Below are positions 1 through 64,000 of a stretch of 64,000 nt of DNA, in pieces (within the stretch, counting starts at the first letter, position 1; the number at the start of each line of letters is the position of its first letter). The stretch comes from Candidatus Vesicomyosocius sp. SY067_SCS001. GTDB taxonomy: Bacteria > Pseudomonadota > Gammaproteobacteria > PS1 > Pseudothioglobaceae. The position numbers and the translations under genes are program-made. Location of the stretch: positions 620,001 through 684,000 of the forward strand of contig NZ_CP054877.1 of NCBI RefSeq assembly GCF_014706615.1, read 5' to 3'. The notes under the pieces were generated by a model. That model had not been told where the DNA came from. It made no database searches and saw only the letters and a list, made by a program, of their open reading frames with translations.

Positions 1-414
1 AATAGAGATTTTAGCTCTACCAAGAATAGCATCTATCAAATCACTAACCAAATTATTGACATATCAAGTGCACTATTTACCTACCAGTTGAATTTCCTTC
101 AACAGTCCGTATATAAAACAGTAGATACTTTATCTCTATCATCATACTGCACTTACCACAATAATAACATCTAAAGTTATACCAATAGCAGTATAGTCCC
201 TCCTATAGCTTGATAAACTGATAATTTAATAGCCTTACTAGAAGTAATACACCCTTCCTTGCTAGCATACTAAATAATTGATCAGTTCCAAAATAAGAAT
301 ACTTATTTTTAATTTTTTATCTTGAGTTAATTTATAACTGACAAGACGATAAAATAAAACAAATAATACTATCCATAATATATTCTACATCTAGTTCTTA
401 TTGTTATATTAATA
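1..414. other. Non-coding spacer downstream of rplT
   Basis: AT-rich stretch with no open frame that I recognise. In many gammaproteobacteria pheS follows rplT, but no trace of it is visible here. The only structure I see is the hairpin at 290-310. Confidence 0.6.
290..318 (+). terminator. Hairpin plus T-run, possible rho-independent terminator
   Basis: An 8-bp stem, AAAATAAG (290-297) and CTTATTTT (302-309), with loop AATA, is followed on the plus strand by a T-rich tract. Read on the minus strand it lies about 105 bases after rplT but lacks a clean T-run, so it would serve a plus-strand transcript from outside the window better. The stem is weak. Confidence 0.3.
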
Positions 415-774
415 TTATACAGATAAAGCAAGTTTTACTTGGTCTACAATTTTTGCAAATGCTACTTTATCAAAAATAGCAATATCTGATAAAACTTTAC
501 GGTCAATTTTAATTCCTGCTTTACTCATACCATCAATCATTCTTGAATAACTTAAACCATTATTACGCGCTTCAGCATTAATACGCACAATCCAAAGTCT
601 GCGAAATTGACGTCGTCTTTGACGACGATCCCGATATGCATATTGTCCTGCTTTAATAATAGCCTGTTTAGCAATACGATACACTTTTGAACGAGCGCCA
701 TAATAACCCTTAGCTTTCTTTAAAATTTTTTTATGTTTAGCGTGCGCTTGCACACCTCTTGATACTCTTGCCAT
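415..774 (-). CDS. rplT: 50S ribosomal protein L20
   Basis: Protein L20 of the large ribosomal subunit, needed early in 50S assembly. The 119 aa length is normal for the family. The basic N-terminal half ([20 protein letters not shown]) is the 23S rRNA-binding extension, and the C-terminal half is the globular domain. It lies 12 bases after rpmI in the conserved order thrS-infC-rpmI-rplT. In E. coli L20 represses rpmI-rplT translation through an mRNA structure; I did not find that structure here. Confidence 0.97.
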
Positions 775-786
775 TTTTTATACTCT

Positions 787-984
787 TTAACTATACGGTA
801 ACATTTTACGAACCATTGGAATATCTACTTTCTCAATAGAGTCTGGTGCGCGCAAACTACGTTTTCTAGAAGTACTCTTTTTAGTCAAAATATGACGTAA
901 ATGAGAGTGTTTACATTTATAACCACCACTGGCAGTTTTTTTGAAGCGCTTTGCAGCGCCTTTATTAGTTTTTAATTTCGGCAT
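787..984 (-). CDS. rpmI: 50S ribosomal protein L35
   Basis: Small basic protein of the large subunit, 65 aa as usual for the family. It begins [20 protein letters not shown], the typical L35 N-terminus, and the C-terminus carries the conserved RKMLPY motif. It sits between infC and rplT and is surely cotranscribed with both. The bases before the ATG (AAAAAAGGAGTAAATA) contain a good ribosome binding site. Confidence 0.97.
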
Positions 985-1038
985 TATTTACTCCTTTTTT
1001 AGCCCTATCAAGCTTTTGTATTGTAAGACTTTTTAGTC

Positions 1039-1569
1039 TTACTTTTTCTTTGATTTAGGTGCCAGCATCATGCCAAGCTGACGACCTTCCATTTTTGCCT
1101 TTTGTTCAACATTAGCAAAATCTTCTGTATCTTTCTCTATTCTATCTAGCATTTTCATGCCTAATTCCTTATGTTGCATCTCACGACCACGAAACCAAAT
1201 ACCAACTTTAACTTTATCCCCATTATCTAGGAACTTGACTACATTTCTAAATTTAATTTGATAATCACTCTCTTCGGTACCTGGACGATATTTAATAGTT
1301 TTAACTGTATTCCTCTTTTGTTTCTTTTTAGCTTCTTTCCTTTGTTGCTTTAATTCATAAAGAAACTTACCAAAATCCATAATTTTACAAACAGGCGGTT
1401 TGGCATTAGGAGAAACTTCTACTAAATCTAGATCAGACTGAATTGCTTCTTGCTTCGCAATATCAGTACTAACGATACCAATCTGCGAGCCTTTAGCGTC
1501 AATTAATCGAACTTTTGTTACCCTAATGGCGTCATTAATTCGAGTTTTTACTTTATTTGGTTTTTTAAT
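1039..1569 (-). CDS. infC: Translation initiation factor IF-3, AUU start
   Basis: IF-3 binds the 30S subunit and rejects wrong start codons. The first ATG in this frame (1380) would give only 113 aa, lacking the N-terminal domain. The frame stays open upstream and encodes the missing IF-3 N-domain ([20 protein letters not shown], then [20 protein letters not shown]). An AGGAG lies 5 bases before ATT at 1567-1569, so the start is ATT, giving 176 aa. An ATT directly before it (1570-1572) is too close to the AGGAG. AUU starts are known for infC and allow IF-3 to limit its own translation. The start lies 22 bases inside the end of thrS, so the two genes are coupled. Confidence 0.93.
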
Positions 1570-3458
1570 AATGTCTCCTGGTTTACTTTTTTTATAAACG
1601 TTCCAACGCTCATTGCACCTAAATCCTTTCCACCACGTTGTCGTACTGAAACTTGACCTTTCTCCATTTCACGATTACCAACCACTAAAATATAAGGATA
1701 ACGTTGTAGTGAATGCTCGCGTATTTTAAAGCTTACCTTCTCATTTCGCAAGTCTGAAATAACTCTAAGTCCTTGTTTTTTTAACTTTTTAACAATATCT
1801 ACAATAAAATTTGCTTGTTTTTCAGAAATATTGATAATAACCGCCTGAATAGGTGATAGCCAACAAGGGTACGCACCCTCATAATGTTCAATTAAAATAC
1901 CTAAAAATCGTTCTAATGAACCCATAATGGCACGATGCAATATAACTGGAGTTTGCTTTACACTATTTTCATCAACAAATTGTGCACCTAAACGTTTTGG
2001 CATAGAAAAATCAACCTGCAAGGTGCCACATTGCCACTGCCTATCTAAACAATCCTTTAATATAAATTCAATTTTAGGACCGTAAAATGCACCTTCTCCT
2101 TCTTGTAACTCCCATACAATATTCTTAGCATTTAACGCTTCTGCCAATGCTATCTCAGATTTATCCCAGATTTCATTAGAACCAACCCGCTTTTCAGGTC
2201 GAGTAGATAACTTGATATTAATATTTTCAAATCCAAAATATTTATAGACATTAAATGTTAAATCAATAAAAGTTAAGACCTCACCTTGAATTTGTTCAGG
2301 TGTACAAAAAATATGCCCATCATCTTGTACAAAATTACGCACACGCATAATACCATGTAATGTACCTGAAGGTTCATTACGATGGCATGAGCCAAACTCT
2401 GCTAGACGTAACGGTAAATCACGATAAGACTTTAAACCTTGATTATAAATTTGAATGTGTGCAGGACAATTCATAGGTTTCACTACATAATAACGATCAC
2501 CACTATTGGTGGTAAACATAGCATCACCAAATTTATCCCAATGCCCTGACTTTTCCCAAAGACTTTTATCAATTAATTGTGGTGTATGTACCTCTTGATA
2601 ACCATTATCTCTGAAAATACCACGCATATATTGTTCAACCAATTGATATAAGATCCAACCCTTGGCATGCCAAAAAACCATACCAGGAGTCTCTTCTTCT
2701 ATGTGGAATAGATCTTGAGATTTTCCAATTTTACGATGATCTCGTCTCGCAACTTCTTCTAACTTATGTAAATATACTTTTAAATCTTGTTCATTTCCCC
2801 AAGCCGTACCATACACACGCTGTAACATTTCATTACTAGAATCACCACGCCAATAAGCACCCGCCAATTTCATCAACTTAAAGTTCTTAAGTTTAGCAGT
2901 TGAAGGTACATGCGGTCCACGACAAAGGTCAATAAAATCGCCTTGCTTATACAAAGATAGTATTTGATTAGCAGGAATTGACTCAATAATTTGAACCTTG
3001 TAATACTCGCCCTTATCTTTAAAAAACTGTAATGTCTCATCACGACTCATTTCAAATCTTTCAATCTTAAGATTTTGCTTAACCAATTTGTGCATATTCT
3101 TTTCAATCTTAATTAAATCAGCTTCTAAAAAGCCATTTTTATAAGCAAAATCATAATAAAAGCCATTGTCAATTACAGGACCAATCGTCACCTGTGCATC
3201 TGGATACAGCATCTGAGTAGCTTGTGCCAATAAATGCGCTGTAGAATGGCGAATAATCTCAAGCCCTTGATCATCATTTGTCGTAATAATCGCAAGATTA
3301 GCATCCGTTTTAATTAAAAACGAAGTACTAACCAATTCGCCATCAACCTCACCAGCTAATGCAGCTTTAACCAAACCTATAGACTTTGCTACTTGCTCAA
3401 CACTAACTACTTGTTCAAATATTTTTTGGGTTCCATCTGGCAGAGTAATAATTGGCAT
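1548..3458 (-). CDS. thrS: Threonine-tRNA ligase
   Basis: Charges tRNA-Thr. The 636 aa length matches the bacterial family. Domains in order: N-terminal TGS domain (from about residue 1), the editing domain with the [10 protein letters not shown] zinc-site motif near 72 and the GFYYDF segment, the class II catalytic core ([10 protein letters not shown]; motif 2 [15 protein letters not shown]), and the anticodon-binding domain at the C-terminus ([17 protein letters not shown]). The ATG at 3458 gives the usual [11 protein letters not shown] start. It is first in the thrS-infC-rpmI-rplT run and 54 bases after recJ. No T-box is visible upstream. Confidence 0.97.
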
Positions 3459-3512
3459 TACAAGAATATAAATCTAAAAAATAAAAAACTAAATTTTACC
3501 TTGATAATACTC

Positions 3513-5231
3513 TTATTTTAAGGCCTTTATTTGTACAATTATTAGTTGTAATGAAGTACTGCCTCTCCAACTATTAATGGATAATTTATAAACCGCCAAA
3601 ACTTTCACAAACTCAAGTAACGGTTGAAAAAATACAATACCATCAAATACTTTAACATTACCATTTAATTTTAAGAGACATTTTATATGTTTTTTACCAA
3701 CCACTTTTTGCTCAATAATCTCAAATTCACCATAAAAAATTGGCTCGTCAAATCCTTGACCCCAAGGTCCAACATCAACTAATAATTGTGCATTGTTTAA
3801 TGATAATTCAAATACCTCTAATTCACCATCAGTTAACAAATTAACTTTAGATATCTGGTTATCTAGATGAATTTGAATAGCATCTGAAAAAGCTTGTTTA
3901 AAATTGGAAAAATTTTCAGATTTAATACTTAATCCTGCTGCCATAGCATGACCCCCGAATTTTACAATTAAATCAGGGTTTTGTCTATCTACTATATCTA
4001 ATAAATCTTTGATGTGTACACTGGGGATAGAACGAATAGAACCTTTTAAATAATTACCTGACTGAGCAAATATCGCAACTGGACAATGATAGTTTTCTTT
4101 AAGTTTACCAGCCACAATACCCACAATACCCTCATGCCAAGATGGTTCAAATAAACTAATGGCAAATCTATCATGACCCATATCTTTTTGTGTAATAGAT
4201 AATTCTTGCATATCAACAATAGATTGTGCTTGGTCTTGCATACGGGCTTGTTCTTGTTTGCGTTGTTGATTAAACCTTTCTAACTCTTGAGCATAACGCC
4301 TAGCATCATTTATATCATCAGTTAATAAGCAACGTATACCACATGAAATATCACTTAAACGCCCTGCTGCATTTAAACGTGGAGCTATAGAGAAAGCTAA
4401 ATCACTTGCACATAAAGTTGAACTTGGTCGATTTGAAATTTCTAATAACGCCAAAATACCTAGAGAACATTTTTTTTGTTGAATTCGTTTAATACCTTGA
4501 TCAACTAAAATTCTATTATTTTGATCAAGTTTTACTACATCAGCCACTGTACCAAGTGCAACCAAATCTAATACATTTCGTAAGTCTGGTGGAACAATTC
4601 TTTGATGGATAAAATAATCACTCTCACTTAAATGAGTTTTTAAAGCAGAAAATAGATAAAAACAAACTCCAACACCTGCTAAATTTTTGCTTAAAAATTC
4701 ACAATCTTTAAGATTGGGATTAATAATTGCATCTGCATTAGGAAGATTCTCATTGGGTAAGTGATGATCAGTTACAATGACTAAAATACCTGATAATTTT
4801 GCTAATTTTATCCCATCAAAACTTGAAATGCCATTATCAACTGTAATAATCACATCAGGCTGTTTTTCTTGAATAGCTAAGTTAACAATTTCCTCACTCA
4901 AACCATAACCATGTTCAAAACGATTAGGAACTAAAAAATCCACATATTTTGCTCCCATCATACGTAATGACTTAACTGCAACAACAGATGCAGTTGCACC
5001 ATCACAATCAAAATCACCAACAATCAAAATACGTTTTTGATTAAGTAAAGCTTGCTCAAGTAAGACAAGCGCGATATCTAGTTGAAGGAAATTAGGCTTT
5101 AATAGGTGACTAAGATTCAAAGACAAGTGCGACTCATTAATTCCACGAGCAGCATAAATTTTCTTTAAAAAAATAGGAATATCATCTGAATATGAATCAA
5201 ATAAATTTTGATCTATTGTTCTAATAAGCAT
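3513..5231 (-). CDS. recJ: Single-stranded-DNA-specific 5'-3' exonuclease RecJ
   Basis: DHH-family exonuclease acting in recombination and mismatch repair. Motifs visible: GDFDCDGATA (motif I), VDNG, TDHHLP (the DHH motif), FGGHAMAAGLS in the DHHA1 domain, and a C-terminal OB-type segment. The open frame extends to 5306, but the first 25 residues (a hydrophobic run beginning MMYHFF) do not look like RecJ and overlap the upstream gene. I therefore choose the ATG at 5231, which gives 572 aa and overlaps that gene's stop by 11 bases. Its presence shows some recombination capacity survives; recA lies outside this window if it exists. Confidence 0.93.
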   Translation of the reverse strand: MLIRTIDQNLFDSYSDDIPIFLKKIYAARGINESHLSLNLSHLLKPNFLQLDIALVLLEQALLNQKRILIVGDFDCDGATASVVAVKSLRMMGAKYVDFLVPNRFEHGYGLSEEIVNLAIQEKQPDVIITVDNGISSFDGIKLAKLSGILVIVTDHHLPNENLPNADAIINPNLKDCEFLSKNLAGVGVCFYLFSALKTHLSESDYFIHQRIVPPDLRNVLDLVALGTVADVVKLDQNNRILVDQGIKRIQQKKCSLGILALLEISNRPSSTLCASDLAFSIAPRLNAAGRLSDISCGIRCLLTDDINDARRYAQELERFNQQRKQEQARMQDQAQSIVDMQELSITQKDMGHDRFAISLFEPSWHEGIVGIVAGKLKENYHCPVAIFAQSGNYLKGSIRSIPSVHIKDLLDIVDRQNPDLIVKFGGHAMAAGLSIKSENFSNFKQAFSDAIQIHLDNQISKVNLLTDGELEVFELSLNNAQLLVDVGPWGQGFDEPIFYGEFEIIEQKVVGKKHIKCLLKLNGNVKVFDGIVFFQPLLEFVKVLAVYKLSINSWRGSTSLQLIIVQIKALK

Positions 5232-5773
5232 TGCTAACTGTTTGAATATAGGAATCAAAGGATTTATCAGAACTTTTACTACCGCAATAAAAAAATGGTA
5301 CATCAATTGCGATATTTATATCTTGTTCATCCGAACTCCAGTAGGACTGACCTTTTGTATTCGGAAAAAAAAGTAGATTAATAAGCAAATCATTATCGCC
5401 ATAAAATAATAAGGTTCTTAATTCTGACTCACTAGGTAACTGCCAAGTATTTTGCTTACATAACTTAACTATATTTAGTACATTAATAAATGCCTGAGTA
5501 TTGCAATTTTTACCCCAGTGACAATGGTGACTATAGTCACCATTGCTAACCCCCTGATTAAACATCAAACCAAATGTAACTACTATTTTCATCTTGCAAT
5601 CCTTTATCGCTTAATTTTACTTCCCATATCAGCTTAGACTTTTGATCAAGTACACATCGATGATCTTTAGACTCACTTTTAATAATATTTTCTCGTTCTG
5701 AGACCTTAATTAACTGTGCATTAACAATCAACCTATAAATAAATAATATTAAACAAACAATTATTTTATGCAT
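5221..5773 (-). pseudogene. Exported DUF1566 (Lcl C-terminal domain) protein, frameshifted
   Basis: Two overlapping frames together make one protein. The 5' part (5773 to 5558) has a signal peptide (MHKIIVCLILFIYRLIVNA) and the typical domain start CVLDQKSKLIWEVK...LQDENSSYIWFD. The 3' part (from the overlap to 5221) continues with GKNCNTQAFINVLN...LCKQNTWQLPSESELRTLL...SYWSSD, the middle and end of the same domain. Removing one T from the GTTT at about 5561-5565 joins them as ...YIWFDV-NQGVSNG.... It lies between thiO (8-base overlap) and recJ (11-base overlap). The domain is usually periplasmic or cell-surface, function unknown. A recent one-base insertion is the simplest reading. Confidence 0.75.
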
Positions 5774-6752
5774 TGATAATCAACTGTTTAATTCGATCTG
5801 AACTAGCAGGTGCCATATTCAAACCATTACAAAAATGTCCAGTATTTATGAATAAATGTTCAAATTGTTCATGTTTACCTAATATGACCTTACCAGAAAG
5901 GCTTGCTGGTCTAAAACCAGACCAATGATGTTCAATTTTCGCATTAAATAAAGATGAAAATCTTTGGTAAGCAAATTTATGGAGTGATTTTTGAACAACA
6001 ATATCGATATGATTATCAAAACCAACATTTTCCATGGTAGAGCCTACTAATATTCTCCCATCCTTCCTTGGAATGATATATCTACCTTGATCTAATACAA
6101 TATTTTTTACCATATTTTTTGTGGATTTAAGAATAATCATTTGTCCTTTCATTGGAAAAACTTCATCAACAAGTTTTAACCATTTTGAACTCCATGCGCC
6201 AGAACAAACAATAACATCTTGTGCTAAATAATTTTTATTTTTAGTTCTTACGCCAATCACTTTATTGTTTTTTATCAATAAATTATTCACCTTAACATAC
6301 TCTATGATATCCACCCCTTTATTTAAAATATCAACCTTTAATGCTTGTAGCAACCTCGGATTACGAACTTGAGCAATGTTGGAAAACAGTGCACCATCAG
6401 CATAAGGTTGATAATCAACATGATATTTATTCATCCATTGAGTTGCTAATGGCAAGTCATATTCATCCATCATTAACAAGCCAGATTGAATATATTGCGG
6501 ATCAATGCCAGTATCTTCAAAAATTTGTAAACATAGATCTTCATAAATTATTTGTGAAGCAAAACTTAATTCATTAGTTAAATCATCATAACGCCAAGGA
6601 TACAATGGACTAATAATACCACCACCTGCCCAAGATGACTCTTTACCGCATTCACGTTGATCTAACAAAGTAACACTAACACCTGCCATTATCAATGTCC
6701 TTGCACTCATCATACCAATAATACCGCCACCAATTACCAAACAATCAGTCAT
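5766..6752 (-). CDS. thiO: FAD-dependent glycine oxidase ThiO
   Basis: DAO-family flavoenzyme that oxidises glycine to dehydroglycine for the thiazole part of thiamine. The dinucleotide-binding motif CLVIGGGIIGMMSARTL is at the N-terminus, with SSWAGGGIISPLYPWRYDDL typical of ThiO, and HFCNGLNMAP near the C-terminus (family form GHYRNGILLAPAT). The ATG at 6752 overlaps the lspA stop as ATGA and has GGAG 5 bases upstream, so I prefer it to the TTG at 6761. Length is 328 aa. Other thi genes are not in the window. A related D-amino acid dehydrogenase is less likely. Confidence 0.85.
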   Translation of the reverse strand: MTDCLVIGGGIIGMMSARTLIMAGVSVTLLDQRECGKESSWAGGGIISPLYPWRYDDLTNELSFASQIIYEDLCLQIFEDTGIDPQYIQSGLLMMDEYDLPLATQWMNKYHVDYQPYADGALFSNIAQVRNPRLLQALKVDILNKGVDIIEYVKVNNLLIKNNKVIGVRTKNKNYLAQDVIVCSGAWSSKWLKLVDEVFPMKGQMIILKSTKNMVKNIVLDQGRYIIPRKDGRILVGSTMENVGFDNHIDIVVQKSLHKFAYQRFSSLFNAKIEHHWSGFRPASLSGKVILGKHEQFEHLFINTGHFCNGLNMAPASSDRIKQLIINA

Positions 6753-7207
6753 TTTCTCCAATCCACTATTATCAATACTACTACACCAATACTGATAAAA
6801 ATATCAGCAAAATTAAAAATTGGATAATTAAATCCACTGTAGTGAAAATCAATAAAATCAACAACAAATCCATTAGTAATTCGATCAATCATATTACCAA
6901 TTGCACCTGATAAAATCAATACTAGACTGATAAGTTTAAACTTACATCTCAAAGACGTTCTTAGAATCCAAATACTAATAATAACACTAGAAATTGCAGA
7001 AATACCTGATAAGAAATAACGTTGCCAACCACTATTATCAGCTAAAAAACTAAATGCTGCACCATAATTATGGGAAAAAGTTAACGATAAAAATTCATTA
7101 ATGATAATTGAATTATCAATACCTAAATATTCATAAGCTAACAATTTTGTTAACTGGTCACAAATAACTAATAATACAACTATTAAAAAATAATGTCTTA
7201 CTTTCAT
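6749..7207 (-). CDS. lspA: Lipoprotein signal peptidase (signal peptidase II)
   Basis: Aspartic protease of the inner membrane that removes signal peptides from prolipoproteins. The 152 aa hold four hydrophobic helices. The catalytic aspartates are in GAIGNMIDR (about residue 112) and FNFADIFI (about 133), and CDQLTK near residue 16 is the conserved N-terminal motif. It overlaps the preceding membrane ORF by 4 bases and thiO by 4, so it is in the middle of a coupled operon. The usual upstream neighbour ileS is absent. Its substrates include the lipoprotein at 38156-38764. Confidence 0.96.
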   Translation of the reverse strand: MKVRHYFLIVVLLVICDQLTKLLAYEYLGIDNSIIINEFLSLTFSHNYGAAFSFLADNSGWQRYFLSGISAISSVIISIWILRTSLRCKFKLISLVLILSGAIGNMIDRITNGFVVDFIDFHYSGFNYPIFNFADIFISIGVVVLIIVDWRK

Positions 7208-7566
7208 ATTGAATTTAGATTAAATTTTAATATAACAATAACGAGTATTACAAACTCCAAACCAATAACAATCCAAAACAAATTACCAAATTCTATATAA
7301 TTCTGTAAATTAGTTATAATGCCACCTATAATAATTTCTCTATTGACAATAACAATTTTGTTTAAATATTTGGTGAATAAATTAACAGTAGCAAGTGTAA
7401 TACTACTAACAATAGCAGCTAATTTAGCAAAGAAAGATTCATCAAAAACAAGAACATAAATTTGCCAAAAACTAAGGACAACACTAACTAATAATATAGT
7501 TCGATAAATAAAAATAACAATTATTACTATTTTAATATGTCTAATTAACAGTAACATCCAAATCAT
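7204..7566 (-). CDS. Small membrane protein of unknown function
   Basis: I do not recognise this 120-aa protein. It has hydrophobic segments at about residues 5-35, 43-63 and 95-116, with few charged residues between. An AAGGA 8 bases before the ATG at 7566 supports the start, and it overlaps lspA by 4 bases, so translation of the two is probably coupled. It occupies the place where ileS usually stands. It could be a lineage-specific membrane protein or the surviving end of a larger, decayed one. Confidence 0.6.
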   Translation of the reverse strand: MIWMLLLIRHIKIVIIVIFIYRTILLVSVVLSFWQIYVLVFDESFFAKLAAIVSSITLATVNLFTKYLNKIVIVNREIIIGGIITNLQNYIEFGNLFWIVIGLEFVILVIVILKFNLNSI

Positions 7567-8190
7567 GAGTCAGTCCTTGAAATAAGTAAATAATCATACT
7601 AATGAGCAATAATAAGAATAAGAACAACTTATTGTGAATAAAATTTATTGTTGTATCTCATTATCACAATAAAAACAGTAAATATCAACCAACCAAATAA
7701 TATTTGATTATTCATATGCAAAATAGCAACTATATTCAACTTAAACAAAATTACGCCTAAAATTGATAATAAAAGGAACAAATAAGGCAATTATAAATAC
7801 TACTTCACAATTATTACTACAAATTCACAATTATTACTACAAATTCACAATTATTACTACAAACATCTGTCAATTTACCGCCTATCAAACTCATTACAAA
7901 TATAGACCAACACAATGAAAGCCTTGATAAAAACTTAATAATTACAAGTTCAGTTAACTCGAATGCTGACATGTTCAAAGTATATTTCACTCAAAAATTT
8001 TTAGCAATGGAAATAAAAACACTGCTACCATAAAAAAATAAATGAGAAACAGAGGAATATAGCTAATTCTAAGCATTCGAATAGATATCAAGAAAATATA
8101 TAACATACAATAAACATATAAAATATGTTAATCATTATAAGTGTTGTATACGTTATAATTTACTTTTTGTTAAAACAAAATTATAAATCT
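7567..8190. other. Spacer between the lspA operon and fabI, with tandem repeat
   Basis: Holds both divergent upstream regions. A 53-codon hydrophobic minus-strand frame ends near 7620 with the segment HMNNQILFGWLIF. It lacks a ribosome site and a good start, so it may be chance or a remnant. The clearest structure is the 20-base repeat at 7804-7863. Confidence 0.5.
7804..7863. repeat. Three perfect tandem copies of a 20-bp unit
   Basis: The unit TTCACAATTATTACTACAAA occurs three times without a mismatch at 7804-7823, 7824-7843 and 7844-7863. It lies in non-coding DNA. There are no spacers between the copies, so this is a minisatellite-type duplication and not a CRISPR array. Confidence 0.97.
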
Positions 8191-8973
8191 ATGGGTTTCT
8201 TAACTGGTAAAAAAGCACTTATTGTTGGTGTTGCATCAAATCGCTCTATTGCTTGGGGAATTGCACAAGCTATGGCTAAACAAGATTGTGAGATTGCACT
8301 AACTTATCAAAATGATAAACTTAAAAAACGGGTTAATAAATGTGCAATAGTTTGTCACTCAAATATTATTATTAAGTGTAATGTTGCTAGTGATAAGGAC
8401 ATTGAAAAAACCTTTAAAAAATTAAAAAACTATTGGGATAATTTTGATATCATTATCCATTCAATTGCTTTTGCACCACGTGAAGCGCTAAATGGTAACT
8501 ATATTCAAGCTACTACTCGTGAAAATTTTGCTATAACACATGATATTAGTTCATACAGTTTTACTGCGCTAGCCAAATATGCATCCTCCATGCTTAATGA
8601 TAATGGAGCATTATTAACAGTTAGTTATTTAGGCAGTATTAGATCTATTCCAAATTATAATGTAATGGGAGTGGCCAAGGCCTCTCTTGAGGCTAATGTT
8701 CGTTATATGGCAACAGCTTTAGGACCTGAAAGAGGAATTCGCGTTAATGCAGTATCATCAGGCCCAATTAAAACTTTAGCAGCTGCTGGTATCAAAAACT
8801 TTAGCAAACTGCTTGATTATGCTGCAGATAGTTCTGCACTTAAACGTAACGTAACCATTGAAGAAGTAGGCAATACTGCTGCATTTTTATGTTCTGATTT
8901 AGCCTCAGGTATCACCGGTGAAATCACTTATGTTGATTCTGGTTATAATTTCTATGATAAGGGACCGAATTAA
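8191..8973 (+). CDS. fabI: Enoyl-[acyl-carrier-protein] reductase (NADH)
   Basis: Final reductase of the type II fatty acid elongation cycle, a short-chain dehydrogenase. The N-terminus [20 protein letters not shown] with the SNRSIAWG cofactor site is diagnostic for FabI. The region YxxxxxxK usual for the family appears as [13 protein letters not shown], and a C-terminal [11 protein letters not shown] follows. The frame is open from 8125, but the extra 22 hydrophobic residues are outside the family, so I start at 8191 (260 aa). No strong ribosome site is seen before either start. Confidence 0.93.
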
Positions 8974-9089
8974 CAATATTATAGAAAAGAAGCTAGCTTA
9001 TTATAATAGTGTATCTTTATAAATATATGAAAGTCTCGCATTATTAATACAATGTTCTGTAAATAATAAAATTCTAATTACTCCAAAAT

Positions 9090-9123
9090 ATAATCTCGAT
9101 ATCTTTATAATCTCGATATCTTT
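9090..9123. repeat. Tandem duplication of a 17-bp unit
   Basis: ATAATCTCGATATCTTT occurs twice back to back (9090-9106 and 9107-9123) without a mismatch, in non-coding DNA. Confidence 0.95.
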
Positions 9124-9170
9124 ATTGAGTATTTAAACCATTTGATTTTATCTGTCTTTTTACAAAAAGC

Positions 9171-9200
9171 TTAGTCCAGTATCTATTAGTCCAGTATCTA
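9171..9200. repeat. Tandem duplication of a 15-bp unit
   Basis: TTAGTCCAGTATCTA occurs twice back to back (9171-9185 and 9186-9200) without a mismatch, only 47 bases after the other duplication. Confidence 0.95.
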
Positions 9201-9466
9201 GATACCCCTATCCTCTTAAATTTAACCTATGGAATTTAATGTTGACTAATCTCTATTTTTTCTATTAAAAGAATTACTATACCATATATTATCTCTTTTT
9301 TATTTCAAAATAAAAAATATAATTAGATTAATTAACTAAATATCAGACAAATTAAATTTTGATATACATATTATAACAAAATTATTAACAATAGTTTTTA
9401 ATGATGATAATAGTATACCCAAAAATATTTTATATAAAGATTACTATACCTTCTAGTAAATTCAAT

Positions 9467-11314
9467 TTACAAGTTTCTGCTAAAAATTTCAATTTCTGAT
9501 TGAGATTTAAGCATTTCAAGAATATTTGCAAATACCTCATTTGATTCTAAGCTTAGCAAAGATTTTTCAAGTACAGCGTTGACTATTTTGATATCTGTCG
9601 TTTTAACACCTAATAGATCAATCACAATTGCATTACCTCTTTCTAAGTCTTGAACACTATAGCTAGATTTTCTATTAATTGGTTTAGCTAATGAAAACAC
9701 TTTATTAACAATATTAGTTTTAACTTTATTAGAATCTCGTTTTATCCAACCCACACTATGCCATTTTAGTTTATTTTTAATCATTATTTTTTCAAGTTTA
9801 TCTTTATCATTATGAGTCAATAAATCGACAATATTATTAGCGAGATTATCAACAAAAGTTTTAGCTAATAATGTTATTAAATGTGTATTAATTTCACTTT
9901 CAACTTCAGAAAAAGATTTTTGTCTTTTTGCTAATTTTTCTCGTACGCGAATGACCATTAATTTATCTTTTGATAATTCTAAAACCTCTGAATTTTCACC
10001 CTTATTAAGAACCATATCACTAAATGCAGTAGTTATAATTTTTTGGTTTAATTGAGTATTACGTTTATCAAAAAAATCACTCACTTGAAGCTTTAAATTC
10101 ATTTTATCAACAATTTCCTCTAAACTTGTCTCATAGGCTAAGTTGGCTAACTCTTCAGTTAAGTTATAAAATACTTTTTGTGCTTGTTTTTGAATATATA
10201 AATCAAGTATTTCATGTTTAACTGTATCAAACGATTTAAGGGTCTTAACTTTAATATTATTTAGTTTAATAATATGATAGCCAAATTTAGATTTAACTAA
10301 ATCACTTACCTCACCAAGCTTCATAGCAAATACTTTTTTCTCAAATTCTGATACCATAATACCCCGAGTAAAAAAACCTAAATTTCCTGCATCGTCTTTA
10401 GAACCTGAATCTTGAGAATATTGCTTAGCTAGCTTGACAAAATCACCACCATTATCTAATAAAGTAACAACTTTTTGTGCGGTTAATTCGTCTGTAAGCA
10501 AAATATGCTGTGCTTGTCTTTCTTCTTCTGTAGTAAAATTTTCTTGCTCATTTTCATAAAAATTAAATAATTCGTCATCACTTACTTTAATTCTTTTTGC
10601 GATTTCATTCAATGACAATTCAATAAATTCTATTTTTACTTGTTCTGGTGCAAAAAATAACTCCTTTTTATTATCATAAAAATCTTTAACACTTTGCGCA
10701 TCAACCTTAACTTCTTTGATGTAATTATCAGTCTGAATAATAATATAACTAAATTTTCGTTTTTGATCGTTTAATTTTTGTAATCTTATAAGTTGTGATG
10801 GGGTAATAAAAGCAGAATCTAATAGATTAGATTTAATTTGAGTACGCCTTAATTCTTGTAACTTTATTGTCTCATATTTTTCTGTTGTATAGCCATTAAG
10901 CATTAATAATTTCTTATATTTTTCTAATGAAAATCGTCCTTCTTCTTTAAACAAATCGTTAGCTCGAATAATAGCATTAAGTTCACTGATAGTTGTTTCA
11001 TAAGATAATTTTTTAGACAACTGCTCAAGCAAGTGTTTATCAAGCATTTGATTAAGAATAGATTGTTTTAATATAAAATCAAATTTTTTATCATATTTTT
11101 TATCTAATTCTTGTTGTAACCATTTTTTTTGTGGGTTAAATTCTGAAAGAAATTCTTCTTTCGAAATATCAACACCATCAAAAGAAGCAACTTTAATATT
11201 TGAAGCGCCAGTAAAATATTCACTTATACCAAATAAAGCAAAAGGAATAATAATTAAACCAATAATTAAGTAGGATATCCAGTTCTTGGTTTTGTTTCTA
11301 ATTGAAACTAGCAT
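9467..11314 (-). CDS. ppiD: Periplasmic folding chaperone PpiD (parvulin-like)
   Basis: Membrane-anchored chaperone near the Sec translocon that helps newly exported proteins fold. The N-terminus has a cytoplasmic tail and one transmembrane helix (about residues 14-31), then a SurA_N-like region. A parvulin domain follows at about 264-352 (RQAQHILL, GSKDDAGNLGFFTRG, KFGYHIIKL), and then a helical C-terminus. Length is 615 aa, as in the family. The order hupB, tRNA genes, ppiD matches other gammaproteobacteria. The YfgM partner is at 24965. Confidence 0.92.
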   Translation of the reverse strand: MLVSIRNKTKNWISYLIIGLIIIPFALFGISEYFTGASNIKVASFDGVDISKEEFLSEFNPQKKWLQQELDKKYDKKFDFILKQSILNQMLDKHLLEQLSKKLSYETTISELNAIIRANDLFKEEGRFSLEKYKKLLMLNGYTTEKYETIKLQELRRTQIKSNLLDSAFITPSQLIRLQKLNDQKRKFSYIIIQTDNYIKEVKVDAQSVKDFYDNKKELFFAPEQVKIEFIELSLNEIAKRIKVSDDELFNFYENEQENFTTEEERQAQHILLTDELTAQKVVTLLDNGGDFVKLAKQYSQDSGSKDDAGNLGFFTRGIMVSEFEKKVFAMKLGEVSDLVKSKFGYHIIKLNNIKVKTLKSFDTVKHEILDLYIQKQAQKVFYNLTEELANLAYETSLEEIVDKMNLKLQVSDFFDKRNTQLNQKIITTAFSDMVLNKGENSEVLELSKDKLMVIRVREKLAKRQKSFSEVESEINTHLITLLAKTFVDNLANNIVDLLTHNDKDKLEKIMIKNKLKWHSVGWIKRDSNKVKTNIVNKVFSLAKPINRKSSYSVQDLERGNAIVIDLLGVKTTDIKIVNAVLEKSLLSLESNEVFANILEMLKSQSEIEIFSRNL

Positions 11315-11475
11315 AATAGTATGTATTAACGGCTAATGATTAATAATCTAAGAACCGTTTATATTTTAATAAAAATAAGAATTATAAACGAAAACCTTTG
11401 TATTTATACGTAGGTTTTGTTATGATTCAAAAATTGAATTTTGAATGAATCAAAACCATAATAAAGAAAAGATTA

Positions 11476-11552
<77 letters not shown>

Positions 11553-11564
11553 GAATTTATTTTT

Positions 11565-11640
11565 TGGTGGGCGCTACAAGACTTGAACTTGTGACCCTCG
11601 CCTTGTAAGGGCGATGCTCTACCAACTGAGCTAAGCGCCC
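11565..11640 (-). tRNA. tRNA-Val (TAC)
   Basis: A 76-nt cloverleaf with encoded CCA. The acceptor GGGCGCT pairs with AGCGCCC, and the anticodon loop CTTACAA gives TAC. The T arm is AGTTCAAGTCT. It lies 12 bases upstream of tRNA-Asp and is probably transcribed with it, between hupB and ppiD. Confidence 0.97.
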
Positions 11641-11694
11641 AAAAAAAATACTTAGTATTATACAACAAAAAATTAGGAATATTTACTTTAAAAA

Positions 11695-11970
11695 TTAAGA
11701 ATTCACCGATTCTTTAAGTAATTTACCTGCTTTAAATGCAGGCACTTTAGAAGCCTTAATTTGGATTGCTTCGCCTGTTTGAGGGTTACGACCTGTACGT
11801 GCTGCACGATCACGAACAACAAAACTACCAAAACCTGTAATAGCCACATTATCACCACTTGTTAATGCTGAGGTGATTGCGCCTGTCATGGCGTCTAATG
11901 CACGAGCTGAATCTGCTTTTGTTAAGTTGGAAATTTGTGAAATTACTGCAACTAAATCTGATTTATTCAT
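11695..11970 (-). CDS. hupB: DNA-binding protein HU-beta
   Basis: Small histone-like protein that bends DNA. The family start MNKSDLVAVISQ is at 11970 with AGGAG upstream, giving the normal 91 aa; the frame upstream to 12018 is not part of the protein. The DNA-binding arm GFGSFVVRDRAARTGRNPQT and its conserved proline are present. It is followed by tRNA-Val, tRNA-Asp and ppiD. Confidence 0.96.
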   Translation of the reverse strand: MNKSDLVAVISQISNLTKADSARALDAMTGAITSALTSGDNVAITGFGSFVVRDRAARTGRNPQTGEAIQIKASKVPAFKAGKLLKESVNS

Positions 11971-12097
11971 TGAATTTATTCTCCTGTATGTAAACCTTTT
12001 TCGATTAAAAAATATCAAACTTGAAATTAAACTTTGGTTGAATTATCCATTAAATATCAGTACTGTCAATGGACTTTGATAAAAAATATACTAAATT

Positions 12098-12628
12098 TTA
12101 TCTCATACTATTTCTTAACTCATCAATAAGAGGAAAAATTTTACTTTCCCAAATTCGTGGAGTTAATTCACCAATACGCTTAAAACGAATAATACCTTGC
12201 TGGTCAGTGATAAAAGTTTCAGGTGTTGCGTATACACCTAACTCAAGGCCAAGCTTACCTAATTTATCAAATACAATAGAATCATACGGATTACCAAGTC
12301 TAGTTAAAAATATATTTCCATCCTTTCTGGTATCTTTATAATTAATGCCTAATATTTGTAATGAGTTGATTTTAGCTATTTTCATTAATATTTCATGCTC
12401 AACTCTACAGGTAACACACCAAGAAGCCCAAAAATTAATCAAAGATATTTTTCCCTGTAATTTATCTTGAATAGAGTAAATTTTAGCACTATTGAAATCT
12501 TCTACTTGTAAATCTGGAAATGCTCTATCAAGCAATGGTGAAGGTAGTTTTGTAGGATCAAGTCCAAGACCTATATATAAAAAACTTACTAGTACAAAGA
12601 ATAAAATTAAAGGTAGAAATTTTTTCAT
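12098..12628 (-). CDS. ccmG: Thiol:disulfide interchange protein CcmG/DsbE
   Basis: Membrane-anchored thioredoxin that keeps apocytochrome c cysteines reduced for heme attachment. One N-terminal helix (about residues 4-22) is followed by a thioredoxin fold. The active site is NFWASWCVTCRVEH (CVTC) near residue 71, and the cis-proline is in YATPETF. It overlaps ccmE by 4 bases (ATGA), so the order is ccmC-ccmD-ccmE-ccmG. ccmF and ccmH would normally lie in this cluster and are not in the window. Confidence 0.93.
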   Translation of the reverse strand: MKKFLPLILFFVLVSFLYIGLGLDPTKLPSPLLDRAFPDLQVEDFNSAKIYSIQDKLQGKISLINFWASWCVTCRVEHEILMKIAKINSLQILGINYKDTRKDGNIFLTRLGNPYDSIVFDKLGKLGLELGVYATPETFITDQQGIIRFKRIGELTPRIWESKIFPLIDELRNSMR

Positions 12629-13047
12629 TGTTTATTTTTAGCTTTTTCCAATACGTAAGACACTTCTGCTGGCATGTAGTTTTCATCATGTTTAGCAAGT
12701 ACCTCTGTTGCCATAAAAACGTCATCAACTAAAGAACCAGTTGTAATAACGCCCTGACCTTCTTTAAATAAATCAGGCAAAATTCCTGAATAATTAATAC
12801 GAAAGGTGTTAGCATAATCAGTTACATCAAATACAACTTTAATACCATCATGTTTAACGCTATCCTTAACAACCATACCGCCTAAACGAAAATCTTTATC
12901 TTTTGGAGCCCTACCATTGGTTACATCAGTAGGAGACAAAAAATACAATAAATTCTCGTTAAATGCTTTTAAACCTAAATAACCTGCTAAACTTACACCT
13001 ATTATTAATAAAGCAACTAGTACCATTCTATTTTGTCGTTTTGTCAT
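12625..13047 (-). CDS. ccmE: Cytochrome c-type biogenesis heme chaperone CcmE
   Basis: Periplasmic heme chaperone, anchored by one N-terminal helix (about residues 8-26). The covalent heme-binding histidine is in VLAKHDENYMP near residue 119, and the OB-fold start FRLGGMVVKDS is conserved. The 140 aa length is normal. It follows ccmD by one base and overlaps ccmG. Confidence 0.95.
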   Translation of the reverse strand: MTKRQNRMVLVALLIIGVSLAGYLGLKAFNENLLYFLSPTDVTNGRAPKDKDFRLGGMVVKDSVKHDGIKVVFDVTDYANTFRINYSGILPDLFKEGQGVITTGSLVDDVFMATEVLAKHDENYMPAEVSYVLEKAKNKQ

Positions 13048-13048
13048 G

Positions 13049-13219
13049 TTATTTTTCTCTTAAATACTTAATGCGCAAATGTTCAATTACATTTTTGTGA
13101 ATAGAATATGTGCGTATAAATAAAGTTGCAATCACAATCAAGGTCATTAAATAAGAAAACCAAATATAAAAAGCATATTTTCCATACGGAAGAAAAGAAA
13201 AATATTCTGCTAACGTCAC
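13049..13219 (-). CDS. ccmD: Heme exporter protein CcmD
   Basis: A 56-aa protein that fills the ccmC-ccmE gap. It starts at GTG (13219), whose first G is the last base of the ccmC TAG stop, and ends at TAA one base before ccmE. The sequence TLAEYFSFLPYGKYAFYIWF followed by one transmembrane helix and a basic C-terminal tail (IEHLRIKYLREK) is the CcmD pattern. CcmD helps release holo-CcmE from the CcmABC complex. Its identity rests on position and pattern, both good. Confidence 0.88.
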   Translation of the reverse strand: MTLAEYFSFLPYGKYAFYIWFSYLMTLIVIATLFIRTYSIHKNVIEHLRIKYLREK

Positions 13220-13959
13220 TATCTATGCTCCATAATTACTCTTTTAACCCAACTAGAATTTTGTTCTATGACCAACACTTCATCTCTAGCCCTCATTAAC
13301 ATAAGCGCACCATATAAAAACTTAAACGCCATACCCATTAATAATAATGCAATTAACATATCAACATCTTGGATGGATACTTTATTAATACTGACTGACG
13401 CACTCTGATGTAATGTATTCCACCATTTAACCGAATAATGAATAATAGGTAAATTAACCAAACCCACAATAGCTAATACTGAAGAAGCCCTAGATGCAGT
13501 TTTAGGATTATTAAATGCATTATTAAGTGACATATAAGCTAAATATAAAAATAATAAAATTAACTCTGAGGTTAAACGTGCATCCCACACCCACCAAGTA
13601 CCCCACATTGGCTTACCCCAAACCGCACCAGTAGTTAAGGCTAAAAAAGTAAATGCTGCTCCAATAGGAGCTGATACCTTAGCAATAACATATGCTAATT
13701 TAATTTTCCAAATTAGGCCAATACCTCCTGAAATTGCCAATACTAAATAAACAAACATACTCATCCATGCAGCAGGTACATGGATAAACATAATGCGATA
13801 ACTCTCACCTTGTTGATAATCAATAGGTGCCACAATTAGCCCCCAGTACAATCCGATTAATATTAGAACAATAAAAGGGATTAAAAGCCAAAGAATGATT
13901 TTTTGACTAATTTGATAGAAATTTTTAGGCGAGGCAAAGGTTTTAATCCATTTCCACAT
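13219..13959 (-). CDS. ccmC: Heme exporter protein CcmC
   Basis: Six-helix membrane protein that loads heme onto CcmE. The tryptophan-rich heme-handling motif WGTWWVWDARLTSELIL is near residue 120, and flanking periplasmic histidines are visible (FIHVPAAW near 60, HQSASV near 185). The length of 246 aa is normal. ccmA and ccmB, usual upstream neighbours, are not present; tsaB lies upstream instead, 37 bases away. Confidence 0.96.
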   Translation of the reverse strand: MWKWIKTFASPKNFYQISQKIILWLLIPFIVLILIGLYWGLIVAPIDYQQGESYRIMFIHVPAAWMSMFVYLVLAISGGIGLIWKIKLAYVIAKVSAPIGAAFTFLALTTGAVWGKPMWGTWWVWDARLTSELILLFLYLAYMSLNNAFNNPKTASRASSVLAIVGLVNLPIIHYSVKWWNTLHQSASVSINKVSIQDVDMLIALLLMGMAFKFLYGALMLMRARDEVLVIEQNSSWVKRVIMEHR

Positions 13960-13996
13960 AAACCACTCCTGCTAGTTATTTAACTTATGAAGAATA

Positions 13997-14656
13997 TTAT
14001 TTTAGCGACTTATGTGCAACATTATTACGTAAATAAGTTGGCAGTGCTAACTTATTGCTAAAATTGATATGTTGGTTAGCACAGGTTAAATAAAGTACTA
14101 TGAGATTCTCAGCTTTTGGATAAAAATTAGCAAAACAGGTATTAATACCTGTTTGTTGAATAAGCTCATTGTCATATACACCCCATCCATCTCCCACGCC
14201 AATAAAATATTTTCCAAGAATATCCACTTCATCAGGCTTTTGTAAACTTTCCTTACACAAGATTTGATTTTGATAAATACCCCAATATACCTCATTCATA
14301 CGTGCATCAAGTGCAATAGCAATTTTGCTAATATTGTATTTTTTAAACGCTCCAAACCCAAGCAGCTCAAGTGTTGAAAAACCTACTGTAGGAATATTAT
14401 ATGCCAACGATATACCTTGAACTACACTAACACACATTCTAACACCTGTAAAAGATCCAGGACCTTTAGTGTAGATAATACCATCTAAGGCAGAAGGTAG
14501 CAATTGACCAGCTTTAAAAATCTCATCGCAAAGTGATAATATTAAACCTGAACTTTTATTCACATCTTGAACAAAACGAGAAAAGATTTCACCTTGAGTA
14601 TAAAGACTTACCGAACACGTATTAGTACAAGTATCAATTGCTAATAAATTTATCAT
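13997..14656 (-). CDS. tsaB: tRNA threonylcarbamoyladenosine biosynthesis protein TsaB
   Basis: ASKHA-fold partner of TsaD and TsaE in making t6A37 of ANN-decoding tRNAs. The N-terminal LLAIDTCTNTCSVSLY and the KGPGSFTGVRMCVSVVQGIS motif at about residue 64 identify it. The length of 219 aa is normal. The gene has no close upstream partner, and the phage remnant lies about 160 bases upstream. Confidence 0.93.
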   Translation of the reverse strand: MINLLAIDTCTNTCSVSLYTQGEIFSRFVQDVNKSSGLILSLCDEIFKAGQLLPSALDGIIYTKGPGSFTGVRMCVSVVQGISLAYNIPTVGFSTLELLGFGAFKKYNISKIAIALDARMNEVYWGIYQNQILCKESLQKPDEVDILGKYFIGVGDGWGVYDNELIQQTGINTCFANFYPKAENLIVLYLTCANQHINFSNKLALPTYLRNNVAHKSLK

Positions 14657-14813
14657 TTTCTTAAACTTATTATATATAAAACAAAATATTTGTATTTAAA
14701 TAGTTTTAATAAATAACTAGTTGAATCATAATAATCAAGGACTTTCACTACAGCTATAAGCTTAGCCATTTCTTTTAAATTACAATCATACCATGATCTC
14801 TATTAAAGTAAAA

Positions 14814-15029
14814 TCAAATAGGTAACTGGTCTTTTACTTCTTCAGGCGCATCAGAAGTCTCATTTTTATCCAAATTTTCTTCATAATTTAGTATGTTGTC
14901 TTCATTATTTTCTGTATCAAGCTCCCTATGCAAGAAATAATCTTTATAATCATTCATAACCTTACCTCTTTCAGAAGACGGCAGATTTTCCCATTAAGAT
15001 TTAAAATCTGCAACAATATTAAGAGATTT
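14814..15029 (-). pseudogene. Remnant of gokushovirus internal scaffolding protein VP3 (C-terminal part)
   Basis: The frame continuing from the VP4 remnant reads KSLNIVADFKS, a TAA stop (14994-14996), then WENLPSSERGKVMNDYKDYF and an acidic tail ending at TGA 14814. This resembles the VP3 pattern 'SLN.v.......f..LPs..R..F.ndp..fl.f' of gokushoviruses, with the stop falling where an aromatic residue would be expected. It is joined in frame to the VP4 fragment near 15030, so an internal deletion probably removed the rest of VP4 and the start of VP3. The identity is from memory of the family pattern and is less sure than VP4. Confidence 0.6.
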
Positions 15030-15297
15030 TTGAAAATTGACTTTATCCAAAGATCTATTTTCAGGAAGATTTTCAGAATTATAAGTAAGAGTTAAAAAAG
15101 AATTATCTGTATGCAGAATTGACTCATGAAAACATCGAACGGGGCCCACTGCCGGGAGCGGCTCTAGACGGCACCCGAAACATTAGACCACATGGAAGGG
15201 TTAAAGGAACAGTTTCACCACTTTCACCACGTTCATCAAAGATTACAGAATTTGTAATAAGATCCCTGTAAGCTTGTAAAGGATGATAACAGGACAT
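15030..15297 (-). pseudogene. Remnant of gokushovirus replication initiation protein VP4
   Basis: Starts at ATG 15297 as MSCYHPLQAYRDLITNSVIF and runs to TLPCG, the usual start of Microviridae VP4. After one extra T (about 15185), an extra C (about 15160) and an extra CC (about 15143) are removed, it continues CGQCFGCRLE-RSRQWA-VRCFHES, the conserved VP4 motif, then NSFLTLTYNSENLPENRSLD. Only about 90 of roughly 300 residues remain, and the rolling-circle catalytic tyrosine region is missing. This stretch is richer in G+C than its surroundings. It is a dead gene. Confidence 0.85.
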
Positions 15298-15427
15298 TAA
15301 AGTCTTATACCACCCCTAGGGGGAAAATAGAAGCCACACTAAAGTTGTTTTTACGGTGTGTTTTCTTAGCATTTTTAGAAGAAATACGTTTAGAATATCT
15401 TTTCCGTAATTTAAAAGGTTTTCTCAT
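15297..15427 (-). pseudogene. Remnant of gokushovirus J-like DNA-binding protein, frameshifted at its end
   Basis: ATG at 15427, with an AAGGA upstream, opens a very basic peptide: MRKPFKLRKRYSKRISSKNA then KKTHRKN, the pattern of the small packaging protein of gokushoviruses. In the starting frame it ends at TAA 15305. In another frame the same DNA reads RGGIRL followed by TAA at 15297-15299, which is the typical C-terminus of this protein, and that stop overlaps the VP4 start as TAATG. One indel near the C-run at 15320-15325 explains this. Confidence 0.8.
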
Positions 15428-15812
15428 ATTATTTTTCCTTTTTTAGTCTTAATTTTATTAATTGGTATCACCTAGCCCAGTTACATCAAGTAACTTTTTG
15501 GTAAAGTCATTAATTACTCGTATTGTTTAACCCCAAATACAAAATATTTATATACACAAAAATTACAGAACTATTAAGCATGCATTCTTTAATTAAACGA
15601 ATATACCAATAATAACCCCTCATCAATGCTTCTTTAACTTTTTATCTCAAAACTTCTCTTTCTATTTGATAAGGTATTTTTAATTAAATACATCTTATGA
15701 TATTAGTCATAAGAAATGACTTGTTATAGAATATGTAATATAATAAATTATCTAAATTTTAACAAAATCTATCCCCAAAATATTTTTTTATACAATATAT
15801 AGAATTAAGTGA

Positions 15813-15841
15813 TTGTTAAAAACAAATAATTAGTATAAAAT
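15813..15841 (+). promoter_or_regulatory. Probable sigma-70 promoter of rpsF-rpsR-rplI
   Basis: TTGTTA (15813-15818) and TAAAAT (15836-15841) are 17 bases apart, about 65 bases before the rpsF ATG. In such AT-rich DNA matches of this kind are common, so support is moderate. Confidence 0.4.
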
Positions 15842-15907
15842 TCTTTCTTCCTTGCTTGAGAGCACTATTTCCAAGCTATTTAAAACATAACCATAAGGAG
15901 AAAACTC

Positions 15908-16267
15908 ATGAGACATTATGAGATTACACTTATTGTCCATCCTGATCAATCAGCTCAGGTAGGTACAATGATGGACAAATACAAAGAAATCATTACTGCT
16001 GATGGTGGTAAGATTCATAAAGAAGAGGATTGGGGGCGTAAGCATTTAGCCTATCCAATCAAGAAAATTTATAAAGCACATTACTTGATGATGAATATTG
16101 AGTGTGACCAAGAGATGCTTGATAAACTCAATTATAATTTTCGCTTTAATGATGCTATTCTTAGAAATTTAATTATTTCTAAGAATAAGGCAATTACCAC
16201 ACCATCAATCATGATGGTTAATAAAGATAAAGATAAAGAAAAAGAAAAAGAAAAAGGGAAGTCATAA
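15908..16267 (+). CDS. rpsF: 30S ribosomal protein S6
   Basis: S6 binds S18 on the platform of the small subunit. It starts [15 protein letters not shown], with AAGGAG upstream, and is 119 aa including a charged lysine/glutamate C-terminal tail ([14 protein letters not shown]) typical of gammaproteobacterial S6, where RimK may add glutamates. Its TAA overlaps the rpsR ATG by one base (TAATG). Confidence 0.97.
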
Positions 16268-16521
16268 TGGCTAAGCAAATAAAAAGAAAACGTAGACCTC
16301 AAATTAAAATTAACACTTTTTGCCGTTTTACAGCAGCAGGAGTAACAAAAATTGATTATAAAGATATTGATATATTACTTAAAAATATTGATGAAAGTGG
16401 AAAAATTACACCATCAAGAATGACTGGAACCAGTGCTAAATTTCAGCGTAAACTGACAACTGCCATTAAAAGAGCTAGATTCTTAGCCCTTATTCCTTAT
16501 ACTGACAAACACAAGAAATAG
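16267..16521 (+). CDS. rpsR: 30S ribosomal protein S18
   Basis: S18 partners S6 in the 30S platform. The protein is 84 aa, a little longer than the usual 75 because of a basic N-terminus. The core [20 protein letters not shown] and [20 protein letters not shown] is conserved. It is translationally coupled to rpsF. Confidence 0.97.
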
Positions 16522-16530
16522 GAGTATATC

Positions 16531-16983
16531 ATGCAAGTAATTTTATTAGAAAATATTCAAAAATTAGGAAATTTGGGTGATGTAATTAATGTTAAGGCTG
16601 GCTATACTCGTAACTTTTTAATTCCCAAAGGTAAAGCCAAACTTGCAACTAAAACAAACTTAGCTGAATTTGAATTGATTAGAGCTAAACTACAAGTTGC
16701 TGAAGCTAAAACACTTAAAAATGCAAAAGCTATTGAAACTAAGATGACTAATACTATTTGTATTATCCAAGCTAATGCAAGTGAAGAAGGTAAATTATTT
16801 GGTTCCATCAACACCACTGATATTCAAACAAGTCTTATAAAAAATGGTTTTAAAATTGAAAAACGTAATATTAATATACCTGAAACAATTCGTCATACAG
16901 GTGAATATAAAATTAACATTAATTTACATACAAATATTACAGCAAGTGTTAAAATTGTTATTAAATCCTTCCAAAAAGCATAA
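16531..16983 (+). CDS. rplI: 50S ribosomal protein L9
   Basis: L9 consists of two globular domains joined by a long helix and contacts 23S rRNA near L1. MQVILLENIQKLGNLGDVIN and VKAGYTRNFLIPKGKA form the conserved N-domain. 150 aa is normal. A GGAG lies 6 bases before the ATG. It ends the S6-S18-L9 operon, with a strong terminator 28 bases later. Confidence 0.97.
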   Translation: MQVILLENIQKLGNLGDVINVKAGYTRNFLIPKGKAKLATKTNLAEFELIRAKLQVAEAKTLKNAKAIETKMTNTICIIQANASEEGKLFGSINTTDIQTSLIKNGFKIEKRNINIPETIRHTGEYKININLHTNITASVKIVIKSFQKA

Positions 16984-17010
16984 AAAACTAATTCATTGTA
17001 CGTTAAAATT

Positions 17011-17040
17011 AAAAACCCTATAATTAGGGTTTTTAATTTT
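17011..17040 (+). terminator. Rho-independent terminator after rplI
   Basis: AAAAACCCTA (17011-17020), loop TAAT, and TAGGGTTTTT (17025-17034) form a 10-bp stem followed by a T-rich run. It separates the ribosomal operon from dnaB. Confidence 0.85.
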
Positions 17041-17068
17041 TTAAAAGGTTCTTTAAAAAGAAAAGCCA

Positions 17069-18514
17069 ATGAATATCAAAAACACCAAAATACCACCAAA
17101 TTCAATCGAATCAGAACAATCTGTTTTAGGTGGTTTATTATTACATAATGAAGCATGGGATCGTGTTGCAGATATCTTAACTCAAGTAGACTTTTACAAT
17201 GCCTCACATAAAATTATTTTTAATGCTATTAGCACTCTATTGCAGCACGACCAGCCTGCTGATATTCTCACTGTAAAAGAACAAGTTAAAAAAACAGATT
17301 CTGAAGAAGTTATTGGTGGCTTTTTCTATTTAGCCCAAATTGCTGAAAATACCCCTAGTATTTCTAACATTGAATCTTATGCTAAACATGTAAGAGAACT
17401 ATCAGTTTATCGTCAACTAATTATTGTTAGTCACCAAATTGCCGATGCTGCATACCACCCAAAAGAAGTTGAAGTTCAAGAATTAATTGATCTTTCTGAG
17501 AAAAAAATATTTGAAATTGCCGAACAAATGACTAGGGGAAAACAAGATATTACTAATATAAAAGATATTATTAAAGATGTTGTTAATCGTGTACAAGAAA
17601 TGCAAGAATATAGTGGTATAAATGGTTTAGAGACTGGCTTTATTGAATTAGATAAGTTAACTTCTGGCTTACAAAATGGCGATCTAATTATTATTGCCGG
17701 ACGCCCATCTATGGGTAAAACCGCTTTTTCAATGAATATTATTGAACACATTGCTATTACTGCTAAAGAACCCAAACCAGTTGTAATATTTAGTTTAGAA
17801 ATGCCAACTGAACAATTAGTAATGCGTATGATTTCATCATTTGGTCATATTGAAGGCTCAAAATTACGCAACACCATGACTGAAACTGACTGGAATAGTT
17901 TTAATCATGCTGTATTAGCTCTGGAAAAATCTACCGTTCTTATTGACGAAACCCCTTCTATTACCCCAATAGAAATTCGTGCAAAATGTCGACGATTAAA
18001 ACGTCAATACCCTGACTTAGCACTAATTATGGTAGACTACTTGCAACTCATGACTGTACACGGAAAGAATGAAAACAGGGTCCAAGAAATCTCTGAAATT
18101 TCCCGTTCACTAAAAGCACTAGCTAAAGAAATTAACGTACCAGTTCTTGCCTTATCGCAACTTAATCGTGGAGTTGAATCACGCCTTAAAGCTAACAAAG
18201 GTCGTATGCCACAAATGGTTGATTTACGAGAATCTGGCTCAATTGAACAAGATGCTGATATTATTGGCTTTATCTATCGAGACCAACAATATCATGATGA
18301 TACCTATTCAAACCCAGAAGAAATTGGTAAGGCAGATTTAAAGATTGTCAAACATAGAAATGGCCCCACTGGGATAATCAAACTTGCCTTTATCGGAGAA
18401 TATGCACGATTTGAAGACTTGGCTAACGAGGACCAATTCCACGATATGAACGATGAACAAATAGATACAACTTATGCACATACTATAGCTAATTTTAACC
18501 AAGAACCTTTTTAA
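17069..18514 (+). CDS. dnaB: Replicative DNA helicase DnaB
   Basis: Hexameric helicase of the replication fork. The N-terminal primase-interacting domain (PPNSIESEQSVLGGLLLHNE) is followed by a RecA-like ATPase with Walker A GRPSMGKTAF near residue 213, MVDYLQLM as Walker B near 322, and LRESGSIEQDADII. The 481 aa length is close to the family's. No intein is present. Confidence 0.97.
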   Translation: MNIKNTKIPPNSIESEQSVLGGLLLHNEAWDRVADILTQVDFYNASHKIIFNAISTLLQHDQPADILTVKEQVKKTDSEEVIGGFFYLAQIAENTPSISNIESYAKHVRELSVYRQLIIVSHQIADAAYHPKEVEVQELIDLSEKKIFEIAEQMTRGKQDITNIKDIIKDVVNRVQEMQEYSGINGLETGFIELDKLTSGLQNGDLIIIAGRPSMGKTAFSMNIIEHIAITAKEPKPVVIFSLEMPTEQLVMRMISSFGHIEGSKLRNTMTETDWNSFNHAVLALEKSTVLIDETPSITPIEIRAKCRRLKRQYPDLALIMVDYLQLMTVHGKNENRVQEISEISRSLKALAKEINVPVLALSQLNRGVESRLKANKGRMPQMVDLRESGSIEQDADIIGFIYRDQQYHDDTYSNPEEIGKADLKIVKHRNGPTGIIKLAFIGEYARFEDLANEDQFHDMNDEQIDTTYAHTIANFNQEPF

Positions 18515-18528
18515 TAAAAACCTTGTCT

Positions 18529-19578
18529 ATGTGTACCATTGTTTCAATTTCACAATCAGCATTAAAGCACAATCTCTTAATTGTAAAAAAAAATTCGCCT
18601 AATTCCAAAATAGTTTCTATGGTAAAGGCAAATGCTTATGGGCACCAGATTAATTTAATCAATCCAATTATTAACCATTCTGATTTATTAGCTGTCAGCG
18701 AAATCTCGGAAGCAAGAAAGTTACGTAAAATAACAAAAAAGCCAATTTTACTTCTATCAGGTGTTATTGAAGACCAAGAACTACAACAAGCCATTAAATT
18801 AAATTGCCAAATTGTTGTACATGATAAAACCCAAATTACCACTATCAACAACACCAAACAACCAATCAATATTTGGATAAAAATTAACACAGGCATGCAC
18901 CGACTAGGCTTGTCTACCCATGAATACCTTGATTTCGTAAAATTATTAGAGAACAACCCATTAATTAATACCCAATGCGTTATGAGTCATTTTGCTTGTG
19001 CTGATGAAATTAACCACCCAATGAACCAGTCTCAACTATTTGAATTTAAAAAATCAACATATCACACCACTAAACGTTCAATGGCAAATTCTGCTGCGAT
19101 TTTGTCAAATCCAGCCTCACACTTTGATTATGTTCGTCCTGGTATTATGTTATACGGGGTTTCTCCTTTTGAAATTATTAATAATAATCTTAAGCCTGTT
19201 ATGCAACTATCAGCACCAATTATGTCAATTAAAACCATCAAAACTGGTGATTCAGTAGGTTATGGCGCTACTTGGATAGCTAAAAAATCAACAACCATAG
19301 CGACTATCGGTATCGGTTATGGTGATGGCTATCCACGCCATGCTAAAAATGGTACTCCTGTGCTAATTAATAACAATTTATGTCCACTTGTTGGACGTGT
19401 ATCTATGGATTTAATTTGCGTTGATATAAGTAATGTTAAAGCCTCTGTCGGAGATAATGTCATTCTTTGGGGGACTCAGAAATTACGCATTGAAACTATT
19501 GCAAAACACAGCAATACCATTGCTTATGAACTACTTACAGGTGTTAGTTCTCGGGTTGCTTTTATTAGTACTATATGA
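18529..19578 (+). CDS. alr: Alanine racemase
   Basis: PLP enzyme making D-alanine for peptidoglycan. The PLP lysine is in SMVKANAYGH near residue 31, the catalytic tyrosine in SVGYGATW near 240, and GIGYGDGYPR follows. I start at ATG 18529 (349 aa); a TTG two codons upstream is possible. The order dnaB-alr is common in gammaproteobacteria. Its last bases overlap the next gene by 4. Confidence 0.94.
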   Translation: MCTIVSISQSALKHNLLIVKKNSPNSKIVSMVKANAYGHQINLINPIINHSDLLAVSEISEARKLRKITKKPILLLSGVIEDQELQQAIKLNCQIVVHDKTQITTINNTKQPINIWIKINTGMHRLGLSTHEYLDFVKLLENNPLINTQCVMSHFACADEINHPMNQSQLFEFKKSTYHTTKRSMANSAAILSNPASHFDYVRPGIMLYGVSPFEIINNNLKPVMQLSAPIMSIKTIKTGDSVGYGATWIAKKSTTIATIGIGYGDGYPRHAKNGTPVLINNNLCPLVGRVSMDLICVDISNVKASVGDNVILWGTQKLRIETIAKHSNTIAYELLTGVSSRVAFISTI

Positions 19579-20276
19579 ACCATAGTCTTATTCAGATTAG
19601 TGATTGTCACATTGATGATAATGAGTACTCTATGGGTGTTAATACACATATTAATCTAAAAAAAATTATTAGCAGAATTAGCCATATTAATATTGATGTA
19701 CTATTAATTACTGGTGATCTTACTCACAAAGGCTCAATTACTTCTTACAAAACTTTACAACAGATACTATACCCCATTCAAACAAAACTACTGATCATAC
19801 CTGGTAATCATGATAACAAAAACAATTTGAGCACTACTTTTTCTAAAAATTTATTTAGCCAATACACGCTTGGAAAGTGGGAAATTATTAATATAAATTC
19901 AGTGCAAGTATCAAAAATCAGTGGGTTCCTAACAAAAGATGAACTAATAAAACTAGAGCTTAATTTAGCGAAATCAATTGTTCAATATATACTCATTGCA
20001 TTACACCACCCCACTGTACCAATGAACAGTACTTGGGATGATTCATTGTCTTTAAAAAACCCAGAAGCATTGTTTAACGTACTTGATAAATACCATAAAA
20101 TACAAGCTATACTATTTGGTCATGCACATCAAGCGGCTGAATTTAGAAGATTAGGGGTAAAAATTATTTCATGTCCATCAACTGCCTTACAATTTAACAA
20201 TGAAACTAGAATTGGCTTTAACTATTACACACTGTATGATAATGGACAACTAACAATTAACACAAAATGGATATAG
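19575..20276 (+). CDS. Metallophosphoesterase, CpdA-like
   Basis: Calcineurin-like phosphoesterase of the 3',5'-cAMP phosphodiesterase (CpdA/Icc) group. All metal motifs are seen: QISDCHI (DxH), ITGDLTHKGS (GD), IPGNHDNKNN (GNHD), ALHHPTVP, and FGHAHQAAE (GHxH). It is 233 aa, slightly shorter than E. coli CpdA (275). Coupled to alr by a 4-base overlap. With no cyclase or CRP in view, the true substrate is open. Confidence 0.8.
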   Translation: MNHSLIQISDCHIDDNEYSMGVNTHINLKKIISRISHINIDVLLITGDLTHKGSITSYKTLQQILYPIQTKLLIIPGNHDNKNNLSTTFSKNLFSQYTLGKWEIININSVQVSKISGFLTKDELIKLELNLAKSIVQYILIALHHPTVPMNSTWDDSLSLKNPEALFNVLDKYHKIQAILFGHAHQAAEFRRLGVKIISCPSTALQFNNETRIGFNYYTLYDNGQLTINTKWI

Positions 20277-20471
20277 AGCAATACTTATTAACATTTTTAT
20301 ATAATCAAAAAAGTCAAAAACTTACAGTAAAATTTCTCAAATATTTGAAATTTATTCCACTGTTAAAAGCAAATTACTCACTATTTGTACTAATTAAATA
20401 CAAATAGTTAAAATTAAATACCTTTATCAAAAAATAGTTGAATTATTTCTTAAGTAAATATCAAGGAAATC

Positions 20472-21389
20472 ATGGAAAATACTGTAAAAAAAAATCAAGA
20501 AAAAAATAAATTGGTCATTACCATTTCATCAAGAGCCTTATTTAATCTTGATGAATCTCACAAAATCTTTAAAGAACAAGGAGTTAAAGCTTATACTAAA
20601 CATCAAGAAGAAAACGAAAAAGTTATTTTACAACCAGGAGTTGGTTTTTCACTAGTCAAAAAATTACTAGCACTAAATACTTCACAAAACCCCATTGATG
20701 TTATTTTACTTTCACGCAATAGCGCTGATACAAGCTTGCGTATTTTTAATTCTATTGAAAATTATGGCTTAAATATTTCAAAAGCAGCATTTACCCGTGG
20801 CGAAAGTACGCATAATCTTGTAGGTGCGTTTGGAGCAGATTTATTCTTATCAAGTAATTACCTAGATGTACAAAAAGCCTTAGAATTAGGTTTTGCAGCA
20901 GCATCAATTGTCGGTTCTGGCTCACAAAAACAACACAAAACCCAATTACGAATTGCTTTTGATGGTGATGCAGTTATTTTCTCAGATGAATCAGAACGAA
21001 TTTTTCAAGAAAAAGGCTTAAAAGCCTTTATAGAAAACGAAAAAAATTCAGCTAATATTGCATTAAAAGCTGGTCCATTTAAATACTTTATAATGTCGTT
21101 ACAAAAAATACAATCTTCTTTTCCGACGACAAATAACCCAATCAGAACCGCTCTAATAACCGCACGTTCTGCACCATCACATAAACGCGTTATTCACACC
21201 ATGCGTAAATGGGGTATTCGTATTGATGAATCTTTCTTCCTAGGCGGGTTAGAAAAAGGTATATTTTTAAAAGAATTTAGTGCTGACATCTTTTTTGACG
21301 ATCAACATCACCACTGCCAATCAGCCTCTAAATACGTACCTACAGGGCATGTTCCTAATAACATTAGCAGTCAAAAAAATCATGCTTGA
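20472..21389 (+). CDS. 5'-nucleotidase (PF06189-type)
   Basis: Resembles the cytosolic 5'-nucleotidase family that hydrolyses nucleoside monophosphates. The N-terminal TISSRALFNLDESHKIFKE, VILLSRNSADTSLRIFNSIE, and RIAFDGDAVIFSDESE blocks are conserved across the family, as is SAPSHKRVIHTMRKWGI. 305 aa is the usual length. The start has AAGGA about 6 bases upstream. It stands alone between spacers. Confidence 0.8.
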   Translation: MENTVKKNQEKNKLVITISSRALFNLDESHKIFKEQGVKAYTKHQEENEKVILQPGVGFSLVKKLLALNTSQNPIDVILLSRNSADTSLRIFNSIENYGLNISKAAFTRGESTHNLVGAFGADLFLSSNYLDVQKALELGFAAASIVGSGSQKQHKTQLRIAFDGDAVIFSDESERIFQEKGLKAFIENEKNSANIALKAGPFKYFIMSLQKIQSSFPTTNNPIRTALITARSAPSHKRVIHTMRKWGIRIDESFFLGGLEKGIFLKEFSADIFFDDQHHHCQSASKYVPTGHVPNNISSQKNHA

Positions 21390-21536
21390 TAAATAATTAT
21401 AACTTAACCTAATTTACGAAGAAAATAACTATCAAAAATATCTATCTAAATTAAAAACGTTAATAGTTAAAAAATTTAATATTAATTTCTTTTTTTAATC
21501 CTCCTCTGCTTTAATTTATCTTTCAGAAGTGAACTC

Positions 21537-22475
21537 ATGGGCTTACAAAGTGTTAGAATAATACTTTTACAAATGCTTAAAATCCAAGTGAAAATATATA
21601 TTTTAATACTTTCTATTATAATTTTAAATATCTTAAATCCTGTAAAAGCTGAATATACATACAATAAAAATCTAGATTTAACAGAAATACCTATTAAAAA
21701 AGCATTATACAAACCTTTTATAGAACGATATATTTTAGATGAACTTAAACTATTGCGCCAAGAACAACAACAATTAAAGGTTGATTTTGCCGAAAAAGTC
21801 GCAAACGCAAGATTAGATGTTTCTGATAGAGCAATCAGATATACAGCAGATACTACCACTAATATTTTCTACATCATTACCATTGCTGCTACCTTACTTG
21901 TATTATTAGGATGGCGTTCATTACAAGATGTTAGAGATAACATTAAAACCATTACTTCGAAACAAGTATCAGAGTTAACACAAAAATATGAGAAAAGACT
22001 AAGTATAATAGAAGATAAAGCTAGAATACGCTCTGAACAAATTATCAGTACACAACAAGATATTGCCAATACCAACCTAATTCATTCATTATGGGTACGC
22101 TCAGGCATTGCCAAAAGTGAACAAGAAAAAATTAATATTTTTGATGAAATCTTAGATCTAGCGCCAGATGATATTGAAGCATTAACCTATAAAGCCGATA
22201 CTTTATTAGATATTGATGAAGACACTTGGTCACTATCTTTATCCAATCGTGCTATAGAAATAGACGATAAATATGCACTAGCTTACTGGCAAAGAGCTTG
22301 TGCAAAAGCTAAATTAAAACAACATGATGATGCAGTAGCAGACATAAAATTAGCCACTGATTTAACAGAATCACTAAAAACAGAAGTTATGAATGAAGTC
22401 TATTTCGAGAATTTAAAGGATAACAAGAAATACCAAATTTTAATTGGTAAATTTGGTAACATTAAAAATAATTAA
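21537..22475 (+). CDS. Membrane-bound TPR protein of unknown function
   Basis: A signal-like hydrophobic N-terminus (about residues 13-35, ending near VKAEYT) is followed by a charged helix (about 60-90), a second membrane helix (about 105-123, NIFYIITIAATLLVLLGW) and a coiled coil (about 125-180). Two or three TPR-like helix pairs follow at about 190-290 (DDIEALTYKADTLLDID, DKYALAYWQRACAKAKL). It is probably an inner-membrane scaffold, but I cannot name a partner. An alternative start is ATG 21573, which gives a cleaner signal peptide. Confidence 0.65.
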   Translation: MGLQSVRIILLQMLKIQVKIYILILSIIILNILNPVKAEYTYNKNLDLTEIPIKKALYKPFIERYILDELKLLRQEQQQLKVDFAEKVANARLDVSDRAIRYTADTTTNIFYIITIAATLLVLLGWRSLQDVRDNIKTITSKQVSELTQKYEKRLSIIEDKARIRSEQIISTQQDIANTNLIHSLWVRSGIAKSEQEKINIFDEILDLAPDDIEALTYKADTLLDIDEDTWSLSLSNRAIEIDDKYALAYWQRACAKAKLKQHDDAVADIKLATDLTESLKTEVMNEVYFENLKDNKKYQILIGKFGNIKNN

Positions 22476-22507
22476 GATATTATTAATTTTTTATAAATAA
22501 TATCTTA
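22473..22507 (+). terminator. Hairpin overlapping the stop codon of the TPR gene
   Basis: TAAGATATTATT (22473-22484, beginning with the stop codon) and AATAATATCTTA (22496-22507) form a perfect 12-bp stem with loop AATTTTTTATA. No T-run follows, so it may protect the mRNA end instead of terminating. Confidence 0.5.
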
Positions 22508-22858
22508 ACGAGTATCAATATAATTAACACTTGATCTAAAAAGTCTAATATTATAAATTTAAACTAATTAATACTTATAAATTTCAATATATACACTAGT
22601 TGCATAAATTTTCTTCCTAATGAATCAAGAACTAATACTTAACTAAAATTGACTTTTAGTGTAATACTTCTTTGTAGAAATCGATTTTATTAAACTATAA
22701 TAAAAGACTTGCTATATATATGACCTAATTTTGTAATAATAGCACTTATTACAAAAACTACAACTGCTATAAAGTTGAAGATAATATATCCGCTTGATAT
22801 ATTTATTGATACTCTTAACTCTATCCGTTAACAAAACCAATAACATCATCTAATATTT
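22508..22858. other. Non-coding spacer
   Basis: AT-rich DNA between two convergent genes. I see no gene, repeat or RNA in it. Confidence 0.5.
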
Positions 22859-23218
22859 TTATATATTTAACCGTGAATGAGTATGTCCAATATCTTTGAG
22901 TTTTTGTAAATATTCATGCCAAAGCTTATCGTGATTAGAAGCAAGTTTATACAAGTGTGACCAAGAATAAATACCGCTATCGTGTTTATCACTAAAAAAT
23001 AAAATTACAGCGTAATTTCCTGTTGGCTGAATACGTAAAATAGTAACATTTTCTTTATTGAGTTGCAATATTTCTTGTCCTGAAGCATGACCAACTACTT
23101 CAGCTGAAGGTGAATAAATTCTTAAATATTCAGCACTAAGCAAATAATTGATCTCATCAAAGGTAATAGTTAATAAAGTTTTTTCTTTGTTTAGGCTAAT
23201 ATTAGTTGGTGTTTGCAT
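22859..23218 (-). CDS. DUF971 protein (gamma-butyrobetaine hydroxylase N-terminal-like)
   Basis: A free-standing 119-aa DUF971 domain. The features are TFDEINYLLSAEYLRIYSPSAE, a block GNYAVILFFSDKHDSGIYSW with the DxHxxGIY motif, and LYKLASNHDKLWHEYLQKL. The domain occurs free or fused to Mrp/ApbC Fe-S carriers, and a role near iron-sulfur chemistry is only suggested by those fusions. It is monocistronic here. Confidence 0.8.
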   Translation of the reverse strand: MQTPTNISLNKEKTLLTITFDEINYLLSAEYLRIYSPSAEVVGHASGQEILQLNKENVTILRIQPTGNYAVILFFSDKHDSGIYSWSHLYKLASNHDKLWHEYLQKLKDIGHTHSRLNI

Positions 23219-23699
23219 TAGTTATCTTTGATATATACCATCCAATAATATTCTATCATAAATAAATTAATCAAACCTTGATAATTATAAGTGAGCAATA
23301 TCATAAGATATGTTGATTTATTTTAATAAATACATAAGATTTAATAACGACTTCATGGTAATTAATCATCTTTCTAGTTTTAGTCAATATATGATACTCA
23401 ATTTCTAATATTGAAATAAAATACGCATTAATCAAATTAAATTGAGATATATAACAAGAAAACTAATGAAGCTAATACTATTATCTTGAAAGATTATTTC
23501 AGTAAGAAAATGATAATAACAATAGCAAAAATAGTAATACTAAAGGATAGATGACAAACAGGTATGAATATTTCTAAATATATTGGACAAACTCCAATGA
23601 TTTCATCATATAAATAAATACTGTATTTTGTTTCTTATTCTTCTAACTCTTAAGAGATAAATTGGTAAAATCTTTAGAACTTCTAACATTTATAAAAAA
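23219..23699. other. Spacer between divergent DUF971 gene and hisS
   Basis: 480 bases of AT-rich DNA that must hold both promoters. I see no further gene or repeat. Confidence 0.5.
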
Positions 23700-24968
23700 A
23701 TGAGTAAAAAAATCCAAGCTATTCGTGGTATGAACGACTTATTGCCGAAAAACTCTGCACTCTGGTTATCGTTAGAAAAAACAATTTTTGATTTATTTAT
23801 TACTTATGGGTATCAAAATATTCGCACTCCAATCGTTGAGAAAACAGATACTTTTTGTCGTGCCATTGGTGGTGATACAGATATTGTTGAAAAAGAAATG
23901 TATTCATGGAAGGAAGCAAGTGGTGAATCATTAAGCTTAAGACCAGAAGGCACAGCTGGTTGTGCACGTATGATGATTGAGCATAATTTACCTAGAGAAA
24001 ACATCCAAAAAGTCTTTTACCAAGGAGCAATGTTTCGGCATGAACGTCCGCAAAAAGGACGTTATCGTCAATTTCATCAAGTAGGACTTGAGATATTTGG
24101 TGTATTTAATGCCAAAGCAGATGCTGAGCTTATAATGATAATACATGCTTTGTGGCAGATTATTGGTTTAAAAAATATTGTATTAGAGGTTAACACTTTA
24201 GGATCTAATGAGGTGAGAAGTGCTTATAGAAAAATATTAGTTGCATATTTTAATCAGTATAGAAACCAGCTAAATGAAGACGGTTTAAACCAATTAAAAA
24301 CTAACCCATTCCGCATCTTGGATAGTAAAAATAAAGCAATGTATTCTTTAATTAGCAATGCACCTAAGTTAATAGATTACTTAGATAAAAAATCTACACA
24401 GCATTTTGAACAGTTTAAATCTTATTTAGACGCTTTAAATATTACTTATGTAATTAATACTAGCTTGGTTCGTGGGTTAGATTATTACAACCGTACTGTC
24501 TTTGAGTGGACAACAACTGATTTAGGTACCCAAAGTACAATTTGTGCTGGTGGCAGATATGATGGTTTAATTGAGAAGATGGGTGGTACACCCACACCAG
24601 CAGTTGGTTTAGCAATTGGCTTAGAACGTCTAGTATTATTATTAGAAGCACAAAGCTTAATATCAACTAAATCTACTTTATCTATTTATTTAATCGCATT
24701 CGGCAAAAAGGAACAAATTAAATCAATGCAAATAGCAAATGTTTTACATGATGAATTACCTAGTTTAATCCTTTATAATGACTTAACTTTAGGTAGTTTT
24801 AAGAGTCAATTTAAAAAAGCAAACAAAGCAAAAGCTCATTTTGCATTAATCTTAGGTGAACAAGAGCTAAATAATAATCAAATTAGTATCAAACCTCTAA
24901 GAAATCAAGGAACGCAACAAACTATGAATTTAGAAGAAGCCGTGAAATATTTTAAGGAAAACCAATGA
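23700..24968 (+). CDS. hisS: Histidine-tRNA ligase
   Basis: Class II synthetase charging tRNA-His. It starts MSKKIQAIRGMNDLLP; LRPEGTAGCARM (motif 2 side), FYQGAMFRHERPQKGRYRQF, and RGLDYYNRTVFEW (histidine-specific motif) are all present. 422 aa is normal. It is followed with a 4-base overlap by yfgM and then der, the conserved gammaproteobacterial order (bamB is missing between them). Confidence 0.97.
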   Translation: MSKKIQAIRGMNDLLPKNSALWLSLEKTIFDLFITYGYQNIRTPIVEKTDTFCRAIGGDTDIVEKEMYSWKEASGESLSLRPEGTAGCARMMIEHNLPRENIQKVFYQGAMFRHERPQKGRYRQFHQVGLEIFGVFNAKADAELIMIIHALWQIIGLKNIVLEVNTLGSNEVRSAYRKILVAYFNQYRNQLNEDGLNQLKTNPFRILDSKNKAMYSLISNAPKLIDYLDKKSTQHFEQFKSYLDALNITYVINTSLVRGLDYYNRTVFEWTTTDLGTQSTICAGGRYDGLIEKMGGTPTPAVGLAIGLERLVLLLEAQSLISTKSTLSIYLIAFGKKEQIKSMQIANVLHDELPSLILYNDLTLGSFKSQFKKANKAKAHFALILGEQELNNNQISIKPLRNQGTQQTMNLEEAVKYFKENQ

Positions 24969-25573
24969 GAAGTTTTATTGAAGTAAGTAGAACTGAAGAA
25001 GAACAAATTCAACAGTGGATTAAAAAAAATACACTACAAATTGTTATTGCTATTACTGTGAGTTTGAGTGGTATTTGGGGTTTTAATGCTTATAAAAAAT
25101 ATCAACACTCACAAACTATTAAGGCACGAAGTATTTACTTAACATTTAGATCTGAGCCTCACAATATACAAGTCTATGAACAACTAAAAAATAACCATAA
25201 AAATAGTATCTACCTTGATCATGCAATATTAATTCTAGCTAAAAACGCAGTAACTAATAAAAATTATATGCAAGCACTTGAATATCTTATTCCATTAAAT
25301 AATACAAGCAATCCTTCCATTGCTAAAGTTATTAATATGAGAATAGCTAGCTTACATTTAGAAATGGGTAATTATAAAAAAGCACTTGATGCATTAAATA
25401 CTGTTCCTAACAGTACATTTAATGGGTTGTATAATCAACTTAAAGGGGATATTTATTTAGCTAATAACCACATTGATAATGCTAAAAAACATTATAAATT
25501 AGCCTTAAATCAAATCTCTAAAAATTCTGAGTTACAAAATTTGATTAAAATTAAATTAAACGATCTTAACTAA
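24965..25573 (+). CDS. yfgM: YfgM-like ancillary SecYEG translocon subunit
   Basis: TPR protein anchored in the inner membrane. The N-terminal cytoplasmic stretch TEEEQIQQWIKKN precedes one helix (about residues 22-40) and TPR repeats follow. 202 aa matches E. coli YfgM (206). YfgM pairs with PpiD at the translocon, and ppiD is at 9467-11314. It overlaps hisS by 4 bases and precedes der by 6. bamB, which often follows it, is absent here. Confidence 0.85.
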   Translation: MRSFIEVSRTEEEQIQQWIKKNTLQIVIAITVSLSGIWGFNAYKKYQHSQTIKARSIYLTFRSEPHNIQVYEQLKNNHKNSIYLDHAILILAKNAVTNKNYMQALEYLIPLNNTSNPSIAKVINMRIASLHLEMGNYKKALDALNTVPNSTFNGLYNQLKGDIYLANNHIDNAKKHYKLALNQISKNSELQNLIKIKLNDLN

Positions 25574-25579
25574 TAACCT

Positions 25580-26977
25580 ATGGAGTTACCTATTATTTGC
25601 CTTGTTGGACGACCTAATGTTGGTAAATCAACGTTATTTAATCGCCTAAGTCATTCACGACAAGCATTAGTGTCTGATTTTGCAGGACTGACTCGCGATC
25701 GTCAATACGCAAAAGTGCTTTTAGATAATGAAACACAAACTTTTACCACAATTATTGACACAGGTGGATTTACCAATAAAGACAATCTAGTTGACAGCGG
25801 CATACAGGATCAAATACTAAATGCACTAGAAGAATCAGATGTTATTTATTTTATGCTTAATAGCCGAGACGGTGTAATCAGTCTTGATTTAGAAATAGCT
25901 TCACAGCTTAGAAAGCTTAAAAAAAATATCATACTAGTTTGTAATAAAGCTGAAGGTTTAAACCCAACCTTAACCACTGAATTCTTTGAACTTGGACTTG
26001 GAAAACCTATTCTTATTTCAGCTGAACATGGTCAAGGTATTGATAATTTAATTAATACTACCCTACCTTTACTACCTAAAGTAACTGTTAATGAGGAAGT
26101 AATAGAAGGCATTACTATAGCTGTACTTGGTAAACCTAATGTAGGTAAATCAACTTTAATTAACCATATTTTAGGGGAAGAACGAGTAATAGCAATTAAT
26201 TTATCAGGCACTACACGCGATAGTATTTACATTCCTTTTAAACGTAAAGGACAGCAATATACACTTGTCGACACAGCAGGCATTCGTCGTAAACATTTAA
26301 CCCATGAAAAAATTGAAATATTTTCTATTATTAAAACCATTAATGCTCTGGAAAGAGCTCATGTTGTTATTCTTGTATTAGACGCACAAACTGGAGTAAC
26401 TAAACAAGATGCAAGCCTATTAGGCATGATTCTAGATAAAGGTAAGGCACTGCTAATTGTTATTAACAAATGGGATGGTTTAGATGACTATCAAAAACAA
26501 GAAGTTAAACGCAAGTTGGAAGTTAAACTTTCTTTTATAAATTATACTAGCATACATTATATTTCTGCGCTACATGGATCTGGTGTGGGTAAATTATTTA
26601 CACCTATTAACCAATCTTATCAAGATGCTTGTAAACAACATTCAACTTCAATATTGAATAAAATTTTAGAGAAAGCCAATAAAGGTCATCAACCACCGCT
26701 TGTTAAAGGTAGAAGATTAAAAATTAAATATGTTAATCAAACTAATATATTTCCTCTAACTCTTGCTTTTCATGGAAATCATTTACAAAATGTACCAAAT
26801 GCCTATGAACGTTATTTAAAAAATTTTTTTATTAACTCTTTAAAACTAACCAACATCCCTATCAAAATTGAATACAAAAGTGGTAATAACCCTTTTAAAA
26901 ATAAAAAAAATATATTAAATGCCAATCAAATTGCTAAAAAACGTCGTCTAATGAAATTTATTAAAAAAAAACATTAA
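25580..26977 (+). CDS. der: Ribosome-associated GTPase Der (EngA)
   Basis: Tandem-GTPase needed for 50S assembly. Two G domains are visible: GRPNVGKSTLFNRL with DTGGF, and GKPNVGKSTLINHIL with DTAGIRRK and NKWDG (residues about 10 and 183). The KH-like C-terminal domain holds PPLVKGRRLKIKYVNQ. It is 465 aa, with a lysine-rich tail. Last gene of the hisS-yfgM-der run. Confidence 0.97.
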   Translation: MELPIICLVGRPNVGKSTLFNRLSHSRQALVSDFAGLTRDRQYAKVLLDNETQTFTTIIDTGGFTNKDNLVDSGIQDQILNALEESDVIYFMLNSRDGVISLDLEIASQLRKLKKNIILVCNKAEGLNPTLTTEFFELGLGKPILISAEHGQGIDNLINTTLPLLPKVTVNEEVIEGITIAVLGKPNVGKSTLINHILGEERVIAINLSGTTRDSIYIPFKRKGQQYTLVDTAGIRRKHLTHEKIEIFSIIKTINALERAHVVILVLDAQTGVTKQDASLLGMILDKGKALLIVINKWDGLDDYQKQEVKRKLEVKLSFINYTSIHYISALHGSGVGKLFTPINQSYQDACKQHSTSILNKILEKANKGHQPPLVKGRRLKIKYVNQTNIFPLTLAFHGNHLQNVPNAYERYLKNFFINSLKLTNIPIKIEYKSGNNPFKNKKNILNANQIAKKRRLMKFIKKKH

Positions 26978-27682
26978 GACGTTACAAACATTGAACTAAA
27001 TACTACAATCATACTGTTTTTATCATGCTTTTAGGGCATTAAAAAAAATTCCAAATAGAAATAAACGACTATTCTAGATTGTTTTAAGAGTTATCAATCC
27101 TTGATAAAAATATAACATTATTTACTGATAGCGTTTTATAGTTCTTATGTGTCTTACAATCTATAAGATTACCTAACTAACTTTACGCTTTTCACTAGTA
27201 GCACTAAGTTGATTGTCATATAATCTGTCTTTTGAATCTTTACACAGTTGCTTATATATACTCGCTCATATTTTATGAATCTCCATTTAAGTTACAACCT
27301 GCCAATACTAAATAAATAACTGAATATTTATTTAGTAAACTGTTAACTTCATAGACTACAATTATAAACTTCTTATTAATTTATTTTATTTTTTATTGTT
27401 GTTATATTTAGAATTTATATATGTAATAGTAGATACTACACCCCTATCATTACGATACACTAATAACTTTCCATCAAACAAAAAAATTTACTTTGCATAT
27501 GTACACGTTAAATCTGTTGCACTTGAGATCCAAATTTTATTTCACTTTTTCTTATAATTAGATAAATAAAACTAATGATGTTATTAACTGATATAAGTTC
27601 CTTATCAATCAATTAATAGACATAAAATTAACAATAATTCACAAAATAAAGGAACGATTTAGTCAATATTTTTGTAAATAAA
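26978..27682. other. Non-coding spacer between convergent der and pyrG
   Basis: 705 bases. A perfect 12-bp inverted repeat lies at 27307-27336. A lipobox-like string (VLAGCNLNG, minus strand near 27285-27315) is followed at once by stops and may be chance or the trace of a lost lipoprotein. Nothing else is recognisable. Confidence 0.5.
27307..27336. repeat. Perfect 12-bp inverted repeat
   Basis: ACTAAATAAATA (27307-27318), loop ACTGAA, TATTTATTTAGT (27325-27336). It has no adjacent T-run. Confidence 0.9.
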
Positions 27683-29377
<1,695 letters not shown>

Positions 29378-29400
29378 TTACTAAGATTAGTTATTTACAA

Positions 29401-31122
29401 ATGCAATACAAACAATTTATTTCTCATTTATTTATTCATTTAAAGCCACACATTGGAAAATTTATTTTTATTTCAACTATGATGATAATAGCAACAGTGC
29501 TGGAAAGTTCTGTACCAGAAATCACAGGTAGAATTGTTGATGAATTATTTGCAACTGAGCGTCAATCAGGAACTGCATTTATTTATGCCCTTATTTTATT
29601 AGGTGCTATTGTTCTTAGTTCATTGTTTGCACTTACTTCTACTGCAGTTAGTTCTTGGGTATCCAATAAAGTTATTATGGATTTGCGCGTTATTATGTTT
29701 ACTAAATTGCTAAAATTACCTAAGTCTTATCTTGATCAACACCCTACAGGAAAAACACTATCTATACTAACCTTTGATGTTGAACAAATTGCAGGTAGTG
29801 CTTCAACTATTTGGTTGGATTTTATTAAGTCGTCAATTACTGTTGTTATTCTAATTGGATATTTATTTTATAAAAACTGGCAGTTGAGTTTAACTCTTTT
29901 AATACTTTTACCACTAGTATATCTAGCGGTAAAATTTTCCTCTAATCGTATGCGTCATTCGAATGTTAATGTACAAAAATCAATGGGTGATATGACACAT
30001 TTACTTAATGAAAATATCTCTGGTAATACCTTAGTTAAAATTTATCATGCCCAATCTCAAATAAATGATAAATTTAATAGTTTGATTAAAAATATCCGTC
30101 AACAACGTTTTAAAGTTGATATGACCAGTAGTTTTAATACCGCTTTTGTTAATATTTTAATTGGTTTGTCTTTAAGTAGTGTAGTGTATTTTTCCTCTAC
30201 TTTACTACAAATGAGTGCAGGTGAATTTTTGTCCTTTTTTACTGCAATGGGTATGTTACTTAAACCTGCTAAAAGTTTAGTTAATATTAACAAGCCTTTA
30301 CAAAATGCAATTGCAGCAGGTGAAAGTGTATTCGGACTTATTAACGAAAAAGAAGAATCTAATATTGGAACCAAGGAACTAATAAATCCAAAAGGTTTTG
30401 TTCAATTTAATGATGTGTCATTTAGTTATAACAACAATACAACCATACTTAAACATATTAATCTAGATATTAAAGCAGGTGAAACTATTGCATTTGTTGG
30501 TGCAACAGGTAGTGGTAAGACTACTATTATCCAATTATTAATGCGTTTTTATTCCCCTAAACAAGGAGTCATTACTATCGATGGGGTGGATATTAACCAC
30601 TTTGAAATTGATTCATTACGCTCAAATATTTCCTTTGTTGATCAAAATATACAACTATTTAACGACTCTATTAAAGGTAATATTGCCTTAGGTCAACTAG
30701 ACACTATATCAGATAAACAAATCAAACAATCAGCAATTATTGCCAACGCTGATGAATTTATTCAACAACTAGAATATAAATTTGATACACAAATTGGTGA
30801 AAATGGTATATCACTATCAGGAGGGCAACGTCAACGACTTGCTATTGCAAGAGCAATTGCCAAAGATAGTCCTATTTTAATTTTAGATGAAGCCACTTCA
30901 GCATTAGACAGTGCGACCGAAAAAAAAGTACAAAATGCCATTCATAAAATGCAAAAAAACAGAACAACCATTATTATTGCCCATCGACTAAGTACTATTC
31001 AAAAAGCTAATCGAATTATTGTACTACGCCATGGCTATATCATTGAACAAGGAACACATCAAGAATTACTAGATTATCAAGGTGAATATGCTCAATTGTA
31101 TAAGCACCAATTTAAGTATTAA
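29401..31122 (+). CDS. msbA: MsbA-type lipid flippase ABC transporter
   Basis: Full half-transporter with an N-terminal six-helix domain (about residues 15-300) and a C-terminal ATPase. Walker A is GATGSGKTTI near 368, the signature LSGGQRQRLAIARAI near 474, and Walker B ILILDEATSAL near 497, with the H-loop IAHRLST. 573 aa matches MsbA, which flips lipid A core. Other exporters of this family look alike, so the substrate is inferred. lpxK, the usual neighbour, is not adjacent. Confidence 0.78.
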   Translation: MQYKQFISHLFIHLKPHIGKFIFISTMMIIATVLESSVPEITGRIVDELFATERQSGTAFIYALILLGAIVLSSLFALTSTAVSSWVSNKVIMDLRVIMFTKLLKLPKSYLDQHPTGKTLSILTFDVEQIAGSASTIWLDFIKSSITVVILIGYLFYKNWQLSLTLLILLPLVYLAVKFSSNRMRHSNVNVQKSMGDMTHLLNENISGNTLVKIYHAQSQINDKFNSLIKNIRQQRFKVDMTSSFNTAFVNILIGLSLSSVVYFSSTLLQMSAGEFLSFFTAMGMLLKPAKSLVNINKPLQNAIAAGESVFGLINEKEESNIGTKELINPKGFVQFNDVSFSYNNNTTILKHINLDIKAGETIAFVGATGSGKTTIIQLLMRFYSPKQGVITIDGVDINHFEIDSLRSNISFVDQNIQLFNDSIKGNIALGQLDTISDKQIKQSAIIANADEFIQQLEYKFDTQIGENGISLSGGQRQRLAIARAIAKDSPILILDEATSALDSATEKKVQNAIHKMQKNRTTIIIAHRLSTIQKANRIIVLRHGYIIEQGTHQELLDYQGEYAQLYKHQFKY

Positions 31123-31440
31123 TACTAAAAGAATAAGCGTGTATAGCATGGGTTAATATTACCAATACTAGTAATACTGAAGTATGTAGATTAGATGGAT
31201 GAATTTCAAATATGATTAAAGATAGGTATTTATATTAGTACAACAACTATTTACACCTATGGTATATGTCTATAGTTTTCATAACATTAGTGAAAAGATT
31301 TAAATGGTTAACCATTTTAGAGAGTTCCGTATTAAGTATTATTTTAGCGATTATATCTATATAATATTTATAATAGATTGAAATCCCTTCTTTTACCATA
31401 CCCATATTAAAAATAATCTAGATAATACTACTTGCTAGTT

Positions 31441-31469
31441 TTCTAACAAACATAGTATATTTGTTAGAA
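31441..31469. repeat. Perfect 10-bp inverted repeat
   Basis: TTCTAACAAA (31441-31450), loop CATAGTATA, TTTGTTAGAA (31460-31469). Confidence 0.9.
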
Positions 31470-31836
31470 GCTGGGATTTAAGTATTCAACCTACTTGTAC
31501 AAAACTAATAAAAAATACTATTCTTGAATCAGTAATTAATTTTCACTATTAATCACTATCACTTAAAAATACTCTTCTAATAAACCTACCATAATTACCA
31601 ATTAAGCAAAACGCAATATTTGTTATTCCTAACTTATTGTTCAGTAATATACTTAGTAAATTCTAAATATAGTGCAATAAAATGTTATAATAACCGAAGT
31701 TTGCCAACCATATATGATTTAATTAAAATTTTTAGTCAGTATAGGTATTTTATACACACATATATTAATAATTTAGAACTTGCATTAATAAGTTTTTATT
31801 CTGTAATGAATGCCATTATCTAATTAGACATAAACA

Positions 31837-31865
31837 TCAGCAATAACTAATCTAGTTATTGCTGA
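31837..31865. repeat. Perfect 13-bp inverted repeat with a 3-base loop
   Basis: TCAGCAATAACTA (31837-31849), loop ATC, TAGTTATTGCTGA (31853-31865). It is terminator-like in shape but no T-run follows on either strand. Confidence 0.9.
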
Positions 31866-32158
31866 ATTTAGCGTCACTAACTATATTTACTGTAAAATTA
31901 GTAGCTTATTCGTGTCGAATAAATACAAATATTTTTAAGCGATTATACAAATAAATCAAGTATCCTAATCTTTTTATTTTCCTATTCTGATTGAAATTAA
32001 TAAATATAATTTATAGCAACAAAGAGACTACTATTTAGAAAAAATCTAACATAATATTTGTTAAGCCGATCATAGCTTTTTGTGCTATAAAAATGGATAA
32101 TAATACCAGTAATACAAGTATTTTTATAATTCAAACCTTACTTTTATGGAAACCTATT

Positions 32159-32728
32159 TTATTTAAAAGAACTATAAAAATAATAACTTGAGTTAAAAAT
32201 ACCTGTAATAATTGAAATATAAATAATTGAAGTGATAGAGGTTCCAGCAATAACACCTATCAGAATATGTTTGAGTTTAATATCAATAACTGATAAAAAA
32301 TAAATCAATATATTAATTGAAATACCAGGAATAAAACATAATATAAAAATAATGGAAATTTCTTTGCTTTTAATTTTCTGTTCAAACTGAAGTATTCTTT
32401 CTGGTACTTTGAAATTAAGTTTATGAGAAAAATTATAAATAATTAAACAATAACTTACAATCGCTATTTGAATAGCAAAAAATACCTGTATAAAAGAAAA
32501 AAGATAAATACCTGCTAATAAGAATATAGCTCCAGGTAAAAATGTCAAACCCCTAATAATCAATATTAAAATATACACTAAATAAGAAGTTAAAAAATTT
32601 TTTCCACTTAAAAAGTCTTTAAACATAGCTGGATTAATCTTATACTCACTTAAGTAAAAATAAACTACTAAAGAAACATTAAGCAAGATAAAACTGTAAA
32701 AGAGATATTTTTTGTTAATACTCCCCAT
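32159..32728 (-). CDS. VTT/DedA-like (TVP38/TMEM64 type) membrane protein
   Basis: 189 aa with about five hydrophobic helices. The segment LTFLPGAIFLLAGIYLFSFI resembles the re-entrant loop of the VTT domain, and FIPGISINILIYFLSVIDIK matches the second family block. Members of this fold move lipids or small solutes across the inner membrane. The ATG at 32728 overlaps the end of the upstream ATP-grasp gene by 14 bases. It is the last gene of the run beginning at 39075. The assignment rests on these two blocks only. Confidence 0.6.
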   Translation of the reverse strand: MGSINKKYLFYSFILLNVSLVVYFYLSEYKINPAMFKDFLSGKNFLTSYLVYILILIIRGLTFLPGAIFLLAGIYLFSFIQVFFAIQIAIVSYCLIIYNFSHKLNFKVPERILQFEQKIKSKEISIIFILCFIPGISINILIYFLSVIDIKLKHILIGVIAGTSITSIIYISIITGIFNSSYYFYSSFK

Positions 32729-33614
32729 GATCAAAAATTTGTATTTTATCTAATTGATGATAAAAAATTGATAAATCTTCACTTTTTCCATATCTGGGCT
32801 TGTTATGCATTGCTAAAAATGGACGTGAATTAAGTTCTAAAAAAATACACGATTGTGCATTAAAGTCAATCTCAATCCCTTGCTTACAAATCACGTCAAT
32901 ACCTAAAATATTAGCATCAAAAAAATTGAGTATCTTTTCCAAGTCTTGTCTATTTTTTTCGGTTAATATTTTCTTATCAATAATTTCAACACTAGAACCT
33001 AATTTTAATGATATCTTATGATGTAAATACACCTTCTGTGCAACATTGGGAATACTAGATAAATTCATTTGTTGTTTCTTTAAATATTGTTTAATGGCTA
33101 AATTTTTAGGGATAGGCTTAATAATTGGCGATAAATCCATCTTTTTTCTAACAAGATTCTCGTTATCAATCAACTTGGCTATATCACTCACATCATCACC
33201 AATAACAAAAGGAGGGTAACGTCTAAGTATCGACATTACCCCAAACTTAGTCATAACTATACGATAATTTTTACCCAGTAAATATTTCTCAACAATACTC
33301 ACTAACCACCATTTTTTAACGCTTAAACTAGCTTTTGCTAATTGTATATAAGTGTTAATAGGAAAATACGCTCCTCTGGAAAACCCACCAACATTAGGTT
33401 TAACAACTAAAGGAAAACCATTTTTTTTAGCAAATTCAAATACACTAATAGGATTAATAAATATTTTACCCTGGGCATAAGGAAAATTATTTTCCTTAAA
33501 AGCCATTCTAGCTTGTGCCTTAGAACGACAAGCACGGCGTACTTTAAGTGGGTTATAATCACTACATCCTGATAAAAAAAATCGTGACAAAAATCGATGC
33601 AACCAATGCTTCAT
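32715..33614 (-). CDS. ATP-grasp family protein (second of two)
   Basis: 299 aa. FPLVVKPNVGGFSRGAYFP near residue 71 is the ATP-binding lysine/glycine-loop region, and FLELNSRPFLAMHNKPRYGK near 258 is the metal-binding Glu-Asn of ATP-grasp ligases, as in the C-terminal part of cyanophycin synthetase-like proteins. LGIDVICKQ precedes it. Such enzymes join a carboxylate to an amine or thiol through an acyl-phosphate. It overlaps its neighbours on both sides, next to another ATP-grasp-like gene, a cysteine dioxygenase-like gene and a PLP decarboxylase. Substrates are unknown. Confidence 0.7.
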   Translation of the reverse strand: MKHWLHRFLSRFFLSGCSDYNPLKVRRACRSKAQARMAFKENNFPYAQGKIFINPISVFEFAKKNGFPLVVKPNVGGFSRGAYFPINTYIQLAKASLSVKKWWLVSIVEKYLLGKNYRIVMTKFGVMSILRRYPPFVIGDDVSDIAKLIDNENLVRKKMDLSPIIKPIPKNLAIKQYLKKQQMNLSSIPNVAQKVYLHHKISLKLGSSVEIIDKKILTEKNRQDLEKILNFFDANILGIDVICKQGIEIDFNAQSCIFLELNSRPFLAMHNKPRYGKSEDLSIFYHQLDKIQIFDHGEY

Positions 33615-34420
33615 AATTCAACTTTTGATTGATAATGTTTAATAACTTTTTTGAAAAATACAAAACGATTAAAATGTTCCTTAGGTGTTGTGTTACTAAT
33701 TCTAACAAGGTGATACATATTATCTTTAATAAACTGATGTTTATTTTTTTTTGAAATACTATTATCTAGTAAATTAATCGGAAATGGTGCAAATAAATTA
33801 ACCTCAATAATATGAAACATACCTTTCAATAAATCTTGTTTAGAATTAGATCTAAGCCCCACTCTGGCAATTCGAAAATATGGTAATTCTTGCAAATGAT
33901 TGTGCAATTTTTTAAGTTCATGGAGTGAGAAATCTAATGTACAGTCTTGATAAATTACCTGTTTATTATTAATACTATTCACAGGATAAGACTCACCTGA
34001 ATGGTTGATTACTTGAGTAATTGTTAGTGTAATACAATGTGTTTCATTATCAGAATCTCGAATATAGAAAATCTCATATTCTTGCATTTCTATTGCCACT
34101 TCTTGAACAATGTAAGGAATTTTACTTTTTTTATGGTTAAAGGCTAAAAATTCATCTCTTGAATCAATTCTTTTGATACCATTAGAATTCTGTCCCCACT
34201 CTGGCTTTAAAAACACAGGAAATTTACAAGGTGGATTGTTTTTATCAAGATAAGATTGTTTTAATCTCCATTTTAAAGGAATGCGTTTATCCATATCAAT
34301 TTTAGAATAAAACCCTTTTTTTTTGTTATACCATTCAGCATTAATTTGAAAATAATACCAAGGTGGAATACCAAGTCTTAATGACCAATAAATATAGTAA
34401 AAAATTAACCTAAAAGTCAA
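33611..34420 (-). CDS. ATP-grasp-like protein (first of two)
   Basis: 269 aa. FPVFLKPEWGQNSNGIKRI near residue 68 matches the ATP-binding part of ATP-grasp enzymes, followed by IPYIVQEVA. Towards the C-terminus, FHIIEVNLFAPFPINLL has the Glu-x-Asn metal site. An aromatic N-terminus (YYIYWSLRLGIPPWYYF) is unusual and may touch the membrane. It overlaps the cupin gene by 11 bases and the next ATP-grasp gene by 4. It may form a pair with it, but substrates are unknown. Confidence 0.6.
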   Translation of the reverse strand: MTFRLIFYYIYWSLRLGIPPWYYFQINAEWYNKKKGFYSKIDMDKRIPLKWRLKQSYLDKNNPPCKFPVFLKPEWGQNSNGIKRIDSRDEFLAFNHKKSKIPYIVQEVAIEMQEYEIFYIRDSDNETHCITLTITQVINHSGESYPVNSINNKQVIYQDCTLDFSLHELKKLHNHLQELPYFRIARVGLRSNSKQDLLKGMFHIIEVNLFAPFPINLLDNSISKKNKHQFIKDNMYHLVRISNTTPKEHFNRFVFFKKVIKHYQSKVEL

Positions 34421-34898
34421 AAATTTCTCCTTTGATAGGGTTATCGGAATAAAAATGTAAACTTAAGCTTAACTCGATAGCACTAATTTGATGAATATCA
34501 TTATCCATTTTTCCTTTCACACTATTACTATATCTACACGTTCCATTAACAAGCGTACTACTACTAATCTTAGTCAATGGATTCTTATCAAAATCTTTAC
34601 ACATTAACTGACCCTTAATTACATAAATAAAAGCACGGTCTGGATGCCCATGAATACGTGTTATTGCTCCTTTATCCCAATTTAATAGACCTAACCAATA
34701 ACTTTTATTGTTAATAATAATATTTCTTGTGTAATTATACTGATCAAATAATAAAGCCTCTAAATCTATTTCTAAAGTTAGTGTTTTTATTTTCTCAACA
34801 GCTAAAGCATATTTTTCCTCATGAAGTAATACACATAACATCTTAAAATCAAAATTAGTTGAATGCGTATAATACGTATTTTGAACTTCTTTAAACAT
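34410..34898 (-). CDS. Cysteine dioxygenase-like cupin
   Basis: 162 aa. WDKGAITRIHGHPDRAFIYV contains the iron-binding His-x-His of cysteine dioxygenase type I, followed by IKGQL. IHQISA near residue 137 supplies the third histidine, and ELSLSLHFYSDNP matches the family's SLHLYSPP block. The cross-linked cysteine of mammalian enzymes is absent, as in bacterial members. The expected reaction is cysteine plus O2 to cysteine sulfinate. It overlaps the decarboxylase gene by 8 bases, so the product would pass to it. A related thiol dioxygenase is the alternative. Confidence 0.78.
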   Translation of the reverse strand: MFKEVQNTYYTHSTNFDFKMLCVLLHEEKYALAVEKIKTLTLEIDLEALLFDQYNYTRNIIINNKSYWLGLLNWDKGAITRIHGHPDRAFIYVIKGQLMCKDFDKNPLTKISSSTLVNGTCRYSNSVKGKMDNDIHQISAIELSLSLHFYSDNPIKGEIFDF

Positions 34899-36282
34899 TA
34901 TTTAATGCTCTTCCTCTCTTAATCAAACGATTAAGTAAACTAACTAATTTCACTTTATTCATATTAATATTACTAATTAACAATCTAAACACTAATTTCT
35001 TTTCCACGTATGCTAAAGCTAGTAATGCTTGTTGTCCCTGATATAAACTATCACGCAAGCATTGATTAAAATTATTATTATTATTATTATTATTACTTTT
35101 AAAGCGAAAACATACATTAAAGGAAGTACGTTTAAGTACCATTTCTAAATCAACATTAGCGTTAATAAAATCTTCAGCAAATTTTGCCAGTTGATAGTAA
35201 TTCTCAACTCTATCAGAAAACCCTTTCCTAGTATAGAATTTCCAATCCAAAAACCATTTTAAACTATCAACACGACGACCACATTGCAATGAAGTAATGC
35301 CCAAATCAGCCTCATTATCTCTAAAAATATAGCTACCATCTCCATCTGTACAAGTGTATGATAATAAATGTTTATGATTTAACAACAAAAAATTACACAT
35401 TAAATTACTACCCAACATTTTGTGAAAATCCATAGTAAAAGAATCTAGAGACTCAATGTTTGTTAAAAATTTCTTTTTTAATTTTAAACTCATAATTGCT
35501 GCCCCGCCCCATGCACCATCACCATGTAACCAAAAATTGTATTTCTTTTTTAGCATAGTTAACGCTTCAATATTGTCATAAGCACCTCGTACTGTTGTAC
35601 CTAATGTTGCACAAACAAAAAATACTAAGCCACCTTGTTGTTTAATTTGCTTGATTTTCTCATTAAGCAATGTTGTATTTATTGAGCCATCTTCAAGGGT
35701 AGCTACCTTAATTAAATGATTGGTACCAATACCTAATATATTGCTTGCTTTATCTAATGAATAATGCGCATCCTCACTAACAAAAGCAAACAAATATTTC
35801 TGGTTAAATAATCCTTGTTTTTTTACCTTTTTCAATGATTGATTACGTGCAACCATCATAGCAATCATATTGGCATTACTAGATCCTGTGGTCATCTGTC
35901 CTTCACCATTTTTGAAACCTACTATGTCAAGCATTTGTTTAATCATGTATTTTTCCATTAACGTCGCAACAGGTGCAGACTCAAAAGTGCAATTTGAAGT
36001 ATTACTTAGCGCAGTTACAATTTCACCTACAATAGAAGGTTGATTAGCACCAGACCACATACGATTAGCAAAATTAGGATGACTAGTATTAGCAGAATAT
36101 TCTAGATATTGTTCTACCCATGTAAATATCTCATCCCAACACTGTGGATTTTGTTTATTTAAATTTAAATTTTTTTCCAACTTATTAATGGTTTGATAAT
36201 TAATGAGTTGATTAGATTTTTTAAAATTTGAAGTAGCTAAGACTTGGGTTATTTTTTGTAAAACATCCTGATCTTGCATCAA
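34891..36282 (-). CDS. PLP-dependent group II decarboxylase, probably cysteine sulfinate/aspartate/glutamate type
   Basis: 463 aa. TTGSSNANMIAMMVARN near residue 130, FWLHGDGAWGGAAIMS near 252 (the Asp that holds the PLP nitrogen) and SFTMDFHKMLGSNL (PLP lysine in DxHK, near 285) are conserved. TSHPNFANRMWSGANQP is typical of the GAD/CSAD group. The next gene is cysteine dioxygenase-like, so cysteine sulfinate to hypotaurine is the likeliest reaction; glutamate or aspartate remain possible. A run of 8 Asn codons (35071-35094) sits in a poorly conserved loop. Confidence 0.8.
   Translation of the reverse strand: MMQDQDVLQKITQVLATSNFKKSNQLINYQTINKLEKNLNLNKQNPQCWDEIFTWVEQYLEYSANTSHPNFANRMWSGANQPSIVGEIVTALSNTSNCTFESAPVATLMEKYMIKQMLDIVGFKNGEGQMTTGSSNANMIAMMVARNQSLKKVKKQGLFNQKYLFAFVSEDAHYSLDKASNILGIGTNHLIKVATLEDGSINTTLLNEKIKQIKQQGGLVFFVCATLGTTVRGAYDNIEALTMLKKKYNFWLHGDGAWGGAAIMSLKLKKKFLTNIESLDSFTMDFHKMLGSNLMCNFLLLNHKHLLSYTCTDGDGSYIFRDNEADLGITSLQCGRRVDSLKWFLDWKFYTRKGFSDRVENYYQLAKFAEDFINANVDLEMVLKRTSFNVCFRFKSNNNNNNNNFNQCLRDSLYQGQQALLALAYVEKKLVFRLLISNINMNKVKLVSLLNRLIKRGRALNNV
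35071..35094. repeat. Trinucleotide microsatellite (AAT)8 inside the decarboxylase gene
   Basis: Eight consecutive ATT units on the plus strand encode eight Asn residues on the minus strand, between FKS and FNQ. Length changes in units of three would keep the frame. Confidence 0.97.
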
Positions 36283-36283
36283 A

Positions 36284-36748
36284 TTAAGCTCGTTTATTAA
36301 AAAGAAACATTACAATACCTAAAACTAAAATAGAAAAAACTACATTATCCGAGCCTGAATCAGTTTGTATTTGTCTATTCTGATTCCATTTAACTATCCA
36401 GTCAAATGGAATAAATAAATAAAATAATACTGAATATATCATCGCCACTAATACCATTAAGCTACTGACAAAACGTAAATCTTTTCTTAAATACCAAAAA
36501 ATAATAGGAGATAACACAACTAAAAAAGTAAATAACTTAGAACCTTTGATAACATAAGAGCTATTTTGAATAAATAATTCACTTATCATACTGCCTATAA
36601 AATCACTCATCCAAGTGCTAAAAGCAAAAAAGATATATAAATATTCTATTGCATAACTAGTTAATGTATAAGGTAATGAGCTTAAAAAAACATACGATAT
36701 CCATAAGACAGCCAACCAACCAGTAACAACTTTAATGGCATTATTCAT
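36284..36748 (-). CDS. Membrane protein of unknown function
   Basis: I do not recognise this 154-aa protein. It has hydrophobic helices at about residues 8-28, 31-50, 72-86, 92-112 and 134-150. The gene ends one base before the PLP decarboxylase and is probably translated with it. Its place just upstream of the hypotaurine-type genes suggests a transport or assembly job there, but nothing in the sequence proves this. Confidence 0.6.
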   Translation of the reverse strand: MNNAIKVVTGWLAVLWISYVFLSSLPYTLTSYAIEYLYIFFAFSTWMSDFIGSMISELFIQNSSYVIKGSKLFTFLVVLSPIIFWYLRKDLRFVSSLMVLVAMIYSVLFYLFIPFDWIVKWNQNRQIQTDSGSDNVVFSILVLGIVMFLFNKRA

Positions 36749-36792
36749 GTTTTTACTCCCTTTTTTGTTTTATGATGATTTTTATTATTTAA

Positions 36793-37857
36793 TTATAAAC
36801 GACTCAATACTTTACCAGAATCTAAGGCTGCTCTTGTTATACAGGCAGCCTCAACCAATGAGCTAGCCTTTCTAGTATGCCAAAGAATTAAACTAGCAGC
36901 TAAAACTAAGCCATCATAAAACAAACCTTTTTCACCTGATAAGGCTGATTTTCCTAATTTAACTGTATAATCTGCTAGGGCTTTTATATCACTATATACA
37001 TTTAGTCCACTAGGAAATGAAATAGCACGAGTATCTTGATAGATGTCCAACAACTTAGGGTCGATATCTACTTTATCTTGCTCAACTAAACCTTGGTAAG
37101 AAATCATTAACCCTTTTTGGCGAAGTGAAGGAATCACACCTCCTTCAACACCTCGAACTAACAACGATGTATCCATACCTGAAGCGGTTACTAAATGCGC
37201 ATAAATAGGAGGATAAGGCTTATGTACATAGCCTAAAATAGAATGTGTTTTTTTTCCGCGCATTGGACCAATTAAAGTTTCTACAGTATTAATTACACTA
37301 CGCTTAATAATTTGATTACGCAAAGGTACAAGATTATGCAAACCTTGGCAATAGTTTTCTTGATCAATATACGACCAACCAATACTGTTATCTTCAAGAC
37401 GGGCTTTGGCTTGCTTAGTTGAGTTATTGATATTCAAACCCAAAGCCTCATTAATATGTCGATGAGTAAGTCCATACTTTGGCGATACACTATCTAAACC
37501 ATGAATAATAGTAGGTAAACCAAGCTCAGCTAATAATGGCGGTAAAAATGATGATATTGGAATTGAACGACTGTACCCACTATAAGGATCACCTAAATCT
37601 ACCAAATTATCAACAATAACTTGTTGTTGATCAGATTCGCAAAGAATAGCAGCAAGAATGCCCTTACTTTCTTCACGTGTTTCACGTTTCATACGTAGTG
37701 CAATTAAAAAAATAGCTGTTTGTACCTCATTAATTTCTCCACGAAGAATACTTAGCATACATGCCTTTGCCTCTTCAAAATCAATATTTTTACTCAAATC
37801 AGGACCTGTTGCTATGCGTTGAATAATTGAATGTATAAGTGGTTGAGATATTTTCAT
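36793..37857 (-). CDS. TrpD2-like glycosyltransferase family 3 protein
   Basis: Homologue of anthranilate phosphoribosyltransferase, 354 aa. The N-terminal helical domain has SILRGEINEVQTAIFLIALRM. LVDLGDPYSGYSRSIPISSF stands where TrpD has its glycine-rich PRPP loop; the GTGGD motif is changed to GDPYSG, as in TrpD2/YbiB proteins. ETLIGPMRGKKTHSILGYVH follows. YbiB-type proteins bind nucleic acids, so a role in tryptophan synthesis is unlikely. It overlaps the Rieske gene by 4 bases. Confidence 0.72.
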   Translation of the reverse strand: MKISQPLIHSIIQRIATGPDLSKNIDFEEAKACMLSILRGEINEVQTAIFLIALRMKRETREESKGILAAILCESDQQQVIVDNLVDLGDPYSGYSRSIPISSFLPPLLAELGLPTIIHGLDSVSPKYGLTHRHINEALGLNINNSTKQAKARLEDNSIGWSYIDQENYCQGLHNLVPLRNQIIKRSVINTVETLIGPMRGKKTHSILGYVHKPYPPIYAHLVTASGMDTSLLVRGVEGGVIPSLRQKGLMISYQGLVEQDKVDIDPKLLDIYQDTRAISFPSGLNVYSDIKALADYTVKLGKSALSGEKGLFYDGLVLAASLILWHTRKASSLVEAACITRAALDSGKVLSRL

Positions 37858-38150
37858 AATTTTAAATAAATTTTATTATTTTCTTGCTTGATAGGATAAA
37901 TACGTAAATTATCTACACTTTTATGTGTACTATTTCCTGTAATTAAATCAAAACTGAATCCATGTAACGAACATTTAATTCTATTATCTTTTAAACAACC
38001 TAACGTTAATTTAATATCTTCATGTGGACAACGATTATCTGCACAATACAAATTACCTTGGTTAAGTGTAACAAATAAATCCTTACCTTCTATAACAACT
38101 TCAACCATTTCTCCTTCTTTTGGTTCTTTATCTAGAATTTTTACCCACAT
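37854..38150 (-). CDS. Rieske [2Fe-2S] ferredoxin
   Basis: 98 aa. The cluster ligands are in CPHEDIKLTLGCLKDNRIKC and SLHGFSF, i.e. Cys-x-His then Cys-x2-His. There is no membrane anchor, so it is a soluble electron carrier. It stands 5 bases after the lipoprotein gene and overlaps the TrpD2-like gene by 4. Because nirB (45281-47635) has no adjacent nirD, a role as its partner could be considered, but the distance argues against it. Confidence 0.85.
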   Translation of the reverse strand: MWVKILDKEPKEGEMVEVVIEGKDLFVTLNQGNLYCADNRCPHEDIKLTLGCLKDNRIKCSLHGFSFDLITGNSTHKSVDNLRIYPIKQENNKIYLKL

Positions 38151-38155
38151 AAAGC

Positions 38156-38764
38156 TTAGAATAATCTCCAGATATTGTTGTTATCCAATCGCTGGATGCA
38201 TTGTTTAAGTTGATGTTTATAACGTTTTGCATTATCATCAACACCAGTTGCGATTTTTATCAACCACGGCTTAGTAAGATAACTTTGTTTATTGAAACCG
38301 CTATGTCCCTCATGATAAGCAAGATATTGATTGTATGTATCTGATTTATCAATACCAGAACGTTTATTGGACTGGTTAGCATACCAACCAATAAAATTTA
38401 TAGCATCATTAAAATTATCACGATTGATATTTTGATTTCCTGTTTTTAACTGATACCACTCCCAAGTTATGTCTCTAATTTGCGCAAAACCATAAGCACT
38501 GCTCTGTCTAAACCATGGCACAACACCAAATAACTTATCTCTTGGTGGTCTTGCATTTGATGCAAAATGCGACTCTTGATACATAATAGCTAATTGCACA
38601 TACATAGGTATACCATACTTTTTCTCACTAGCTTTAACTGCTTGATACCAACTAACTTTCTCATCCATTAAATGACAAATATTATTTACTTGTATTGCTG
38701 GTGTTGAAAAACACCCGCTAAGTACTAATGAGATTAATACAATATGTAAAAGTTTACTCACCAC
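38156..38764 (-). CDS. Lipoprotein with lytic transglycosylase (SLT) domain
   Basis: 202 aa. A lipobox LVLSGC ends the signal peptide at about residue 18. The catalytic glutamate is in LAIMYQESHFASNARPP near residue 67, and SSAYGFAQI and NQYLAYHEGHSGF are the later SLT blocks. It should cleave peptidoglycan at the outer membrane. The start is GTG (38764), overlapping the CSD gene by 7 bases; a second GTG follows directly. It is processed by LspA (6749-7207). Confidence 0.85.
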   Translation of the reverse strand: MVSKLLHIVLISLVLSGCFSTPAIQVNNICHLMDEKVSWYQAVKASEKKYGIPMYVQLAIMYQESHFASNARPPRDKLFGVVPWFRQSSAYGFAQIRDITWEWYQLKTGNQNINRDNFNDAINFIGWYANQSNKRSGIDKSDTYNQYLAYHEGHSGFNKQSYLTKPWLIKIATGVDDNAKRYKHQLKQCIQRLDNNNIWRLF

Positions 38765-39075
38765 CCAAATATTTTATAAACAATAATCGCTTGAATAATA
38801 AATAAAATAACAAACATGCTCTTAATAGCGCCATATGATAACATCTTAGATTCAAGATTAGGTTTTTTAACGTCTTTTTCCAAATTAACATCCATTGCTA
38901 CCCAACCTTTTTCAGAATTCTGAGTATTAAAAACAACGCGTGTATTAACTTTCAGGCGAGATTTATTAAAAATATTTTTTTGATGAACAAAATATTTTTC
39001 ACCATCATCACCCATAATAAAACCATACCCCTTAGTGCCAAATTGGGCAACTATTCCCTGTACTTTCTTTACCAT
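38758..39075 (-). CDS. Cold-shock domain protein with C-terminal membrane helix
   Basis: 105 aa. The first 65 residues form a cold-shock domain (GIVAQFGTKGYGFIMGDDG then KYFVHQKNI, with RNP1/RNP2-like aromatic residues). A charged linker is followed by one transmembrane helix at about residues 84-101 (SMFVILFIIQAIIVYKIF). Some CSD proteins carry a DUF1294 membrane domain; here only one helix is left. It would place a nucleic-acid-binding domain at the inner membrane. First gene of the minus-strand run. Confidence 0.8.
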   Translation of the reverse strand: MVKKVQGIVAQFGTKGYGFIMGDDGEKYFVHQKNIFNKSRLKVNTRVVFNTQNSEKGWVAMDVNLEKDVKKPNLESKMLSYGAIKSMFVILFIIQAIIVYKIFGW

Positions 39076-39613
39076 TTATTCCTCTTATTTTTTTACACAA
39101 ACAATACATTGATTTTTAATAAAATTAATGTATTCACGTTGAAATTTAAACTCATTTTTAATATCATCGAAATATTGTAACCGCTGACGCTCAAACCCTT
39201 TAAAAGGTTACCTCTGTATATACGTTAATTACATAAGATGGATCACTTATTCGTAAGTGAGATAAAGGTTAACCACAGTATTCTACAATCAGTAGATATT
39301 ATATCGTATAAATAGGATATATATTTTGCTCTTAAAACTAAAGACAATGCAATTCAAACTCTTTATCATATATAGTACTAACATGGTTTAAAATATTAGA
39401 ATTAAGATAAATGATTATTATCATGATAGATATCAATATCTTAAAATCCTTTCTTAAGAAATACAACATATCAATACTTTAACCACATAATGACATAAAC
39501 ACATAATTACTCAAATTTAATTCTAGATAATTAACTAATTCTGTTTTGAGCTAATTTGTATAATGGTCTATGTTTATCTTCTACCAAATGTATTATTTAA
39601 TCACTCATATATA
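39076..39613. other. Spacer between divergent genes, with hairpins
   Basis: Contains a 7-bp hairpin with loop TTCG (39243-39260), and AACC/GGTT inverted repeats nearby at 39196-39211. No gene is visible. A small RNA is possible but unproven. Confidence 0.45.
39243..39260. repeat. Hairpin with TTCG tetraloop
   Basis: TCACTTA (39243-39249), TTCG, TAAGTGA (39254-39260). UUCG loops are unusually stable in RNA. No T-run follows. Confidence 0.75.
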
Positions 39614-40105
39614 ATGATAACCCATGAAAAAAGAAAAACATTTTTACAATGGCTACTAGTTATTATTGCTGTTTTTAGTTTTCGTGTTTATCAGCAACGT
39701 AACTTAAGTAGTGGTGTCATACCCAGTTTTAATAGCAAGACTCTAAGCAATGTAGTTGTCTCATCACGCTCAAATAAGACAACTTTGATACATTTTTGGG
39801 CAACTTGGTGTAGAATCTGTCAACTTGAAAATGATAATATACAAACCATAAGCAATGATTATAGAGTGCTTAATATTGCCATGCAATCTGGTTCTGATAC
39901 CGATTTAAAAGCATATGCAAAAGAGCATGACATGAATATAAATAATATTATTAATGATAAATCTAGCTCTTTAGCAAAACTACTTGGCATTAAAGCCACG
40001 CCAACCAGTCTTTTCATCTCAAAGGATAATCAAATTAAATTTAGCGAAGTTGGTTATGTGAGTATGTTAGGTTATCGCTTAAGATTATGGTGGACAAGTT
40101 TATGA
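39614..40105 (+). CDS. Membrane-anchored thioredoxin-like protein (TlpA/ScsD type)
   Basis: 163 aa from ATG 39614, chosen because MITHEKRKTFLQWLLVI gives a short cytoplasmic tail and one anchor helix; the frame is open to 39563. The periplasmic thioredoxin fold has LIHFWATWCRICQLEN (CRIC) and cis-proline in IKATPTS. It probably reduces or isomerises exported disulfides. It overlaps ung by 4 bases. Confidence 0.8.
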   Translation: MITHEKRKTFLQWLLVIIAVFSFRVYQQRNLSSGVIPSFNSKTLSNVVVSSRSNKTTLIHFWATWCRICQLENDNIQTISNDYRVLNIAMQSGSDTDLKAYAKEHDMNINNIINDKSSSLAKLLGIKATPTSLFISKDNQIKFSEVGYVSMLGYRLRLWWTSL

Positions 40106-40761
40106 ACATACAAAATTGGCACCCAAGTATTAAAACATTACTGAAAACACAATCAATAATAAATTTAAAACTTTTCTTGATACGACAAAGACAAGCTAAA
40201 AAAGTTATCCTACCTAATTCTAACAACTGGTTCAAAGCGTTTGAACTAACTGCGTTTGATAAAGTTAAAGTTGTCATTCTTGGACAAGACCCTTATCACG
40301 GGGTAGGACAGGCGCATGGTTTGAGTTTTTCAGTAGTTCATGGCGTAAAAAAGCCACCATCGCTTAATAATATCTTTAAAGAAATACATAATGATTTAAA
40401 TATTAACCCTAAACAAAATAGCAATCTAACTCGTTGGGCAATACAAGGTGTTTTACTGCTTAATAGTGTTTTAACTGTTGAAGTAAATCAAGCGGCTTCT
40501 CATTCCAATCAAGGTTGGGAAATATTTACTGATAGTGTTATTGAAACCCTAAGTAAAGAACAGCAACATTTAGTGTTTATGCTTTGGGGCGCCCATGCAA
40601 AAAGAAAATCTCTATTGATTGATAAAAATAAGCATTTAATTCTCACTAGCACACATCCTTCTCCTTTGTCAGCATATCGTGGTTTTTTAGGTTGTCGACA
40701 TTTCTCAAAGACCAATAATTATCTTAAAATACATAAACAACAAGTGATCAACTGGCAATAA
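40102..40761 (+). CDS. ung: Uracil-DNA glycosylase
   Basis: Removes uracil from [21 protein letters not shown] near residue 57 carries the catalytic aspartate, and [20 protein letters not shown] carries the histidine loop. I start at ATG 40102 (219 aa), which overlaps the previous stop as ATGA, and not at 40087. Its retention fits a genome under strong cytosine-deamination pressure. Confidence 0.95.
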
Positions 40762-41798
40762 TGAAATTAGTCATTGACGATGCTTGCTATGCTCATAAAG
40801 AAATATTTAGCCATTTTGGTAATATCTCTACCATCGCTGGTAGAGATATTACCTCCAACTCAGTTAAGAATGCAGATATATTAATTGTACGTTCGCGTAC
40901 TAAAGTTAATCATGTATTATTAGAGGGCAGCCAAGTTAAATTTGTTGGCTCAGCAGTTACTGGGCTAGATCACATTGATCAAAACTATTTAAAAGCTAAA
41001 GGTATTAAATTTTTCTCAGCCCAAGGCTGTAATTCAATGGCAGTAGCAGAATTTGTAATAAGTGCTATTGTTAATTTAGCAGATGAATTGGATTTTGACT
41101 ATCAAAAGAAAACATTAGGGATTATTGGAATAGGAAATGTAGGCGCAAGACTAGCAAAAAAAGCTAAATTAATGGGTATTAAAACCTTGCTTAACGATCC
41201 ACCACGACAAATGTATGAACACTTGCCAAACTTTGTGGATTTAAAAACAACATTAAGCGCTGATATTGTCACCTTTCATACACCGTTAACTGTTAATGGT
41301 AGACACCCATCCTATCAACTTCTAAATGAGAACAATTTTCATTATATCTTGGATAAAACTATTCTTTTTAACGTAGCACGTGGTGGTATAATAAAAGAGT
41401 CAATATGGCAAGAATATAAAACACTTGCTAATATTATTGACTGCTGGGAAGATGAGCCACACATCAACCTAAAATTACAAAATACTGCTTATCTAGCTAC
41501 TCCACACATCGCTGGACACTCAATTGATGCGAAATTTATAGGAAGTTTTATGGTATATGAAGCACTGTGTGATTTTTTAGGTAAAAAACAAGATAACAAT
41601 ATCAAAAATTTAATTAATCTTGATAAGTTATTCATCAATAAAAATAACTTAAAAAATACATTAAATAAAATTTACGATTTTAGACAAGATGCAAAAGCTA
41701 TTCAAGATATTAATAATTTTGAAAACTATCGCAGAAATTACCCTACTCGTTATGAATGGCATCATTTTAAAAGTAAAATTACCTTGCCAATTGCTTAA
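40761..41798 (+). CDS. pdxB: Erythronate-4-phosphate dehydrogenase
   Basis: NAD enzyme of the pyridoxal phosphate pathway. [34 protein letters not shown] (NAD site near residue 122), [14 protein letters not shown] and TPHIAGHS are conserved. 345 aa with the PdxB-type C-terminal extension. It overlaps ung by one base. A perfect 16-bp inverted repeat lies inside it (40818-40853). It supplies cofactor for enzymes such as Alr and the PLP decarboxylase. Confidence 0.93.
40818..40853. repeat. Perfect 16-bp inverted repeat inside pdxB
   Basis: GGTAATATCTCTACCA (40818-40833), loop TCGC, TGGTAGAGATATTACC (40838-40853). It encodes [12 protein letters not shown] in the PdxB N-terminus. Confidence 0.97.
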
Positions 41799-42102
41799 CC
41801 TTTAAAATATTTGTCTAATTCAACTTTATTTATCTTTAAATCAAAATTTTCCTGCAGTTTTTTATATAACATCAACACAAATCACAAAAAGCTTTAAATA
41901 TTTTGATATGACATAAATACAATATTACTACCAATAATAAAAATAGTTTGTGTTTGATAAATATCATCAAATAACATATAACGCAAAGTATTCCTTTATT
42001 GACAGGAAAATTTTTATCTCCTATCAATTTTAAGATAAATTCAATACCAAACCAAATTCCACCATAAGGATAGGTTGTTTTAAAACTTATCATTCTTTCA
42101 TT
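41799..42102. other. Spacer between pdxB and the kinase gene, with a doubtful small frame
   Basis: A 73-codon minus-strand frame (41872-42093) starts 9 bases after the kinase stop. It encodes one strongly hydrophobic segment (FLLLVVILYLC) and a start rich in aromatic residues. I do not recognise it and no clear ribosome site precedes it. It may be a small membrane protein or a remnant. Confidence 0.35.
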
Positions 42103-43803
42103 TTACTTAATTAATAAAATTAACAATAGAATAAGATTTAATACAAGCAACAATACACTTAATAGTCGATATTTTATTGGTCTTGATTTTGACCGCTTGT
42201 TCTTTTTAGGTAGTAAAAATATTGAATTTGGATGTTCCAAGTCATATAAAAAATCTGACAAAACTTCATACCTTTTCATATAATCCAGATAACACGCCTT
42301 ACGTATAGCACCATCAATCCATATAGGTAAATTCGTATTGTATACTAACACTGATTCATAAGTTAATTTAGATAATATTTTAACATTTAAATGTTTATCT
42401 AATTTATTCTGATAAGGTAAATGAGATGAAAACATCTCATATACAATCACACCTAAACTAAATTGATCAGAAGCTTGTGAAACAATTTCATTTAAAATTA
42501 CTTCTGGCGCAATATAACCCTGTGTACCTTGATTACCTATAAAATTAATAGGGTTAACTAATTCTGACACCCCAGCAATTCTAACTGAACCAAAATCAAT
42601 GATTTTTATTTGACCAAATTCGTCAATCATGATATTTTCTGGTTTTAAATCACAGTGCAACATTTCTTGACGATGAAATGCTCTAATACCTTGAATAATT
42701 TGTTTTACAAAACTAACAACTACTTCGATATTAGGCTGTTTATTTTCATTCATCCACGATCGTAAAGTTTGCCCCTTAACATATACCATGGCATAAGCTA
42801 GAAAGTTAGCTTTTTTATAACTATTATAAATTTTAACGACATTGGGACTTTTAACGCGTTGCCCTACCCACTTTTCATACATAAAATGTTGCAAATATTC
42901 TGGATCATCTTCAAAATTAACAGAAGGGGTTTTAAGAGCAACTAACTGTTTAGTCGTAATATCTTTGGCCAGGTATAGTTGCATTTTTGCACTTGAAATA
43001 ATTAAAGATTCTATCTCGAAACCATTAATTTTCATTCCTTTAGTTAATTCAGGTGGTACAGGTTTTTGAGTTAATTCATCAAATGCTTCACCTAGATTTT
43101 TATCTGGTAATTGCTCAATCATTATTATCATAGCTGAGATATTATCCTGGGAGTTTTTCTTAATTGCTTGTTCAACAATTTTATGAGCAGACGAGTCTTT
43201 ATCCATTAGAGATGCCAAAGATGCATGTTGCAAATAATCATGTACTCCATCAGTTGTCATTAAAAACTGATCCCCCAGTTCAAGATCAAAAATTTGATAG
43301 TCAACATTAATACTTAAATCAAAACCCATTGCCCTTGATAGATAAGTTTTTTCCTTATTAAGGCTTAAAATATGATCTTTAGTCAATTGTCTTAATACTT
43401 TGTTTCTATAACGATAAACTCGTGAATCCCCCACATGAAAAACATGTATAGCGTTAGATTTAATAATCACTACACTAAGTGTGCATAGCATTGATGAAAC
43501 TTCACCAAAACGCATTGATTGAGAATACAGCCAATTATTAAGTGCTGAAATAACTGTACTAGCTGAATGCTCAATACTCCAAGATTCAGGAGTTGAATAA
43601 TAATCACTTAAAAAACCTTTAACACAACAGCCACTTGCTTCTTTAGCTCGTTCACAAGCACTCACACCATCAGCAATAACACCTACAATCCCTTTGAATT
43701 GTAAGGTTTGAAGATTGGGTACATAACAGGCACAAGCATCTTGATTTTCCATCTTTACACCTGCAATAGAATGTGAGCTAACAATAACCTTTAATTGTTT
43801 CAT
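42103..43803 (-). CDS. PP2C phosphatase fused to Ser/Thr protein kinase, membrane-anchored
   Basis: 566 aa. Residues about 1-235 form a PP2C phosphatase (GVIADGVSA, HVGDSRVYRY, LMTTDGVHDYL). About 265-530 is a kinase with the invariant lysine in LVALKTPS, the catalytic loop LHCDLKPENIMI and IIDFGSVR. A final helix (SVLLLVLNLILLLILLI) anchors it. The same fusion is known beside nasA and nirB in Pseudomonas-type nitrate assimilation clusters, where it presumably controls nitrate use. It follows the nitrate transporter by 2 bases. Confidence 0.88.
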   Translation of the reverse strand: MKQLKVIVSSHSIAGVKMENQDACACYVPNLQTLQFKGIVGVIADGVSACERAKEASGCCVKGFLSDYYSTPESWSIEHSASTVISALNNWLYSQSMRFGEVSSMLCTLSVVIIKSNAIHVFHVGDSRVYRYRNKVLRQLTKDHILSLNKEKTYLSRAMGFDLSINVDYQIFDLELGDQFLMTTDGVHDYLQHASLASLMDKDSSAHKIVEQAIKKNSQDNISAMIIMIEQLPDKNLGEAFDELTQKPVPPELTKGMKINGFEIESLIISSAKMQLYLAKDITTKQLVALKTPSVNFEDDPEYLQHFMYEKWVGQRVKSPNVVKIYNSYKKANFLAYAMVYVKGQTLRSWMNENKQPNIEVVVSFVKQIIQGIRAFHRQEMLHCDLKPENIMIDEFGQIKIIDFGSVRIAGVSELVNPINFIGNQGTQGYIAPEVILNEIVSQASDQFSLGVIVYEMFSSHLPYQNKLDKHLNVKILSKLTYESVLVYNTNLPIWIDGAIRKACYLDYMKRYEVLSDFLYDLEHPNSIFLLPKKNKRSKSRPIKYRLLSVLLLVLNLILLLILLIK

Positions 43804-43805
43804 GG

Positions 43806-45272
43806 TTAATTTAGTTTGATTATCTCAACCGTACCATCATCTAAAATTTCAGTCATATGTTCTCTTGGTTCTTCTAAAAAAATAACAATCAATACTAATA
43901 CTACAGCACTAGTCATGCTAATCAATATAAAAAACTCATCATAATCTACCAAAGAATTTGCAGTTAAAAACAAGACTGCACCTACATTTCCAAATGCACC
44001 TACCATGCCTGCAATTTGACCTGTTAGTCTTCTCTGAATTAAAGGCACCATAGAAAATACTGCTCCTGATCCTGCTTTAGAAAAAATACCACCAACAATT
44101 GTCAATGCCACTACTAAATACATAGACCAGCTTTTATCCACATTACCTAATACTAAAAAACTTAAAGTAATACCAGAAAAAAGTACAACTAACGTTAACT
44201 TTCTACCATATTTATCGCTCAAATAACCACCACCTGGTCTGGCAAATAAATTAATAAATGGATATACACCTGCTAATAATGCTGCTGTAATTTTAGGCAG
44301 CTCAAACCAATCGACATAAAACATAGCTAGAATTGAAACTACAGACAACTCAGTTCCAAAAGTAACCAAATAAGCCCAATCCAAAATCGCCACCTGTTTA
44401 AATTTATATTGATGTTGCTTGGGCGTCAAATGTTTTAAATATTGTGCATTAACAGCCCAGCTTTTAAATATTTGAAAAACAAATACTAATACTAATACTA
44501 TATATATACCAAATTCCACACCTGATGAGATCATACCCATTCTTTCAGGAGATAACTTCCAAGTAAGTAGTAACAAAGCAAGATACAAAGGTATGTTCAT
44601 TAGAACATACAACACCAAATCTGAATAACTACTTACTTCTATTGCGCCTATTTTTTTAGGCTTAAAATAAGTTGAACCCTTAGGGGTATTGGTTACATTA
44701 AAATAATAAAAAATACCATAACTTATTGCTAACATACTAGCGATAGTAATAGCATATCGCCAGCCATTAACCTCACCAAAACTGCTTGCGATAAAGGGTA
44801 ATGATATGGCCGCACCTGCTGAACCAAAATTACCCCAGCCACCATAAATACCTTGTGCAGTACCTGTTTGCTTAGCCGGGAACCACTCAGAAATCATACG
44901 AATACCAACTACAAATCCAGCTCCAATAAAACCTGATAAAAATCTAACAAGCGCAAGTTGTTCATAAGAGTGCATCCAACTAAATGCAATTGAAACCAAC
45001 CCACCTAAAACTAAAATAGAGGAGAACATAATCTTAGGACCCAGTTTATCAACTAGCATACCAACTACAATTCTTGCTGGGATCGTCATAGCCACATTAA
45101 GAATTAATAGTACTTTTGCTTGCTGTTCGCTCAATAATAATGCTTGTTGAATAAATGGCATCATCGGTCCCAAGCTAAGCCATACAACAAATGTCATAAA
45201 AAAAGCAAACCAAGTTAAATGCAAAATATAGTATTTACCTTTAAATGAAAATAAGTTTAATTTATCTTCCAT
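43806..45272 (-). CDS. NarK/NasA-type nitrate/nitrite transporter (MFS)
   Basis: 488 aa with about twelve hydrophobic helices. TWFAFFMTFVVWLSLGPMMP in helix 1 and RFLSGFIGAGFVVGIRMISE with GTAQGIYGGWGNFGSAGAA are the nitrate-nitrite porter signatures, and GGIFSKAGSGAVFSMVPLI is the second one. It sits between nirB and the kinase fusion. It brings nitrate in for Nar or NirB, and may let nitrite out. Direction of transport cannot be read from sequence. Confidence 0.9.
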   Translation of the reverse strand: MEDKLNLFSFKGKYYILHLTWFAFFMTFVVWLSLGPMMPFIQQALLLSEQQAKVLLILNVAMTIPARIVVGMLVDKLGPKIMFSSILVLGGLVSIAFSWMHSYEQLALVRFLSGFIGAGFVVGIRMISEWFPAKQTGTAQGIYGGWGNFGSAGAAISLPFIASSFGEVNGWRYAITIASMLAISYGIFYYFNVTNTPKGSTYFKPKKIGAIEVSSYSDLVLYVLMNIPLYLALLLLTWKLSPERMGMISSGVEFGIYIVLVLVFVFQIFKSWAVNAQYLKHLTPKQHQYKFKQVAILDWAYLVTFGTELSVVSILAMFYVDWFELPKITAALLAGVYPFINLFARPGGGYLSDKYGRKLTLVVLFSGITLSFLVLGNVDKSWSMYLVVALTIVGGIFSKAGSGAVFSMVPLIQRRLTGQIAGMVGAFGNVGAVLFLTANSLVDYDEFFILISMTSAVVLVLIVIFLEEPREHMTEILDDGTVEIIKLN

Positions 45273-45280
45273 AATTATGC

Positions 45281-47635
45281 CTAACCTCTATGAGTTGTTA
45301 TTCCCCATGGATTTTTAATAGTTTTAGGTAGTAAATTTGCATAATATTTAATCATTGAAGACGTATCTAGTTTAGATTGAATATAATCTAAGCCTACACG
45401 CTCTTCAAAATGCATTACTCTTTCAAGATAGTTAGCTTCAATACGATATAATTGCACAAAAGCTTTGAGATACTCAATAACTTCTTCTTCAGTTTCAAAA
45501 AATCTGTCTCTTAAACAAGTCTTAGTACGAATACCACAAGCACCTGCTACATGGATTTCATAACCTTTTTCAGTACAAATAACTCCAAAATCTTTAATCG
45601 TAACTTCTGCACAATTACGTGGACAACCACTCACGCCCATTTTAAATTTATGTGGCATAAAGTGTGACCAAACTGCATCTTCCATTTTAATTGCAAGACC
45701 CATAGAATCTTGCGTACCCATCATACAATGATCTTTACCAACACAGGATTTACATGTTCTAGTGGCTTTAGCATAAGCGTAACCAGCCTCCATACCTGCT
45801 CCAGTAACTTCATTCCAAATATCGTTTAAATTTTCCTTGGGGATACCTAATAAATCGATACGTTGTCCTCCAGTTACTTTAACCGTTGGAACCTCATATT
45901 TAATAGCAATCTCAGCTAATGCTTTAAGTTCTTTAGGTGTTGTCAGTCCACCTTGCATTTGTGGTACAACAGAGTAGGTGCCATCTCTTTGTTTATTAGC
46001 ATGCATTTTCTCATTGTGAGGTCGTTCATCATCATTATGAACATATGTTTCATTAAACTGTGAAGATAAATAATAATTAATAGCAGCACCACAAATCTCA
46101 CAAGTGTTATCAAAATCAAGTGCGTCTCTAACATTATCAACACTAACAACTTTGTTTAAAATTCTAATATATTGACGTACCTCTTCTGTTGAGTGTTTTG
46201 TACAATCACACAAAGTATTTTTACTTAATATTTTAGTACCAGAAACAGAGCTAAATACTTGTTTAGCAACTGAAGTACAACCCCCACAACCTGTTGAACA
46301 GCCAGTTTCCCCCTGTAATGCCTCAAAAGTATTACAACCACCTGCCACTGCACTTACAATATCACCTTTATCAACACCCATACAACCACATACTTGCTCA
46401 TCATTAGCCATCTTTTCAACACCCTTAGTTCCTTCATTAGTATTGCCAAATAATAAAGTTTTGCGGATACCACTAATATCTGTTTCTTTTTTAATTAAGT
46501 TAAAATAAAATAATCCATCTGTTGAATCACCAAATAAAACTGCACCAACTAATTTATTATCTCTAATAGATAATCTTTTACGAGTGTTAAATGCATTGTC
46601 TTTAGAACACATAATCTCATCTTTAGGATTGTCAAACTCTCCTGCTGAAAAGACATCAACACCTGATATTTTTAGCTTAGTAGAAATATTTGAACCTGTG
46701 TATATATGATGAGATACCTCACATATCTGTTCAGCACACACACGCGCCTGTTCAAATAATGGTGCTACTAAACCATACGATATACCTCGGTGTTTAATAC
46801 ATTCACCCACTGAGTAAATAGCAGGATCTGAAGTCATCATTGTATCACCTACAATAATTCCTCGATCTATTTGTAGCCCTGCAGCTTTAGCTAAAGAATC
46901 TTCAGGAATAATACCTACTGACATAATAACCATATCAGCATCCATTACTAACCCACCCTTAAATTCCAAAGCTTTCACTTTATTGAATCCAATAATTTTA
47001 TTGATAATCATACCTAGCTTGAATTTAATATTCTTCTGTTCTAATACTTTTTGCAATAAGTCACCAGATGAAGCGTCTAGTTGCATATTCATAATAGAAT
47101 CCATATTACCAATAACAGTTACATCAAATCCTAACTCATTAAGTCCGTTAGCAGCTTCAAGTCCTAATAATCCTGTTCCAATTACTACTACTTTTTTAAC
47201 CTGATTAACCTTTGATTGCATATATTCAACATCATAAATATCTCTAAACGATACCACGCCATCTAGCATTTTACCTGGCAATGGTAAAATAACAGGCCTT
47301 GAACCAGTACAAATAACTAATCTATCATATTTTATTGAATAGGACTCTTTTTCATTGGTTAATAAAATATTTTTATTAAATCTATCAATAGATGACACCA
47401 AGCAACCCGGCTTAAAAATAATATTATTTTGAGAAAAATAAGATTCGTTATGCGTTTTTATATCTTCAAACTTTTTCTCTCCTGCCAAAACAAGTGAGAG
47501 CATAATTCTATTATATGGCAATACCTTTTCCTCTCCAATAATGATAATTTGATACATCATTGGATTAATATTTAACACCTCGTCAACCACCTTCATGGCA
47601 CTCATCCCTGATCCAACTATGACTAAATTTTTCAT
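45281..47635 (-). CDS. nirB: Nitrite reductase large subunit NirB
   Basis: Siroheme enzyme reducing nitrite to ammonium with NAD(P)H. In order: FAD/NAD reductase (IVGSGMSAMKVVDEV near 5; VVIGTGLLGLEAANGL), a BFD-like [2Fe-2S] domain (VCGCMGVDKGDIV, GCSTGCGGC), and the sulfite-reductase-like half domains with TGGQRIDLLGI, TRTCKSCVGKDHCMMGTQD and SGCPRNCAEVTIKDFGV. 784 aa is shorter than E. coli NirB (847). No nirD follows; the transporter comes 8 bases later. Confidence 0.92.
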   Translation of the reverse strand: MKNLVIVGSGMSAMKVVDEVLNINPMMYQIIIIGEEKVLPYNRIMLSLVLAGEKKFEDIKTHNESYFSQNNIIFKPGCLVSSIDRFNKNILLTNEKESYSIKYDRLVICTGSRPVILPLPGKMLDGVVSFRDIYDVEYMQSKVNQVKKVVVIGTGLLGLEAANGLNELGFDVTVIGNMDSIMNMQLDASSGDLLQKVLEQKNIKFKLGMIINKIIGFNKVKALEFKGGLVMDADMVIMSVGIIPEDSLAKAAGLQIDRGIIVGDTMMTSDPAIYSVGECIKHRGISYGLVAPLFEQARVCAEQICEVSHHIYTGSNISTKLKISGVDVFSAGEFDNPKDEIMCSKDNAFNTRKRLSIRDNKLVGAVLFGDSTDGLFYFNLIKKETDISGIRKTLLFGNTNEGTKGVEKMANDEQVCGCMGVDKGDIVSAVAGGCNTFEALQGETGCSTGCGGCTSVAKQVFSSVSGTKILSKNTLCDCTKHSTEEVRQYIRILNKVVSVDNVRDALDFDNTCEICGAAINYYLSSQFNETYVHNDDERPHNEKMHANKQRDGTYSVVPQMQGGLTTPKELKALAEIAIKYEVPTVKVTGGQRIDLLGIPKENLNDIWNEVTGAGMEAGYAYAKATRTCKSCVGKDHCMMGTQDSMGLAIKMEDAVWSHFMPHKFKMGVSGCPRNCAEVTIKDFGVICTEKGYEIHVAGACGIRTKTCLRDRFFETEEEVIEYLKAFVQLYRIEANYLERVMHFEERVGLDYIQSKLDTSSMIKYYANLLPKTIKNPWGITTHRG

Positions 47636-47684
47636 TATATTTTCCTATCTTGTTTTAATATTTTATGCTTTTATATGAAGCAAA

Positions 47685-47740
47685 AAGCCAGTTACTACAT
47701 TTGTATGCTATGCATACACATAAAATACAATAACTGGCTT
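47685..47740. repeat. Inverted repeat 1: 10-bp outer stem with nested 7-bp hairpin
   Basis: AAGCCAGTTA (47685-47694) pairs with TAACTGGCTT (47731-47740). Inside, TGTATGC (47702-47708) and GCATACA (47712-47718) pair around TAT. Confidence 0.9.
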
Positions 47741-47783
47741 CAATACCAAATTATCAACCCTATCTTAGAACTGACGAAAAAAA

Positions 47784-47826
47784 ACGTTTACTTAATAGTT
47801 TTTTGAAAAAACTATTAAGTAAACGT
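47784..47826. repeat. Inverted repeat 2: 20-bp perfect stem, 3-base loop
   Basis: The arms at 47784-47803 (ACGTTTACTTAATAGTTTTT) and 47807-47826 are exact reverse complements around TGA. Confidence 0.97.
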
Positions 47827-47835
47827 CTACGTTCA

Positions 47836-47859
47836 TAGTTTCCCTTCATTAGGAAACTA
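47836..47859. repeat. Inverted repeat 3: 8-bp stem
   Basis: TAGTTTCC (47836-47843), loop CTTCATTA, GGAAACTA (47852-47859). Confidence 0.85.
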
Positions 47860-47921
47860 AACAATAATTATATCAATAAATTAAGTTATAATAACTTAAT
47901 TTATTGATATAATTATTGTTT
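47859..47921. repeat. Inverted repeat 4: 29-bp perfect stem, 5-base loop
   Basis: The arms at 47859-47887 (starting AAACAATAATTATATC) and 47893-47921 are exact reverse complements around ATAAT. The stem is nearly all A/T. Confidence 0.97.
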
Positions 47922-47937
47922 ATTCAAAAACACTTTT

Positions 47938-48387
47938 ATGGATAAAATAATTATCCAACAACAAGATTTTGACTTATCAACAGAAGTGGCATTAATAAAA
48001 AATACGCACTCTAATATTGGTGCAATAGTTAGTTTTGTTGGTTTTGTACGTGAGTTAAAAAACAATCAAATTCAAAAAATGACGTTAGAATACTATCCTG
48101 GGATGACTGAAAAAACCCTAAAATTTATTGTTAATAAAGCCAATAAACTTTGGCATATAAGCAATACAACTATTATTCATCGTGTGGGTGATTTAAATAT
48201 TAAAGATCAAATTGTATTGGTTATTACAAGTAGCAAACACCGTAAATCTGCCTTTGAATCTTGTGAATTTATTATGGACTTTCTAAAAACCCAGGCGCCT
48301 TTTTGGAAAAAAGAACATACTAAAAATAAAAGTACATGGGTTGAAGCTAAAAGTAGTGATAAAAATCAAAAAAAACGTTGGGAATAA
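47938..48387 (+). CDS. moaE: Molybdopterin synthase catalytic subunit MoaE
   Basis: Transfers sulfur from MoaD to precursor Z. IGAIVSFVGFVRELKNN near residue 27, LEYYPGMTEKTL, IIHRVGDL, and the catalytic lysine region APFWKKEHTKNKSTWVEAK are conserved. 149 aa is normal. It is separated from moaD (51834) by mobA and the moeA-moaC-moaA run. Confidence 0.95.
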   Translation: MDKIIIQQQDFDLSTEVALIKNTHSNIGAIVSFVGFVRELKNNQIQKMTLEYYPGMTEKTLKFIVNKANKLWHISNTTIIHRVGDLNIKDQIVLVITSSKHRKSAFESCEFIMDFLKTQAPFWKKEHTKNKSTWVEAKSSDKNQKKRWE

Positions 48388-48389
48388 TT

Positions 48390-48974
48390 TTACTGCTTAA
48401 TTTTCAAATCTTGAGGTGAATTTAAGTTCGTAAACATATTTACTTGATCTGAAAAATTGACTTTTTGTGCATGATTATTCTCAAACCACACACTCATCTT
48501 ACGGTTACCTTGTTCTAAAAATTTACTCAAATTATCTTTTAAATTGACACTAACTAATGAAAAAGTAGGATGCATTTTTTGCCCTTGCATTGCTACACAA
48601 ATATTAACACCAGGTTGCTTCATATTTTTTAATAATCTAGCTACAAGACTTTGATTAATAAAGGGTCCATCACATGGTACAATCAACAAATATTTTGTCT
48701 TAACCTTATTCAGAGCAGATAAAATACCAGCAAGTGGCCCCTGAAACCCAGGGAAACTATCGGTAACAACCTCACCAAATCTTTGATACTCACTAATATT
48801 TCTATTAGCACTTATTAATATACTACACACATCTTGATGAACAATATCAACCACATAACTAATCAAAGGTTTACCGTTAAATAAAATTAAACCCTTATCC
48901 TTATGATCCATACGTATGGATTGACCCCCTGCAAGTATAACAACAGTTATATCACTTTTAACAATGTTTTTCAT
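48390..48974 (-). CDS. mobA: Molybdenum cofactor guanylyltransferase MobA
   Basis: Adds GMP to molybdopterin, giving the bis-MGD form that NarG needs. The nucleotide-binding TVVILAGGQSIRMDHKDKGL is near residue 10, and VPCDGPFINQSLVARLL follows. I start at ATG 48974 (194 aa), the family-like N-terminus; the frame is open to 49016. It is convergent with moaE and divergent from moeA. Confidence 0.9.
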   Translation of the reverse strand: MKNIVKSDITVVILAGGQSIRMDHKDKGLILFNGKPLISYVVDIVHQDVCSILISANRNISEYQRFGEVVTDSFPGFQGPLAGILSALNKVKTKYLLIVPCDGPFINQSLVARLLKNMKQPGVNICVAMQGQKMHPTFSLVSVNLKDNLSKFLEQGNRKMSVWFENNHAQKVNFSDQVNMFTNLNSPQDLKIKQ

Positions 48975-49052
48975 ATGAGTTGTATTAGTGTCAAATGTAT
49001 AAGCTATATGATACAATCAAAAAATTAACTTTAATTATGAACTATAAAATTT

Positions 49053-50324
49053 ATGATAGATAACCAACAACAAATTAATTATGAAAATAATCAAACACCA
49101 GAATTTTTACCTTCTATTAATAATGCTTTAGAAAAATTAATAAGCTTTGCCAAAGTTATTGATAGTACTCAACTAATAGAACTCGATGACGCATTAAATA
49201 GAATTCTAGCTGTTGATATACACGCCAATATTTCTGTCCCTAGTTTTGATAATTCTGCTATGGACGGTTACGCTATTAATCTTAAAGAAAGTCAAATAAA
49301 CACACCTGGTAAGTTTGTATTTGAAATTACCGATTGTATTTCTGCAGGTAATACAGGAAGTGTACTAAAAACAGGCTGTGCAGCACGTATATTTACAGGT
49401 GCACCTATACCAAATGGCGCTAATACAGTACTCGTGCAAGAGGAGTGTAAGGTAATTAAAAACAAATTAAAAATTAAAGTTGATCGACCTATTCTACTTA
49501 ATGAAAATATTAGACCTATAGGTAATGACATTCAGTCAGGTCATGTTATTCTATCCAAAGGAAAACAACTACAACCACAAGATATTGCACTAATTTCCTC
49601 CATAGGAATAGGAAATTTTGAAGTATTTAATAAAATTAAAGTCGGTGTTTTTTTTACAGGTGATGAGTTAATCAAGCCTGGAAATACATTACAACAAGGA
49701 CAAATTTTTAACTCTAATCGTTATTTATTAGTAGCACTATTAAACAAGCTTAGTTGTAACATTATCAACTTAGGCAATATTAAAGATACTCTTAATGCCA
49801 CTTGTGATGCATTAGAAACATTAAAATCTGATTGTGATTTAATTATAACTACAGGTGGAGTGTCTATTGGAGATAAAGATTATATTAAACCTGCTATAGA
49901 AAAACTAGGACAATTAAAACTTTGGCGTATTAAGATAAAACCAGGAAAACCAATTGCTTTTGGCAATATAGGACATTGCACTTTTATTGGACTACCAGGC
50001 AATCCAGTCTCCGCCATGGTAACTTTTTTACTCTTTGCTCGGCCTTTTATTAAAAAAATTCAAGGTGCAAATCACTATTTAAACACCGCTTTGAAAACTA
50101 AAACAAACTTTGATTGGCATAAACCTAAACCAAGATGTGAATTTATACGTGTATGCCTTGACCGTACAACATTTCCTGCCAAAGCAAATATATATACAAA
50201 ACAAGGATCCAACATACTTAGTTCCATGGTATGGGCAGATGGACTAATGGAAATTCCAGAAAAAACTACTTTTAAAAAAGGGAAGATATTAAATTTTTAT
50301 CCACTTAATGAGATGTTGTCATGA
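49053..50324 (+). CDS. moeA: Molybdopterin molybdenumtransferase MoeA
   Basis: Inserts molybdate into adenylated molybdopterin. SVPSFDNSAMDGYAI near residue 63, IFTGAPIPNGANTVLVQEE, DLIITTGGVSIGDKDYIKP and FIGLPGNPVSAMVTFLLF are the conserved blocks. 423 aa is normal. It overlaps moaC by 4 bases. Confidence 0.96.
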   Translation: MIDNQQQINYENNQTPEFLPSINNALEKLISFAKVIDSTQLIELDDALNRILAVDIHANISVPSFDNSAMDGYAINLKESQINTPGKFVFEITDCISAGNTGSVLKTGCAARIFTGAPIPNGANTVLVQEECKVIKNKLKIKVDRPILLNENIRPIGNDIQSGHVILSKGKQLQPQDIALISSIGIGNFEVFNKIKVGVFFTGDELIKPGNTLQQGQIFNSNRYLLVALLNKLSCNIINLGNIKDTLNATCDALETLKSDCDLIITTGGVSIGDKDYIKPAIEKLGQLKLWRIKIKPGKPIAFGNIGHCTFIGLPGNPVSAMVTFLLFARPFIKKIQGANHYLNTALKTKTNFDWHKPKPRCEFIRVCLDRTTFPAKANIYTKQGSNILSSMVWADGLMEIPEKTTFKKGKILNFYPLNEMLS

Positions 50325-50827
50325 ATAACAAACAACACATAGTAATCCAAACAGATAAATTATCTCATATAAACAATAAAGGAGAAAGCAATATGGTGGA
50401 TATTTCCAACAAAAATACCACCAAACGTATTGCTAAAGCAACTGCAAAAGTAATAATGAAATTAAAAACCTTGCAAAAAATAAAAGATAATGATTTTAAA
50501 AAAGGTGATGTATTATCAGTTGCAAGAATTGCTGGTATCATGGCAGCAAAACAAACCCATCATCTTATTCCAATGTGTCATAGTCTTAATCTTTCAAAAA
50601 TTAATATTGATTTTAGGTTTGTTAAAAATGGTATACAAATTATTACATTAGCTAAACTAAACGCTAAAACTGGCGTAGAAATGGAAGCACTTACCGCAGC
50701 AAGTATAGCAGCACTAACTATTTATGATATGTGTAAATCAGTTGATCGTTTTATCAAAATTCAAGATATTCAATTATTAGAAAAACAAGGTGGAAAATCT
50801 GGTTATTGGAAACTTGAATATGTTTAA
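50321..50827 (+). CDS. moaC: Cyclic pyranopterin monophosphate synthase MoaC
   Basis: Second enzyme of Moco synthesis, with MoaA. MVDISNKNTTKRIAKATAKV near residue 25, LIPMCHSL with the active-site histidine, KTGVEMEALTAASIAALTIY and DMCKSVD are conserved. A GGAG six bases before the internal ATG (50393) could mark a shorter start. 168 aa as given. It overlaps moaA by 8 bases. Confidence 0.95.
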   Translation: MNNKQHIVIQTDKLSHINNKGESNMVDISNKNTTKRIAKATAKVIMKLKTLQKIKDNDFKKGDVLSVARIAGIMAAKQTHHLIPMCHSLNLSKINIDFRFVKNGIQIITLAKLNAKTGVEMEALTAASIAALTIYDMCKSVDRFIKIQDIQLLEKQGGKSGYWKLEYV

Positions 50828-51815
50828 ATTAATTGACAAATTTGGTAGAAAAATTAACTACCTAAGACTTTCAGTAACTGAGCACTGTAACTACCGATGT
50901 TTCTATTGTCGTGATAATAAATATACACCATACTGTAAACGTGAAGATATTCTAAGTTATAGAGATATTGAAAGAATCGTTCAACTTTTTGCACAATTGG
51001 GAATTACTAAAGTTAGATTAACAGGTGGTGAGCCTCTACTACGAAAAGACCTCTATAAAATAGCTAGAATTATCAGCCATATTGATGGTATTAATGATGT
51101 ACCTTTATCAACTAATGCACATCTTTTAAAAAAGTTCGCTAAAAAGCTTTACCAAAATGGCATTAATAGAGTGAATATTTCTATTGATTCACTCATTCCT
51201 AAAAAGTTCGAAGAAATCACTCGTGGCGGGGATTTAATAGAAGTTATTAAAGGTATTGATACAGCAATACAAGTAAATATGAGACCAATCAAAATTAATA
51301 TGGTAACCATGCGTGGAGTTAATGATAATGAAATAGAATCAATGATTGATTTTGCCATTAATAAGGGGATTGATATTCGCTTTATTGAAACCATGCCAAT
51401 TGGATTAACAGGTATAAAAATACTTACTAACCACATTAGTGAAAAAAACATTCTTACTAAAATAAATAATCACCTAAACAATAAGTTAGTTCCAATTGCA
51501 TCTAGTGATATCGATGGCCCTGCCCATAATTTTAAAATTATGGGAACGAACTCTACAATAGGGACAATTAGCGCCATGTCAAACCATTTTTGCCAAACTT
51601 GCAATCGTGTTAGACTTACTGCTAAGGGGGATTTAATCCTATGCTTAGGACAAAAAGATTCAATTTCTTTAAGAGATACACTACACTCAAACTTAACAGA
51701 TGATCAAATTAAAAACATAATTATAAATGCAATTAATAAAAAACCTGAAAAACATGAGTTCAATTCTATTGTTGACAATATTAGCAACCGACAAATGGTA
51801 GAAATTGGCGGATAA
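50820..51815 (+). CDS. moaA: GTP 3',8-cyclase MoaA
   Basis: Radical SAM enzyme starting Moco synthesis from GTP. The cluster CNYRCFYCRDNK is near residue 23, RLTGGEPLLRKDL follows, and the second cluster is in FCQTCNRVRLTAKGDLILCLG. It ends with the conserved GlyGly. I start at ATG 50820 (331 aa), inside the end of moaC, where the family N-terminus begins. Confidence 0.95.
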   Translation: MFKLIDKFGRKINYLRLSVTEHCNYRCFYCRDNKYTPYCKREDILSYRDIERIVQLFAQLGITKVRLTGGEPLLRKDLYKIARIISHIDGINDVPLSTNAHLLKKFAKKLYQNGINRVNISIDSLIPKKFEEITRGGDLIEVIKGIDTAIQVNMRPIKINMVTMRGVNDNEIESMIDFAINKGIDIRFIETMPIGLTGIKILTNHISEKNILTKINNHLNNKLVPIASSDIDGPAHNFKIMGTNSTIGTISAMSNHFCQTCNRVRLTAKGDLILCLGQKDSISLRDTLHSNLTDDQIKNIIINAINKKPEKHEFNSIVDNISNRQMVEIGG

Positions 51816-51833
51816 AATAATACTTAAAAATTT

Positions 51834-52070
51834 ATGAAAATTTTATATTTTGCCTCACTTAAAGAATCACTAAATCTATCTAGTGATAAGATTATTCTTG
51901 CTGATAACACTACAATAACACAACTAAGAACACAACTCATTAACAAATATGGAAAACATAACTTTCCAAGTAACACCATTTGTGCGGTTAATCAAGAAAT
52001 TGCCAATGATGCAGTTATTATTAACAAAACAGATGAAGTAGCTTTTTATCCCCCAGTTACTGGTGGATAA
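51834..52070 (+). CDS. moaD: Molybdopterin synthase sulfur carrier subunit MoaD
   Basis: Ubiquitin-fold carrier, 78 aa, that receives sulfur at its C-terminal Gly-Gly (YPPVTGG). MKILYFASLKESL at the N-terminus is typical. MoeB, which activates it, is not in the window. Confidence 0.93.
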   Translation: MKILYFASLKESLNLSSDKIILADNTTITQLRTQLINKYGKHNFPSNTICAVNQEIANDAVIINKTDEVAFYPPVTGG

Positions 52071-52781
52071 AATAATATCTTTAATTTCTTACAGATTAAC
52101 CTGACTAAAAATAATCTTCAAACAGGTTTTTATTTCTAAAACAGCCTACTTTAATAGCAAATAATATGAAATAATTAAAAATAGACATAACAACAAAGAC
52201 ATAATTTAATGGATATAATACTTTATTATCAATATACCCTTACATTGTAAAAACATACATAGTAGCGAATATAAAGCGAAAAAGTATAGCGTATTAATAA
52301 CCAACTAAAGATAATTATATGTACTAATGTAGTTACACAGATAAAAAGCTACAGTTTGTAACTAGCTCAACAACTAATATAGATAAAAAAATACAGCTAT
52401 AGCAATTACTATAAATTATCTGATAACCGATATTAATAATTCTTTATTACTTCAACTTTGTTAGTAGTTCAAATAATCACAATATAATTAAATTCAACAT
52501 TAAAGCCTTTATTCAGCACTTCAACCACTTGAAAATTTCACAAGTTTATTTTACATATCCATAAGAAAATAAGTTAAATAATTCAGCTTTAGAAAAGTTT
52601 CTATTTAAACTAAAATAAATCGATATTTATTTTAGTTGTATGAAGGAATATCAGGAACAACGCTATGTGTATTATAATCACTCTTAATAGAATTAAATAT
52701 ATTCCAAATAACCATACATTAGTATTATATTTTCTAACTTAATCAACTCTAAGCTATTTCTTTATGATTAATGTTAATATA
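52071..52781. other. Non-coding spacer between convergent moaD and the nar operon
   Basis: 711 AT-rich bases without a recognisable gene. A perfect 13-bp inverted repeat lies at 52608-52637. Confidence 0.5.
52608..52637. repeat. Perfect 13-bp inverted repeat
   Basis: AACTAAAATAAAT (52608-52620), loop CGAT, ATTTATTTTAGTT (52625-52637). It lies about 145 bases after the nar operon end. Confidence 0.9.
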
Positions 52782-53234
52782 TTATATTTTGATATTAATA
52801 ACACTAGGATCTTTGAAGTCAAACCCTTGTATATTTGCATCTATAGCAAGCATCTTAATGTATTCATTAATACCAGAAACTGTTGATTGATTTTGTAAAT
52901 ATTCTTTGATATACACCTTTACCATTTCAAATGGTAGTGTTTCACCTCTTTCTTTATCTAAAAATTTAATTTTATTATTATCATAATAACGCTTACAGAA
53001 TTCTACATTTGCTGTAGGAATAACTATATTATCACTTAACAGTTGATTAATTTTCTCCTCCTCATTAGGAGTATTTTTTTTAATACCAACTGCCTGCAAT
53101 AATAATTGTTGAACAACTAAGGCTTGTGCTGCTTTAAAAATAACTTCTTTTACATTTATAGCATCTGTTTGATATTGCATTTCTTGAAATACATCATCAT
53201 CACTAATTCGCACGTGGTTGACTTTAATAGACAT
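52782..53234 (-). CDS. nar-operon PpiC-family protein lacking its parvulin domain
   Basis: 150 aa. PpiC-type isomerases often follow narI (as in Pseudomonas). Here the N-terminal helical part (VIFKAAQALVVQQLLLQAVG, then FCKRYYDNNKIKF) joins directly to the family's C-terminal helices (ERGETLPFEMVKVYIKEYLQ ... YIKMLAIDANIQGFDF). The isomerase domain of about 90 residues that belongs between them is absent, and the frame is kept. A pure chaperone role for nitrate reductase assembly is possible. It follows narI by 6 bases. Confidence 0.75.
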   Translation of the reverse strand: MSIKVNHVRISDDDVFQEMQYQTDAINVKEVIFKAAQALVVQQLLLQAVGIKKNTPNEEEKINQLLSDNIVIPTANVEFCKRYYDNNKIKFLDKERGETLPFEMVKVYIKEYLQNQSTVSGINEYIKMLAIDANIQGFDFKDPSVINIKI

Positions 53235-53240
53235 AATTAC

Positions 53241-53921
53241 CTATCTTCTTCTTACTATTTGATAATTTGTACGAGTTAAATATTGTATAGGCACACTCCA
53301 AATATGCACTAATCGAGTAAATGGGAAAATAGCAAAAAGAGTCATACCTAAAACTAAATGTAACTTAAATACCCAAGCCTCAGAAACAATAAAATCAGCA
53401 GCCCCCATTCTAAAAGAAGTGATATATTGTGCCCAATTTGCTAAAGCAATCATTGAACTACCATCTAAATGTTGTGCTGAATAAGGAACAGTTAACAAGC
53501 CTAGTAATAATTGTGTAAATAAATAGATCAAAATAAAGGTATCACTAAACTTACTGGTTTTTCTAATACGTTTATCAAACAAGCGTCTATTTAATAAAAT
53601 TAACATACCAACTAAGCACATTGTGCCAAAAACACTACCAGCGATCATTGCTATTATCTGCTTAGTACCAGCACTCATAAATGGATGATACACCCATTCT
53701 GGGGTTAATAAACCAACAAAATGACCAAAGAATAATAAGATTATTCCAATATGGAATAAATTACTGCCCCATAACATTCCTTTTTTTCGTAATAATTGTG
53801 ACGAATCTGCTTTCCAAGTATATTGATCTCTGTCATAACGTAGTGCACTGCCTACAATAAACATAGTCATAGCAACATAAGGATAGTAACCAAAAAAAAA
53901 CTGATCTAAAAAAGTATTCAT
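53241..53921 (-). CDS. narI: Respiratory nitrate reductase gamma subunit NarI
   Basis: Cytochrome b subunit that takes electrons from quinol. 226 aa with five helices. Heme-ligand histidines are seen in LFHIGIILLFFGHFVGLL and in FKLHLVLGMTLFAIFPFTRLVHIW. The N-terminal FFGYYPYVAMTMFIVGS is typical. It ends the narGHJI core. Confidence 0.95.
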   Translation of the reverse strand: MNTFLDQFFFGYYPYVAMTMFIVGSALRYDRDQYTWKADSSQLLRKKGMLWGSNLFHIGIILLFFGHFVGLLTPEWVYHPFMSAGTKQIIAMIAGSVFGTMCLVGMLILLNRRLFDKRIRKTSKFSDTFILIYLFTQLLLGLLTVPYSAQHLDGSSMIALANWAQYITSFRMGAADFIVSEAWVFKLHLVLGMTLFAIFPFTRLVHIWSVPIQYLTRTNYQIVRRR

Positions 53922-53936
53922 AATATACCTCCGTGT

Positions 53937-54593
53937 TTAATTTATTGTTACATTAGTTTCACAAGCACTACACTCTGACGAATCACCACTAAACGCTTCT
54001 TGTTCTTGCCATAACTCATCTAATTCATCCAATGTTTCTGGCTCTTTTGGGCTATTTTCTATCGCCTCTGCTACTTTAAATTGATTTGCTTTAATGTTAG
54101 ATAATTCTTCTAATGCAGAAAAGATAATTTGATAAGGAGATTTATTCTTTTTAAGATGACCACCGATCAAAGCAATAATATCAACCGTATCCCCTAATGA
54201 GGTTATCGCCTCTTGAACATCACATAAAGACAAATACTCTAAAAATAATGGCAAATAATCAGGCAATTCTTTCTTGTCAATAAATAAATTCTTCTTTGCA
54301 TACATATCAATCAAGTCAACCATAGCCTGACCACGATCACGTGATTCACCATGAATATGCTCAAATAAATTTAAACAATGAATACGACTTCTATCAAAAG
54401 TTACCACAAAACGCTCTTGCAACTCTAAAAGATCTTTATTTTTATAATCCTCTATAAAAGACAATAATTCTTTAATCTTCTTTTTAGATAACAAAGATTC
54501 TTGCTTTAAAACCTCAGCAAGCTCATCAATATTTTTATAAACATTAATATTCGGATAAGACAATAAAACAGCTAAAACTTTAAGTGTTTTCAT
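53937..54593 (-). CDS. narJ: Nitrate reductase molybdenum cofactor assembly chaperone NarJ
   Basis: Binds the NarG N-terminus while cofactors are inserted. 218 aa, all helical. KVLAVLLSYPN at the start and FVVTFDRSRIHCLNLFEHIH then GESRDRGQAMVDL near residue 66 are the family signature; the end is acidic and has CSACE. It overlaps narH by 4 bases. Confidence 0.92.
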   Translation of the reverse strand: MKTLKVLAVLLSYPNINVYKNIDELAEVLKQESLLSKKKIKELLSFIEDYKNKDLLELQERFVVTFDRSRIHCLNLFEHIHGESRDRGQAMVDLIDMYAKKNLFIDKKELPDYLPLFLEYLSLCDVQEAITSLGDTVDIIALIGGHLKKNKSPYQIIFSALEELSNIKANQFKVAEAIENSPKEPETLDELDELWQEQEAFSGDSSECSACETNVTIN

Positions 54594-56131
54594 GGAATGT
54601 TTCCATTCATTGTATTAGAATGTGTTTTACCCCCAAATAAAGTAGCTGTTGTAGAACCTTCAGAACAACCATTGCCAAAGCTAAATCCACAAGAAGATCT
54701 AGTATCAAAAGCAATTTCATTATCAAAAGGCATCTCTCCTGCATATTCTTTATGGTTAGTAGGAATTACAAATCTATCTTCATAAGCAGCCAGTGCCATA
54801 GTTCTATACATATCATCAACCATATCTTCTGTCAAATCTACCTCATCCAATACCTCAGTTAAAATAACGTTATCAACACGCTTTGCGCGCATAAAGTTAC
54901 GCATAGCAATCATTCTCTTTAAAGCAAATATAATAGGCTTATCATCACCTGCTGTAAGCATATTTGCCAAATAACGAATTGGGATACGCAACTCTTCAAC
55001 ATTTGGAATAGGGCCTCGATTGTTAATTACACCCTTTTCAATTGCGTTCTGAATTGGAGATAATGGTGGTATATACCAAACCATAGGTAATGTTCTATAT
55101 TCAGGATGTAACGGAAAAGCCACTTTCCAGTCAATTGCCATTTTATAAACAGGAGAGTTTTGAGCAGCCTCCATCCAACTGTCAGGTATACCGTCTTTTT
55201 TAGCTTCTGCTTGAATGAATTCATCGTTTGGATCTAAGAACATCTTTAACTGAGCTTCATATAAATCTTTTTCATCGCTCATGTTAGCCATTTCTTCAAT
55301 TTTATCCGCATCATAAAGAATAACTCCTAATGAACGAATTCTACCAACACAGGTTTCAGAACAAACTGTTGGCTCTCCAGATTCTATTCTTGGGTAACAA
55401 AATGTACATTTTTCTGACTTACCAGACTGCCAATTGTAATAAATCTTTTTGTAAGGACAAGCGCTAACACACATTCTCCAACCACGACATTTATCTTGGT
55501 CAATTAGGACAATACCATCTTCTTCACGTTTATAAATAGCGCCAGATGGACATGCAGCCACGCAAGATGGATTAAGACAATGTTCACACAAGCGTGGTAA
55601 ATACATCATAAATGTATTTTCAAATTGACCATAAATCTCTTTTTCTATAGTTTTAAAATTATAATCTTTTGAACGTTTTTTAAACTCACCACCTAAAATT
55701 TCCTCCCAGTTAGGACCCCATTCTGGTTTTTCCATAACTTCACCAGTAATCATAGAGTGTGGCCTTGCCACAGGTGGTGTAATCATTTCAGGTGCATTTT
55801 GCAAATGAGCATAATTAAACGTAAACGGCTCGTAGTAATCATCAATTTCAGGTAAATCAGGATTAGCAAATATTTTTGCTAATAATCTAAATTTACCCCC
55901 AATTTTAGGTTGTAATTTACCATTTTTAGAAACCCATCCACCATTCCATTTATCTTGATTTTCCCAATCTACAGGGTAACCAATACCAGGTTTTGTTTCT
56001 ACATTATTAAACCAAGCATACTCAACACCTTGACGTGAAGTCCATACATTTTTACAAGTAACTGAGCACGTATGACAACCAATACACTTGTCCAAATTTA
56101 AAACCATTCCTATTTGTGCTCTTATTCTCAT
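54590..56131 (-). CDS. narH: Respiratory nitrate reductase beta subunit NarH
   Basis: Iron-sulfur subunit passing electrons from NarI to NarG. 513 aa. Cysteine motifs: CIGCHTCSVTC near 16, CEHCLNPSCVAACPSGA near 182, CRGWRMCVSACPYKK near 215 (Trp replaces one Cys, as in the [3Fe-4S] site) and CTFCYPR with CSETC. The C-terminus SCGFSFGNGCSEG is less conserved. It follows narG by 3 bases. Confidence 0.96.
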   Translation of the reverse strand: MRIRAQIGMVLNLDKCIGCHTCSVTCKNVWTSRQGVEYAWFNNVETKPGIGYPVDWENQDKWNGGWVSKNGKLQPKIGGKFRLLAKIFANPDLPEIDDYYEPFTFNYAHLQNAPEMITPPVARPHSMITGEVMEKPEWGPNWEEILGGEFKKRSKDYNFKTIEKEIYGQFENTFMMYLPRLCEHCLNPSCVAACPSGAIYKREEDGIVLIDQDKCRGWRMCVSACPYKKIYYNWQSGKSEKCTFCYPRIESGEPTVCSETCVGRIRSLGVILYDADKIEEMANMSDEKDLYEAQLKMFLDPNDEFIQAEAKKDGIPDSWMEAAQNSPVYKMAIDWKVAFPLHPEYRTLPMVWYIPPLSPIQNAIEKGVINNRGPIPNVEELRIPIRYLANMLTAGDDKPIIFALKRMIAMRNFMRAKRVDNVILTEVLDEVDLTEDMVDDMYRTMALAAYEDRFVIPTNHKEYAGEMPFDNEIAFDTRSSCGFSFGNGCSEGSTTATLFGGKTHSNTMNGNIP

Positions 56132-56134
56132 GAG

Positions 56135-59100
56135 TTATATTCTTTTTGCTGGTTCATCTTTCCAATCTACCTTATTCATTTTACGCACAACTACAAATTC
56201 ATCACGATTAGAACCTACTGTACCATAATAGTTAAATCCATAAGATAATTGTGCATAACCACCAATCATATGGGTGGGTTTAGTAATCGTTCTAGTAACA
56301 GAATTATGAATACCCCCCCTAAATCCTGATTTTTCTGCTATAGGCGTAGTAGTAATTTTTTCTTGAGCATGATACATAAGCGCCATACCTTCTGGCACTC
56401 TTTGTGATACAACCGCTCTAGCAGCAATCGTACCATTAGAATTATACAACTCAATCCAATCATTATCTTCAACATTAATTTTTTGAGCATCGACTTCACT
56501 TATCCATACTACTGGACCACCACGATTAAGTGTGAGCATTAATAAGTTATCAGAATAAGTTGAATGAATACCCCATTTCTGATGTGGTGTAATCCAGTTT
56601 AATACAACTTGAGAACGTCCATCGTTCTTTTCATTGATAATAGGTTCAACTGTTCTAGTATTAATAGGCGGCTTATAAGTGCATAAATTCTCACCAAAAT
56701 CTATCATCCATTTATGGTCTTGGTAAAACTGCTGTCTACCCGTTAATGTCCTCCAAGGAATATATTCGTGCACATTAATATAACCTGCATTATAACTAAC
56801 ATGTTCATCTTCAAGACCAGACCAAATAGGTGATGAAATAATTTTTCTAGGTTGTGCTTGAATATCTCTATAACGAATCTGCTCATCTTCTTTTGATTTC
56901 GCTAGATGCGTATGATCTTTACCTGTTATTTTACCTAATGATTTCCAAGCTTTAACAGCAACTTTACCATTAGTTTCAGGAGCTAAAGATAAAATTACTT
57001 CGGTTGCATCAATATCAGTTTCTATTTTAGGAAGACCTTTAGACACTCCTTCTTCTTTAACAATTTTATTTAAATCACCTAAAGAAGTAACTTCATCTTC
57101 AGTATTCCATTCAATACCTTTACCACCATTACCCATCTTAGACATTAGTGGTCCTAATGAGGTAAACTTTTTGTAAGTATCTGGATAATTCCTTTCAACT
57201 TCAATAAAATTTGGCATTGTTTTACCAGGAATAGCCTCACACTCACCATCAAACCAAGCTTTAACATCAGTTGCCTGAGCCATTTCTTCCGACGTATCAT
57301 GCAAAATAGGTACAGCAACAATATCCTTTTCTTTTCCTAAATGTCCAGGACAAAGTTCTGAGAATTTTTTAGCTAACCCTTTATAAATTTCCCAATCACT
57401 TCTTGATTCCCACGCAGGATCTACTGCTTTAGACAACGGATGAATAAATGGATGCATATCTGAAGTATTTAGATCGTTCTTTTCATACCATGTTGCTGAT
57501 GGTAAAACAATATCTGAATACAAACAAGTAGTTGACATCCTAAAATCTAATGTTACAAGTAAATCAACCTTACCTTCTACGCCTTCACGCCACTTAACCT
57601 CAGATGGTTTTTTATCTGTCTCTTTGCCTAAAACTGCATTTTGTGCACCTAATAAATATTTTAATAAATACTCATGTCCTTTACCACTAGAACCTAGTAT
57701 ATTAGAACGCCATATAAACATATTATGAGGAAAATTTTTTGGATTATCAGGATCTTCACAAGAAAATTTTAAGTCCTTAGACTTAAGTTTCTGAACAATA
57801 TAATCTTTAACATTTATGCCTGCTTCTTCTGCTTGCTTAGTAATTTCTAATGGATTATCTTCGAACTGTGGCGCCGAAGGTAACCAACCCATTTTTTCAC
57901 TGCGAACATTGCAATCTATTATAGAATAGTTTTTCCATTCTGTCTTATCAGTTAGTGGAGATAAAATCTCATCAACCTCTAATTTTTCATATCTCCATTG
58001 ACTAGAATGGTTATAAAAGAATGAAGTTCCGTTCATTTGGCGAGGTGGACGATGCCAATCTAGAGCGAATGCTAATGGTAACCATCCTGTTTGTGGACGT
58101 AGTTTTTCTTGACCTACATAATGAGACCAACCACCACCAGATTTACCAATACAGCCACACATCATTAACATATTAATAATACCACGATAGATCATATCCA
58201 TATGGTACCAATGATTAATAGCAGCACCTAAAATAACCATCGACTTGCCTTGTGTTTTATCTGCATTTTCTGAAAATTCTCTAGCAATACGCACAGTTTG
58301 CTCTCTTGGAACTCCTGTTACTTTTTCATTCCAAGCTGGCGTATAAGGCACATCATCATCAAATGAAGCAGCAACATTGTCACCACCTAATCCTTGGTCA
58401 ACACTATAATTTGCCATCATTAAATCAAACACTGTTGAAACTTTAACTTCATTACCATTAACCAAAGTTAACTGTCTAATTGGAACATTTCTCATTAAAA
58501 TAGGATTATGAGCTGTATTTGTAAATATTTCTTGATCATGGGCTTTGTTATTAAAATATGGAAATCCAACGGATATAATCTCATCATTATTATCTTTTAA
58601 AGTAATTTTTGGATCAATATCCGCACCATTCATAGCATTTTTATTTTCAATATTCCACTTACCAGAACCATCCCAACGAAATCCTATCGTTCCTGTTGGA
58701 GTAACAATTTCATTAGTATTTTGATCAATCAGTAGTGGTTTCCATTCGGTGTTATCTTTTTCGCCTAAAGCGCCATGAATATCCGAAGCTCGAAGAGTTC
58801 TTCCAGGTACAAATACCTCTTTTTTTTCTTCCAATATTACCAAAAATGGCATATCTGTATATTGCTTGATATAATTAGTAAAATATTTACTTTTATTGGT
58901 TAAATGATACTCTTTTAGGATAACATGTCCCATTGTCATAGCAAGCGCTGCATCTGTACCTTGAGTTGGACTCATCCACTCATCAGAAAGCTTAGCAACT
59001 TCACTAAAATCAGGTGTTACTGCAATAGTTTTAGTACCATTGTACCGAGATTCCGTAAAAAAATGAGCATCTGGAGTACGAGTTTGAGGAATATTAGAGC

Positions 59101-59863
59101 CCCATGCTATAATATAAGATGAATTATACCAATCAGCACTTTCTGGCACATCAGTTTGCTCACCCCAGGTTTGAGGTGAGGATGGTGGCAAATCACAATA
59201 CCAGTCATAAAAACTTAAAGAAGTACCGCCAATTAATGACAAATAACGAGAACCAGCTGCATAAGACACCATTGACATAGCTGGAATAGGTGAAAAACCG
59301 ACAACTCTATCTGGTCCATAGGTTTGAGTTGTATAAATATTGGAGGCTACAATAATCTCATTCACTTCATCCCAATTAACACGAACCATCCCACCTAAAC
59401 CACGAACTTGTTTGTATTCTTTTGTTTTAGCTTTATCATTCATAATTGACTTCCATGCATCAACAGGATCAATATTTTGCTTTTTAGCTTCACGCCAGAT
59501 TCTTAATAATCTAGAACGAATTAGAGGATACTTAAGACGAGTGGCGCTATACAAATACCATGAATATGTTGCACCTCTTTGACAACCTCTAGGCTCATGA
59601 TCTGGCAAGTCTGGACGAGTTCTAGGATAATTAGTTTGTTGTGTTTCCCAAGTTACTAAGCCATTTTTTACATAAATTTTCCAACTACATGATCCTGTAC
59701 AATTAACACCATGAGTCGAACGAACAACTTTATCATGTCCCCAGCGATTACGATAAGCTTTTTCCCAACTTCTATTTTCATGTACTAATTTTCCATGACC
59801 ATTAGAGAAATATTCAGGCTTTGACTGGGTAAAAAATGTTATTCTATCTAATAAATAACTCAT
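56135..59863 (-). CDS. narG: Respiratory nitrate reductase alpha subunit NarG
   Basis: Catalytic bis-MGD subunit, 1242 aa, the normal length. The N-terminal [4Fe-4S] site is HGVNCTGSCSWKIYVKNG near residue 53. TNYPRTRPDLPDHEPRGCQR follows, and the molybdenum aspartate region is in GGTSLSFYDWYCDLPPSSPQ. There is no Tat signal, so the active site faces the cytoplasm, as in other NarG. AGGAGG before the ATG is a very strong ribosome site. It opens the narGHJI operon. Confidence 0.97.
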   Translation of the reverse strand: MSYLLDRITFFTQSKPEYFSNGHGKLVHENRSWEKAYRNRWGHDKVVRSTHGVNCTGSCSWKIYVKNGLVTWETQQTNYPRTRPDLPDHEPRGCQRGATYSWYLYSATRLKYPLIRSRLLRIWREAKKQNIDPVDAWKSIMNDKAKTKEYKQVRGLGGMVRVNWDEVNEIIVASNIYTTQTYGPDRVVGFSPIPAMSMVSYAAGSRYLSLIGGTSLSFYDWYCDLPPSSPQTWGEQTDVPESADWYNSSYIIAWGSNIPQTRTPDAHFFTESRYNGTKTIAVTPDFSEVAKLSDEWMSPTQGTDAALAMTMGHVILKEYHLTNKSKYFTNYIKQYTDMPFLVILEEKKEVFVPGRTLRASDIHGALGEKDNTEWKPLLIDQNTNEIVTPTGTIGFRWDGSGKWNIENKNAMNGADIDPKITLKDNNDEIISVGFPYFNNKAHDQEIFTNTAHNPILMRNVPIRQLTLVNGNEVKVSTVFDLMMANYSVDQGLGGDNVAASFDDDVPYTPAWNEKVTGVPREQTVRIAREFSENADKTQGKSMVILGAAINHWYHMDMIYRGIINMLMMCGCIGKSGGGWSHYVGQEKLRPQTGWLPLAFALDWHRPPRQMNGTSFFYNHSSQWRYEKLEVDEILSPLTDKTEWKNYSIIDCNVRSEKMGWLPSAPQFEDNPLEITKQAEEAGINVKDYIVQKLKSKDLKFSCEDPDNPKNFPHNMFIWRSNILGSSGKGHEYLLKYLLGAQNAVLGKETDKKPSEVKWREGVEGKVDLLVTLDFRMSTTCLYSDIVLPSATWYEKNDLNTSDMHPFIHPLSKAVDPAWESRSDWEIYKGLAKKFSELCPGHLGKEKDIVAVPILHDTSEEMAQATDVKAWFDGECEAIPGKTMPNFIEVERNYPDTYKKFTSLGPLMSKMGNGGKGIEWNTEDEVTSLGDLNKIVKEEGVSKGLPKIETDIDATEVILSLAPETNGKVAVKAWKSLGKITGKDHTHLAKSKEDEQIRYRDIQAQPRKIISSPIWSGLEDEHVSYNAGYINVHEYIPWRTLTGRQQFYQDHKWMIDFGENLCTYKPPINTRTVEPIINEKNDGRSQVVLNWITPHQKWGIHSTYSDNLLMLTLNRGGPVVWISEVDAQKINVEDNDWIELYNSNGTIAARAVVSQRVPEGMALMYHAQEKITTTPIAEKSGFRGGIHNSVTRTITKPTHMIGGYAQLSYGFNYYGTVGSNRDEFVVVRKMNKVDWKDEPAKRI

Positions 59864-59943
59864 TTTTACCTCCTATTATCATTACATTTTTATTCGATGA
59901 TTTTAATAAGAACTTTAATGTAAAACAATCAATCCAATTACTA

Positions 59944-59959
59944 AATAAGTATACTTATT
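59944..59959. promoter_or_regulatory. 16-bp palindrome upstream of narG
   Basis: AATAAGTATACTTATT, about 81 bases before the narG start. Its symmetry would suit a dimeric regulator. No known consensus is matched. Confidence 0.4.
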
Positions 59960-60575
59960 ATTTATTTAATAAAAAGAAATAATTCAAATTACTTTAATTA
60001 ATTTTTAAAATTAATATCTGTGTATTATAATTAAAAAAAATCAAAAAACTTTTTTTACATAGAACCTCTGTAAACTTACTTCATTAAATAAACTATGCTT
60101 AATAGCATAATCATTATTATTATAGAATAATACAGTATAAAAATCATTTATACTGCTTTCTGACAAAACCTATTAAACTTATCATATAATAGATCAAATA
60201 AGTACATCAATAAAACATTAATCCATGTATAAATTAATGCTGACGAGTTATGTAAATTTATAGTTTTACTTTAGTATAATGTCATTATTAACATAATTAT
60301 GTTGAAAGTTAAATATAACCTTAATAGATAAAATTAAACAAGTAGTAGTAACTTAAGTATCCATATAATTAATAAATAGTTTTAATAAAAAATACTCATA
60401 AATTGAAGATATGCAACACCAATACAAATAATTAGGAAATATCATCCACACAGTAAACACGTTATAAATACAATAGTATTAATCGCTAAAACTTAATTAG
60501 CTTATAATTTTAACTACTAAGCAGTAATTATCCTATAATTGATTTAATTTAGTAAAAATTAGCTATTTAGACTGT

Positions 60576-60601
60576 TTTTACCATTCAAGAGAATGGTAAA
60601 A
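60576..60601. repeat. 11-bp hairpin before mog
   Basis: TTTTACCATTC (60576-60586), loop AAGA, GAATGGTAAAA (60591-60601), 36 bases before the mog ATG. Confidence 0.85.
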
Positions 60602-60637
60602 TTAATCGTTTAAAGTAACTAACTGGTCTTTAAATAT

Positions 60638-61156
60638 ATGAGAAAAATAAACATTAAAATTGGTTTTATTACTATATCTGATCGTGCTGCTAGAGGTGAA
60701 TATGAGGATATCAGCGGGCCTGCTATGCAAAATTGGATTAAAAATGCTGTACTATCTCCCTACACAGTAGAAGATATAATTATTGAAGATAGTCAACCTT
60801 TAATTGAAAAAACCATGATTGATTTTGCTGATAACAAGCATTGCAACTTAATTCTAACTACTGGAGGTACTGGAGTCACAACACGTGATATAACACCAGA
60901 AGCAACATATACCGTATGTGAACGTATACTTGATGGATTTGCTCAACAAATGCGTAATATATCATTACGCACGGTTCCCACAGCGATTTTATCCCGCCAA
61001 ACAGCAGGTACACGTGGTAGTAGCTTAATTATCAATCTACCAGGAAAGCCCGATGCAATTGCAATATGTTTAGGTGCAGTATTTTTAGCAGTGCCTAAAT
61101 GTTTAGAATTACTTGACCAATCTAATATTCAAATTGATTTAGATTTTATCGAATAA
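60638..61156 (+). CDS. mog: Molybdopterin adenylyltransferase Mog
   Basis: Activates molybdopterin with AMP for MoeA. IGFITISDRAARGEYEDISG at the N-terminus, LILTTGGTGVTTRDITPEAT near residue 74, SRQTAGTRGSSLIINLPGKP near 122. 172 aa is normal for free-standing MogA. It stands divergent from narG, whose product needs the cofactor. Confidence 0.92.
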   Translation: MRKINIKIGFITISDRAARGEYEDISGPAMQNWIKNAVLSPYTVEDIIIEDSQPLIEKTMIDFADNKHCNLILTTGGTGVTTRDITPEATYTVCERILDGFAQQMRNISLRTVPTAILSRQTAGTRGSSLIINLPGKPDAIAICLGAVFLAVPKCLELLDQSNIQIDLDFIE

Positions 61157-61172
61157 AATTTAGAATAAAAAT

Positions 61173-61565
61173 TTAACTAGACTTTTTACCTAATAGGTAC
61201 GCTTCTAATAATGCGGTAGTGATGTTGTCGTGAATTTTAAATTGCTCAGCAATGACTTTAATCTTAGACAAATATTCTGTTTGTTGATAATTTTCTCTTA
61301 ACAAGATTAAATCTAGCTTACCGTTATTCAAACAACCTTCTACACAACCTTTTGCATTAGAAAATATAATAGTTTGATCTAAAATAACATCTAGCTGATA
61401 AGAATACAAGTCAATATTGTTTGCTCGAGCAATTGATAAATATACAGCATTAAAAAAATCATCATGATAAATAATATTCTCAATATCAATCACATTACTT
61501 AACTCATAATGTTGGGCTTGATAATCAAATCCAACACTTGCTGTAACCGTAGTATTAGTAGACAT
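61173..61565 (-). CDS. Conserved-looking protein of unknown function after cbbO
   Basis: I do not recognise this 130-aa protein. It has no signal or membrane helix. It starts at the base where cbbO ends (one-base overlap), so it is probably translated with it. NNGKLDLILLRENYQQTEYL and FKIHDNITTALLEAYLLGK look like an ordered alpha/beta fold. A role in rubisco activation by CbbQ/CbbO is a guess from position. Confidence 0.6.
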   Translation of the reverse strand: MSTNTTVTASVGFDYQAQHYELSNVIDIENIIYHDDFFNAVYLSIARANNIDLYSYQLDVILDQTIIFSNAKGCVEGCLNNGKLDLILLRENYQQTEYLSKIKVIAEQFKIHDNITTALLEAYLLGKKSS

Positions 61566-63811
61566 TATTTAGTCAGTGATAAAAATAATTTTGGTAACTC
61601 TTGAGGTAAAGATTCAATACGATCAATTACCGAGTAATGGGAGCCGAAAATATCAACAATATATTCATCTGCTTTTTTATCTAAGCTAATACAATAAGGA
61701 TATATACCTTTTTGTTGAACTTCTTGCACAGCTTTATGCGCATCCTGAATTAAAATTTTTGGGTCATAAATATCAATATCAGAAGGTTCTCCATCAGTTA
61801 AAACAAGCATTAATTTTTTATCACTTTGCTGTAAGTCTAAATAATGTGCGCCATGGCGAATAGCAGCACCCATTCTAGTAGAAAATTCAGCCTTTAAATC
61901 AGCTAAACGTGCCTTTACTGTATCATCCCAATGCTCACCATAACCTTTGATATGATAATACATAACTTTCTGTCTGGTATTAGAATTAAACCCAGAAATA
62001 GAAAAATTATCACCTAACTGCTCTACTGCCCAAGCCAACAAAGACACTGCTTCTTGTGATAGTTCTAAAATAGTTTGTCCAAATTTACCAACAACTTTAT
62101 TTAATGACTCCGATAAATCTAACAACAATAATACTGACACACTGCGAGAATCATGTTCAAAATCAACATTAATTCTAGTATCAGGCTGAGAACCATTTTT
62201 AATATCAATCACACTGCGTAATGCAATATCAAGGTCTAACTCAGCACCCTCTTCTTGATAACGAAGACGTTTCTTATTTTGTGGTTTAAGCAAATCTAAT
62301 ATTTTTTTAAGCTGTTTAACCAAAGCTGAGTGCTTGTCAAGAATTCTATCAATCTTTGATGCATCACTGTGCGAATGTAATCGTTCATATACAGCTACCC
62401 AATCTGGCTTATAAGCTTCATAAGAATAATCCCATTCGTCATAATAATGCGGAGGTATTACTTCAACTTTATCCTCGTCTTCCTCTTCAGATTTTTTTTG
62501 ATATTCAAAAATATTATCTTCTTCATCAAATTTTTCAATAAACAACCACATTGAACGGTTATCATCTCGATAAGTCACTTCAGTATTTTCAAAATACATA
62601 TTAGCTAACGCATCTGAGGCACTTCTTGTTTTAATTAAATATTTTAAAGCAAGTTTTAAACTATCTGATGTACTTGTTTTCCCTGTGTTCATTAATGTCT
62701 TAAATTTTTCAACATAATCTAAGAGAATTTTATTCTTATAATGGTGATTATCATCAAGTAAAGCGTATGTAAGCATAATAGCACGATGTCGTAAGCAAGA
62801 TTGATGCTTATCATCACAATCAAATTCATCTACTATTGGAATTAAATTTAACCATAAATTTTTTAAACCAGGATACTCTTGCATAGCTAAATATTCAACA
62901 CGAGCATCTTCAAAAATTTCAGTAAAAAATCGTTGCTGCGGTGAAACATTATCAGCAACGATCTTAGTGGTAAATTGATGATGTGCAATCAAATGTGCTA
63001 TTAAAGCCATATAACGCTTGCAAGCATTAACACCATTAAATAATTCATAAACATCTGGCAGACGAATAATATTACCTTCTAAATAAGGACGAAAGTGTTC
63101 TAGTTTTTCAAAGTCTGGAGAATACGGTGCATACATGAATTCTGTTTTCCAAAGTGCACGCTGAAATAAATTAATTTTCCGCTCAACATCAATAAACAAC
63201 AAACCCTTTCTTTGCCGTTGAAATACAGCTTTTGAATCAGCACTTAATAATGAAAAATATTCCTCTTGTCGTTTAGGATGGTATTGAAAATATCTTAAAC
63301 CATAATTAATCCACTTATAAATACCTTCAAATTCTAATTGTTCCAATAACAAATGCATATTAGAAAGCATGGCTAATAATGATGGAGAAGCGTGCGTATC
63401 ATGAATGCCATGTATTGAAAATGTAGTTTTATTCAGATGATATTCAATTAGATTCAAGTACTCATCAAGTTGATCATTATTTGTATGTTCAATAACATCA
63501 ATAAAACTGTGTAAAAATGGTTTAACTGCATCTTTATTAGGTGTCCTAGATATCTTTTGATAAGCAAAATTTACAATTTTTTGAATACTACCATCACCAT
63601 AAAATTCACCTACCCAAGGCATTGTTTTTAAAAAAACAATAGACAAAGTATCGCCTTGACCAATTTTTGCTAAAAATTCAGTGCCTTTATAATACTCAAT
63701 TAAACCTTGTTCTGAAAGTCTTCTGGCAGCTTGTTCAATATTTTCAATAAATACTCTTTGAATCGTATTAAAAGCACAATTTAAGGGTTTATATTGACTT
63801 ACTTCAGGCAT
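61565..63811 (-). CDS. cbbO: Rubisco activase adaptor CbbO (VWA domain)
   Basis: 748 aa. The C-terminal von Willebrand A domain has the MIDAS site DLSES in VSVLLLLDLSESLNKVVG near residue 565, with later STRMGAAIRHG and LVLTDGEPSD. An acidic stretch (KKSEEEDEDKVEV) separates it from the long helical N-domain. CbbO binds inhibited rubisco and recruits the CbbQ ATPase. NorD is a close relative, but the CbbQ-like neighbour and the chemoautotroph setting favour CbbO. Confidence 0.85.
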   Translation of the reverse strand: MPEVSQYKPLNCAFNTIQRVFIENIEQAARRLSEQGLIEYYKGTEFLAKIGQGDTLSIVFLKTMPWVGEFYGDGSIQKIVNFAYQKISRTPNKDAVKPFLHSFIDVIEHTNNDQLDEYLNLIEYHLNKTTFSIHGIHDTHASPSLLAMLSNMHLLLEQLEFEGIYKWINYGLRYFQYHPKRQEEYFSLLSADSKAVFQRQRKGLLFIDVERKINLFQRALWKTEFMYAPYSPDFEKLEHFRPYLEGNIIRLPDVYELFNGVNACKRYMALIAHLIAHHQFTTKIVADNVSPQQRFFTEIFEDARVEYLAMQEYPGLKNLWLNLIPIVDEFDCDDKHQSCLRHRAIMLTYALLDDNHHYKNKILLDYVEKFKTLMNTGKTSTSDSLKLALKYLIKTRSASDALANMYFENTEVTYRDDNRSMWLFIEKFDEEDNIFEYQKKSEEEDEDKVEVIPPHYYDEWDYSYEAYKPDWVAVYERLHSHSDASKIDRILDKHSALVKQLKKILDLLKPQNKKRLRYQEEGAELDLDIALRSVIDIKNGSQPDTRINVDFEHDSRSVSVLLLLDLSESLNKVVGKFGQTILELSQEAVSLLAWAVEQLGDNFSISGFNSNTRQKVMYYHIKGYGEHWDDTVKARLADLKAEFSTRMGAAIRHGAHYLDLQQSDKKLMLVLTDGEPSDIDIYDPKILIQDAHKAVQEVQQKGIYPYCISLDKKADEYIVDIFGSHYSVIDRIESLPQELPKLFLSLTK

Positions 63812-63825
63812 ACTGTTAAGTAATT

Positions 63826-64000
63826 TTAGTCAAAAATAGCATCAATTGCACTACTCATAGTGGTACGAATTTCTACATCATCAGTAATTGGGCATACTAA
63901 TGCCATATTACAAGCATCTTTTACTGCAACACCTGAAGCAATCAATGTACCTGCATAATTAAGCAAACGAGTTGATGCACCTTCATCAATACCATGTCCT
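63826..64000 (-). CDS. cbbQ: CbbQ/NirQ-type AAA+ ATPase, C-terminal fragment cut by the window edge
   Basis: 58 codons remain, reading GHGIDEGASTRLLNYAGTLI then ASGVAVKDACNMALVCPITD and ending at TAA 63826. The arginine in STRLL and the downstream helices match the end of CbbQ/NirQ/NorQ MoxR-type ATPases. It is 14 bases upstream of cbbO. The Walker motifs lie beyond the window. Confidence 0.85.
   Translation of the reverse strand, partial: GHGIDEGASTRLLNYAGTLIASGVAVKDACNMALVCPITDDVEIRTTMSSAIDAIFD

Follow-up and report, generated by a model that had tools for sequence, protein, structure and literature searches.

The chromosome of Candidatus Vesicomyosocius sp. SY067_SCS001, an intracellular clam symbiont with a reduced genome, contains a degraded gokushovirus-type microvirus between a tsaB-like gene and rpsF, an identification supported by the phage genes it retains and by the empty site in related genomes. 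The inserted DNA begins and ends at one position, TTG/A (a slash marks the cut position), of a hairpin that we take as the putative replication origin of these phages. Phage DNA opened at the origin was probably joined to the chromosome, perhaps by the replication initiator VP4 itself, and then decayed. Phages reached the intracellular clam symbionts more than once, and the fossils they left suggest that the usual recombination enzymes are not required for tiny single-stranded DNA phages to enter chromosomes. The window, that is, the whole stretch analysed here, comprises 64,000 bases (positions 620,001 to 684,000 of contig NZ_CP054877.1) of a single-contig genome of 1,032,764 bases. A preliminary description of this DNA had proposed that an ancestor of the symbiont was exposed to a gokushovirus and kept a piece of it, and the phage identity together with the empty site in six relatives bears this out. 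New relative to that description are three fossils elsewhere, the origin element found at the insert ends and the absence of the enzymes used by known microvirus prophages.

The inserted segment and its genes

The minus strand from the tsaB-like gene to rpsF contains a series of broken reading frames. The whole phage insert occupies positions 14815 to 15486 on the minus strand (672 bases) and is bounded on both sides by the TTG/A position of the phage origin. The fossil was correctly located by the preliminary description, but its interval (14814-15427) falls 59 bases short on the right. Read in the phage sense, the insert consists of half of the hairpin with a conserved box, a J-like gene, N-terminal pieces of VP4 in two frames and a probable VP3 C-terminus; the remaining phage genes were not found in it. 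Its G+C content is 33.9% compared with 30.6% for the window, and a short G+C-rich run lies within the VP4 remnant at 15140-15177.

The gene for the J-like small basic protein (15305 to 15427, minus strand) is an open reading frame that is shifted near its end. It matches phrog_10695 in PHROGs (E 0.017) and, by tblastn, 5 of 313 free phage contigs at E <= 1e-3 (best E 3e-5). The first N-terminal piece of the replication initiator VP4 (15124 to 15297, minus strand) begins MSCYHPLQAY at 15297; its match to phrog_942 is marginal (E 0.041), while tblastn gives a best E of 1.5e-6 and matches to 84 of the 313 contigs at the same cut-off. The second piece, in another frame (14994 to 15149, minus strand; VRCFHES to LTLTYN), matches phrog_942, a replication initiation protein family, at E 8.9e-11 and by tblastn 294 of the 313 contigs (best E 6.8e-14), a set of which 103 had been collected through VP4 similarity. 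The motifs named in the preliminary description are all present: CFGCRLE and VRCFHES share one frame and SRSRQWA lies in another, KKTHRKN is in the J frame and RGGIRL in an adjacent one, and MSCYHP is preceded by an overlapping TAATG. On sequence likeness the identification of the VP4 and J pieces is firm.

Across 83 genomes of the family, the phrog_942 profile matched three. The window genome scored E 9.8e-11 with a further in-line match at E 0.00138, and the match in one relative (G094, E 0.04) was dropped as marginal. When 801 bases were compared with 50,697 phage records by blastn, 94 records matched at E 1 or better. Of the 20 matches listed, 19 have Microviridae, microvirus, gokushovirus or pequenovirus in their names; the exception, called 'Dipodfec virus', carries a replication initiator beneath the aligned part. 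An Eel River basin pequenovirus that came from sediment at a methane seep is among the better matches.

The frame from 14814 to 14993 (minus strand) is probably the C-terminus of VP3, the internal scaffolding protein; it runs to the stop codon, and this codon overlaps the position of the cut. The sequence evidence for this identity is weak and its main support is its place. The only PHROGs match is to a family of unknown function (E 0.35). A VP3 profile built from free phages scores 59 residues at 4.0 bits, compared with a best of 1.5 bits for shuffled sequences (49 of 50 shuffles reported) and -0.2 bits for the VP4 profile on the same residues, and it aligns LPSSERGKVMND to the corresponding LPxxxR stretch of VP3. 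For a 47-residue frame, however, the best tblastn match (E 0.013) is the VP4 C-terminus of the free phage contig L370 and not its VP3, which counts against VP3 identity for that stretch. The frame closes with DQLPI and a stop within the hairpin of the origin, the same place at which contig L112 has the end of its annotated VP3. Of the three decayed minus-strand genes proposed earlier, J-like and VP4 are therefore upheld by both PHROGs and tblastn, and VP3 stands as probable.

In free phages VP3, the origin, J and VP4 follow one another on one strand. The window shares with free phages the order J then VP4, and the probable VP3 end lies at the opposite end of the insert because the circle was opened at the origin. 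The major capsid protein VP1 is the basis on which Gokushovirinae are classified. The window remnant is without VP1, and the insert is of gokushovirus type by VP4 and gene order only. The VP1 profile PF02305 matched none of the 83 family genomes and its control gave no signal either, making that search uninformative.

The host site in related genomes

The insert is flanked on one side by a host gene on the minus strand (13997 to 14656), which we take to be probably tsaB, and on the other by a plus-strand gene (15908 to 16267) that is presumably rpsF, standing ahead of what we take to be rpsR, rplI and dnaB. Both are open reading frames that align in relatives. The alignment covered six of the eleven other genomes of the genus (G001, G002, G004, G005, G008 and G010); the site between the two genes is empty in all six, and in G001 nothing separates the flanks. 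The check in sister genomes that was proposed earlier thus places the insertion in the lineage of the window genome. In the phage sense the junctions read ...GTTACTTG/ATGTAACTGGGCTAGG... and ...GACCAGTTACCTATTTG/ATTTTACTTTAAT..., and the empty site in G005 reads ...TTACTTG/GTTTTACTTTAAT... The insert starts with ATGTAACTGG and finishes with TTG, and the surrounding host DNA is intact.

Over rpsF to dnaB the window is 95.3% identical to G005 and 94.4% identical to G008, compared with 84-85% for three others, and identity over dapF is 92.5-94.5% among the window genome (G000), G001 and G005. By DNA identity G000, G001, G005 and G008 form a close group, which probably corresponds to clade I of PMC3202245.

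The putative origin hairpin at the junctions

The 5' end of the insert (15464 to 15486, minus strand) carries the 3' arm of the origin hairpin and the box (ATGTAACTGGGCTAGGTGATACC), the same element as in free gokushoviruses, and its 3' end (14815 to 14832, minus strand) carries the 5' arm with the first part of the loop (AGACCAGTTACCTATTTG). The arms form a split inverted repeat (14822-14832 and 15474-15484); they are 91% complementary and lie 641 bases apart, and the origin motif ends at contig base 635486, which is window position 15486. In free gokushoviruses a conserved hairpin with the loop core CTTGAT, followed after the stem by a TGACA box, lies between VP3 and J/VP4. Among 103 loci collected by VP4 protein similarity alone, 66 have the loop core, the box and a stem of at least 7 pairs in the 600 bases preceding the VP4 match, and 37 fail this test; among 103 equally long control regions taken from across the circle one passed, the stem cut-off being 7 for the loci and 8 for the controls. 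The loop core is CTTGAT in 47 loci, CTAGAT in 10, CTTGTT in 8 and CTCGAT in 1.

Fifty-two of the 66 elements were aligned after near-duplicates and elements running off contig ends had been dropped, and in eight of ten stem pairs both partners vary. Covariation is 0.326 compared with 0.082 in shuffled alignments (none of 500 reached 0.326) and at most 0.068 in slid structures. When arms were swapped between phages, a mean of 23.8 and a maximum of 31 of the 52 could still pair. These swapped-partner and covariation figures are the informative ones, as the elements were chosen for a stem of at least 7 pairs; the paired fraction of cells (91.3%) is partly, and the pairing of 52 of 52 elements wholly, a result of construction. 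The annotated viral-strand origin of phiX174 starts at 4306, between CAACTTG and ATATT, and phiX174 CAACTTG/AT has 7 bases in common with the gokushovirus loop across the same bond (five before, two after). In Bdellovibrio phage phiMH2K no perfect hairpin of at least 9 pairs was found, and no Rfam family reached its gathering score in L112, L116 or L046 (the locus of the G001 fossil described below). Position, structure and likeness to phiX174 lead us to take the hairpin as a putative rolling-circle origin cut by VP4. In the open-access literature we found no description of a gokushovirus replication origin or stem-loop, of an assay of its cutting or of Rep-mediated integration by Microviridae, and word counts gave no mention of a palindrome, stem, stem-loop or hairpin in PMC9239249, PMC3394797, PMC6116155, PMC9512667 or PMC7062461. 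We propose the element as a defined replication origin for gokushoviruses.

The origin also occurs in other settings. A spacer at the end of a long CRISPR array of Natronospirillum operosum (NZ_SRMF01000001.1; L462 3535-3568) is TACTTGATGTAACTGGTCTAGGTGACACCAACAC, a gokushovirus origin, and this free-living bacterium appears to target the element through it. Three IMG/VR contigs are longer than one phage: L163 (7870) and L166 (8099) hold parts of two differing gokushovirus-type genomes in tandem, and L321 (11306) has three matches to the origin motif. These are either assembly chimeras or mixed concatemers.

Further fossils in related genomes

Motif and DNA-similarity searches, which others could escape, revealed four fossils in three genomes: the window genome, G001 and G010. 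The origin motif was found at five places in four of the 83 family genomes, and four of these places are the fossils. The fifth (G007:C42, 3 mismatches) was dropped since it lies within a 358-residue frame resembling a host gene. No fossil was found by motif or similarity searches in G003, whose matches in one comparison are host flanks. A scan for the origin motif in a collection of genomes from 84,980 species gave no further integrated copy; its five matches were four on MAG contigs of phage size (4.3-4.5 kb) and one in a CRISPR spacer.

The G001 fossil (1,265 bases; L046 4652-5916) comes from a related phage and lies beside dapF, a different locus from that of the window fossil. After the same half of the origin it has a J-like gene, the final residues of VP1 (recognized by eye), and then VP2 (tblastn E 7e-17, with matches also to phrog pilot-protein families) and VP3 (tblastn E 1e-12). 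Like the window fossil it starts and ends at TTG/A, both phage circles having been opened at the same place, and its site is empty in all three clade relatives compared (G000, G005 and G008). At these two of the four fossils no clear loss or duplication of the target is seen. The stretch downstream of dapF (L046 5929-6041) has a second copy in clade genomes (window 23114-23228; G001:C1:639755-639869; G008:C1:328560-328654), and in G001 and G008 this copy has weak fragments resembling dapF close by.

G010 carries two fossils. The larger one, at 868-871 kb, is less decayed and retains VP3 (phrog_1642, E 3e-22), J and the greater part of VP4, interrupted by two stops (phrog_942, E 4.6e-119). The motifs HYH and AYVTPYV are recognized by eye in its VP4 copy and are presumably the two-tyrosine HUH motifs; the corresponding part has been lost from the window copy. 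Its origin is uncut and internal, both fossil ends lying elsewhere. It abuts a broken DJ-1/PfpI-like gene, named by eye (L047 5129-5569), and between the homologous flanks other sequence is present in G011 (about 2.1 kb) and G009 (about 1.6 kb). The smaller one, at 728.9 kb, is a scrap of 60-odd bases, including a scrap of VP3 recognized by eye, with 8 unexplained bases before the cut position and its other end lost. In G007 a dif-like site (G007:C117:30465-30489) lies about 100 bases from the homologue of the right flank of this small fossil, and in G010 the dif-like site and that flank are far apart. Only two of the four fossils were thus opened exactly at the cut; the small G010 scrap is imprecise in this respect, and the large G010 fossil departs from the pattern. 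Other integration routes were open in G010, whose genome has a dif-like site as well as RecA and tyrosine recombinases.

Recombination enzymes and target likeness

Neither a tyrosine recombinase (PF00589) nor RecA was found in any of the four clade genomes (G000, G001, G005 and G008), and each was found in 14 of 14 controls; RecA is present in 7 of the 12 genomes of the genus. No dif-like site within 3 mismatches was found in these four genomes. With the dif pattern reversed as a control, one match was found in each of G003, G004 and G007, and single dif-like matches at 3 mismatches therefore mean little. As each of the window and G001 insertions occurs in just one of the genomes compared, by parsimony both postdate the loss of RecA and tyrosine recombinases.

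The empty sites in G005 share with the phage, across the cut, 6 bases at the window site and 7 bases at the G001 site. Shared runs of these lengths are found at 0.24% and 0.07%, respectively, of all positions in the window, figures that by our estimate would rise several-fold if shifts of a few bases were allowed. At the window site G001 shares 4 bases, and G002, G004, G008 and G010 share none or nearly none at the cut; at the site of the G001 fossil G000 shares 4. How far the empty site resembles the cut site differs from relative to relative, and the true target may have been more or less like it. The transposon IS91 prefers CTTG or GTTC as targets.

Route of insertion

A gokushovirus would have infected an ancestor of the symbiont, and during rolling-circle replication VP4 would have cut the viral strand at TTG/A in the loop of the origin hairpin, giving a linear phage genome with VP4 on its 5' end. 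The chromosome may then have received the linear genome at a target that bore some likeness to the cut sequence and shows no clear loss or duplication, in a manner comparable to HUH-type rolling-circle transposition. Most of the phage interior would have been deleted before or after insertion, the remainder decaying since. A linear genome ending at the VP4 cut accounts for the ends, for the missing duplication and for the missing enzymes, and we consider it probable that origin-cut phage DNA entered the chromosome in this way, with VP4 perhaps performing the joining. The missing middle may reflect insertion of a shortened circle or later trimming of a full one.

The break at the origin might instead have done no more than supply linear ends, which the host then joined through microhomology or illegitimate end repair while VP4 transferred no strand. 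Such repair requires neither RecA nor a tyrosine recombinase, and some bases are common to phage and target at both sites, up to the 6 and 7 seen in G005 though fewer in other relatives. Two insertions with both ends exact and no clear target loss would nevertheless be tidier than is usual for it. We regard end repair as unlikely but worth serious consideration, and the sequence itself is compatible with joining by either VP4 or the host.

Another possibility is the route known for microvirus prophages, in which XerC/XerD of the host integrate the phage at dif-like sites; the gokushovirus prophages of Escherichia and the microviruses of Bacteroidetes are examples (PMC7062461 and PMC3091885), and the origin palindrome, at about 29 bases, is of dif-like size. 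The palindrome at the insert ends was at first read as dif-like, a reading that was dropped when the hairpin was found in free phages and Xer and dif were found to be absent. The clade lacks both the recombinase and the site, the stem varies in sequence among phages and differs from dif, the junction letters are those of the origin, and the loci of the window and G001 fossils are unrelated, all of which makes this route very improbable. Homologous recombination by RecA is more improbable still: the enzyme occurs elsewhere in the genus but is missing throughout the clade of four, and at most 6-7 bases are common to phage and target. Tiny phages are common contaminants, and the preliminary description had named an assembly artefact or library contaminant as what would overturn it. 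The copy, however, is frameshifted, shortened and fused to symbiont flanks at a site that is empty in six relatives, and similar fossils occur in two other genomes, so that an artefact is scarcely credible.

The preferred reading, in which DNA cut at the origin was joined to the chromosome, offers a testable integration route that needs neither RecA nor Xer, and the ends of the fossils offer a means to recognize further ones. A more general proposal, that microvirus replication initiators act as integrases joining the phage genome to chromosomal sites resembling the origin loop, is tentative; we regard it as plausible though not quite probable. If true, single-stranded DNA phages would have a way into chromosomes that is independent of host enzymes, visible here since the symbionts have lost RecA and Xer.

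Comparison with known systems

We found no description of microvirus fossils in vesicomyid symbionts in the open-access literature. The fossils are added to a group whose one checked genome account, that of Ruthia magnifica (PMC3035367), reports no mobile DNA or phage-related sequences except a LexA-type gene. The row for mobile element functions in a table of PMC2642828 reads 32 followed by five zeros, the zeros presumably standing for the clam symbionts. In free-living relatives of the symbionts the same virus group is known from SUP05 single cells, where the Gokushovirinae are free, complete phage genomes and not chromosomal remnants (PMC4164917).

A close likeness is with the enterogokushovirus prophages of Escherichia (EC6098), in which a gokushovirus is likewise present in a gammaproteobacterial chromosome without an integrase of its own (PMC7062461). 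Those prophages can excise and depend on a dif site of 28 bases and on XerC/XerD of the host; in contrast, the window fossil is broken, its junction is the origin, and no such enzymes or site were found in its clade. The same source also mentions remnants of a gokushovirus-like initiator and minor capsid protein in Chlamydia chromosomes, which are those of obligate intracellular bacteria of a different phylum. The joining step finds a parallel in the two-tyrosine HUH enzymes of the IS91 type, which are initiator-type enzymes that join one strand to a target without direct repeats (PMC5714925). IS91 is a transposon, whereas here the DNA that was joined is a phage genome, whose own enzyme may have acted likewise.
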